A stretch of DNA of 38,392 bases from Longimicrobium sp. (GTDB lineage: Bacteria; Gemmatimonadota; Gemmatimonadetes; Longimicrobiales; Longimicrobiaceae). Under the pieces are notes generated by a model. The model made no database searches. It was not told the origin of the DNA and was given only the letters and a program-made list of their open reading frames with translations. Of the stretch, positions 1 through 38,392 are shown one piece after another. How positions within the stretch are numbered: position 1 is the stretch's first letter; every line of letters starts with the position of its first letter. The stretch lies in NCBI GenBank assembly GCA_036377595.1, contig DASUYB010000030.1:1-38392 (forward strand), given 5' to 3'. The position numbers were made by a program, and so were the translations under genes.

Positions 1-123
1 CTCGATCAGCGCGACCTGTCAGCAACAAGGAATTCATCCGCTCGACTTTGTAGCTCGCTCCATCGCAGCCCTGCGTGCTGGCACCCCCGCGCCCACGATT
101 CTGCCGACCAACTGAACGGTTAC
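1..123 (+). mobile_element. IS66-family element, 3' end (partial)
   Basis: This is the right end of an insertion sequence whose remainder lies left of the window. It holds the last 37 codons of a transposase, the stop at 113-115 and a short tail. The tail ends in TTAC at 120-123, the complement of the GTAA terminus usual for IS66 elements. The same sequence recurs in opposite orientation at the other end of the window; bases 1-128 match 38248-38375 without a mismatch by eye. The five shared bases beyond position 123 may be target-site coincidence. Confidence 0.75.
2..115 (+). CDS. IS66-family transposase, C-terminal fragment
   Basis: The open frame enters from the left edge and encodes 37 residues up to the TGA at 113. 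Its content (ISATCQQQGIHPLDF, then RAGTPAPTILPTN) follows the known C-terminal pattern of IS66 TnpC transposases, where a T-C-x-x-Q-G-x-x-x-x-D-F stretch precedes a short tail ending near PAPxxLP. The catalytic DDE core is outside the window, so activity cannot be judged. Family assignment rests on this short tail and on its repeated, inverted copy at the other end. Confidence 0.7.
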   Translation, partial: SISATCQQQGIHPLDFVARSIAALRAGTPAPTILPTN

Positions 124-179
124 GCCGCGAGTTCACTCGCAAACGACCATCCCGATGCTCGTCGACAATCGCTCCGCCG

Positions 180-782
180 CTACGGATTCAGCCCGCGGTA
201 GAACGTCGTCGCCACCTTGGGTGCGAGCGGGGGAAGAGGCCGCGAGTGGTCGCCGAGGAGCCACTCGAGCTCGATCTCCTCCAGCAGGCCGATGAGCATG
301 CGCCGCGCGAGGGGGATGTCGACGTCGCCGCGGACGGCGCCGTCGGCCACGCCCGACCCCAGCAGCTCGTCGATGGCCTGCGCGTAGGTGCGAAGGACAT
401 CGCGCACGGCGCCACCGTAGAACTTGCTGCTCTGCCGGCTTTCCAGCAGCAGCACGGTGGCCAGCGCGGGCTCGGCCTGAATGCTCTCGAACTGCAGCCC
501 GATGAAGCGCGCCAGCCGCTCCTCGAACGGCGCGTGCGACGGCATCACGTCGCGCACGGAGGCCACGAACTCGGCCACCTTGTCGCGAAACGCCGTCAGC
601 AGCAGGTCGTCCTTGCCGTCGAAGTACAGGTAGATCGTCCCCTCCGCCACGCCCGCGCCCGCGGCGATGTCGCGGATGCGGGCGGCGAAGAAGCCGTGCT
701 CGGCAAACACCCGCACCGCGCTTTCGAGGATGGCGCGGCGGCGGGCTTCCTTGCTTTCGCTGAGCGCGGACTCGGAGGGCAT
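180..782 (-). CDS. TetR/AcrR family transcriptional regulator
   Basis: A 200-residue one-component repressor. The N-terminal helix-turn-helix is clear: an R-R-x-x-I-L-x-x-A-x-x-x-F-A-E-x-G-F helix, then IRDIAAGAGVAEGTIYLYF, then DGKDDLL, as usual for TetR. The C-terminal half is helical and has no recognisable ligand signature. The ATG at 782 was chosen because the alignable TetR domain starts about 10 residues later. The frame stays open 69 codons upstream, but that stretch reads through an 8-mer repeat array and a terminator. No good Shine-Dalgarno is seen at the ATG. It is the last gene before the IS66 end, so its target may lie outside the window. Confidence 0.88.
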   Translation of the reverse strand: MPSESALSESKEARRRAILESAVRVFAEHGFFAARIRDIAAGAGVAEGTIYLYFDGKDDLLLTAFRDKVAEFVASVRDVMPSHAPFEERLARFIGLQFESIQAEPALATVLLLESRQSSKFYGGAVRDVLRTYAQAIDELLGSGVADGAVRGDVDIPLARRMLIGLLEEIELEWLLGDHSRPLPPLAPKVATTFYRGLNP

Positions 783-793
783 GGCGGGAACAT

Positions 794-825
794 AGTGCGA
801 AAGTGCGAGGGTGCGAAAGTGCGCG
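794..825. repeat. Tandem 8-mer array (4 copies)
   Basis: Four consecutive 8-mers: AGTGCGAA, AGTGCGAG, GGTGCGAA, AGTGCGCG. They lie 12 bases upstream of the TetR start. The unit is the complement of the CGCACTTC unit at 2263-2302. Confidence 0.75.
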
Positions 826-971
826 GTGTAGCGCCGCCGTCGCTCTCCGGCCTCATCCCGTCCACGGAAACGTAAGGTGCGGAGGGAGATGGGGAGAGGG
901 GGATGATCGTGATCGATGCGAGTTCCCCAACACCCCATTTGACAGGCTTGACTTACGCGACGGAATGGAAA

Positions 972-1000
972 CCGGCCGGGAGACGTCATCTCCCGGCCGG
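972..1000 (-). terminator. Intrinsic terminator after the PDZ gene
   Basis: Perfect 12-bp arms (972-983 and 989-1000) with a 5-nt loop. On the minus strand the hairpin is followed by TTTCC, about 50 nt after the stop of the PDZ-protein gene. Confidence 0.7.
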
Positions 1001-1018
1001 CGGATTCGACCCGCTACA

Positions 1019-1042
1019 ACTCAGCACTCAACACTCAGCACT
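1019..1042. repeat. Tandem 7-mer array ACTCAGC (3 copies plus ACT)
   Basis: Heptamers ACTCAGC, ACTCAAC, ACTCAGC followed by ACT, ending four bases from the stop codon of the PDZ-protein gene. The same unit recurs at 23474-23497, also directly behind a stop codon. Confidence 0.8.
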
Positions 1043-1046
1043 TCGA

Positions 1047-2120
1047 TCACGGCGTGCGATCGGGCCGGATGCGCACCGTCAGGTCGTGGCTGCGGATGAT
1101 CGTCTCGCCCGTGCGCTCGTCGCGGGTGATGGTGACGGGGGCGCCGCGCACCTCCACGTCCGTATCTCCCACCGCCCCGGAAAAGCGGAGCTGCTGGCCG
1201 CCCGTCCGCGGCGCCCGTACCGTCGTCCGGTCGGGGCGGCGCGCGGCGGTGGCGCGCGCGGTGTAGGCCTGGCTGCCGCGGCGGTACGTCCACGTCACCG
1301 TCTGCCCGGGGCGGATGGCGGCGAACCGGCGCCCCCCCTCCGTCGTGGCGATCGCCACGCCGTCGATGTGCGTGAGGATGTCGCCGCGGCGCAGCCCGGC
1401 GCGCGCGGCGGGGCTTCCCGGCTCCACGCTCTCCACCGACGGCGACTCGCGGAAGGTCATGGTCACGTCGTCGCCGCGGCGGCGGATGCTGCAGTTGTCG
1501 CAGCTGATCCCGAACCCGAACCACCCCTCCGGCAGGATGTCCGGCGGCGGGGGCGGCAGCGGCGGCACGGGAGGCTGCGGCGGCGGCGGCGGTTGCGGGG
1601 GATGCGGCGCGTGCGGCACCGGAGGCACGGGCGGCACCGGGGCCGACGGCGCGCGCGGGGGACGCGGCGGGGTGGGCGGCGTCGGCGGCCTGGGCGGAGT
1701 CGGGGGCGTGGGCGGCTCCATGCACCGCTGCCCGGCCGTCACCTCCACGTCGTGCGTGCGGCCGCCACGGCGCACCGTCAGCCGCACGCGCTCGCCGCGG
1801 CGCACGGTGGCCATCCGGTCGCCGGCCTCGTTCGTGGTGATCGGGCTCCCGTCCACCGCCACCAGCACGTCACCCTCGCGCAGGCGCCCGCTCCCCGTGC
1901 CGTGGATGCCGTGGATGCGCGGCTCGGTGGAGAAGCGGTAGCGGCTCCGTTCCGGCGAGAACTCGATCGAGCAGTGATTGCACCGAATGTCGTTGAACCC
2001 CAGGTCCGGCACCACCACGCCGTCTCCCCTCCCGCAGCTGCCGATCTGTGCCGGCGCCGCCGCGGGCATCCCCACCAGCGCCAGCGTCAGCGTCAGCGCC
2101 AGCTTGCGTGCGATTCCCAT
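1047..2120 (-). CDS. Secreted protein with duplicated CxxC-PDZ modules
   Basis: A 357-residue exported protein. A signal peptide (about residues 1-25, ending APAQ) is followed by two similar halves. Each half starts with a CxxCS motif (CNHC 47-50, CDNC 207-210), then a short beta-rich stretch and a PDZ domain (about 65-128 and 225-292; REGDVLVAVDG and RRGDILTHIDG are carboxylate-binding-loop-region motifs). The halves are joined by an extreme proline-rich linker (about 136-193). No protease domain is present, so a scaffold or substrate-binding role in the periplasm is likely. The ATG at 2120 has a GAGAGGG ribosome site and begins the signal peptide. It lies downstream of the ECF sigma/anti-sigma pair on the same strand, but 182 nt separate them. 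The paired cysteines could bind metal or form disulfides; neither can be told from sequence alone. Confidence 0.75.
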   Translation of the reverse strand: MGIARKLALTLTLALVGMPAAAPAQIGSCGRGDGVVVPDLGFNDIRCNHCSIEFSPERSRYRFSTEPRIHGIHGTGSGRLREGDVLVAVDGSPITTNEAGDRMATVRRGERVRLTVRRGGRTHDVEVTAGQRCMEPPTPPTPPRPPTPPTPPRPPRAPSAPVPPVPPVPHAPHPPQPPPPPQPPVPPLPPPPPDILPEGWFGFGISCDNCSIRRRGDDVTMTFRESPSVESVEPGSPAARAGLRRGDILTHIDGVAIATTEGGRRFAAIRPGQTVTWTYRRGSQAYTARATAARRPDRTTVRAPRTGGQQLRFSGAVGDTDVEVRGAPVTITRDERTGETIIRSHDLTVRIRPDRTP

Positions 2121-2262
2121 CGGTCCATCCCTCTCTTCCTTCGTGTGTCGTCGCGTCGACGGTGATGTGGACTCCGCGCGCGTCCTCGACCTTCTTCGTG
2201 AAGCAGGCATCTCCCGTCCGCCCGCCAATTCTCGTCCCGATCCAAAATCAACATCTCCCGAG

Positions 2263-2302
2263 CGCACTTCCGCACTTCCGCACTTCCGCACTCACGCACT
2301 CA
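2263..2302. repeat. Tandem 8-mer array (5 copies)
   Basis: Three copies of CGCACTTC followed by two of CGCACTCA. The array directly abuts the stop codon (2303-2305) of the anti-sigma-like gene, with no intervening base. Confidence 0.85.
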
Positions 2303-2881
2303 TCAGAACCAGACCACGCTCTGCCTCCCCGTCGTGTCCTGCCGCGCGCCTGCCTGCTGCTGCGCCTTCGCGCGGTCGAACGCGGCCAGGATGCCGCTGG
2401 CCACCGGGTCGTTGGGGTTGAGCCGGATCACCTCGTCGGCGGCGGCGCGCAGCATCGCCGACGCCACCTCGCGGCCCTGCTGGCGGCCGGTGCGGCTGGT
2501 GTCGGCCACCTGCGACAGCCGCGTGAGCGCCTGCACGTAGGCCGTGCCCGTCTGCTGCACCATCAGCGCGGCCTGCTGGGCGTCGCGCTGCTGCATCGCC
2601 GTCACCATCTGCGTGGTGTTGCGCTGCGCCACGTACTGCCCGGTGGCCAGCCCGCCCAGGAAGAGCGCGATCCCCGCCGCGACGGCGCCCGACAGCCACG
2701 CGGCGGAGAAGCGGATGGTGCGGCGCGCCGGCGTGGGCGCCGTCAGCAGGCCGCGCTCGCGGAGGGCGCGCACGGTGCGCTCCTCCAGCAGCCGGCCGGG
2801 CTCGCGCTCGCGGGGAAGCGCGTCGAACATCGCGCGCTCCGCGGGCGTCAGCTCGTCGTTCATCTCGTCATGCAGGCTCAT
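2303..2881 (-). CDS. Membrane-anchored anti-sigma-factor-like protein
   Basis: A 192-residue protein with an acidic cytoplasmic-looking N-terminus (about residues 1-60), one membrane span (about 63-85, WLSGAVAAGIALFLGGLATG) and a Gln/Ala-rich extracytoplasmic part. The layout fits an anti-sigma factor. Its gene overlaps the ECF sigma gene by 14 nt, the usual arrangement for a sigma/anti-sigma pair. The HxxxCxxC zinc motif common in such proteins is absent, so the call rests on position and topology. The ATG at 2881 is preceded by AAAGGA at good spacing; an in-frame ATG six codons later is the alternative. Confidence 0.6.
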   Translation of the reverse strand: MSLHDEMNDELTPAERAMFDALPREREPGRLLEERTVRALRERGLLTAPTPARRTIRFSAAWLSGAVAAGIALFLGGLATGQYVAQRNTTQMVTAMQQRDAQQAALMVQQTGTAYVQALTRLSQVADTSRTGRQQGREVASAMLRAAADEVIRLNPNDPVASGILAAFDRAKAQQQAGARQDTTGRQSVVWF

Positions 2882-3425
2882 GCGTCCGTCCTTTCGCGGG
2901 CTCCAGCGCCAGCCGGAGCGACCGTCGTGCGTTGAAGAGCTGGCTCTTCGAAGTGCCGGCCGAGATCCCCAGCATCTCGCCGATCTCCTCGTGCCGGTAG
3001 CCCTCCACGTCGTGCAGCACCAGCACCGTGCGGTACCCGGCCGGGAGCAGCCCGATGGCCCGCTCCAGGTCGATGCGCTCGCCGTCGTGCGGCGGGGGGC
3101 GCCACGGCTCGGGCACCCCTTCCATGTCCGTCCAGCGCCCGTTCTTCCGTAGAAGCTGGCGTGCCACGTTCAGCCCGATCCCCGTCAGCCAGGTGGAAAA
3201 CGCGGCCTCCCAGCGGAAGTCGCCCAGCTTCTCGGTGGCGCGGATCCACGTCTCCTGCACCACGTCCTCGGCGTCGTGCTCGCTGCCGCCGACGATGCGG
3301 AGGACGACCTGGTGCAGCCGCGGGGTGTGGCGGCGGTACAGGTCGCGGAACGCCCGCTCGTCGCCGCTCAGGAGCAGCGCATCGGCCAGCGCGCGGTCGG
3401 TGGTGGGCGCGGTGTCGGTCCTCAT
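2868..3425 (-). CDS. ECF (RpoE-like) RNA polymerase sigma factor
   Basis: A 185-residue sigma-70 family protein with only regions 2 and 4. Region 2 shows AFRDLYRRHTPRLHQVVLRIV, then DAEDVVQETWIRA and a WLTGIGLNVARQLLR core-binding/-10-recognition segment. Region 4 shows LPAGYRTVLVLHDVEGYRHEEIGEMLGISAGTSKSQLF, the HTH for -35 recognition. The length is typical for ECF sigmas. It is co-transcribed with the overlapping anti-sigma-like gene. An extended -10-like element lies about 35 nt upstream of the start. The regulon cannot be deduced from the window; the following PDZ-protein gene is a plausible member. Confidence 0.92.
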   Translation of the reverse strand: MRTDTAPTTDRALADALLLSGDERAFRDLYRRHTPRLHQVVLRIVGGSEHDAEDVVQETWIRATEKLGDFRWEAAFSTWLTGIGLNVARQLLRKNGRWTDMEGVPEPWRPPPHDGERIDLERAIGLLPAGYRTVLVLHDVEGYRHEEIGEMLGISAGTSKSQLFNARRSLRLALEPAKGRTHEPA

Positions 3426-3458
3426 GGCACCCGTTGAGTGTCGCAGGCCATGCAGATG

Positions 3459-3467
3459 GTTGTATCA
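3459..3467 (-). promoter_or_regulatory. Candidate extended -10 upstream of the sigma gene
   Basis: On the minus strand the bases read TGATACAAC, an extended -10 match, about 34 nt before the sigma-factor ATG. The -35 region is weak. It could serve basal transcription; no ECF-type autoregulated promoter was recognised. Confidence 0.35.
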
Positions 3468-3585
3468 GGGGATGAACGGATTTTCAGATGGAGATGTGGC
3501 GCGCATCCGAGCCCGGATTTCTGCGCCGGGAGATGCGATTCCGGCCGAAATCTCGTCGGCTCCAGGCTACTCACACAGATGGAGA

Positions 3586-4587
3586 TCAGGATCCCGCGAG
3601 CCGCTTCAGCATCTCCGCCGTGATCACCGTCGGCTCGCGCGGCAGACTGTCGATCGAGAAGCGGGGGACGAGGTCCCGCGCGGCGATCTCCTCATCCTCG
3701 TCCGCCAGCCCGCACGTCGCCGCCAACCAGCCGGTGACGCGCTTCGCGGAGACGCCGCGCGACCGCAGCTCGTCGAGCGAAACGGAGCCGTGGCGCTTGG
3801 CCAGGCGCTCGCCGTCGTCGCCCAGCATCAGCGGCACGTGCAGGAACGCGGGCTCGGGAAGATCGAGCGCGCGATAGACGAGCAGCTGCCGCGCGGTGGA
3901 CGAGAGCAGGTCGCCGCCGCGCACCACGTGCGTGATCTCCATCGCCGCGTCGTCGACGACCACCGCCAGCTGGTACGCGGCCGCGCCGTCCTTCCGCCGC
4001 ACCACGAAGTCGCCCGTCTCCTCCGCGGGGGCGAAGCAGCACCGCCCCATCAGCAGGTCGTCGAAGCACACCTCGCCCGTCTCCACCCGCATCCGCAGCG
4101 CCACGAGCGAGCGCCCGTGCGCCATCAGCGACGGGGCGGACGGGTCGGCGCGGCGCTCGCGGCAGGTGCCGGGGTAGCGCGGCCCCTCCTCGCCCGCGTG
4201 CGGCGCGCTGGCCGCCGCCGCGATGTCGCGCCGCGAGCAGGCGCACTCGAACAGCAGCCCGCGCGCGGCGAGCGTCCGCAGCGCCTCGTCGTACCGCTCG
4301 CCGCGCAGCGACTGCACGTACGGCGCGTGCGGTCCGCCCACGTCGGGTCCCTCGTCCCAGTCCAGCCCCAGCCAGCGCAGCTCATCCAGCTGCGTCTCCA
4401 TCACGCCAGGCCGCACCCGCCCGAAGTCCAGGTCCTCCACGCGCATCACGAACGCGCCGCCGGCCGCGCGCGCCTGCAGCCACGCCAGCAGCGCCGTACG
4501 CGCGTTGCCCAGGTGCAGCGCGCCCGTCGGGCTCGGCGCGAATCGGCCACGCACGACGGACTTCGGGGATGTAGAGATGTCGGTCAC
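3586..4587 (-). CDS. gluQ: Glutamyl-Q tRNA(Asp) synthetase
   Basis: A 333-residue class I synthetase-like enzyme that attaches glutamate to the queuosine base of tRNA(Asp). The nucleotide-binding signature FAPSPTGALHLGN is at residues 16-28 and a KMSKS-like RLAKRHGS lies near residue 265. The zinc-site cysteines of the GluQ subfamily are visible as CAC followed later by YPGTC. The protein stops soon after the catalytic core and lacks the anticodon-binding domain of GltX; the length also separates it from GltX. The ATG at 4587 precedes the signature by the usual distance. No queuosine-pathway neighbours are present in the window. Confidence 0.92.
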   Translation of the reverse strand: MTDISTSPKSVVRGRFAPSPTGALHLGNARTALLAWLQARAAGGAFVMRVEDLDFGRVRPGVMETQLDELRWLGLDWDEGPDVGGPHAPYVQSLRGERYDEALRTLAARGLLFECACSRRDIAAAASAPHAGEEGPRYPGTCRERRADPSAPSLMAHGRSLVALRMRVETGEVCFDDLLMGRCCFAPAEETGDFVVRRKDGAAAYQLAVVVDDAAMEITHVVRGGDLLSSTARQLLVYRALDLPEPAFLHVPLMLGDDGERLAKRHGSVSLDELRSRGVSAKRVTGWLAATCGLADEDEEIAARDLVPRFSIDSLPREPTVITAEMLKRLAGS

Positions 4588-4598
4588 GGAAACACGAA

Positions 4599-4646
4599 GG
4601 CGGCGGAACGGGATATGGCAATCCTAACCGCGCCCGTTCCGCCGCC
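4599..4646 (-). terminator. 14-bp hairpin between hydrolase and gluQ
   Basis: Perfect 14-bp arms (4599-4612 and 4633-4646) with a 20-nt loop, just after the hydrolase stop on the minus strand. The hairpin is followed by TTCGTGTTTCC rather than a clean U-run. Confidence 0.55.
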
Positions 4647-4661
4647 GCCAGCCCGGTACAT

Positions 4662-5689
4662 TCAGGCGATGCCCAGTCGCTGGGCGACGAACTTCCGCAC
4701 GTCCGGAGAATCGAAGTAGTTGAGGTGATACCAATGCCCTTGCGGCGCAGTGTCACTGCCGAAATTCAGCCTCGGCCGACCGCTCGCAGTCCGTTTACCA
4801 AGATTGTCTACGCCGCGCCAAGGCACTACAAGGTCGTTCAGCACATTGCCAAAGCCCTGGTCTGAGATGGGTTCCAGCAGCTTGAGCAGCGGCTCGGTCG
4901 TATTTCCAAAGTTCGCGCGAATGAACGATGGCGTGCCGGCGAGCGGCACGTCCGATTCGTTCAGTGTGTGGATCAATTCGCTCTCCGGTGCGAGGGCGGC
5001 CACTCCGGGAAGATCGGTGGCCGTTTGGGCCAGCACCTTCCTGACCGCTGCCAGCAGTCCGGAAAGCTTGTCGAGCACGTCGTGCACGAACGGATTGTCG
5101 GAGCTTCCGAGGTAGGCCGTGAAGATCATCAGCAGGCGATCGAGGTTTTCGCGCCGCGCAAGGTCGGAGCCCTGGTTGGCCGCTCCGACGAAGATCACCT
5201 GCCCGATGCGAATGTGCTTCGCGTCCAGCTGGGGCCTGATCTGCGGATGCTCCAGTAGCGAACGCACCACCACCCGCCGCGAGAGTGGCAGACGATGTCC
5301 ACCTCGAGCCCGTCTGGAAGGAAGCCCAGCAGGTCGCGCGCGTTCTGAAGCGGATCCACGGACACCGTCTGATGCTCATAGCCGTATACCCGACCCACGT
5401 AGTGGGCGTGGAGCCGGCCGAGCAGGTCTCCCCAGAGCAGCAGCGGTGAGAAAGCGAACCCGTACACTCGATCGAAAATCCCGTGCACCAGCAGTAGCGT
5501 CCGGCCGCCGGTCGTGACCGGCTCGACCTTGGTATCCTTCAGGAAGACTGCCGGAAGCGCGGGTACGTTGGGTGCCGTCGTCGGCTTCGGGTCCAGGCTG
5601 GCAGGCGGCAGCTTCTTCAACCCGACATGCGGCTTTAGCAGCGTCTCTGCCTTGCGGACGAGGGTGAGGGTGAGATCGAATGCGGCCAT
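4662..5689 (-). pseudogene. Lipase-like alpha/beta hydrolase, frameshifted
   Basis: Two overlapping frames make one hydrolase. The first part (from 5689) has LLLVHGIFD, the oxyanion-hole region, and VCHSRGG, the nucleophile elbow. The frame then breaks at the GGG of 5273-5275. The second part continues with VVVRSLLEHPQ and carries the likely catalytic Asp (VVPWRGVDN) and His (GHWYHLNYF) before the TGA-type stop at 4662. One extra G would restore HSRGGVVVR, the expected lipase pattern, giving about 342 residues. The ATG at 5689 has an excellent AAGGAGGT site. The break is either a true recent mutation or a homopolymer sequencing error; everything else about the gene looks intact. GC content is lower than the neighbours. 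Substrate unknown. Confidence 0.75.
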
Positions 5690-5787
5690 GGTACCTCCTT
5701 GCATATCGTTGAGAAGCCATCAATCAGTGCACGTAACAATCGAGGGCCGATCGATGCAATCTTCCTCGAACACGAATCAGCATTGAC

Positions 5788-5822
5788 GGAAAACCCCGCT
5801 CACGCGAGTCGCGAGCGGGGTT
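5788..5822 (-). terminator. Intrinsic terminator after tatA
   Basis: Ten-bp arms (5792-5801 and 5813-5822, AACCCCGCTC/GAGCGGGGTT). On the minus strand the hairpin is followed by TTTTCC. It lies about 30 nt after the tatA stop. Confidence 0.85.
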
Positions 5823-5852
5823 CGAAGCTGTCGACGTGCGACAGCGTTCTGT

Positions 5853-6182
5853 TCAGCCGGTCCGATCAGGGCTGTGCGCCGCCTCGGCCGTGGCTGCAGG
5901 CTCCGCCGTCGCTGCGACGGACGGCTCGGGCGCGCTGCTGGGCACGGCGTACGGGTCCGCGCCGGTGCCCGCGAGCGTGGCGTGCGGTGGCGGGACGGGG
6001 GTGGTGGCGATGGTGTCGTCGGGCATCGTCAGCTCCTCGCCGAAGCCGCTGACGGCGCGCTTGAACTCGCGGATCCCCTTGCCGAGCGACGCGGCGGCGC
6101 TGGGAAGACGCTTGGGACCGAAGAAGAGCAGGATCACGGCGAGGATCAGCAGCGTCTCGCCGAAGCCGAGTCCGAACGGCAC
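5853..6182 (-). CDS. tatA: Twin-arginine translocase subunit TatA/E
   Basis: A 109-residue TatA-family protein. The short N-terminal membrane helix (FGETLLILAVILLFF), the FGPKRLP hinge and the amphipathic helix AASLGKGIREFKRAVSGF are textbook. The C-terminal half is a low-complexity Ala/Pro/Thr tail, as is common. TatA multimers form the pore through which folded proteins cross the inner membrane. The start is GTG at 6182, preceded by GGAGGT at short spacing. No tatB or tatC is adjacent; the gene stands alone with its own terminator. Confidence 0.93.
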   Translation of the reverse strand: MPFGLGFGETLLILAVILLFFGPKRLPSAAASLGKGIREFKRAVSGFGEELTMPDDTIATTPVPPPHATLAGTGADPYAVPSSAPEPSVAATAEPAATAEAAHSPDRTG

Positions 6183-6367
6183 GATGACCTCCAGGCAAAC
6201 GGATCAACCCGCGGCGCGCAGGAAGCCGCCGCGATCGCCTCCAATCTCGCATCTCAAGGCTGTCTACACCATTACAGCCGTAGCGGAGACGAGATCCACC
6301 GGCGCGCGGGCGGCGTAATCGGGGCGTTCGCAGCACCGATGCATCCGCAACCCGGGGAGATCCGACC

Positions 6368-6850
6368 ATGAGCGCACACGACACCGAGACGCTGGTCCGG
6401 CTGGCGTACGACCTCTACAACCAGCGCGACTTCGCCCGCTCGGCGGAGCTGACGCAGCCCGACGCCATCACGGTGATGGTGCCCACGGGCCAGGAGTTCC
6501 GCGGCCCCGAGGGTACCGTGGCGTATCTGACCGGCTGGGCCACGGCGTTCCCCGACTCCACCGTCGAGGTGCTGAACGTCGTCGCTGGCGAGGACGGCGG
6601 CGCGGCGGAATTCATCGGCCGCGGGACGCACACGGGGCCGCTGGTCACCCCCGCGGGCATCATCCCGCCCACCGGCCGCCGCGTGGAGTTCCGCCTGTGC
6701 GACGTGTGGACCGTGCGCGACGGCAAGTTCGCCGGCAACCGAAACTACTTCGACCTGGTGACACTGCTGGGCCAGCTCGGCGTCGCTCCGCAGCCCGCCG
6801 GCCTCGACATCTCCCACGCGCAGATCGGCACGCCGGCCGCCACCTCCTGA
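6368..6850 (+). CDS. SnoaL-like polyketide-cyclase-fold protein
   Basis: A 160-residue protein with the cone-shaped alpha+beta (NTF2-like) fold expected of the SnoaL/ester-cyclase group. Recognisable stretches are LVRLAYDLYNQRDFARSAEL at the N-terminus, GQEFRGPEGTVAYLTGWATAFPDSTVEV, then FIGRGTHTGPL and VEFRLCDVWTVRDGKFAGNRNYFD. Many family members are of unknown function, so no substrate is claimed. The ATG has a GGGGAG ribosome site at good spacing. It is monocistronic and followed by a strong hairpin. It is divergent from tatA. Confidence 0.8.
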   Translation: MSAHDTETLVRLAYDLYNQRDFARSAELTQPDAITVMVPTGQEFRGPEGTVAYLTGWATAFPDSTVEVLNVVAGEDGGAAEFIGRGTHTGPLVTPAGIIPPTGRRVEFRLCDVWTVRDGKFAGNRNYFDLVTLLGQLGVAPQPAGLDISHAQIGTPAATS

Positions 6851-6896
6851 CGCTGGAGTTGGCCCGGGGCCACCGTCCCACCCCGGGTATCCACAC

Positions 6897-6934
6897 GAAG
6901 CTCGCCCCGGCAGGTCGCGACCTGCCGGGGCTTC
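6897..6934 (+). terminator. Strong hairpin after the SnoaL-like gene
   Basis: Thirteen-bp perfect arms (6905-6917 and 6918-6930) plus outer GAAG/CTTC pairing at 6897-6900 and 6931-6934, beginning 46 nt after the stop. The U-run is poor (CTTCGTGCG), so termination strength is uncertain. Confidence 0.6.
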
Positions 6935-7283
6935 GTGCGTCCGTCTCGATTCGGCACCGTCATCGAGCCGACGCGCGGCAAATATCGTCACCCGCGTTGC
7001 GGACGCGAGACATGATGGCCGCGCATGTTCGCCGCGAACGCTGGCGCTGGTGGCAGTATCGAACCGCTCGAATCCAGCCAAACGGCTGCATGCCGACACG
7101 GAGCGGATGCTCGGTTTCGGCGCCAGGTCTACACTTCGTCAAAGCCGAACCATCCTTCCAAGTTCTCAACCATCTGCACGTCAGTGGCTGAAGAAGCGCG
7201 CGGGAAATCCGCCACGGCTGCGGCTGGCAAAATCATCCAGCAAACACTAGCGTTCTGGCTCCTTAAGTAACCAAAGAGAAGAG
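6935..7283. other. Intergenic region without recognised gene
   Basis: About 350 bases between the SnoaL terminator and the mqsRA promoter region. The right part is less GC-rich than the surroundings. Short open frames exist on both strands but none has a ribosome site or recognisable protein content. Confidence 0.5.
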
Positions 7284-7309
7284 TTGCAGCCGGAGCCGTT
7301 TCGATGCGC

Positions 7310-7315
7310 TACAAT
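7310..7315 (+). promoter_or_regulatory. Candidate -10 of the mqsRA promoter
   Basis: TACAAT lies 17 bases before the mqsR ATG. The best -35-like hexamer, TTGCAG at 7284-7289, is 20 bases upstream, longer than the usual 17, so the assignment is tentative. Confidence 0.4.
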
Positions 7316-7325
7316 CTTGAACGCG

Positions 7326-7344
7326 AGGTAGCATGATGCTACCT
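7326..7344 (+). promoter_or_regulatory. Palindrome over the mqsR start, candidate MqsA operator
   Basis: AGGTAGCAT-G-ATGCTACCT is a perfect 9-bp inverted repeat with a one-base centre. It spans the ribosome-binding region and first codons of mqsR. MqsA-type antitoxins repress their own operon by binding AGGT/ACCT-containing palindromes, so this is the natural operator candidate. Confidence 0.55.
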
Positions 7345-7659
7345 TCGAATCAGAACCGCGGCACGCCTGCGTATGACCTCGAGCGGATTCAACAGCTTGT
7401 CGGGCAAGGGCCGCTCACCTGCGTCGTGACCACCGCCGCATTGGATGGAGCGCACGAATGTGGGTGGGATCACTCACGGGTGATCGAGGCGGTGCTGCTG
7501 CTCCGCCCCGGCGACTTCTACAAGACGATGGAGGCCGATAAGCGCCCAGGGATGTGGCAGGATGTCTATCACCTGCGGTTCGAGAGTGTCGACCTCTACG
7601 TGAAGCTCCAGATCGATTTCGATGGTTGCGCGATCGTGGTTCAGTTCAAACGGAGGTGA
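7333..7659 (+). CDS. mqsR: MqsR-family mRNA interferase toxin
   Basis: A 108-residue toxin of the RelE-like MqsR family, which cleaves mRNA. The family core is visible: PAYDLERIQQLV near the N-terminus, then GDFYKTMEADKRPGMWQDVYHLRF and DLYVKLQID...AIVVQFKRR at the end, closely matching the F-Y-K-x-M and W-Q-D-V-Y blocks of E. coli MqsR. The length is near the usual 98 residues. Two consecutive ATG codons are possible starts; the first is used. It precedes the antitoxin gene by two bases, the toxin-first order normal for this family. Confidence 0.88.
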   Translation: MMLPSNQNRGTPAYDLERIQQLVGQGPLTCVVTTAALDGAHECGWDHSRVIEAVLLLRPGDFYKTMEADKRPGMWQDVYHLRFESVDLYVKLQIDFDGCAIVVQFKRR

Positions 7660-7661
7660 GC

Positions 7662-8135
7662 GTGGCCGAGCACAAGTGCTATCTCTGTGGTACCCCGGCG
7701 CAACTCGTGCGCGAGCCTCGCGAGACCTCCATGGGCACGCGCCGCGTCGTCATCGACGATGAATTCTTCCGCTGTCCGGAATGCGGCGAGACGTTTTACG
7801 TCGACGGGATGGCGGACGAGACCTCGCGGCGCGCAGCGGCCGCGATCCGGCGGGAGGACGGCCTGCTGGAGCCCGACGCGATCCGCGCCATCCGCGCGCA
7901 GTACGGGCTGTCGCAGGCCGGGCTGGAGACGCTGATCGGGGCGGGAGAGAAGACGGTGGTGCGCTGGGAGCGGGGCACTGTCGCGCAGAACGCGACCGCG
8001 GACACCCTGCTGCGGGTGCTGCGCGACAACCCGCGCGTCGTGAAGAAGCTCGCCGCCGAGCGCGGCGTCGACGTCGCGCTGATGAAGTCCGCGGCGCGCG
8101 AATCATCGCCCCGAAAGAAAAGCGCCCGCGGGTGA
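7662..8135 (+). CDS. mqsA: MqsA-family antitoxin
   Basis: A 157-residue antitoxin. An N-terminal zinc module has CYLCG and later CPECG, the four cysteines of MqsA. The C-terminal XRE-type HTH reads IRAIRAQYGLSQAGLETLIGAGEKTVVRWERG, ending with TADTLLRVLRDNP as in E. coli MqsA. The C-terminus has an extra basic tail beyond the usual 131 residues. The start is GTG at 7662; the GGAGGTGA site lies across the mqsR stop, indicating coupled translation. It should neutralise MqsR and repress the operon through the palindrome at 7326. Confidence 0.88.
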   Translation: MAEHKCYLCGTPAQLVREPRETSMGTRRVVIDDEFFRCPECGETFYVDGMADETSRRAAAAIRREDGLLEPDAIRAIRAQYGLSQAGLETLIGAGEKTVVRWERGTVAQNATADTLLRVLRDNPRVVKKLAAERGVDVALMKSAARESSPRKKSARG

Positions 8136-8143
8136 GCGGGCGC
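8113..8143 (-). terminator. Terminator for the DUF4390 gene
   Basis: Eight-bp arms (8122-8129 and 8136-8143, GCGCCCGC/GCGGGCGC) followed on the minus strand by TTTTCTTTC. The mqsA stop codon lies in the loop, so the hairpin can also serve as a convergent stop. Confidence 0.75.
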
Positions 8144-8169
8144 CCCGGCAGTCCATCATCATCCCACCG

Positions 8170-8796
8170 TCATCGCACCTCGAACACGTCGGTGCGGACG
8201 TCATAGCGCCGGGTGGGGATGCCGAGCAGGCGCACGAAGAAGCGGCGGAGCCCCGTCTCCACCGCCTGACCCACCGGCTTGCCGCCGGTGACCGCCGGCC
8301 GCGCCTCGCCGCGGAGCCAGCGGCGCAGCTCCTCGAGGTCGCTCATCGACAGCGTCTCCACGTTCATCACCGCGATGTAGTAGTAGCGCCCGCGCCCCGG
8401 CGGCCGGATGGGCGGCTGGAAGGCGCGCTCCAGCGCCTGCTCGCACTCCCCCACCGTGGCGAACGCCCGCTGCGTACGCCCGTCGTCCAGCGTGTACCCC
8501 TCGTCCAGCGGCGAGCGGAGCATCGCCCGGGCGTTCTCGCGCGCCGTGACCAGGCGGTCCACGCCGCCGCCGCGCCGCCACAACTCCACGCGGAAGTGGA
8601 AGCGCAGCGGCAGCCCCGAGCGCAGCGCGTCGGCCAGGGCGCGGTCGCGCAGCACGCCGTCCATCCGCACCACCGGCCGCCACTGCCCCGCCGCCCCCGC
8701 GGCGGTGAGCGTGAGCGGACGCTCCTGCGCGCGCGCCGGCGCGGCGGCCAGCGCGATCCAGACCAGAACGGCGGCGGCGCGGCGGAGGGGCGTCAA
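8170..8796 (-). CDS. DUF4390 domain-containing exported protein
   Basis: A 208-residue protein with a signal peptide (about 1-24, ending ARAQ) and one domain. It has the DUF4390 layout: GVLRDRALADALRSGLPLRFHFRVELWRRGG, a middle LDDGRTQRAFATVGECEQAL and a basic C-terminal end. DUF4390 genes commonly sit beside NtrY/NtrX-type systems in other bacteria, and such a system lies upstream on the same strand here. The start appears to be TTG at 8796, overlapping the preceding TGA by TTGA, without a well-spaced Shine-Dalgarno, so translation is probably coupled to the barrel protein. Function unknown. Confidence 0.65.
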   Translation of the reverse strand: MTPLRRAAAVLVWIALAAAPARAQERPLTLTAAGAAGQWRPVVRMDGVLRDRALADALRSGLPLRFHFRVELWRRGGGVDRLVTARENARAMLRSPLDEGYTLDDGRTQRAFATVGECEQALERAFQPPIRPPGRGRYYYIAVMNVETLSMSDLEELRRWLRGEARPAVTGGKPVGQAVETGLRRFFVRLLGIPTRRYDVRTDVFEVR

Positions 8797-10703
8797 ATCC
8801 TCGGGCTCAGGCGGATGAAGAAGTTGAAGCGGCCGCCGCCGGTGCTCACCGGCACCGCGCCGTAGATCCCCAGCCGTCCGATCAGGATCCCCGCGCCCAC
8901 GTCGACCACGGTGTCGGTGTCGCCCAGCCGCGGACCCACGCCCCAGCCGCCGCCCGCGTCTGCAAACAGCACCCAGCCGAACTCGGTGTCCAGCCCGCGC
9001 CGCAGCGACCGCGCGAAGCCTTCCTCGTCCCCCGTCTCACCGTCGTTCTCCTCCCCCGCCAGGCGCAGGTGCAGGCTCAGGTCGCCGCGGTACTCGGCCT
9101 GGAAGAGCACGAACCGGTCGCACCCGTAGTCCAGGAAGTACTGCGGCGCGGCGCGGCGCGACCCGGCCAGCCGCGACACCTCGTCCGCGCGGAACACGGG
9201 AACGTCGCGGGCGCCGCAGTCCACCGAGAAGAGCGGGAAGCCGGGGAGCGAGCCCTCGCCGCCCAGCGCGTGCTGGCGCTGCGGCGGCAGCGGCGCGCCG
9301 TCCAGCGACCCGCCCGCGATCATCCGCAGGTTCAGCCGCGACCAGGGCCCGATCCGGTTGTAGCGCCGCACGTCCAGCAGCCCCGAGGTGAACGCCCCGT
9401 ACGCAGTGCCGGGGGCGATCACGTACGGCGGCCCATCGGCCGTCGCCGTGGAGATCCAGTCCGGCTGGCGCAGCGACGAGTTCAGCCCCTGCTCCACCTG
9501 TCCGCTGATGTACCAGCCGCTGGACGGGTCCTCGGCGCTGCTGCGGGTATCGACCTTCGCGGCCAGGATCAGCGAGCTGAGCTGCCCGTGCGCCGACAGC
9601 GGCTGCGGCCGCCACGGGTCGTTGTTGTTGAAGAGGGTGAAGGGGCTTCCCGCCGGCTCGCTGCGCTCGCTCTGGCGGCGGTAGGTGAGCGACGCCTGGA
9701 AGGGAGACTCGCGCGGGGTGACCATCAGGAACGCGCTCCACCCCTCGCGCTCGAAGTGGTCGCGGTAGTCGCGGTGCAGGAAGAAGGTAGAGAGGCCGTT
9801 CTCCAGCTTGGTCAGGTGCCAGTCCTCGATAGGATCGATCAGCCGGAACACGCCGGCGCCCACGCGGAACTCGCGCCGCCCGCCGAAGAACTGCTCCGCG
9901 CGCGCCTCGTATCCCCACCGCTCCGGCCCCAGCTCCGGCCCCGCCTCGGTGCGGAAGATCCCCATCGCACGCAGCCGCAGCGGGTTGTGGCCGCCCGTCT
10001 CCACCAGCGGCCCGAAGGTGATGGGGAGACCCTCCACGCGGTTGTAGCTCTGCCCCGTCGCGACGATGAAGTCCGCGCGCCCGTCGCCGCTGACGCCGCG
10101 GCGCACGGCGGTCCATCCCCCCTCGGTCCACTCGTCGCCGCGCTCGCGCTCGCGGGCCACGCGGCCGGCCGCGGCGGTGTCCTCGCTCCACTCGCGCCCG
10201 GCGTCGCGCACCGTGTCGGGCTCCGCGACCGCCACGCGCGCGGAGGTGTCGGCCGGCGGCGCCTCGATCCGCCCCTCGATGTCGGCGTAGATGCGGTCGC
10301 CGCGGCGCAGGTAGTCCAGCCGCTCGGCGTAGGCCACGGCCTCGCCGCCGACGCTGGCGCTCCCCTCGCGGCGGATGGCGCCGCCGACCACCGTCAGCGT
10401 GCCGGTGACGGTGCCGCCGTCGGCCAGCGTGGCGTCGCCGTTGATCACCACCACGTCGCCGTCGACGCGGCCGGCGACGGTCAGGCTGCCGTCGAGCACG
10501 GCCACGTTCCCCGACACGCCGCTCCCCGGCGCGATCCGCCACTCGCCGGTGAAGTGGACGGTGCGCGGATCGTTGTAGAACGCGACGATGCGACGCGCCT
10601 CGTCGGACGGCAAGTGCCCGCGCGCGTCCTGCGCGGCGGCGCGGCCGGCGAGCGTCACGGTCGTGGCGACAGCGAGCAGCACGGTGAGGGCGTGCCTGCG
10701 CAT
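8793..10703 (-). CDS. Outer-membrane barrel protein with bactofilin-like N-terminus
   Basis: A 636-residue exported protein. The signal peptide (1-25, ending AAAQ) is followed by a stretch with repeated short beta-strand units (about 55-115: GVSGNVAVLDGSLTVAGRVDG and VTGTLTVVGGAI), resembling the beta-helix of polymer-forming bactofilin-type domains. The C-terminal 400 residues alternate like beta-strands and include LGGEGSLPGF, close to the G-x-R-G-[FY] region of Omp85 proteins; the chain ends FNFFIRLSPRI. It is therefore a likely 16-strand-type surface barrel without POTRA repeats. The ATG at 10703 has an AGGAGGAACC site. The stop overlaps the DUF4390 start. A candidate sigma-54 promoter lies 57-71 nt upstream. 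Cargo unknown. Confidence 0.65.
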   Translation of the reverse strand: MRRHALTVLLAVATTVTLAGRAAAQDARGHLPSDEARRIVAFYNDPRTVHFTGEWRIAPGSGVSGNVAVLDGSLTVAGRVDGDVVVINGDATLADGGTVTGTLTVVGGAIRREGSASVGGEAVAYAERLDYLRRGDRIYADIEGRIEAPPADTSARVAVAEPDTVRDAGREWSEDTAAAGRVARERERGDEWTEGGWTAVRRGVSGDGRADFIVATGQSYNRVEGLPITFGPLVETGGHNPLRLRAMGIFRTEAGPELGPERWGYEARAEQFFGGRREFRVGAGVFRLIDPIEDWHLTKLENGLSTFFLHRDYRDHFEREGWSAFLMVTPRESPFQASLTYRRQSERSEPAGSPFTLFNNNDPWRPQPLSAHGQLSSLILAAKVDTRSSAEDPSSGWYISGQVEQGLNSSLRQPDWISTATADGPPYVIAPGTAYGAFTSGLLDVRRYNRIGPWSRLNLRMIAGGSLDGAPLPPQRQHALGGEGSLPGFPLFSVDCGARDVPVFRADEVSRLAGSRRAAPQYFLDYGCDRFVLFQAEYRGDLSLHLRLAGEENDGETGDEEGFARSLRRGLDTEFGWVLFADAGGGWGVGPRLGDTDTVVDVGAGILIGRLGIYGAVPVSTGGGRFNFFIRLSPRI

Positions 10704-10759
10704 GGTTCCTCCTGGGACGGGACTGCGGTGCGGGTGCGTGCGGGGCGGGCAGGGCGAAG

Positions 10760-10774
10760 GCATCGGCCGTGCCC
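10760..10774 (-). promoter_or_regulatory. Candidate sigma-54 (-24/-12) promoter
   Basis: On the minus strand the bases read GGGCACGGCCGATGC. This keeps the invariant GG, ten bases, GC spacing and differs from TGGCACG-N4-TTGC at two positions. It is located between the NtrX-type activator gene and the barrel gene, with about 46 nt of leader implied. In such GC-rich DNA a chance match is possible. An imperfect dyad GTGACG...CGTCAC at 10857-10887 could be an upstream activator site. Confidence 0.35.
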
Positions 10775-10912
10775 CCACGGACGTCATCCGCATCCAGCCA
10801 TCAATCAACGACTTGGGAGATTCGATCACAATGGGGACGAGCGTCGGCGTGTCGGAGTGACGCGCAGACGGCGCATCGCGACGTCACACCCATCCCCCCG
10901 GACCCGCCGGCG

Positions 10913-12283
<1,371 letters not shown>

Positions 12284-12377
12284 GGAGACGGCGCGCGTGG
12301 GGGGTGGGCGGTCGACCTGCGCGCCCTTCTACGCCCGTCCGGCGAGCGATGTTTCCATCAGACCGATAGGCGCGGCT

Positions 12378-13223
12378 CTAAATGCGGTGCAACTCGTCGC
12401 TGGTTAGTTCTAAATCATCGCGCAGCCGCTCCAACCAGTCAGGCAGCATTCCATAGTACCCGTGATCGGAAAAGCGAAAGCTTACCATCCAGTAGTTTTC
12501 ACCAATCTTTCTCATTCGAACGTCACGTACGCCGGTTAAAGCCAATGCACGCTCGCGAACGATTTTCGCATCTCCCTCCGAAGAGTTTATGCCAACGCTA
12601 AAGAACGGAGTAGAGGTCTCCGGCCGCTCGAATTCAGCGCGGGAAGCGAAGGCTTGCTGAAACAATGCTTCTAGGCGATCGAGGCGATCGAGCAAGTAGG
12701 CGTTTGTATCTTGGGGTGCGACTTCGCGCATCACCAAAGTCTGTACTGCGCGATAGATAGGATTGTCTGGCTGACTTTCAGCAACAGCCTCCTCCGCGGC
12801 AGATGCAAGTGCAGTTCGCAATTCTGGGACGCCCGCCATGTCATTACGATAGAAAATTGTGCGTTGATCTGCGATGTCGAATGGGAGGCGAGTTCCAGCT
12901 TGAGCTAACGTAACCACAGGCTTGCGGGCAGCATGCCTTACGGCCAACTCGTACATAACATTTGGATTTAGTTCGCTCAGGTTTGCCACGACCAAGTCTG
13001 CCGCCAATAGTAACTCAATCACTTGGTTAGTGATCGAGCCTGTTCTAGAAATTCGATGGGCAACCTCGACACGGTAGCCGAGATCGAGCAGAAGCGGCTC
13101 AATTACCGCATCCATCAACCCCTCAATTGCCCGACGTGTATCTGAAGTGTCATCACCAATAGGACTGATGACAAAACATACGCGCTGCTTCGCTTCACCG
13201 TTGCTCGTCTCTTTCTCAACCAT
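12378..13223 (-). CDS. NDT/TIR-like nucleotide-processing-fold protein
   Basis: A 281-residue protein, distinctly lower in GC (roughly half) than its neighbours (over 70%). The N-terminal Rossmann-like part has [18 protein letters not shown] (15-32), [37 protein letters not shown] (62-98) and [16 protein letters not shown]. This is the layout of nucleoside 2-deoxyribosyltransferase-like and TIR-like proteins, in which an Asp near the first loop and the Glu of the Y-E-L-x-V/G-x-x-H/A helix (E92) act in N-glycosidic bond chemistry. The C-terminal 100 residues are unrecognised and could be a sensing or partner domain. The ATG overlaps the kinase stop by 8 nt (ATGGTTGA). Related domains act as NAD- or nucleotide-depleting effectors in phage defence, but that role is only inferred here. 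Confidence 0.6.
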
Positions 13224-14442
13224 TGATCTTCGCAGTCATGGGTTCTAATGAAATCGGCAGCAGCACCCGGAACTCGGCACCGCCCTCGGGACGGTTGCGG
13301 GCGGCCACCTTGCCGCCGTGCGCCTGCACCGTCTGGCGCACGAGGGCGAGCCCCAGCCCGGTGCCGCGCGACTTGGTGGTGAAGTCCGGCTCCCAGATGC
13401 GGTCCACGTGCTCCGGCGCGATCCCCGGGCCGCTGTCCAGCACGCGCACTTCCACGAACCCGTTGGCCGCGCGGGCGACGACCTCGACCGCGCCGTCGCC
13501 GGCCACCGCGTCGGCGGCGTTCAGCAGCAGGTTGGCGAACGCGCGGGAGAGCGCGTCGGGATAGCCGTGCACCGGCGGCAGCCCCAGCGGCACGCGCAGC
13601 CGCGGCGTCACCCCGGCCGGGAGATGGCTGCGCAGCAGGTACTCCAGCATCTCCCGCAGGTCCACCTCCGCCATCGGCCCCTCGGGAAGGCGGCCGAGCT
13701 GGGAGAACGACCGCGCCAGCTCCTCCAGCCGCCCGCTCTCCGCGTCGAGCACGTCCAGCGCCTCGCGGCCGGGCTCCGTGTCCGTCCCCGCGCGGTGGAG
13801 CGTGCGGACGGCGAGGCGCATGGGGGTGAGGGGATTCTTCAGCTCGTGCGCCACGCGGCGCGCCATCCCGATCCACGTGCGCATCCGCTCGGCCTCCAGC
13901 TCCCGCGCGCGGCTCTCGGCCAGCTCGTCCGCCATGTCGCGGAAGGCCGCGCGCAGGATGCCGAACTCGCCCTGCCCCGCCTCGTCGCCCTTCGCGGCGG
14001 GAAGCGGCTCGTGGCGCGCGACCATCCCCGCCCACCCGGCCAGCTCCTCCACGGGGCGGGAGAGGCGGCGCCCCATCCGCCGCGAGGCCCGCGCGGCCAG
14101 CACGAACAGCAGCGCGCCCGCCAGGATCGCCGCAATGGGGATGAGGACGAGCGCGCGGCTCAGCAGGAACTCCCAGCGCCGCGCGTGGATCACCGAGTCC
14201 GACAGCTCGCCGCGGTGCTTCTCCGCCGCGCGCACCAGCTCCGGGTCGCCCGACGCCTCGGCGCGGCGGATGAGCTCGCTGCCGCTGCCGGCCACCCGGT
14301 CCCACGCGCCGGTGGCGTCGACCAGCGCCACGGCGCGCCACGCGGCATAGGCGCCCGCGGCCAGCACCAGCAGCGTGGGAACGATGGAGAAGACGATCAG
14401 CGCGCGCCGTAACCGGCGCTCGAACGGCCGCCGCGAGGGCAT
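13216..14442 (-). CDS. Sensor histidine kinase (NtrY-like)
   Basis: A 408-residue membrane sensor. Two spans (about 14-36 and 95-117) flank a small periplasmic loop of about 55 residues. A HAMP linker follows (about 118-175), then HisKA with the phospho-acceptor H199 in [19 protein letters not shown]. The ATPase domain has the N box [17 protein letters not shown] and G boxes [10 protein letters not shown] and [18 protein letters not shown]. It should autophosphorylate and pass phosphate to the response regulator encoded at 10913-12283. The last few codons (EPMTAKING) are AT-richer and run into the inserted NDT/TIR-like gene, so the original C-terminus may have been replaced. The ATG at 14442 has a weak ribosome site. 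Confidence 0.92.
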
Positions 14443-14570
14443 GATGGCGTGCTGCCGGAGGCTGGACGGGGGGTTGACGCGCCGCCCCGCGAGCGAGAGC
14501 GTGGGCGACCTGTGGATCTGCCCGGAAGTTACCGGGCGGCGCGGCGCACGGGCAAGCGGGAAGGGAGCGG

Positions 14571-15341
14571 ATGGAGCCGGACTGGACGAGGGATGGAGAC
14601 TTGGAGGCGACGCTCCGGGCGGAGTTCGACACGCGCGTGGAGCGCTTCGGGCACGGCACCTTCCGCGTGGACGTGCTCCTCCCCCGCGCGGCCGACGCGC
14701 TGATCGACGAGGCCGAGTTCGAGGCCGACGAGCGCCTCCCGTACTGGGCCGACCTCTGGCCCGCCGCGCGCGGGCTGGCGCGGCACCTGCTCGACGGAGG
14801 GAGGGGACAGGGGACAGGGAACAGGGGACAGCGGGAGGTCCGCGAGCCAGGGGTGCTCGATGCGCGGGTGATCGAGCTCGGGTGCGGCGTCGCGCTGCCG
14901 TCGCTGGCGCTGCGCTCGCTCGGCGCCGACCCGCTGGCGACCGACTACTACGCCGACGCGCTCCGCTTCGCCCGGGCGAACGCGGTCCGCAACGGCCTGG
15001 CCCCGCTGCGCACGGCGATGCTCGACTGGCGCCACCCGCCGCCCGGCGAGCGGTGGAGCCTGGTCGTTGCCGCGGACGTGCTGTACGAGCAGCGCAACGC
15101 CGAGGCGCTGGCCGCGCTGCTGCCGCGCATCCTGGCGGAGGGCGGACGCGCGCTCCTGGCGGACCCCGGCCGCGTCTACTTCTCCGTCTTCCGCGACCTG
15201 ATGGAGGAGATGGACTGGGCCGTGGAGGAAATCGACCTGCGCCGCGAGACCAGCGACCCCGTCACCGGCGCGATGAGCACCGTCCGCATCTGGCGCGTCG
15301 CGGTGGAATCGATCGCGCGGGTGAAAGGTGCGGCCGAATGA
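14571..15341 (+). CDS. Class I SAM-dependent methyltransferase
   Basis: A 256-residue methyltransferase of the METTL/nicotinamide N-methyltransferase-like group. Before the SAM fold it has the group's LPYWADLWPAARGLARHLL. The SAM-binding motif I is VIELGCGVALPSLALRSLGA, followed by the acidic post-I ATDYYADAL and motif IV LVVAADVLYE. Between LARHLLD and RVIELGCG the protein carries an extra GGRGQGTGNRGQREVREPG-type stretch, which is encoded by a GGGGACA heptamer array and is unlikely to be part of the fold. The ATG follows AAGGGAG at good spacing. It is divergent from the kinase gene. The substrate (protein lysine or small molecule) cannot be told. Confidence 0.82.
   Translation: MEPDWTRDGDLEATLRAEFDTRVERFGHGTFRVDVLLPRAADALIDEAEFEADERLPYWADLWPAARGLARHLLDGGRGQGTGNRGQREVREPGVLDARVIELGCGVALPSLALRSLGADPLATDYYADALRFARANAVRNGLAPLRTAMLDWRHPPPGERWSLVVAADVLYEQRNAEALAALLPRILAEGGRALLADPGRVYFSVFRDLMEEMDWAVEEIDLRRETSDPVTGAMSTVRIWRVAVESIARVKGAAE
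14803..14830. repeat. Tandem 7-mer array GGGGACA (4 copies) inside a gene
   Basis: GGGGACA, GGGGACA, GGGAACA, GGGGACA. The array lies inside the methyltransferase gene at a surface position just before motif I and keeps the frame open. Confidence 0.85.
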
Positions 15342-15373
15342 TCTCGCGATGCCCATCCGTCGCGGGAAGATGG

Positions 15374-15413
15374 CGAAAGGACCAGGGGCTCACCCGCTCC
15401 CCCGGTCCTTTCG
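15374..15413 (+). terminator. Terminator after the methyltransferase gene
   Basis: Ten-bp arms (15374-15383 and 15404-15413, CGAAAGGACC/GGTCCTTTCG) with additional GGGG/CCCC pairing inside, then TCTTCC on the plus strand. The symmetric A/T flanks let it work for the convergent DUF2442 gene too. Confidence 0.7.
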
Positions 15414-15432
15414 TCTTCCAGCTAGCCGGCGA

Positions 15433-15897
15433 TCAGGCCACCTTTCGCCGGCGCGCGGCGGGTTGAACGGTGGACGGCGCGGCGGCGGACTTCCGCGGCC
15501 GCCCGCCCTTCTTCCCGTTCTCGCGCGAGGCGCGCGCCTTGGCCTCGGACTGCACCTTGCCGCCCGCGCGACCCAGCTCGCTCATCCAGGCCTTGCTGCC
15601 GAACACGCCCGCCACCAGCCCGGCCACGCCCAGGTCGGCGTCGAGCTCCTCCCAGTGCAGCGCCGCGCCATCGGGCCAGAGCTCGACCGCCGCCAGCTGC
15701 TCGGGCGTGGCACCCTGCAGCCCCTGCCCGAACCGCGCCGGGAAGGCGAAGAGGCACTCGTTCTTCAACTCGATGAAGACCCGGCCGCTGGCCTCGTCGT
15801 ACCAAGCGGACTTCGCCCGCGGCTCGGTTTCCTGAGCGATGCGATAGCGCTCGCTGGCGGCTTCGAGCTCTTCGTCGGTAGGCATCTTAAAGGCCAT
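15433..15897 (-). CDS. DUF2442 domain-containing protein
   Basis: A 154-residue protein. The DUF2442 core spans about 25-105: SAWYDEASGRVFIELKNECLFAFPARFGQGLQGATPEQLAAVELWPDGAALHWEELDADLGVAGLVAG. The C-terminal tail (about 106-154) is basic, ends in an AT-hook-like KKGGRPRKSA and may bind nucleic acid. The ATG at 15897 has a good GGAGGAAAG site. DUF2442 proteins are often encoded next to DUF4160 proteins, as here, and the pair has been regarded as a possible toxin-antitoxin module; this is not proven. No catalytic residues can be named. Confidence 0.8.
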   Translation of the reverse strand: MAFKMPTDEELEAASERYRIAQETEPRAKSAWYDEASGRVFIELKNECLFAFPARFGQGLQGATPEQLAAVELWPDGAALHWEELDADLGVAGLVAGVFGSKAWMSELGRAGGKVQSEAKARASRENGKKGGRPRKSAAAPSTVQPAARRRKVA

Positions 15898-16121
15898 GGA
15901 TCTTTCCTCCACGCAATCAGGAGCAGTTGCTGGTTTCGCCCGACCATTCGCACGGCGTCGGCGATGTCGGGAATGCGCACTGTGCCAGTTTCGACCACGT
16001 AACCGGATTCGATTTCGACGATGCACCGCCCATCGGAGTTGTACGCGTGCACGTGCGGCGGACGGTGGTCGTTGGGCCAGACCACGAACCGGAACGGCCC
16101 CTCCCGATACACTGTTGGCAT
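15765..16121 (-). CDS. DUF4160 protein with probable late frameshift
   Basis: As read, 118 residues. The N-terminal 75 match DUF4160: MPTVYREGPFRFVVWPNDHRPPHVHAY, then CIVEIESG and ADAVRMVGRNQQLLLIAW. After LLLIAW the frame continues 40 more codons through the DUF2442 gene into Ser/Pro-rich sequence that fits no family. Deleting one A from the AAA at 15903-15905 would end the protein as AWRKIHGL with a stop at 15887-15889, the normal DUF4160 end, overlapping the DUF2442 start in ATGGCCTTTAA. So the real or ancestral gene is probably 15887-16121. The ATG at 16121 lies directly after a -10-like element. Confidence 0.75.
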   Translation of the reverse strand: MPTVYREGPFRFVVWPNDHRPPHVHAYNSDGRCIVEIESGYVVETGTVRIPDIADAVRMVGRNQQLLLIAWRKDPWPLRCLPTKSSKPPASAIASLRKPSRGRSPLGTTRPAAGSSSS

Positions 16122-16122
16122 G

Positions 16123-16151
16123 ATATTAACCCAACGCTCAGGTTTTGTAAA
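16123..16151 (-). promoter_or_regulatory. Sigma-70-type promoter of the DUF4160-DUF2442 pair
   Basis: On the minus strand TTTACA (16146-16151) and TAATAT (16123-16128) are separated by 17 bases. The -10 ends one base before the DUF4160 ATG, so the predicted start of transcription falls inside the first codons. Translation may then begin at the in-frame GTG at codon 4, or the real start point may be different. Confidence 0.45.
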
Positions 16152-16319
16152 GGCGCACGTCGCTCACCCGCGCGGCGACCCCGTCGTGGAGCCGCGCGGC
16201 CATGATAATCCGGTCCGCCGGATTGGCCACACTGTAAGAATCCTGTTTTCTGCGGCTTATGAGGAGCGCAAAGTGGACTGACTACCCGCCTGTTTTTCTT
16301 GTGTCACGGAAAAGTGGAC

Positions 16320-17552
16320 TCAACTCAGCTCGTCGAGTTGTCGCAGCGCTGGCGTCTTCCACGCGGTCACGCCGACCACGCCGAGGGTGACGAAGCCGCC
16401 GAGCAGCACCGAGGTCACCGTGCCGAGGAGGCGCGCGGCCACGCCGGACTCGAACGAGCCGATCTCGTTGGACGAGCCGATGAAGATCTGGTTGACCGCG
16501 CTCACGCGGCCCAGCATCTCGGGCGGGGTGCGCACCGTCAGCAGGGTGGAGCGGATGACCACGCTCACGTTGTCCAGCATCCCGCTGGCGAACAGCACCG
16601 CGAGCGAGAGCCAGAACGAGCGCGACACGGCGAACACGATCCAGCACACGCCGAAGCCGGCGACGCACAGGAACAGCATCCGCCCGGCCCGCCGCAGCCG
16701 CCGGTGCGCCAGGACGACGGAGATCAGCACCGCCCCCGCTGCGGGCGCGGCGCGCAGCACGCCCAGCCCCTGTGGGCCGACGTGGAGGATTTCCGATGCG
16801 AAAATGGGGAGGAGCGCGGTGGCGCCGCCGAACAGGACGGAGAACAGGTCCAGCACCTGCGCGCCGAGCAGCTCCGGCTGGGTGAGCAGGAAGCGAATCC
16901 CCACCGTCAGGTTCTCGCGGATGCCGCCCTGCAGCGCCGGCGCCGGCGTGCGGGTGTAGGCCACGCGCGCGAGCAGGACGAGCGCCGCCAGGCAGAGCGC
17001 CGCCTCGACGGCGTACGCCATCCGCGCGCCCGAGAAACCGTACAGCACGCCGCCCAGCGCGGGCCCCACCACCGCCGCGAACTGCCAGAGCGACGAGCGC
17101 CAAGCCACCGCGTTCGCGTACGTCTCGCGCGGGACGATCTCGGCGCCGAGCGCGGTGCGGGCGGGCTGCAGGAAGCTGCGCGCCAGCCCGCTGGCGAACA
17201 CCACCGCGAAGATCGGCCACACGCGCCCGCCCGCCAGCAACGCCGGCCGCAGCGTGAACGCCAGCAGCACCGCCGCGCACGCCGTCTGCACGGCGACGGC
17301 GACGAGGGAAAGGCGCTTGCGGTCGTACAGGTCGGCCACGTGCCCGGCGTACAGCGCGGCGCCGACGAACGGGATCGCCTCGGCGAGGCCGACCAGCCCC
17401 AAGGCCAGCGGGTCGCGGGTGATGGCGTACACCTGCCAGCCGACCACTGTCGCCTGCACCATCGTCCCCAATGTCATCGCGACCAGGCTGGCCACGAACC
17501 AGCGGAACGCGGGGTTGCGCAGGGAGACGTACGGGTCGTGTCGCTCGGCCAT
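16320..17552 (-). CDS. MFS transporter, EntS/DHA3-like exporter
   Basis: A 410-residue inner-membrane protein with about 12 hydrophobic spans. The N-terminal FRWFVASLVAMTLGTMVQATVVGWQVYAITRDPLALGLVGLAEAIPFVGAALYAGHVADLYDRKR is the typical start of the DHA3 group of the major facilitator superfamily, with the G-x-x-A-D-x-x-D-R-[RK] loop after span 2. Homologous proteins export enterobactin or macrolides; the substrate here is unknown. The ATG at 17552 opens the alignable region. The 198 bases beyond its stop, up to the DUF4160 promoter, hold no recognised gene. Confidence 0.88.
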   Translation of the reverse strand: MAERHDPYVSLRNPAFRWFVASLVAMTLGTMVQATVVGWQVYAITRDPLALGLVGLAEAIPFVGAALYAGHVADLYDRKRLSLVAVAVQTACAAVLLAFTLRPALLAGGRVWPIFAVVFASGLARSFLQPARTALGAEIVPRETYANAVAWRSSLWQFAAVVGPALGGVLYGFSGARMAYAVEAALCLAALVLLARVAYTRTPAPALQGGIRENLTVGIRFLLTQPELLGAQVLDLFSVLFGGATALLPIFASEILHVGPQGLGVLRAAPAAGAVLISVVLAHRRLRRAGRMLFLCVAGFGVCWIVFAVSRSFWLSLAVLFASGMLDNVSVVIRSTLLTVRTPPEMLGRVSAVNQIFIGSSNEIGSFESGVAARLLGTVTSVLLGGFVTLGVVGVTAWKTPALRQLDELS

Positions 17553-17661
17553 TCACTCGCTCGGTTGCCGCCGGGGGATGATCGGGCGCGGATGGTAGCG
17601 CGGAGCCCGGACCCCGGCAACCGCAGCCCTTCATCTCCCGACCCGAAGGGGGAGAACAGCC

Positions 17662-17692
17662 GAAGGGCCGAGACGGTCCGCCTCGGCCCTTC
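17662..17692 (-). terminator. Hairpin after the plug-protein gene
   Basis: Eleven-bp perfect arms (17662-17672 and 17682-17692) with a 9-nt loop, 24 nt after the stop of the minus-strand gene ending at 17717. The following bases are only moderately T-rich. Confidence 0.65.
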
Positions 17693-17716
17693 CGTATGTC
17701 CTCCCGTGCCGCCGTT

Positions 17717-18484
17717 CTATACCAGCGTGCGGCGCGACCAGATGACGATGACGCCACATCCGCTGTTGGCGCCGTTGAACTGCGGCGGGATGCGCGCGCC
17801 GTTGTAGACCTCCACCCCCTCGATCACCAGCCCCTGGAACTCGGTGTCCATGTCGCTGACGTGGCCGTAGCGGTTGCCGTCGAGGAACACGATGGGCTCG
17901 CAGTCGCCGCCGATGACCTCGGGAACGTTCTTGTTGAAGCGGATCAGCGCGCGCCCGCCGTCGCTGGTCACGTACACGCCCGGGATACGGCGCATGGCCT
18001 GCGAGAAGCGGTGCGGCGCGTCCGGCCCGAAGTCGGCGCCGGTCAGGAAGTAGCCGCTCCCCCACGAGGCCTTGCGAATGTAGAAGTCGCGCAGGAGCGG
18101 CGAGCGAGGGAGCGCCGCCGCCGTCACGTTCAGCCGGCGCAGGACCACGGGGTCGATGCCCAGCGGCACCGGCAGCGTCTGCGCCGGCGTGCCATCGACG
18201 ATGGCCTGCACGCGCGCGGTAAGGTAGCCCAGCCGCCGCGCCTCGACGGTGACGGGCCCGGCCGGGAGCGCGCGGAACACCGCCTCACCGCGCGCGTTGG
18301 TCTCGGCGCGCGCCCGGCCGGCGGTGACCATCGCGCCCGCCACAGGCTGCCCCGTGGTCGTGTCCGCGACGATGACCTTCATCTCGGTGCCGGCCTGCTG
18401 CGCGCGTGCCGCGTGCGGCATCGTCACAGCGGTGAGCGCGCAGAGCAGGGCGATATGCCACGCGCGGACGAATCGTTGCTGCAT
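17717..18484 (-). CDS. Carboxypeptidase-regulatory-like plus TonB-plug protein, no barrel
   Basis: A 255-residue exported protein. A signal peptide (about 1-29, ending ARAQQ) precedes a carboxypeptidase-regulatory-like beta-sandwich (about 33-110: MKVIVADTTTGQPVAGAMVTAGRARAETNARGEAVFRALPAGPVTVEARRLGY). A plug-like domain (about 115-255) contains RRIPGVYVTSDGGRALIRF and a C-x-P-I-V-F-L-D-G-N-R-Y stretch typical of TonB-dependent-receptor plugs. The chain stops where a 22-strand barrel would begin, so it cannot itself be a transporter. It may interact with other receptors or bind a ligand. The ATG at 18484 has GGGGAGG, partly inside a small hairpin (18494-18507). Confidence 0.72.
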   Translation of the reverse strand: MQQRFVRAWHIALLCALTAVTMPHAARAQQAGTEMKVIVADTTTGQPVAGAMVTAGRARAETNARGEAVFRALPAGPVTVEARRLGYLTARVQAIVDGTPAQTLPVPLGIDPVVLRRLNVTAAALPRSPLLRDFYIRKASWGSGYFLTGADFGPDAPHRFSQAMRRIPGVYVTSDGGRALIRFNKNVPEVIGGDCEPIVFLDGNRYGHVSDMDTEFQGLVIEGVEVYNGARIPPQFNGANSGCGVIVIWSRRTLV

Positions 18485-18602
18485 CTTAAGAAACCTCCCC
18501 GCGGAGGTGAGTCGGATGTGAGCGAGAGCGAGCCGCCGCCGTGATCGCGACGGCTCGTCACCGGAACGACTCGTCCGGAGGGATTCTGACCCGGGTGGGA
18601 GG

Positions 18603-19223
18603 CTACGGGTATGCGACGATGCGAAGCTCGTCCGCATGAACCAGCAGTTCGTGCTTCACCGGAGCCTCCATCGTGACCAGCGCAACCTGTACGCCTTCAC
18701 GCCGGGCGAATTTGACCGCAGGGATGAAGTCGCTGTCTGCCGTCACGAGTACAATTCGATCCACAATCCCCCTGCTGGCCAACCATGCGACGTCGAGACC
18801 GATCTTCATGTCGACGCGCTTCTGCTTGAGATCGGGAGAGAAGTCGTCCGCCCGCGGTGCGCGACCCGTCCTGGCGATCTCGGCCACTGAACGCTTCTTC
18901 AGCACCCAGCCGTCGAACGACAGTTCCCCCGCTCGGAACGCCACGTTGTCCTTGAGCGACAGCTCGCGGATGAACGTGGTCATCTGCGAAAAGGTAGTCG
19001 TCGCCGAGAAATCGATGTTCGTACGGGTGAGCGGGTGACACTCGGTGCCACCGAATGGCGGGCAGTGGTAGCAGTAGATGCGGAACAGCTCCTCGTCGGG
19101 AGCGCGCACGCACCGCTGGGCGAAATCGTGGACCTCGTCCGCCGTGGGAAGGCGATTCCCGACGGCGTGATACAGGCGGTGGAGAGTGAATCCGAGGTCC
19201 AGCAGCACAGCCGTCTTTTTCAT
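18603..19223 (-). CDS. NYN-domain (LabA/DUF88-type) protein
   Basis: A 206-residue protein with a PIN-like nuclease fold. MKKTAVLLDLGFTLHRLY carries the first conserved Asp; KQKRVDMKIGLDVAWLASRG and DRIVLVTADSDFIPAVKFARREGVQVALV carry the others, with T-x-D-S-D-F as the most diagnostic. NYN proteins are metal-dependent RNases or RNA-processing factors; the acidic set looks complete, so activity is plausible. A middle part (CYHCPPFGG...CHPLTR) may be a small extra loop. The ATG at 19223 has no good ribosome site. The gene sits behind its own promoter and an intrinsic terminator, so expression may depend on read-through. Confidence 0.85.
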   Translation of the reverse strand: MKKTAVLLDLGFTLHRLYHAVGNRLPTADEVHDFAQRCVRAPDEELFRIYCYHCPPFGGTECHPLTRTNIDFSATTTFSQMTTFIRELSLKDNVAFRAGELSFDGWVLKKRSVAEIARTGRAPRADDFSPDLKQKRVDMKIGLDVAWLASRGIVDRIVLVTADSDFIPAVKFARREGVQVALVTMEAPVKHELLVHADELRIVAYP

Positions 19224-19243
19224 AGGATGCGCTGGTTCGGGAG

Positions 19244-19285
19244 AAAAAAGATCCCTCTCCGGGATGTAGCGCTTGGAGAGGGATC
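19244..19285 (-). terminator. Leader terminator ahead of the NYN gene
   Basis: Perfect 11-bp arms (19250-19260 and 19275-19285, GATCCCTCTCC/GGAGAGGGATC) and a run of six T on the minus strand (19244-19249). It lies between the promoter at 19324-19351 and the NYN start at 19223, and also behind the amidoligase gene. It could end the upstream transcript, act as an attenuator, or end a small RNA of about 75 nt. Confidence 0.85.
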
Positions 19286-19323
19286 GGGTATAGATGCCGG
19301 CCTACCGGCGTTCGGATGAAATG

Positions 19324-19351
19324 AATATAGTACCCGCGCAACCCCTGTCAA
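19324..19351 (-). promoter_or_regulatory. Strong sigma-70-type promoter upstream of the NYN gene
   Basis: On the minus strand TTGACA (19346-19351), 16 bases, then TATATT (19324-19329). Transcription would start near 19317, giving a leader of about 94 nt with two hairpins (GCCGG/CCGGC and the terminator) before the NYN ATG. Confidence 0.7.
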
Positions 19352-19370
19352 GGCCGTCCAACTGCTACAA

Positions 19371-22316
19371 TTACAGCCCTCTTCCGCGCCAGGGCTCGTT
19401 GGCTTCGAGGCAGTCCATCAGCTCGATGTAGACGCGGCGCGCGGCCTCGGTGAAGTCCTCGTCGGAGGCGTCGTCGAACGGGAGCAGCGCGGCACGGATG
19501 CGCTCGGAGAGCGAGCCGCTCTCGATCACCCCCGCGATCAACTCCATGTACGGCTGCTCGTCCTTCCTCGCCATCTTCCGCGCGGCGGCCAGCAGCTCGC
19601 GCAGGACCGCGCGGACGTCGGTGCGGCCGGTCTCGTCGCGCTCGACGGCCACGTGCGGCGCGGCGACCAGGGCGGCGCTGCCGTCGCGGATGGTGGCGCG
19701 GAAGTCCTCCACCAGCAGCTCGTGCGGCGGCAGCGTCATCTTCCCCGCCATCACCCGCCGCGACAGGTGCCTGAGCGCGGCACGCACGAACGCGGCGATC
19801 GCCACGTCCATCCGCACGCACTCCTGCGTGTCGAGCACGCGCACCTCCATCGCCCGGCGCGAGAACTTGAACACGGCGCCGCGCGCGTTCAGGAACTCGT
19901 GGCGGATGGCCGAGGTGTCGTGCGGGAAGCGGTCGAGCGCCGCGTACATCGGCCCCAGGATCCGCCGGCGATAGTCCGCGAAGCTCTCCACGTACTCGGG
20001 GACGAGCTGGCCGCAGCTCTCGGGGATGCGCGCCTGGTGCTCCAGGATCCACGCCAGCCGCGAATCGGCGTGCGGGCGCAGGTCGCCTTCGTACATCGGC
20101 GTGCTGGCGGCGATCGCGGGAAGGTAGGGGACGAGCAGCGCGGCCGCGGTGTGCATCGCCAGCGTCTCGCGCTCGTCGCCGAAGGGGAGGTTCAGGTGCG
20201 ACGCCTGCACGTTCATCCATCCGTGCGTACGCACGTCGAACAGCTTCTCGTAGGTGCCGTAGATGCGCGTCCCCGAGCGCGACCAGAGCCGGCCGTTGCG
20301 CGGATCGAACCAGGGGTGCATCCCCGTGGGCATCAGCCGCGCGTCGAACTCGTCGCGGAGGACGGCGACGAAGCGCTGGATCCCCTCGTACAGGATCTCC
20401 TCCGCCTGCCGCAGCGAGCGCACGGGCGCGGTCGTCTTCACCTCGAACACGTGGTCGGCGATCTCGTTGCTGAACCCGAGCGCGCCCAGGTGCACGTCGC
20501 TCGTCCCCCGCCCGGCCAGGATGCGGAAGGCGGGCTCCACCAGCGAAACGACGTTGAGGTCGCGGTCGACGGTGGGATATTCCAGCTCCATCCCCGCCAC
20601 CTCGAAGGCGCGGTAGTTCGCGGACCCGTTCTCGCCCGACCGCTTCACCCGCACGGGTCGGCGGATGGAGACCAGCGCGGGCTCCTCCCCCGTCCCGTTG
20701 CCGTTAGCCCCGTGTGACGGCGCGCCCTCCTCGATGCGCCGCACGAAGAAGCTCACGATGTCTTCGTAGATGGCGTTGCCGTCCTCGGCGTCCTCGTAGC
20801 CGACGTCGAGGTTGGGGTTGTCGTTGATCTCGATCACCACCGGCCCGTCCGCCGTCTCCTTGAGATCGACGCCGTAGAGCCCGTCGCCAATCAGGCGGGC
20901 GGCGCGCAGGGCGGCGGCGACCACGTCCGGCGGCGCCTCGCCGCGGGGGACGGCCTCGACCTTCCCGTAGCGCTCCGTCCCCTTCACCTCCGTGCGGATC
21001 TGCCAGTGCCCGCGCGCCATGTAGTAGCGCGACGCGAACAGGAGCCGCCCGCCCAGCACGGTGATGCGCCAGTCGAACTCCGTCGGCAGGAACTCCTGGG
21101 CGATGAGGAGCGGCGAGCGCGCGAACATCTCCTTCGAGCGCCGGCGGAACTCGTCGCGGCTGGAGATCTTGTGCACCGCCGCGGAGAAGGAGCCGTCGGG
21201 GAGCTTGATGACGAACGGGAGGCCCAGCGTCTCGAGCGCGCTCCAGCGGGTCGTCTGCGTGACGATGAGGGTGCGTGGCGTGCGGATCTCCTCGCGGCGG
21301 AGCAGCTCCTCGAGGAAGACCTTGTTGCCGCAGCGGATGATGGACTGCGGGTCGTCGACCACGGGCATGTCCAGCGCCTCGGCGCGCAGCGCGAACTGGA
21401 ACGCCGGCTCGGAGACGCCGGTGAGCGCGCGGATGAAGAGCGCGTCGTACTCCGGCAGCTTGCGCATGTCGCCCAGCCCGATGCGCGCGACGTGCACGTT
21501 CTGTCGCGCGGCCACGCGCTCCAGCCGGTCGATGGTCTCCGGCGACGAGGGGCTGAACGGGTCGGCGGGGTCGACTAGGACGGCGATGGAGGCGCGCACC
21601 GTCTCGCGCGGCGCCTCGCGGCCGCGGCGGAGGACGCGCGCCTCGTCGCCCAGCGCGCGCGCCAGCTCCGCGTGCTCGTCCGCCGACAGGTGGTGCGGGG
21701 GGACGGCGGCCACCTGCGTGACCTTCCACTCCTCGTCCTCGTGCACCAGCTGCAGCCGCAGCACGGGCGCCGGCCACTCGCGGTAGACGGCCAGCGCCGC
21801 GCGCTGGAAGCGCGGATCGGCGCAGGTGCCCAGGTAGACCAACGCCTCGACGTACTCCCCCTCGCCCGCCGGCCGGCACTCCCCCTCCTCGCCGCGGACC
21901 AGGGGGACGGGGAAGTGGTGGCGCGGCTCCTCCTCCTCGACCTCCTCGCCTTCTCCTGGATGGAGATCGGGCGGCGGGAGATGGAGCTCGCGGCGGCGGA
22001 CACGCATCTCCGCCGCGTCAATGGTGGCCACGCCGGCCTCCTGCAGCGCGCGGAAGCGCCCATACGGCTCCTGCAGCCCCTCGCACGTCTCCACCGTGGG
22101 GATCACCTGCTGCCGCCGCGCGTCCGCGAGGAGGGAGACGTAGTAGCCTCGGCTGCGGTAGCGGGTGGAGCGGCAGAGGTTGACGACGACGGCGCGCGGA
22201 TCGGCCAGGGCCTCGCCACCTTCGAGATACCGGTCGGCGTCGACGACGGTGCCGGCCGGGAGCCCGGCCGCGTCGCGGGGATCGGAGACGACGACGATGA
22301 CCCTTCTGCGGTTCAC
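19371..22316 (-). CDS. Fused RLAN / ATP-grasp / GCS2 amidoligase
   Basis: A 981-residue multidomain ligase. Residues about 40-240 fit the RimK-like ATP-grasp N-terminal (RLAN) domain (VVVNLCRSTRYRSRGYYVSLLADARRQQVIP), with an acidic insert at 120-150. Residues about 245-530 are an ATP-grasp: PFVIKLPDGSFSAAV, then VVIEINDNPNLD (493-504) for the metal. After a loose linker, residues about 570-960 are a glutamate-cysteine-ligase type 2 (GCS2) domain: FEVAGMELEYPTVDRDLNVV, then MPTGMHPW and WMNVQASHLNLPF. Both catalytic domains form amide bonds through an acyl-phosphate, so the protein may make two successive ligations. The start is GTG at 22316, overlapping the C39-like stop by GTGA. Product unknown. 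No close characterised relative is recognised. Confidence 0.82.
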   Translation of the reverse strand: MNRRRVIVVVSDPRDAAGLPAGTVVDADRYLEGGEALADPRAVVVNLCRSTRYRSRGYYVSLLADARRQQVIPTVETCEGLQEPYGRFRALQEAGVATIDAAEMRVRRRELHLPPPDLHPGEGEEVEEEEPRHHFPVPLVRGEEGECRPAGEGEYVEALVYLGTCADPRFQRAALAVYREWPAPVLRLQLVHEDEEWKVTQVAAVPPHHLSADEHAELARALGDEARVLRRGREAPRETVRASIAVLVDPADPFSPSSPETIDRLERVAARQNVHVARIGLGDMRKLPEYDALFIRALTGVSEPAFQFALRAEALDMPVVDDPQSIIRCGNKVFLEELLRREEIRTPRTLIVTQTTRWSALETLGLPFVIKLPDGSFSAAVHKISSRDEFRRRSKEMFARSPLLIAQEFLPTEFDWRITVLGGRLLFASRYYMARGHWQIRTEVKGTERYGKVEAVPRGEAPPDVVAAALRAARLIGDGLYGVDLKETADGPVVIEINDNPNLDVGYEDAEDGNAIYEDIVSFFVRRIEEGAPSHGANGNGTGEEPALVSIRRPVRVKRSGENGSANYRAFEVAGMELEYPTVDRDLNVVSLVEPAFRILAGRGTSDVHLGALGFSNEIADHVFEVKTTAPVRSLRQAEEILYEGIQRFVAVLRDEFDARLMPTGMHPWFDPRNGRLWSRSGTRIYGTYEKLFDVRTHGWMNVQASHLNLPFGDERETLAMHTAAALLVPYLPAIAASTPMYEGDLRPHADSRLAWILEHQARIPESCGQLVPEYVESFADYRRRILGPMYAALDRFPHDTSAIRHEFLNARGAVFKFSRRAMEVRVLDTQECVRMDVAIAAFVRAALRHLSRRVMAGKMTLPPHELLVEDFRATIRDGSAALVAAPHVAVERDETGRTDVRAVLRELLAAARKMARKDEQPYMELIAGVIESGSLSERIRAALLPFDDASDEDFTEAARRVYIELMDCLEANEPWRGRGL

Positions 22317-23104
22317 GCGCGCGCCTCCCCGGCGGGCCAGACTTCCAGCAGCACCGCGTCGTAGGTCACGTCGCCCAGCAGGATGGCGTTGGTCAGGCGG
22401 TCGGCATCCACCACCAGCTTCTCCGCGTCACCCGGCTCGGGAGGGATCTGCTCGAAGGGGTCGAGGACGATCAGCCGGCGGCCCCACTGCTCGTAGCCGC
22501 TGATCACCACGAAGTGGCCGGTGGGCTCGCCGCGCACGTCGTCGTCCACCAGCCGGTCGGTGACGGGGTCCCACCGCTCGCGCGAGTAGCGGTAGAGATA
22601 GGTGGCGCTGAGGCCGGCCAGGATGGGGTGCTCGCGGTCGATGATGGACTTGAGCAGCCCCGGCGTGAGCTCCGCGAACGCCAGCTCGCCGCCGAGCTCC
22701 AGGAAGTGGATGTAGGCCTGCGCCGCGCGCAGCCGCTTGGCGTCGGCGAGATAGGGGAAGCGCAGGTGGATCTTCTCCGCGAGCTGCGCGGGGGGGAGAT
22801 CGACCCAGGTGGGATCGAAGATGCGCAGGTCGTACGAGTAGATGCGCGCGTGGAAGCCGCGCCGCAGCGCCGAGATGCCCAGGAACACGGCCAGCGTGCC
22901 GCCGTCCTCGTTGCGCTCGAGCGAGGCGATGATCTGGTCGACGTCCACGTCTAGCCCGTAGAAGGAGTAGACCTTCCGCAGGCAGGTGGGGCCGCAGGTC
23001 ACGTCGTCGGGCTGCACGAAGCGCTGCACGGGCAGCTCGTGCGCCGCGCGGGCCACGAACTCGGTGCGCTCGTCGACCGCCGGCAGCGGGGGTGCGGATG
23101 CCAT
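22313..23104 (-). CDS. C39-like papain-fold peptidase or acyltransferase
   Basis: A 263-residue protein of the C39-like cysteine peptidase group. The catalytic Cys is C37 in DDVTCGPTCLRKVYSFYG, the His is H198 in PTGHFVVISGYE, and the Asp is D216 in LIVLDPFEQ, so the triad is complete. No signal peptide or membrane part is present, so it should act in the cytoplasm. Its gene is translationally coupled to the amidoligase, which suggests that it hydrolyses, transfers or trims the amide product or a tagged protein. The ATG at 23104 has AAGGAGACAG at good spacing; an upstream in-frame start would add unrelated residues. Confidence 0.8.
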   Translation of the reverse strand: MASAPPLPAVDERTEFVARAAHELPVQRFVQPDDVTCGPTCLRKVYSFYGLDVDVDQIIASLERNEDGGTLAVFLGISALRRGFHARIYSYDLRIFDPTWVDLPPAQLAEKIHLRFPYLADAKRLRAAQAYIHFLELGGELAFAELTPGLLKSIIDREHPILAGLSATYLYRYSRERWDPVTDRLVDDDVRGEPTGHFVVISGYEQWGRRLIVLDPFEQIPPEPGDAEKLVVDADRLTNAILLGDVTYDAVLLEVWPAGEARA

Positions 23105-23172
23105 CACTCTGTCTCCTTGACCGTCACTGCGATCTCCGCCGGTAGCGCAACGGGTGTACCAGCTTCGCTGGA

Positions 23173-23205
23173 GTGCCAAGTGCCAAGTGCCAAGTGCCCA
23201 GTGCG
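23173..23205. repeat. Tandem 7-mer array GTGCCAA (4 copies plus part)
   Basis: GTGCCAA three times, then GTGCCCA and GTGCG. It lies about 70 nt upstream of the C39-like start codon. Confidence 0.8.
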
Positions 23206-23248
23206 CGGCCGCGGCATCGCGCCCTCTCCGGCTCGCTTAGGCTCGCCA

Positions 23249-23269
23249 CCTCTCCCGTACCGGGAGAGG
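23249..23269. repeat. Short perfect inverted repeat
   Basis: CCTCTCCCG, three bases, CGGGAGAGG, in the 399-bp gene-free region between the C39-like gene and the protease gene. Confidence 0.6.
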
Positions 23270-23339
23270 TAGCCCGCCACCATCCGCGCGGACGGCGAGC
23301 GCCTTCGCCTCCGACACGATCATAATCGCGCGGCGGAGA

Positions 23340-23387
23340 AGTCCGCGCAGGCGGACTGTGTGTCGTTGTAGCCGCGACTTCAGTCGC
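23340..23387. repeat. Two-hairpin intergenic repeat
   Basis: AGTCCGC-GCAG-GCGGACT (23340-23357) followed by GCGACT-TC-AGTCGC (23374-23387). The compact double-hairpin form suggests a dispersed genomic repeat rather than a gene-specific element. Apart from these repeats and the terminator at 23424, nothing gene-like is seen in 23105-23503. Confidence 0.5.
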
Positions 23388-23423
23388 ATACTCCCCAACC
23401 CCATCGCCACCTCCACCACCCCC

Positions 23424-23463
23424 AAAACACCGCGCCCGCGGCCGGGATCCGGACGCGGGCGCG
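23424..23463 (-). terminator. Terminator after the protease gene
   Basis: Perfect 10-bp arms CGCGCCCGCG/CGCGGGCGCG (23431-23440 and 23454-23463). On the minus strand it is followed by GTGTTTTGG. Confidence 0.75.
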
Positions 23464-23473
23464 ATCACCATCA

Positions 23474-23497
23474 ACTCAGCACTCAGCACTCAGCACT
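23474..23497. repeat. Tandem 7-mer array ACTCAGC (3 copies plus ACT)
   Basis: Three exact copies of ACTCAGC and a partial one, six bases behind the stop codon of the protease gene. It is the same unit and copy number as at 1019-1042. Confidence 0.85.
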
Positions 23498-23503
23498 TTC
23501 GTC

Positions 23504-25405
23504 CTACGGCCTGACCGCGCGCGGGATCTCGCGCACGCGCGGGCCGCTCTCCACGCGCAGCACGTAGGCGCCGGTGGCGCGCTCGCCCACCGAGTTGGCC
23601 ACGATCACGTACGGACCCGAGTGCGGCAGGGTGAGCGTGAGGCCCGCGTCGGTTTCGCCCAGCGAGTCGTCGTCGTGCTCGTACAGCGGGCCGTTGGGGT
23701 CGTTCACCACCAGCCACGCGTCGAAGTCGCCGGACTGCAGACTGATGGTGATCCGCTCGCCCGCGCGGCCGGTGTACACGTACGCGTCCATGTAGCTGTT
23801 GTCGTCGCGCAGCATGTCGCTGGTCGTCAGGCGCCCGCTCACCCCGGCGCCCGCACGGATCGCGGGCAGCCGCCGCCAGTCGAGCCCGGTGATGGACACG
23901 CCGCGGGTGTTGCCGCCGCCCGGACGCGCCGATCCCGTGCCGCGCTCCACCGACAGCGTGTACGCGCCCACGTCGCGCTGCCCCACCGTGTTGGCGGCGA
24001 TCAGGTAGCGCCCCGTGCGCGGCAGCGTGACGGTGATGCGCGAATCGTTGCCGCCGCCGCCGTCGTCGTCGTGCAGGTCCAGCCCGCTGCCGCCCGGCTC
24101 CATCAGCACCAGCCACGAGTCGAACGCGCTGGAGCGCATGGTCACCGTGATCTGCTCGCCCGCGCGGCCGTTGTAGATGTACGGGTCGGCGTAGGTGTTG
24201 TCGCTGCGCAGGAAGTCGTTGCGCGAGATGGTGCCGGCGACCGTCTGCCCCAGCGCGATGCGCGGCGCGCGGCTCAGGTCCATGTCCTCCAGGTCGCCCT
24301 CGCCGCCGCCGCCGTTGTTGTCGTCGTTGCTGCTCACCCGGCCGCTGCCGCGCTCCACGCTGAGCGTGTAGGCGCCGGTGGAGCCCTCGGACATGGAGTT
24401 GGCCACGATCAGGTACTGCCCGCTGCGCGGCAGCGTCACCGTCAGCTGCGAGTCGAGGTTGCCACCGCTGTCGTCGTCGTGCTCGCGCAGGCCGCCCGAC
24501 GGGTCGGTCATCACCAGCCACGAGTCGAACGCGCTGGAGCGCAGCGTCACCGTGATCTGCTCGCCCGCGCGGCCGCTGTAGACGTAGGTGTCGGCGAACG
24601 AGCCGTCGGGACGGCGGAAGTCGTTCGTGCTCAGCCGCCCCTGCACCGTCTGCCCCATGGCGATGCGGGGGAGCGAGCCCGGGTTCAGGGCGTCGACGTC
24701 GCGCGTCCGCGTGGAGCCGCGCTCGCCGCCGAAGCGCAGGTCGCCGGTGAAGGCCACGCGCCCCGGCTGCGACTGCGTCAGCCGCGTGAGCTCGGTGACA
24801 GGAACGGCGAAGTTCAGGTTCTGCCCCTCCGAGAGCACCGCCACGCTCACGCCCACCACCTCGCCGCGCATGTTCAGCACCGGGCCGCCCGACGAGCCGT
24901 GGCTGATGGGCGCGCTGATCTGCACCAGCGTCTTCCCCTCCACGCGGCGGATGGCGCTCACGATTCCCGTCGACACCGTGTTCGACAGCCCCTCGGGCGC
25001 GCCGATCACCACGATGGCCTCGCCCACCTCGGGAAGGCCGCGGGCCAGCGGGAGGGTGGCGGGGGGATTGGTGATGCGCGGCAGGATGGCCAGGTCGGCC
25101 GCGGGGCCGCCGACCGCCTCGGCGTAGGTCGCGGTGCCCAGCCGGCGCTCGTCCTGGGTGACGGCCTCCACGCGCGCCGAGCCCTCGACCACGTGCCGGT
25201 TGGTGGCGATGCGGCCGTCGGGAAGGAAGAAGCCGCTGCCGAGGCCGGTCTGCCGCCCCGACCCGTTGTAGGTGTTCAGGGTGATCACCGCCGGGCTGGC
25301 GCGGCGGGTGATAGTGACCACGTCGGGCTGCGCGGCCGCGCGGGCGGCGGGAAGCAGCGCGAGCGCGAGCACGACCGGGCTGGTCTTGAGGAAGCGTGGC
25401 ATCAT
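23504..25405 (-). CDS. Trypsin-like serine protease with three PPC domains
   Basis: A 633-residue exported protein. The signal peptide (about 1-26) is followed by an HtrA/trypsin-type domain (about 35-235) with the triad H71 (ATNRHVVEG), D104 (AADLAIL) and S172 (HGSSGGPV). There is no PDZ domain. Three pre-peptidase C-terminal (PPC) domains follow at about 250-355, 380-490 and 515-625, each with a Y-[VI]-Y-x-G-R-A-G-E core, an F-D-[SA]-W-L-V strand and a D-D-D calcium-like loop. PPC domains usually aid folding or secretion and here are likely outside the cytoplasm. Two adjacent ATG codons exist at 25405 and 25402; the first is used. Confidence 0.9.
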   Translation of the reverse strand: MMPRFLKTSPVVLALALLPAARAAAQPDVVTITRRASPAVITLNTYNGSGRQTGLGSGFFLPDGRIATNRHVVEGSARVEAVTQDERRLGTATYAEAVGGPAADLAILPRITNPPATLPLARGLPEVGEAIVVIGAPEGLSNTVSTGIVSAIRRVEGKTLVQISAPISHGSSGGPVLNMRGEVVGVSVAVLSEGQNLNFAVPVTELTRLTQSQPGRVAFTGDLRFGGERGSTRTRDVDALNPGSLPRIAMGQTVQGRLSTNDFRRPDGSFADTYVYSGRAGEQITVTLRSSAFDSWLVMTDPSGGLREHDDDSGGNLDSQLTVTLPRSGQYLIVANSMSEGSTGAYTLSVERGSGRVSSNDDNNGGGGEGDLEDMDLSRAPRIALGQTVAGTISRNDFLRSDNTYADPYIYNGRAGEQITVTMRSSAFDSWLVLMEPGGSGLDLHDDDGGGGNDSRITVTLPRTGRYLIAANTVGQRDVGAYTLSVERGTGSARPGGGNTRGVSITGLDWRRLPAIRAGAGVSGRLTTSDMLRDDNSYMDAYVYTGRAGERITISLQSGDFDAWLVVNDPNGPLYEHDDDSLGETDAGLTLTLPHSGPYVIVANSVGERATGAYVLRVESGPRVREIPRAVRP

Positions 25406-25575
25406 CGCTGGAAACTCCCGGGCGGGCGCCATGAGCTGGAAGGGAACCGCTGCGCACCCAATCTGCGCGCGGGCGCGGGAGCCGTCCAGTGGATGGGCAC
25501 AGGCCGTCCACCGCGCCATTGTCCTAACCCGTGGACGGGGGATTCTGTTCCGCGTGCGATCCACCACGGGACGAA

Positions 25576-25626
25576 CGAAAAGGAGAAGGCCAGACGGGGG
25601 AAATCGCCGCCTCGCCTTCTTCTCCT
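25576..25626 (-). terminator. Terminator-like hairpin in the DUF58-protease gap
   Basis: AGGAGAAGGC (25581-25590) pairs with GCCTTCTTCTCCT (25614-25626) with a bulge. On the minus strand it is followed by TTTTCGTT. Together with the palindrome at 25675 it separates the MoxR operon from the protease gene. Confidence 0.6.
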
Positions 25627-25674
25627 CTCAATACCAGATCCGCGGATTGCCTGGCAATCCAGACAAACAGAATG

Positions 25675-25749
25675 TCTCACACGGAGGGAACGGAGGAAAC
25701 GGAGAACTGCTCATTCGTCCTCCGTTCCCTCCGTTTCCTCCGTGTGAGA
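25675..25749. repeat. Long palindrome with TCTCAC ends (copy 1)
   Basis: A 75-bp near-perfect inverted repeat with arms of about 32 bp. Its outer edges are TCTCACACGGAGG and CCTCCGTGTGAGA, and the right edge is followed by CTCTTTT. It shares its ends with the palindromes at 31545 and 35551. The remaining bases of the 417-bp gap 25406-25822 show no gene. Confidence 0.85.
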
Positions 25750-25822
25750 CTCTTTTGAATCAGATTTCAATCACGCCGTCGCATGCACGGTCATCCGCGG
25801 AATCCGGTATCACTCCGTGGAG

Positions 25823-27115
25823 TCACAGCAGCCCGCGGCGCTTCACGTCGAGGTAGCGGTTGACGACGTTGGGAACGGCGTCCGTCGGGCGCGAGTCGGC
25901 GATGAGGACGCCGCTGCGCTGCATCTGCGTGAGCGCGGCGGCGCGGGCCTGCAGCAGCTCCTCCGCGGCGGCGCGGCGGTAGACGTCGCCGTCGCCCTTC
26001 GCGGGGATCTGCGCGGTCGCCTCGAGGTCGGGATTGCGCAGCGCGACGGCGATGGGGAGATGGCGCGAGGCCGCCTTCCCCAGGTGCGCCACCAGCGCGG
26101 ACGACGCCTGCGCGTCGATGATGTCGGTGAACACCACCAGCAGCGAGCGCCGCCGCAGCTGCTTCGCGAGATACGTGAACGCGGCGGGATAGTTCGGCTC
26201 CACCATGCGCGCGTGCACGCCCCCCAGCGCCTCGGCGATGGTGTTGATGCTGCTGCGCGACGGCGGGATGTACTGCTGCACCCGGTCGGCGAACACCAGC
26301 AGCCCCACCTGGTCGCCGTGCTGCGAGGCCACGTCGGCCAGGAGGAGCGCGGCGGTCAGCGCGTAGTCCAGCCGCTCGCTGTCGCCCACCTTCTCCGTCA
26401 TCAGGCGGCCGGCGTCCACCAGCATCACCACGTTCTGGCGGCGCTCCACCTCGTACTGGCGCACGATCAGCTTCGACCGCCGCCCCGTGGCCTTCCAGTC
26501 GATGGTGCGCGGGTCGTCGCCGCGCGCGTACTCGCGCAGGCTCTCGAAGCTGCCGCCCTCGCCGCGCTGGCGGACGGGGCGGAAGCCGGCCTCGCGCAGG
26601 CGGTTGTGCAGGCCGAGCAGGCGGTAGCGCCGCACCTCCATCACCCCCGGCAGCACGCGCAGCGGATCCCCCCGCTCCACGCGGCGCTGGCGCCACGCGA
26701 GCCCCAGCGGGCCGAGGACGCGCACGTGCACGTCGCCGTACTCGGCGTCGCCGCGGCGGTCGGCAAGGAGGGGGAACTCCACGCGCTCGTCGCGGCCGGG
26801 GCGCAGCACGATCTCCTTCGCCCAATCGCCCTGCCGCACCAGGATCTCGGGGAGGTCGTCGGTGACGCGGACGCGGGCGGTGCTCTTCCCGCGGTTCTCC
26901 AGCATCAGCGTTTCGCGCGAGGTGGCGCCCAGCCCGATGCGCAGGGGCGCGCGCCGCTCCACCCGCAGCGTCGCGGACGGCGCCCACGCCGCGTCGAGGG
27001 CGAAGAGGAGCAGCAGCACCGCGTCCACGGCCAGCGCGGCCGGCGCGCTCACCAGGAACAGCGCCGAGAACAGGGCGAGAAGGAGCAGGAACCGCCTGGA
27101 CGGAAGTGCGTTCAA
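25823..27115 (-). CDS. DUF58 domain-containing protein
   Basis: About 430 residues. Two hydrophobic segments at the N-terminus (RRFLLLLALFSALFLVSAPAALAVDAVLLLLFALDAAW) anchor it in the membrane. The DUF58 signature is FESLREYARGDDPRTIDWKATGR, followed by a von Willebrand-A-like part with a degenerate metal site (VVMLVDAGRLM instead of D-x-S-x-S). In known MoxR operons the AAA+ ATPase and the DUF58 protein cooperate in envelope or complex maturation. The start is uncertain: TTG at 27115 precedes the first membrane segment, but no good ribosome site or ATG is present. It is separated from moxR by 320 bp of repeats, unlike the rest of the operon. Confidence 0.82.
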   Translation of the reverse strand: MNALPSRRFLLLLALFSALFLVSAPAALAVDAVLLLLFALDAAWAPSATLRVERRAPLRIGLGATSRETLMLENRGKSTARVRVTDDLPEILVRQGDWAKEIVLRPGRDERVEFPLLADRRGDAEYGDVHVRVLGPLGLAWRQRRVERGDPLRVLPGVMEVRRYRLLGLHNRLREAGFRPVRQRGEGGSFESLREYARGDDPRTIDWKATGRRSKLIVRQYEVERRQNVVMLVDAGRLMTEKVGDSERLDYALTAALLLADVASQHGDQVGLLVFADRVQQYIPPSRSSINTIAEALGGVHARMVEPNYPAAFTYLAKQLRRRSLLVVFTDIIDAQASSALVAHLGKAASRHLPIAVALRNPDLEATAQIPAKGDGDVYRRAAAEELLQARAAALTQMQRSGVLIADSRPTDAVPNVVNRYLDVKRRGLL

Positions 27116-27435
27116 GATCCAGCGTGACGGATCGGGTGATTGGCGATGGCGTGGGTGACGGCCATCGGTGTCGGCGCGGCGCGGAGGCCCTCTCCCCCCG
27201 GCCCCCTCCCCCAAAACCGACTGGGGGAGGGGGAGACCTCAGCACGGGGACAGGGTTCGGCTCGTCGTACCCGGCGCCCGCGCGGCCGCAGGCGGCCCCC
27301 TCCCCCGGCCCCTCCCCCGCTGCGCAGGGGAGGGGAGCACTTCGAGCGCGGGAGCGATTCATCTGCCTGCAATCGTAGTTGCATGCAAACACGATTGCAG
27401 GCAAACACGATTGCGGGCAGCCGCCACGACTTGCT
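27116..27435. other. Repeat-filled gap inside the MoxR operon
   Basis: No gene is visible. The left part has G/C-run inverted repeats (about 27189-27236 and 27296-27336), in which CCCTCCCCC pairs with GGGGGAGGG-type runs. The right part holds the GCAAACACGATTGC repeats described separately. Neighbouring operon genes overlap by 4-8 nt, so the gap looks like a later insertion. Confidence 0.6.
27365..27416. repeat. Hairpin plus direct repeat GCAAACACGATTGC
   Basis: TGCCTGCAATCGT (27365-27377) is complementary to ACGATTGCAGGCA (27391-27403), a 13-bp stem. The unit GCAAACACGATTGCAG at 27385-27400 is directly repeated at 27401-27416 with one difference. Confidence 0.7.
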
Positions 27436-28403
<968 letters not shown>

Positions 28404-28407
<4 letters not shown>

Positions 28408-29573
28408 GTTCGGGAGACCTCGTCGATGTATCGGTCCACGTCGCGGGCCAGCGCCACCAAGTCGGCGCTCCGCCCCTTCTTCCATTCCGCCTCCAGCTCC
28501 CGCGCCGCCTGTCCCGCGGTGGGATGCGCGGCGAGCCGCTGCAGCATCTCCCCCTCCGCCGCGGCCGTGTGGGGGACGCGCCGGCCCAGCCGCCGCGCCA
28601 TCCCCGCCAGCAGCAGGCGGCGGGCGGTGTCGCGCGCGCCGGCCTGGAGATAGGCGCCCGCCAGCGCCTCCACGTGCTCCAGCGGCGAGCGCCGGCGCGC
28701 GGGCGGCGGCGGCAGCGGCTTCCCGAAGCGCCGCCCGAAGAGGAGGACCAGCCCGAGGAGCGCGGCGGCCACCTGCAGCGCCGCGTGCCCCGCCGGCTCG
28801 CGCAGGAGGAAGCGCGTGGTCCCGCCGATCACGCTCCCGCCGGTCTTGAAGCCGTGGTGGTACTCGTCGAACCAGAGCGCGCGCCGGTCGCCCGCGTCCA
28901 CCGCGGTGCGGGCGAAGAGGATGGCGGCGCGGCTCCGCTTCAGCCGCCCGTTGACCAGCGGGAGCGCATCGGACCAGGCGATCACCCGCCCCTTCCCCAG
29001 CCGGTAGTCGACCACGACGGGGGTGCGGCGCGCGCTGGCCAGCACCGTGGCCGTGCCGTCGAAGGCGCGCGAGGAGCGCAGGAAGCCGGTCCGGAAGCCG
29101 TCCACCGTCCCCACCCCCTCGGTCAGCCGGTTCGCCTCGGCCGTGGCCGTGGCGCCGTGGTAGCGCCGGGTGGTGGTGCGCAGCGTGTCGCGCGCCAGCG
29201 AGGTCACCCGCAGCCCCAGGGAGTCGGCGGTCTCGTCGTCGAGCCGGGCGGCGTAGATCACCGTCCCCCCGCGGCGCACCCACTCGGCCAGCGCGTGCAG
29301 CTCGCCGGAGCTGGGGGTGAGCATGGGCGAGAGGAGGACGAGCGGGCCGGCCAGCGAGTCGGCGTCGAGGAAAGGCTGCATCCGCCGCCGGGTGGGCACC
29401 TTCAGCTCCGTCAGCACATCGCGCAGGGCGCGCGCGCCGGCGGGTCCAGCGACGAAGGTGGACGGGCGCGGGTCGTCGGCGGTGGCCTCGACGCGGCGGC
29501 CCGTGAGCACCGCGATCAGCAGCACCAGCACGATCAGCAGGGCCAGGAAGGCCACGTCGCGGCGGCTACCCAT
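28404..29573 (-). CDS. DUF4350 domain-containing membrane protein
   Basis: A 389-residue protein. An N-terminal span (about 8-25, FLALLIVLVLLIAVL) precedes a DUF4350 domain (about 40-240: STFVAGPAGARALRDVLTELKVPTRR, then LSPMLTPSSGELHALAEWVRRGGTVIYAA and GKGRVIAWSDALPLVN), a GATase-like fold. A second span lies near 270-285, followed by a cytoplasmic tail rich in Arg and Ala. DUF4350 proteins are standard members of MoxR-DUF58-DUF4129 operons. The ATG at 29573 overlaps the DUF4129 stop by 8 nt. Exact function unknown. Confidence 0.82.
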
Positions 29574-30189
29574 GGGCCGCTCCCTTGGCCGCGGCGCCCT
29601 TCATCCGCTCCCACCCCTCGGCGTCGAGCGCGCGCCCGCCGAAGGCCACGGGCTCGAACAGGCGCAGGAAGCCGTTCAGCGCGCGCGCCGCGTCGGGATG
29701 CTTGCGCACCTCGCGGCGGTAGTCGCCCGGCGTCTTGCTGGCGTCGAAGCGCACCACGCCCAGGTCGTCCAGCCGCAGCAGCAGCGCCTGATAGAGCGCC
29801 GCGGCGGCCTCGCGCAGCTTTCCCTCCGCGGCGAGGCGGGCGGCCTCGGCCTCCCAGTCGGCGGCGGTGCGGGCACGCGGCGCCTTCGTCCTGGCCGCGC
29901 CGGGCTCGCGCTCGCCCTGCTGCGAGACCTTGAGCGCCGTCCACGCCAGGTGCGCGATCAGCGCCAGCGCCGAGATCCCCAGCCAGCCGATGATGATCCA
30001 GAAGAGGAGGGGATGGGTGGTGCGCAGCTCGGTCAGCCGCTCCAGCTGGCCGCCGATCCACGCCCAGATCTTCTCCAACTGCTGGTTGAGCCACTCGCCG
30101 ATGCCGTGGCGCTCGCGGTACTCGGGGCGCTGGTAGACGGTGGTCACCGCCTTCTGCACCTCGGCGACGCTGGGGAGGGTGGCGGGCAC
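29566..30189 (-). CDS. DUF4129 domain-containing membrane protein
   Basis: A 207-residue protein. A single span (about 61-87, LLFWIIIGWLGISALALIAHLAWTAL) precedes the DUF4129 domain: AARLAAEGKLREAAAALYQALLLRLDDLGVVRFDASKTPGDYRREVRKHPDAARALNGFLRLFEPVAFGGR. The domain lies in the cytoplasm and probably contacts the other operon products. The start is GTG at 30189 with GGAGGGGGTG upstream. It is the first gene of the operon DUF4129-DUF4350-moxR-(gap)-DUF58. Confidence 0.85.
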   Translation of the reverse strand: MPATLPSVAEVQKAVTTVYQRPEYRERHGIGEWLNQQLEKIWAWIGGQLERLTELRTTHPLLFWIIIGWLGISALALIAHLAWTALKVSQQGEREPGAARTKAPRARTAADWEAEAARLAAEGKLREAAAALYQALLLRLDDLGVVRFDASKTPGDYRREVRKHPDAARALNGFLRLFEPVAFGGRALDAEGWERMKGAAAKGAAHG

Positions 30190-30328
30190 GGCTCACCCCC
30201 TCCGCATGGCGCGGCGGACGCGGCGAACGGTCGCCGGCGGGGCGGGGTGACGAGGGGTCACGGGCGGTGCGGAAGACGGCGCGGGAACGCGGGAAACGGC
30301 GCGCCGGGACTGCGGGCGCGGGCGGCGG

Positions 30329-30358
30329 AAGCTATGCGGTCCGGCCGGCGCGTGTCAA
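30329..30358 (-). promoter_or_regulatory. Candidate promoter of the MoxR operon
   Basis: On the minus strand TTGACA (30353-30358) and TAGCTT (30329-30334) are 18 bases apart. The position fits: it lies just beyond the terminator of the upstream gene. The same -10 form, TAGCTT, is seen at 31396. Confidence 0.4.
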
Positions 30359-30375
30359 TCCGGACGGGACGAAAC

Positions 30376-30410
30376 GAGCGGCCGGGCGCGTCTCCGCCGC
30401 CCGGCCGCTC
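30376..30410 (-). terminator. Terminator after the membrane-protein gene
   Basis: Thirteen-bp perfect arms (30376-30388 and 30398-30410, GAGCGGCCGGGCG and its complement), followed on the minus strand by GTTTCGTCC. Confidence 0.75.
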
Positions 30411-30435
30411 TGGGTCTCCGTCGAACGCGAGGCGA

Positions 30436-31341
30436 TCAGCCCCAGCGCGGCGTCTCGGGGGCGGGGCCCTGCCCCTGCGGCCCGCCGTAGCCCTGCGGAT
30501 AGCCGGGCTGGGGATAGCCGTAGGGCGGCTGGCCGGGCGCGGCGAGCGCCTCGGTCATCATCTGCACGTCGAGCGCCTCGGTGCGCACGCGCCGGTCGTA
30601 GTACAGCAGCACCGTCGCGCCGATGGAGAAGGGGAGCGTGAGGGTGCGCAGCAGGCCGCCCAGCAGCTGCCCGATGACCTGGTACGGCGCCGCCCGCGCC
30701 ATGTCGCCCTCCGAGACGATCACCCCGAAGATGCTCAGGCCGCCGCTCACCGCGCCGCCGGGGAGCCCGGAGATCAGCCCCGCGACGAACACCACCAGGA
30801 ACACCTCGAGCCATGCGTCCTTGATCAGCTGCCAGGAGCGGGCGATGGCGTCGAACGGGCCCAGCCGCTCCAGCACCACCGCCGGGGGCACCGCGAAGGA
30901 GGCCAGGAGCACCACGAACATCCCCACCACGAACGCCAGGCAGCCGAGCATGGCCATGAAGGTGACGGCGATGTAGGCCACCAGCAGCGGCAGCGCGCGC
31001 GACAGCCCCCGCTTCAGCGCCTCGCCGGTGCTGACGGGGGTGCCGGTGTAGGCGCGCGAGAACTGGTAGGTGACGCCGCCGATGGCCGTGACGCCGCCGA
31101 TCATCGCGGGGATGGTGAGCACGGCCAGCGCGATCAGCAGCCCGGGCGTCGCGCCGCTGAACGGGGCGCTCTCGGGGCTGAAGGAGCCCCCCAGCAGGGC
31201 GTAGACGGCGGACCACGCGATCACGGGAAGCTGCGGGACCAGCGCCGTCAGGAAGAGCGACGCGAACTGCCGCCGATAGATGGTGAACGCGCCGTCCAGG
31301 ATCTCGCCGAAGCTGAGCGGCCTGAGGTTGGAGAAGGACAT
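30436..31341 (-). CDS. Polytopic membrane protein (GDPD membrane-domain-like)
   Basis: A 301-residue protein with about six membrane spans between residues 25 and 250. The N-terminal LRPLSFGEILDGAFTIYRRQFASLFLTALV is the usual opening of the glycerophosphoryl-diester-phosphodiesterase membrane-domain family, which lacks the catalytic phosphodiesterase part. LERLGPFDAIARSWQLIKDAW in the middle is also typical. The C-terminal 40 residues are a Gly/Pro/Tyr/Gln-rich tail (PPYGYPQPGYPQGYGGPQ). Such proteins often accompany MoxR/DUF4129 clusters, as here. The ATG at 31341 is preceded by a clear promoter at 31396-31424. Confidence 0.8.
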   Translation of the reverse strand: MSFSNLRPLSFGEILDGAFTIYRRQFASLFLTALVPQLPVIAWSAVYALLGGSFSPESAPFSGATPGLLIALAVLTIPAMIGGVTAIGGVTYQFSRAYTGTPVSTGEALKRGLSRALPLLVAYIAVTFMAMLGCLAFVVGMFVVLLASFAVPPAVVLERLGPFDAIARSWQLIKDAWLEVFLVVFVAGLISGLPGGAVSGGLSIFGVIVSEGDMARAAPYQVIGQLLGGLLRTLTLPFSIGATVLLYYDRRVRTEALDVQMMTEALAAPGQPPYGYPQPGYPQGYGGPQGQGPAPETPRWG

Positions 31342-31395
31342 GTGGGTGGGTCCGGGAGAAGATGGGGCCTGAACACGCGAAAGGCGGGGCGATCC

Positions 31396-31424
31396 AAGCT
31401 AGACAAGCCCGTTCGGGAGGTCAA
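31396..31424 (-). promoter_or_regulatory. Promoter of the membrane-protein gene
   Basis: On the minus strand TTGACC (31419-31424), 17 bases, TAGCTT (31396-31401), about 55 nt upstream of the ATG. Confidence 0.5.
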
Positions 31425-31544
31425 GCGCGCGTAAACAGATGCGGTCAACAAAGTTCTCGCACGCGGGGCGACGGATCGGAGGCCTGATAGCGGATTCCAG
31501 GATCAACTGTGCATTGGACTCAGGAATTCCTTCCTCCAATGATT

Positions 31545-31615
31545 ACGCGGAGGCGCGGAGAACAGCGGAGAACTCAGCGCCGGAGTGAGTTCTCCGCGTC
31601 TCCGCGTCTCCGCGT
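31545..31615. repeat. Long palindrome (copy 2)
   Basis: A 71-bp imperfect inverted repeat built from repeated CGCGGAGA units, directly behind the stop of the 150-residue protein gene. Its right edge reads CTCCGCGTGAGACCCTTCTTT, closely matching the right edges of the palindromes at 25675 and 35551. Confidence 0.75.
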
Positions 31616-31633
31616 GAGACCCTTCTTTGTGAT

Positions 31634-32086
31634 CTAGTTGATCGACACGGCGACGGAGTCGGACGTGGTGCCGGGGATGGGGCGGTGGCTCGCGTCGGAC
31701 CAGTAGAGCAGGATGTGCGTCGCCCCCGCCGGGAGGCGCGGAAGCGTCCAGCGGTAGGTCGTGCCGCTCACCCGCAGCACGTCGGCGCTGCCGGGCATCA
31801 GCTCGGCGGTGCCCACGCGCGCGTGCACGTGGCGGCCGGCGGCGGGGTCCGAGCCGTCCGGCCGCAGCTCGGCACGCGCGTCGAAGGTCACCGTCAGCGG
31901 CTGGTCGAGCGACGCGCCGGGCCGCGGGTCGTCGATGGTGATGCGCGGCGCGCGGTCCACCTTCGTCGTGTCCGCGCCGCCGCCGCGCACCAGGAACCAC
32001 AGGGCGAGCACGATCGCGATCACCCCGACCGCGCCGTAGACCCTGTCCGACACCGACAGCCCGCCGCGCGCTTTCGTATCCGTCAT
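31634..32086 (-). CDS. Membrane-anchored extracytoplasmic hypothetical protein
   Basis: A 150-residue protein. One span (about 14-34, VYGAVGVIAIVLALWFLVRGG) anchors a C-terminal part of about 110 residues that looks like an immunoglobulin-type beta-sandwich (PRITIDDPRPGASLDQPLTVTFDA, then YRWTLPRLPAGATHILLYWSDASHRPIPGTTSDSVAVSIN). A H-V-H stretch at about residue 82 and its position divergent to a copper-type locus could mean metal handling, but no family is recognised. The ATG at 32086 has GGGG immediately upstream; in-frame upstream sequence has no better start. Confidence 0.65.
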   Translation of the reverse strand: MTDTKARGGLSVSDRVYGAVGVIAIVLALWFLVRGGGADTTKVDRAPRITIDDPRPGASLDQPLTVTFDARAELRPDGSDPAAGRHVHARVGTAELMPGSADVLRVSGTTYRWTLPRLPAGATHILLYWSDASHRPIPGTTSDSVAVSIN

Positions 32087-32213
32087 CCCCGATTTCTTTC
32101 GTCTCCAAGAACTTGCGGTTGTGGCGGCGTGGAAGATGCGGCGCCCGCCGTCTCCGCGCGAGGGGCGGGGCGAACGGTTGCCCCGGCGGCCCGCGCGGGA
32201 TACCATTCGCCCC

Positions 32214-32588
32214 ATGCGCCGCATCGCCAGCCTGCTGTTCCTGCTCGCCTTCGCCTTCACGCAGGCGTCGGCCGCGGAGTGCCCCATGGCCTCCGCGTCC
32301 GCCGCGCCCGCGTCCGGCGATGCGCACGCGATGCACGGCGCCGCGGGCCACCACGGCGGCCACCACGCGGACGCGGACGATCCCGGGCCGCGGCATTCGC
32401 ACGCGCCGGGACAGCGCGCCGAGTGCGGCATCGTGATGTCGTGCGGCGCGGCCGTCGTCGTCGCCGGCGAGATCGACGTCCCCGCACCCTCCGCATCGGC
32501 CGACGCGCCGGTGCGGACGCCAGCGCTTTACGCATCTCCCTTCATCGCCATTGTCTCACCCCCTCCACGACTCGCGCTCCCGGCCTGA
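32214..32588 (+). CDS. Small exported His-rich protein, putative metal binder
   Basis: A 124-residue protein. A signal peptide (about 1-20, ending SAAEC) is followed by a His/Met-rich segment (HAMHGAAGHHGGHHADADD and RHSHAPG). Three cysteines lie in AECPM, AECG and MSCG. The C-terminal part is Ala/Pro-rich and may hold a weak hydrophobic stretch. Such composition suggests periplasmic copper or other soft-metal binding. It is the first gene of a run with an outer-membrane protein and CopC-CopD. The ATG has no strong ribosome site; the start was chosen for the signal peptide. Confidence 0.65.
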   Translation: MRRIASLLFLLAFAFTQASAAECPMASASAAPASGDAHAMHGAAGHHGGHHADADDPGPRHSHAPGQRAECGIVMSCGAAVVVAGEIDVPAPSASADAPVRTPALYASPFIAIVSPPPRLALPA

Positions 32589-32641
32589 CCGCGCGCCCCG
32601 CGACGGGCGCTAGACCGAGGATCGCAAACGAGAGAGTGGAG

Positions 32642-34129
32642 ATGGGACAGAGAAGGATCGGCGCGGCCCTGCTGATGGGGGCTGCCGCCGCCGCGTTGGC
32701 GTTCGGCCGCGCGGAAGCACAGGTGCGGCCGGACACGTCGCACGCCGCGCATCACCCGGCGCCGCGGGATACATCGCGCGCGGCACACGCGGGGCACGAC
32801 ATGGGGGCGATGCCGGGGATGACGCCCGTGCGCGACACGCTCCCCACGCCGCTGCAGCACGCGGGACTGCACGACGCCATGAGCGGCCGCCGCCACGCCG
32901 GGATGAAGCACGAGATGCTGATGCGCGAGTTCGCCGGGGGGTGGCAGCTTCTCGGCATGGCGCAGGCGTTCGCGATGACCACCTGGGCCGCGCCGCGCGA
33001 CGCGGACAACCCGCTGCACGACACCGAGTCGTACCTCACCCAGCCCGCGGCGATGGTGAACGTGCTGAGCCCCGGCGCCACCGTCGCGCTGCGCACCACG
33101 CTGAACTTCGAGGCGCTCACCCAGCCGCAGGGCGAGATCGCCTTCGGCGGGTGGGGCGAGGGATTCATCGACCGGCGGCACCCGCACACCTTCCTGCACG
33201 AGGCGGTGCTCAGCCTCAACCTGTGGGACGTGGGCGGCGGCGCGCTCTCCTTCTCCGCCGGGAAGGGGTTCGCGCCGTACGGAACGGACGATCCGATGTC
33301 GCGCCCAGTGGCGAAGTATCCCACCAACCACCACCTTTCGCAGATCCTGGAGCGGTGGCTGGTGATGGGCCAGTATCTCCGCGGCCCGTGGAGCGTGGAG
33401 GCGAGCGTGTTCGGCGGACAGGAGCCGGACGGGCCGTGGGACCTGGGAAACCTCTCCTCCTTCGGCAACTCCTTCTCCGGACGGGTGATGCGGCGCTTCG
33501 GGGGGACGGGGACCACGGCGCCGTGGGAGCTCTCCGCCTCCTTCGGCAGCGTGGCCGAGGAGCACGCGGGGACGACGGAGCGCACGCGGCTGTACAACGG
33601 CAGCATCCGCCACTCCGGCGCGCACTCGTTCGGCGGCATCTACGCCATGGCCGAGGCCTCGGTCAGCGACCCCGGCGACGGCGACGGCTTCTGGTCGGTG
33701 CTGGGCGAGACGCAGGTCCGCATCGCCCGGCACCGCCCGTACTACCGGATCGAGCTGGCGACGCGGCCGGAGTATCTCCGCGAGGACGTGGTGGGGACCG
33801 AGGGCTTCTTCCGCTACGACCACGACGCCCACCCGGTGGGCGCGTCGCGCTGGCTGATCAGCTCGCTGGGGTACGAGTTCGACCTTTCCGGCGGCGGCGT
33901 GGCCACGCGGCCGTTCGTCGAGGTGCAGCACAACCGCGTCTCGCGCGAGCGGGGCCCCGTTCCCGCCGCGCTGCTGGACGGGGAGAACTTCTGGAGCGTG
34001 TCCGCCGGCTTCCGCCTGTTCTTCGGCGGAGGGCCCATGCGCATGGGGAGCTACGGCGCGCTCGACGACATGACCCTGATGCACCACCCGCTCGACGGGA
34101 TGGATTCCATGCCCGCGATGGGCCACTGA
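32642..34129 (+). CDS. Outer-membrane protein with His/Met-rich ends
   Basis: A 495-residue exported protein. The signal peptide (about 1-26, ending AEAQ) is followed by a His/Met-rich N-terminal stretch (HAAHHPAPRD, HAGHDMGAMPGM) and the C-terminus is similar (HHPLDGMDSMPAMGH). The middle is beta-strand-like with aromatic girdles (FEVKT-like alternations, RPYYRIELATRPEYLREDVV), consistent with a barrel. Both metal-binding ends and the following CopC-CopD gene, which starts only 8 nt beyond its stop, point to copper export or resistance. It is not clearly related to classical CopB. The ATG follows GAGAGAG. Confidence 0.65.
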   Translation: MGQRRIGAALLMGAAAAALAFGRAEAQVRPDTSHAAHHPAPRDTSRAAHAGHDMGAMPGMTPVRDTLPTPLQHAGLHDAMSGRRHAGMKHEMLMREFAGGWQLLGMAQAFAMTTWAAPRDADNPLHDTESYLTQPAAMVNVLSPGATVALRTTLNFEALTQPQGEIAFGGWGEGFIDRRHPHTFLHEAVLSLNLWDVGGGALSFSAGKGFAPYGTDDPMSRPVAKYPTNHHLSQILERWLVMGQYLRGPWSVEASVFGGQEPDGPWDLGNLSSFGNSFSGRVMRRFGGTGTTAPWELSASFGSVAEEHAGTTERTRLYNGSIRHSGAHSFGGIYAMAEASVSDPGDGDGFWSVLGETQVRIARHRPYYRIELATRPEYLREDVVGTEGFFRYDHDAHPVGASRWLISSLGYEFDLSGGGVATRPFVEVQHNRVSRERGPVPAALLDGENFWSVSAGFRLFFGGGPMRMGSYGALDDMTLMHHPLDGMDSMPAMGH

Positions 34130-34137
34130 CCGGTCCG

Positions 34138-35541
34138 ATGCCCCGCTTCCCCGCCCCGCGCGCGGCGTTCGCCGCGCTCCTGCTCGCCGCCACGTTGGTG
34201 CGCCCCGCCCCCGCGGCGGCGCACACGCGCCTCCAGTCCTCGTCCCCCCATGACAGGGAGACGGTGGGCGACACGCTGCGCACCATCCGCCTCCGCTTCA
34301 GCGAGGCGGTGGCGCCGGCGATGTCGATGCTGGAGCTGTCGATGTACGATTCCGTCGTCGTGAGCGGGGCGATGGCCGTCGGGGCGGAGGGAGACGCGAA
34401 GGTGCTCGAGTTCGCCCTCCCCGGCGCGCTCGATCCCGGCACCTACCGCGTGTCGTGGCACGCGGCGTCGGCGGACGGGCACGTGATCCGCGGCAGCTTC
34501 CGGTTCTTGGTCGTCGAGACGACTCCTTCCTCGCCGGTCGCCTCCTCGCTGGTCGCGGCGCAGGACGCGCCGGCGGCGGACGAGCAGGCGGCGGGGGGGG
34601 ACGAGGAGGCGGAGTCGGACGCCGCGCGGCCGCTGCCGGTGGCGGTGCGGTGGGCGGAGTTCCTGGCGCTGCTGGGGATGATCGGCGCCGTCGCGTTCAA
34701 CCTGCTGGTGGTGCGGCGCGTCCGCGGCGGCGAGGGGATGGAGCGCATCGCCGACCGCGCGGCGTACGGCGCGTGGCACCTGGCGCTCGCGGCGGCGGCG
34801 CTGTCGCTGCTGACGCTGCTGGCGCGGCTGTGGCTGCAGTCCGCCGAGCTGAACGGCCCCGACCAGGCGTTCGACGGCGAGATGATGCGGGCGCTGCTGA
34901 CCGGCACCGTGTGGGGGAGCGGGTGGATCCTGCAGGCGGTGGGAACGGTGGCGTATTTCCTGGGATTGATGGTGGCGCGCGCGCCGCACGGCCGCTCGAC
35001 CGGATGGATGGGCGCCGCCGTGGCCGCGCTGCTGCTGGCCGCCGTCCCCGCGCTCAGCGGCCACGCCGCGGCCGAGGAGAAGGCGACGGCGGTCGCCATC
35101 GCCAGCGACTGGCTGCACGTGCTGGGCGCCGGCGTGTGGCTGGGGACGTTGGCGACGGTGATGCTGGCCGGCCTTCCCGCCGCGGCGTTCGCGCACGAGG
35201 GGGAGGGGACGGCTGGGTTTGCGCGGATGGTGGCGGCGTTCTCGCCGGTCGCGCTCGCCGGCGCGGGCACGGCGGGGGTGACGGGGGTGGTGAGCGCGCT
35301 CTTCCATATCACCGCCGTTGGCGACCTGTGGAACACGAGCTACGGCGTGATGCTGCTGATCAAGCTGGCCCTGCTGGGGATCGTCGCGGCGATCGGCTTC
35401 CACAACTGGCGCACCGTCCTGCCGTCGCTGCACGCGTCCGAGTCTCCCACGCGCCTGCGCCGCACCGCCGCCGCCGAGCTCGCCACCGGCGTCGTCGTAG
35501 TCCTCGTCACCGCCATCCTCGTCGCCCTCCCGCCGCCGTAA
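34138..35541 (+). CDS. CopC-CopD fusion, copper transport protein
   Basis: A 467-residue protein. A signal peptide (about 1-29) exposes a CopC domain whose first residue is the conserved His (HTRLQSSSP), as needed for the copper site, and which ends with WHAASADGHVIRGSFRF. An acidic linker (about 140-165) leads to the CopD part with about eight spans: LPVAVRWAEFLALLGMIGAVAFNLLVVRR, later SDWLHVLGAGVWLGTLATVML and NTSYGVMLLIKLALLGIVAAIGFHNWRTVLP. CopC binds Cu(II) in the periplasm and CopD passes it across the inner membrane. The ATG lies 8 nt after the outer-membrane gene, so they are probably one operon. Confidence 0.92.
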   Translation: MPRFPAPRAAFAALLLAATLVRPAPAAAHTRLQSSSPHDRETVGDTLRTIRLRFSEAVAPAMSMLELSMYDSVVVSGAMAVGAEGDAKVLEFALPGALDPGTYRVSWHAASADGHVIRGSFRFLVVETTPSSPVASSLVAAQDAPAADEQAAGGDEEAESDAARPLPVAVRWAEFLALLGMIGAVAFNLLVVRRVRGGEGMERIADRAAYGAWHLALAAAALSLLTLLARLWLQSAELNGPDQAFDGEMMRALLTGTVWGSGWILQAVGTVAYFLGLMVARAPHGRSTGWMGAAVAALLLAAVPALSGHAAAEEKATAVAIASDWLHVLGAGVWLGTLATVMLAGLPAAAFAHEGEGTAGFARMVAAFSPVALAGAGTAGVTGVVSALFHITAVGDLWNTSYGVMLLIKLALLGIVAAIGFHNWRTVLPSLHASESPTRLRRTAAAELATGVVVVLVTAILVALPPP

Positions 35542-35550
35542 ACAGAAGGG

Positions 35551-35615
35551 TCTCACGCAGAGGGCGCAGAGCTACCGAACGAGCTCTCTGCGACCTCTGC
35601 GCCCTCTGCGTGAGA
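35551..35615. repeat. Long palindrome with TCTCAC ends (copy 3)
   Basis: Perfect 21-bp arms (35551-35571 and 35595-35615) joined by 23 bases. Outer edges TCTCACGCAGAGG and CCTCTGCGTGAGA. It lies between the convergent copCD and lpdA genes, ten bases after the copCD stop, and is followed by TTCTTCTTTATTTTC on the plus strand, so it can act as a terminator. Confidence 0.88.
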
Positions 35616-35631
35616 TTCTTCTTTATTTTCT

Positions 35632-37062
35632 TCAGGCCGCGACCAGCTCCGGCTCCTTCCGCTTGGGGCGATTCATGATGTGCACGGCCTCGCCGAGGGC
35701 GTGCTTGAAGGCTTCCATCACCCCCTCGCCAAGGGTGGGGTGGGGGTGGATGGTGAGCGCCACGTCCTCGGGCGACGCCATCATCTCCAGCGCGAACGAC
35801 GCCTCGCCGATCAGCTCGCTGGCCTCGGGGCCGACGATCTGCACCCCGATCACCCGCTCCTGGTCGGCGACGATCTTGATGAACCCGTCCGTCTCCACCA
35901 GCGACATCGCCCGCCCGCTGGCGCCGAACGGGAACTTGCCGATGGTGACGTCCAGCCCGCGCCGCTTCGCCTCCGCCTCGCCGATGCCGACGGTGGCGAT
36001 CTCGGGGTCGGTGAACACCGCCGCGGGCATCGCCAGCCAGTCGCGCCGGGCGTAGCGGCCGGCGATCACCTCCGCCGCCACCTCGGCCTCGCGGAAGGCC
36101 TTGTGCGCCAGGTACGGCCCGCCGGCGACGTCGCCCACCGCGAAGATCCCCTCCACGCTGGTCATCGCCCGCTCGTCCACCGCCATGTGCCCGCGCGCGT
36201 CCAGCCGCACGCCCACGTTCTCCAGCCCCAGCCCAGCCGTGTTGGGGACGAAGCCGACCGCGACGAGCACCTTCTCCGCCTCGATGGTCCGCGTGGCGCC
36301 GTCGTGCTCCACGGTGACGGCGGCCCGCCCGCCGCGATCCTCCCAGCGCACCGCCTTCGCGCTCGTCAGGATCTCGCCGCCGCGCTTGCGCAGCTTCCGC
36401 TCGACGACCCGGACGAGATCCGCGTCCACGCCGGGAAGGAGCGCGTCCGTCAGCTCCACGACTGTGAGCTTCGTCCCCAGCCGCTGGTACATCATCCCCA
36501 GTTCCAGCCCGATCACCCCGCCGCCGATCACCAGCAGCGACTCGGGGATGGAGGTGAGATCCACCGCGTCGCGGGCGGTGATGACGCGCTCGTGGTCCGG
36601 CTCGAACCCAGGCACAGTGGCCAGCCGCGCCCCGGTCGCCAGGACGACGGCGTCCGCGGCGTAGCGTTCGATCGACCCATCCGTGGCGACGACCTCGACG
36701 GTGCGTGCGTCCAGCAGCCGCGCGGCACCGAAGACGACCTCGCCGCCGTTGCCGCGGATCAGCGTGCCGACGTTGGTCGTCAGCCGGTCCACGATCCCGC
36801 CCTTCCAGCGCTGCGTGGCCGCGAAGTCGATGCGCGGCTCCGCGCTGATCCCCATCACCCCCGCCTCGCGCACGCGGCCGACCAGGCCGGCGGCGGTGAT
36901 CAGCGCCTTGCTGGGGATGCACCCCCAGTTCAGGCACACGCCGCCGAGCGACTCGCGCTCCACGCACAGCACGCGCTTGCCCAGCTGCGCCAGGCGGATG
37001 GCCGCCGTGTAGCCGCCCGGCCCGCCGCCGACCACGATCGCGTCGTAGCTCCTCGCCTCCAT
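35632..37062 (-). CDS. lpdA: Dihydrolipoyl dehydrogenase
   Basis: A 476-residue flavoprotein disulfide reductase (E3) of 2-oxoacid dehydrogenase complexes. The FAD motif is VVGGGPGGYTAAIRLAQLG (11-29). The redox disulfide is C43/C48 in GGVCLNWGCIPSKAL. The NAD motif is LLVIGGGVIGLELG. The active-site His is in TIHPHPTLGEGV near the C-terminus. The product oxidises dihydrolipoamide with NAD+. The ATG at 37062 has GGAGGAGGTGGGAGG. It is downstream of a TetR gene in the same direction, with an operator at 37081 in the 65-bp gap. E1 and E2 genes are not in the window. Confidence 0.95.
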   Translation of the reverse strand: MEARSYDAIVVGGGPGGYTAAIRLAQLGKRVLCVERESLGGVCLNWGCIPSKALITAAGLVGRVREAGVMGISAEPRIDFAATQRWKGGIVDRLTTNVGTLIRGNGGEVVFGAARLLDARTVEVVATDGSIERYAADAVVLATGARLATVPGFEPDHERVITARDAVDLTSIPESLLVIGGGVIGLELGMMYQRLGTKLTVVELTDALLPGVDADLVRVVERKLRKRGGEILTSAKAVRWEDRGGRAAVTVEHDGATRTIEAEKVLVAVGFVPNTAGLGLENVGVRLDARGHMAVDERAMTSVEGIFAVGDVAGGPYLAHKAFREAEVAAEVIAGRYARRDWLAMPAAVFTDPEIATVGIGEAEAKRRGLDVTIGKFPFGASGRAMSLVETDGFIKIVADQERVIGVQIVGPEASELIGEASFALEMMASPEDVALTIHPHPTLGEGVMEAFKHALGEAVHIMNRPKRKEPELVAA

Positions 37063-37080
37063 CCTCCCACCTCCTCCAGT

Positions 37081-37096
37081 GAGACCGAACGGTCTC
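37081..37096 (-). promoter_or_regulatory. TetR-type operator upstream of lpdA
   Basis: GAGACCG-AA-CGGTCTC, a perfect 7-bp dyad, 19 bases before the lpdA ATG. The same 16 bases occur within the promoter of the TetR gene at 37743-37758. Confidence 0.8.
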
Positions 37097-37127
37097 TTCA
37101 CGGGCAAATAAAAAGAGCGGCTGCGCC

Positions 37128-37727
37128 TCAGGGGGCGCGGACGCTCTCGTCCAGGTACCACTCCAGGTGCGCTGCCGCGCGGCGGGCGTGCTCCGGGTCG
37201 TCGTACAGCTTCGACAGCATCACCGCGCCCTCGAGCGTGGAGATCAGCACCGACGCCAGCGCGTCGGGGTCCACGTCCGGCCGCACCTCGCCGCGCTCGA
37301 TGCCACCCCTGGTGACGCGGACGACGAGGCCGCGCAGGCCGTCCATCGCGCTCCGGGCCCGCTCGCGGAGCACCGGGTTGCCGTCGTCGTTCTCGATCCC
37401 CGCGTTCATCACCGGGCAGCCGCCGGGCACGGGCGGGTCGGTGGCGGTGCGGATGAAGACGGAGATGATGGCGTGCAGCCGCTCCAGCGCATGGCGTTTG
37501 CCGTCGAGCGCGTCGCGGAAGCGGTCGGTCATCACCCGCACCGCGTAGTCGAACGATTCGAGCGCGAGCTGCTCCTTGCTCTCGAAGTGGCGGTAGATGC
37601 CGCCCTTCTGCAGCCCCGTGGCCGCCATGATGTCGCCCATCGACGCGCCGGCGAACCCCTGCGTGTTGAACAGCGCCGCCGCCTGCCGGATGATCTTCTC
37701 GCGCGTCTCGTCGCCCGAACGAACCAT
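37128..37727 (-). CDS. TetR/AcrR family regulator of itself and lpdA
   Basis: A 199-residue repressor. The HTH is typical: TREKIIRQAAALFNTQGFAGASMGDIMAATGLQKGGIYRHFESKEQL (about 8-54). The C-terminal domain includes GGCPVMNAGIEND, a segment often seen in the YxaF/AcrR-like TetR_C families, and ends in helical sequence. The ATG at 37727 has AAGGAGAG at good spacing. An operator overlaps its own -10 and an identical one precedes lpdA, so it most likely represses both. The inducer is unknown. Confidence 0.9.
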   Translation of the reverse strand: MVRSGDETREKIIRQAAALFNTQGFAGASMGDIMAATGLQKGGIYRHFESKEQLALESFDYAVRVMTDRFRDALDGKRHALERLHAIISVFIRTATDPPVPGGCPVMNAGIENDDGNPVLRERARSAMDGLRGLVVRVTRGGIERGEVRPDVDPDALASVLISTLEGAVMLSKLYDDPEHARRAAAHLEWYLDESVRAP

Positions 37728-37740
37728 CGCTTTCTCTCCT

Positions 37741-37760
37741 TTGAGACCGAACGGTCTCAA
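37741..37760 (-). promoter_or_regulatory. TetR autoregulatory operator
   Basis: TTGAGACCGAACGGTCTCAA, a perfect 9-bp dyad with an AA centre. It overlaps the -10 of the TetR promoter (37759-37764) and ends 14 bases before the ATG. Confidence 0.85.
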
Positions 37761-37787
37761 TCTACCCAGATCGAACTCCAGAATCAA
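37759..37787 (-). promoter_or_regulatory. Promoter of the TetR gene
   Basis: On the minus strand TTGATT (37782-37787), 17 bases, TAGATT (37759-37764). Its -10 overlaps the operator. Confidence 0.6.
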
Positions 37788-37923
37788 GCTCCGCGAGCGC
37801 CGATGGCTGCAGGCCGAAGGATCTATAGCTTGTTACGGCACACACTTACCGGAGCGCGCCGATCCCTACCGTCGGCCCCTCGTCGCGACACCCAGGCTGT
37901 CGTTCACCCCAGTGGGGGACTGC

Positions 37924-38133
37924 TCAGGTGCCGTCCCCCGTATCTCTGATGAGCGCTTGTGCGAAGGTGATGCTTTCGTTCCCGTCACTCTCCCACGTCA
38001 CAGCATGAGAAACGCCGCCCAACGGCCTCCATCCAGCGGCTATCATCTCCGTAATGCGCCGGTCAAACTGTTCCGACGGCTCTTTGAACCGCCAGTCACC
38101 GTGGTATGTAATCACTCGATATTCGATGCTCAT
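37924..38133 (-). CDS. DUF1737-like small protein
   Basis: A 69-residue protein. YRVITYHGDW at the start and RRITEMIAAGWRPLGGVSHAV, then ITFAQALIRD, follow the DUF1737 pattern (Y-x-V-[IV]-T, a V-N-x-x-I-x-x-G-W-x-P-x-G-G helix-turn, final [YF]-x-Q-A-[ML]). Function unknown. The ATG at 38133 follows GGAGGATCT, an excellent ribosome site. It lies between the TetR unit and the right IS66 end, 119 bases from the element. Confidence 0.7.
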   Translation of the reverse strand: MSIEYRVITYHGDWRFKEPSEQFDRRITEMIAAGWRPLGGVSHAVTWESDGNESITFAQALIRDTGDGT

Positions 38134-38179
38134 AGATCCTCCGTTCGGTGGGCTTCCCGGCCACCCCTTCCGGTGGCAT

Positions 38180-38210
38180 CATGGGCCGGAGTGCCGGACT
38201 CCAGCCCATG
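38180..38210. repeat. Inverted repeat upstream of the DUF1737 gene
   Basis: CATGGGC plus GGAGT pairs with ACTCC plus GCCCATG, 12 pairs with one mismatch and a 5-nt loop. It lies between the DUF1737 start and the IS66 end. Confidence 0.6.
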
Positions 38211-38252
38211 CCTCGCGCGGCTTGCAAGGCTTTTCGTGGTTGTTGCTGCGGC

Positions 38253-38392
38253 GTAACCGTTCAGTTGGTCGGCAGAATCGTGGGCGCGGGGGTGCCAGCA
38301 CGCAGGGCTGCGATGGAGCGAGCTACAAAGTCGAGCGGATGAATTCCTTGTTGCTGACAGGTCGCGCTGATCGAGAGGATGCGCTCGGCGTA
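38253..38392 (-). mobile_element. IS66-family element, 3' end (partial, inverted copy)
   Basis: The second copy of the element end at 1-123, in opposite orientation and extending 17 bases further into the element. Its tip is GTAA at 38253-38256. The two copies are identical over their shared length by eye. Confidence 0.75.
38261..38392 (-). CDS. IS66-family transposase, C-terminal fragment
   Basis: The last 43 codons of the transposase. They begin with YAERILSISATC and are otherwise the same 37 residues as at 2-115, ending in the stop at 38261-38263. The protein continues beyond the right edge. Confidence 0.72.
   Translation of the reverse strand, partial: YAERILSISATCQQQGIHPLDFVARSIAALRAGTPAPTILPTN

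Follow-up and report, generated by a model that had tools for sequence, protein, structure and literature searches.

What do a papain-fold cysteine enzyme and a single polypeptide with two amide-bond-making ligases do together? The question is raised by two overlapping genes of a Longimicrobium sp. (contig DASUYB010000030.1), which we analyzed in a window of 38,392 nucleotides, the whole stretch of DNA considered here. A preliminary description, made from the sequence alone, had given the sizes of the two products and the GTGA at which their genes overlap, and the coordinates, strands, and starts all proved exact (Table 1). The gene pair is not a chance arrangement, because homologues of both genes (68 to 70% identical) keep the same gene order and differ less at codon positions 1 and 2 than at position 3 (0.21 to 0.23, 0.19, and 0.37 to 0.38 at positions 1, 2, and 3 of the fusion gene; 0.18 to 0.21, 0.19 to 0.20, and 0.38 to 0.41 in the C39 gene). 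Both genes are thus under purifying selection. On either side of the pair, the window holds NYN-domain, carboxypeptidase-regulatory-like, and HtrA/PPC genes, and relatives of the pair do not share these neighbors.

Table 1. Features of the two-gene locus, in window positions
Feature	Positions	Strand	Remarks
RLAN / ATP-grasp / GCS2 fusion gene	19371..22316	-	981 aa, GTG start
C39-like papain-fold cysteine peptidase/acyltransferase-like gene	22313..23104	-	263 aa, ATG start
GTGA overlap, C39 stop / fusion GTG start, 4 nt	22313..22316	-	translational coupling
AAGGAG Shine-Dalgarno-like site, C39 gene	23113..23118	-	8 nt before ATG
GGGGAGG Shine-Dalgarno-like site, fusion gene; inside C39 gene	22324..22330	-	7 nt before GTG
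RLAN domain	21657..22235	-	Pfam match aa 28-220
RimK/LysX-like ATP-grasp ligase domain, aa 242-531	20724..21593	-	
Low-confidence linker, aa 532-572	20601..20723	-	predicted structure
GCS2 carboxylate-amine ligase domain, aa 573-971	19404..20600	-	YbdK / glutamate-cysteine-ligase fold

The three-part fusion that had been proposed holds, as each domain scores above its Pfam cut-off: RLAN (PF14401; E=2e-28, 99 bits against 25), RimK ATP-grasp (PF08443; E=2e-6, 28 bits against 21), and GCS2 (aa 575 to 850; E=3e-18, 66.5 bits against 21). The RLAN domain contains an acidic insert at about aa 110 to 150, which is absent from most relatives with split ligase genes. In the predicted structure, whose pTM of 0.65 leaves the mutual arrangement of the domains uncertain, aa 242 to 531 match LysX, ArgX, and RimK (Z 26 to 28), and aa 566 to 971 match YbdK (Z 38.6), plant glutamate-cysteine ligase (Z 33.6), and also GshF. 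Missing catalytic residues in either ligase domain would have spoken against the proposed activities, and both sets are complete. ATP-grasp residues K332, K371, D484, E496, and N498 are kept in all 80 aligned rows (9/9 fused, 25/25 GCS2-type, and 46/46 GNAT-type), and E27, E29, E68, E75, K77, H117, R262, E274, and D279 of the GCS2 part are invariant in 24 sequences, its motifs aligning with GIELE, MLELAT, GTHPF, and VEVRVMD of YbdK. Two otherwise invariant ATP-grasp residues have changed in the fused clade, Thr298 to Leu and Thr305 to Ala or Ser. The fusion lies far below the cut-off of every NCBIfam equivalog, including all glutamate-cysteine ligase models and the RimK S6-glutamate ligase equivalogs (NF007764, 27.5 bits against 331; TIGR00768, 71 against 143.4); neither glutamate nor cysteine is therefore an established substrate.

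The partner protein matches Peptidase_C39_2 (PF13529; E=8e-10, 39.8 bits against a cut-off of 24) and scores just below the cut-off for PF03412 (21.8 against 22). It had been read as a complete Cys-His-Asp C39-like protein without a signal peptide, and this reading is borne out: Q31, C37, H197, and D215, the complete papain-fold active-site set, are invariant in 33 sequences, and no signal peptide or transmembrane segment was detected (within the first 45 aa, the best 11-aa hydropathy is 0.69). Among the structures most similar to its model are the phytochelatin synthase Alr0975 with glutathione and C39 peptidase domains, which tie at Z 16.9 (the value for 6mpz).

Ten phyla or more contain the C39 - RLAN/ATP-grasp - GCS2 operon, in most cases with its three genes separate but coupled. 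The preliminary description had made its reading depend on the co-occurrence of the two genes elsewhere, and they do co-occur, with a C39 gene immediately upstream on the same strand in 32 of the 34 GCS2-type loci and, in a second set drawn independently of these, in 18 of 18 rows. The Longimicrobium locus follows the type A order (C39, RLAN-grasp, GCS2, co-directional, and without GNAT), and about a third of related operons share its 4-nt overlap of C39 and RLAN genes. In split relatives, an ATGA or GTGA stop-start overlap sits where the fusion has its linker; the RLAN-grasp and GCS2 genes overlap by 4 nt in 18/26 of them, a count to which start choice biased towards -4 contributes. The fusion arose once: the fused ligases group as a single clade both in the tree of RLAN-grasp proteins (SH-aLRT 97) and in that of GCS2 (SH-aLRT 99), adjoining in both the split operon of one locus (L024). 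The GCS2 tree, which sets this protein against the genome's other GCS2 proteins, has very long branches, and nothing beyond the monophyly of the fused clade is taken from it. RLAN/ATP-grasp systems occur in 11/150 sampled genomes of the host phylum (about 7%), in 23/198 of the sample from the phylum of Roseivirga (12%), and in 56/299 of that from the phylum of Noviherbaspirillum (19%).

RLAN/ATP-grasp ligases fall into two sister types, which are accompanied either by GCS2 (34 + 18 loci) or by a GNAT acyltransferase (46 + 34 loci) and never by both. A single GNAT match beside GCS2 (L057, E=8e-4) was not counted. The preliminary description had suggested surveying neighborhoods for a third gene such as an acetyltransferase or a precursor peptide; a GNAT acyltransferase accompanies the sister type only, and no conserved precursor peptide gene was found in a search that was systematic for ORFs above about 80 aa. 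The sister GNAT is often fused to a C39-like domain (PF11814). In the GNAT-DUF3335 (C39-like) and RLAN/RimK pairs, for example those of the Marinobacter and Oceanimonas loci, the RLAN-grasp ligase is of the same kind as in the Longimicrobium pair, with hardly any discriminating residues, and a C39-like partner is again present, whereas GNAT replaces GCS2, the C39-like domain usually resides on GNAT, and an N-formylglutamate-amidohydrolase-like (FGase-like) gene is lacking. No residue separates the RLAN-grasp proteins of the two types at 85%, and only mild ones do so at 70%. That GCS2 and GNAT exclude each other is expected if each provides an acyl part that the shared RLAN-grasp ligase extends, and the strict alternation suggests a common ligation step with two supply routes. 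However, GCS2 versus GNAT is one split on the RLAN-grasp tree, and the alternation therefore represents a single event seen repeatedly rather than many independent tests.

Most split GCS2 operons include a fourth gene. This FGase-like gene (PF05013) lies downstream in 14 of the 20 split loci with room for it; the host has lost it, since nothing in its whole genome matches, and four close fused relatives likewise show no match. It was found by codon-usage-based neighbor picking, having been missed by all-against-all clustering for extra conserved genes on account of antisense shadow ORFs in GC-rich DNA. One FGase-like ORF (L038) looks like an ordinary HutG and was left out of the system. In the sister type, an aspartoacylase gene adjoins four loci; the FGase-like gene beside GCS2 and the aspartoacylase beside GNAT together point to N-acyl or glutamyl amino-acid chemistry. 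The wide and usually unfused occurrence of the system, its GNAT sister type, and the FGase-like gene that is absent here had not been foreseen in the preliminary description.

Related arrangements have been described before. Iyer et al. (2009), as relayed in PMC4431377 and PMC10318531, reported amidoligase neighborhoods with RLAN-RimK operons whose partners are GCS2, GNAT, and papain-like proteins; in these, an ATP-grasp protein stands beside a COOH-NH2 ligase/GCS2 or GNAT together with a papain-fold protein, and successive ligation or capping is predicted. Linked ligases with GNAT caps are thus already published as a general idea (via PMC4431377). Compared with the neighborhoods relayed there, the Longimicrobium locus has both ligases in one polypeptide, lacks the FGase-like gene, and has the two changed ATP-grasp residues. 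The literature that we searched yielded neither a product of an RLAN/ATP-grasp system nor a mention of PF14401. A further likeness is NAGGN synthesis by the GNAT-ATP-grasp N-acetylglutaminylglutamine synthetase (TIGR03103), where an acyl-capping enzyme and an ATP-grasp ligase make a capped dipeptide. The sister-type GNAT weakly matches TIGR03103 (E=6e-8), but the NAGGN system differs from the locus studied here in being GNAT-based, in involving a glutamine amidotransferase, and in its ATP-grasp family.

Recurrence of the gene set across many phyla argues for a real pathway for a small glutamate-type peptide or tag. We consider it about an even chance (probability of roughly 0.5) that the pair is a cytoplasmic two-step non-ribosomal amide-ligase system, in which a small glutamyl peptide or tag is assembled in two successive ATP-dependent steps and is then cleaved or transferred by the C39-fold enzyme. 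We infer the order of ligations, the glutamate donor, the small-molecule product, and the C39 role as follows. (i) The GCS2 domain would turn a carboxylate, most probably that at the gamma position of glutamate, into an acyl-phosphate and join it to an amine. (ii) The RLAN/ATP-grasp domain would activate a second carboxylate and attach a further amino acid or amine. (iii) The C39-fold cysteine enzyme may hydrolyse or transfer, via a thioester, the acyl or aminoacyl part of the product, which would be a small glutamyl peptide or a glutamyl-capped metabolite. Fusion provides the two ligases in a fixed 1:1 ratio and might let the intermediate be channeled from one to the other. Two amide-bond makers with a trimming or transferring enzyme, as originally proposed, remain the best reading; substrate and product are putative.

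The acceptor could instead be a protein, because RimK-type ligases also modify proteins. The RLAN/ATP-grasp part, acting as RimK does on S6, and GCS2 would then add amino acids to a protein end or side chain, from which C39 (and FGase in relatives) would remove them again, making the modification reversible. Such write-and-erase logic suits sets of ligases and hydrolases, a protease counteracts the ATP-grasp ligase in both RimK/RimB and RloABC (PMC12239564), and the nearest characterised ATP-grasp folds include RimK as well as LysX and ArgX, which act on a protein carrier. Against this, no conserved precursor peptide or small carrier gene was found beside the operon (systematically for ORFs above about 80 aa). 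Moreover, GCS2 relatives with known function use free amino acids or metabolites, and the GNAT version suits small-molecule capping at least equally. We regard protein or peptide tagging as unlikely.

A thiol route resembling that to glutathione and phytochelatin would have GCS2 form a gamma-Glu-Cys-like dipeptide, the ATP-grasp domain add a third residue, and C39 serve as a transpeptidase or hydrolase. The papain fold shared with Alr0975, which acts on glutathione, and the matches of the GCS2 part to plant glutamate-cysteine ligase and GshF lend it some weight. Likewise, the bifunctional glutathione synthetase GshF (3ln6, 3ln7) joins a glutamate-cysteine-ligase fold and an ATP-grasp in one chain that makes two successive amide bonds. 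However, the order is opposite (GCS is N-terminal in GshF, and ATP-grasp comes first here), GCS2 is not a GshA-type GCS, and the RLAN domain, the C39 partner, and scores below all glutathione-related equivalog cut-offs set the fusion further apart; cysteine specificity is putative. The tie with C39 peptidases gives phytochelatin synthase no edge, and PF05023 has no match in the partner up to E=0.1. The host also carries an EgtA-EgtD-like ergothioneine locus and hence has another thiol route, and the sporadic distribution within its phylum is unlike that of a housekeeping thiol. We thus hold this route to be quite improbable, and the same applies to its most specific form, an undescribed glutathione-like glutamyl tripeptide with C39 as a transpeptidase like phytochelatin synthase, in which the two threonine replacements and the loss of FGase would mark the move of the fused clade to a new substrate.

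A bacteriocin/RiPP or secondary-metabolite cluster, with C39 trimming a leader peptide and the ligases decorating a ribosomal precursor, is suggested by the C39 family name and by graspetides, which come from other ATP-grasp ligases (PMC8939145), but is very improbable, since no ABC transporter gene adjoins C39 in the window, none is fused to it, and none is conserved among relatives, the operon has no conserved precursor gene in the above search, and it is common to many phyla with unrelated neighbors. For the two-step amide-ligase system that we favor, the single-chain fusion is a handy protein for assaying both steps at once.

Sequence checks returned the two open reading frames with the coordinates, lengths, and GTGA overlap that the preliminary description had assigned to them. 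Its domain assignments were likewise recovered by Pfam, with each match above the curated cutoff: RLAN, RimK-like ATP-grasp, and GCS2 in the 981-aa fusion and Peptidase_C39_2 in the 263-aa protein. Since the matches of the fusion to the NCBIfam models for RimK, LysX, glutamate-cysteine ligase, and YbdK all fell far below the cutoffs, the fusion is classed by sequence as a member of these superfamilies and of no characterized equivalog.

The AlphaFold models of the fusion (mean pLDDT, 88.9) and of the C39-fold protein (89.4) are confident. The middle of the fusion (aa 242 to 531) structurally matches LysX, ArgX, and RimK (Z, 26 to 28), and its C-terminal part (aa 566 to 971) matches YbdK (Z, 38.6), plant glutamate-cysteine ligase (33.6), and GshF (24.6). 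A loss of catalytic residues from either ligase domain, named in the preliminary description as evidence against its reading, was not seen, and the C39-fold protein likewise retains its set. Every row counted has the nucleotide/metal residues expected of ATP-grasp. GCS2 shows no variation at its conserved acidic, His, and Arg positions, nor does the Gln-Cys-His-Asp set vary among 33 sequences of the C39-fold protein.

RLAN-grasp relatives occur in 11 of 150 sampled genomes of the window's phylum. Scanning one genome from each species gave at least 578 relatives, of which the best 80 were kept, so that this set is skewed toward the query; together with the phylum loci, they make up 89 distinct loci, classified by profile searches. 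GCS2 adjoins or is fused to RLAN-grasp in 34 of the 89 (GCS2 type, or type A), and a C39 gene lies directly upstream on the same strand in 32 of these 34; the two modules thus do co-occur elsewhere, contrary to the second condition that the preliminary description had named as counting against its reading. A GNAT gene is present in 46 loci (GNAT type), combined with a C39-like domain (PF11814) within one open reading frame in 30 of them. Nine loci have neither partner, and none of the 89 has both. In a second set, sampled evenly across two other phyla, there are 18 GCS2 rows (three of which duplicate an already counted locus), and every one of them includes C39; 34 rows are of the GNAT type, 2 have neither partner, and none has both. 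Because the two types are separated by a single change on the tree of the 89 RLAN-grasp proteins, their mutual exclusion goes back to one old split, maintained ever since, and does not represent many independent events. Four genomes (G152, G410, G414, and G498) have two RLAN-grasp genes each. At L144/L146, in one genome from the phylum of Roseivirga, the RLAN-grasp and GCS2 genes of a type A operon are both broken by apparent frameshifts, which point to a decaying copy or an assembly error.

Picking of neighbors by codon usage revealed a fourth gene downstream of GCS2, encoding an N-formylglutamate-amidohydrolase-like (FGase-like) hydrolase (PF05013). Among split loci (RLAN-grasp and GCS2 as separate genes) with 750 nt or more available downstream, 14 of 20 have it, and split locus L024 has a truncated copy; of the six that lack it, five are from Planctomycetota. 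It is found in none of the 46 GNAT-type loci. In the second set, where loci end about 250 nt past GCS2, its first ca. 80 residues are visible in 10 of the 18 GCS2 rows. Within the fused clade, it is upstream and divergent at one locus (L037) and elsewhere in the genome in at least two genomes, and it was not found in the draft assemblies of the window's genome and four close relatives. The window thus holds a reduced form of a commonly four-gene system. In four Bacteriovoracaceae GNAT-type loci (L052, L094, L107, and L110), an aspartoacylase gene scoring above the equivalog cutoff lies beside RLAN-grasp. N-acyl acidic amino acids are the substrates of both hydrolase families; this is the chief hint that the system itself may use glutamate-like substrates. 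No conserved carrier or precursor gene was found beside the operon among open reading frames of about 80 aa or more. For this reason, and since most relatives of GCS2 and GNAT use small molecules as substrates, a small molecule (a free amino acid or a metabolite) is preferred over a protein as the acceptor.

The most economical reading of the system would be two acyl-phosphate ligations in succession, with GCS2 and RLAN-grasp each catalyzing one, after which the C39-fold enzyme would hydrolyze or transfer. No RLAN-grasp position separates the GCS2 type from the GNAT type at 85%; with the ligase differing so little between the two types, GCS2 and GNAT are probably alternative acyl suppliers (glutamyl, or acetyl/acyl) for a common RLAN-grasp ligation step. 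C39 is nearly constant in the GCS2 type but can be dispensed with in some of the GNAT type (absent from 16 of the 46 loci), so its target would be tied specifically to the GCS2 product or its regulation. Because the C39 model matches phytochelatin synthase with glutathione and C39 peptidase domains equally well (Z, 16.9 for both), the predicted fold by itself is compatible with cutting or transfer and does not say which.

Nine fused proteins, from six Gemmatimonadota (window included), one Planctomycetota metagenome-assembled genome (MAG), and two Myxococcota MAGs, form one clade (SH-aLRT, 97 in the RLAN-grasp tree and 99 in the GCS2 tree). Its neighbor on the tree is L024, an ordinary split operon in a genome of the window's class. 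The stop of RLAN-grasp and the start of GCS2 overlap by 4 bases in 18 of 26 split operons, an upper estimate because the choice of starts is biased toward this spacing. The fusion could have arisen from a split operon by loss of the RLAN-grasp stop at this overlap; in the model of the window's protein, the junction of the ligases is a low-confidence linker. In the ATP-grasp domain, the nine fused proteins all carry Leu298 and Ala/Ser305, whereas the 71 others all have Thr at both positions, which are close to the conserved Arg296 of the fold; these substitutions suggest that the substrate may have changed.

Operons coupling ATP-grasp ligases to COOH-NH2 ligases or GNATs have been seen previously, and successive ligation or acyl capping has been proposed for them, according to PMC4431377, which cites Iyer et al. 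2009; the same work is cited where DUF3335-GNAT fusions are mentioned in PMC10318531. Thus, an uncharacterized linked-ligase system of this kind is already known, and what would be new is the fused chain, without FGase and with an altered ATP-grasp motif.

Several GNAT-type loci and one unclassified locus (L042, L045, L065, L067, L084, L092, L095, and L111) share an ABC transporter with an ABC_membrane_2 domain (PF06472), the family to which SbmA/BacA-like peptide importers belong. In a Tectomicrobia locus (L057), the type A operon is preceded, at 1.8 kb and 27 nt, by genes for a D-Ala-D-Ala-ligase-like ATP-grasp protein and a transporter-like protein, which might provide another ligation step and an exporter.

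None of the three genes flanking the pair in the window (see the table) is conserved beside relatives of the pair. The window's genome contains two further GCS2 loci: L112 looks like the permuted ATP-grasp and GCS2 systems tied to Anbu-type operons, and L114 is a probable ergothioneine locus.

Genes flanking the pair and other GCS2 genes in the same genome (G000; C29 and C68 are its contigs)
Feature	Location	Strand	Context
HtrA-type trypsin-like secreted protease, three PPC stretches	window 23504-25567	-	upstream of pair
NYN-domain nuclease-like protein	window 18603-19223	-	downstream of pair
Carboxypeptidase-regulatory-like domain protein	window 17717-18637	-	downstream of pair
YbdK-like GCS2 gene, 404 aa (L112)	G000:C29 52310-53143		downstream of ATP-grasp-like ORF with VLKPNDDYGGRGI motif
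EgtA-like GCS2 gene (L114)	G000:C68 ~41965-42675		directly 3' of EgtD-like methyltransferase gene
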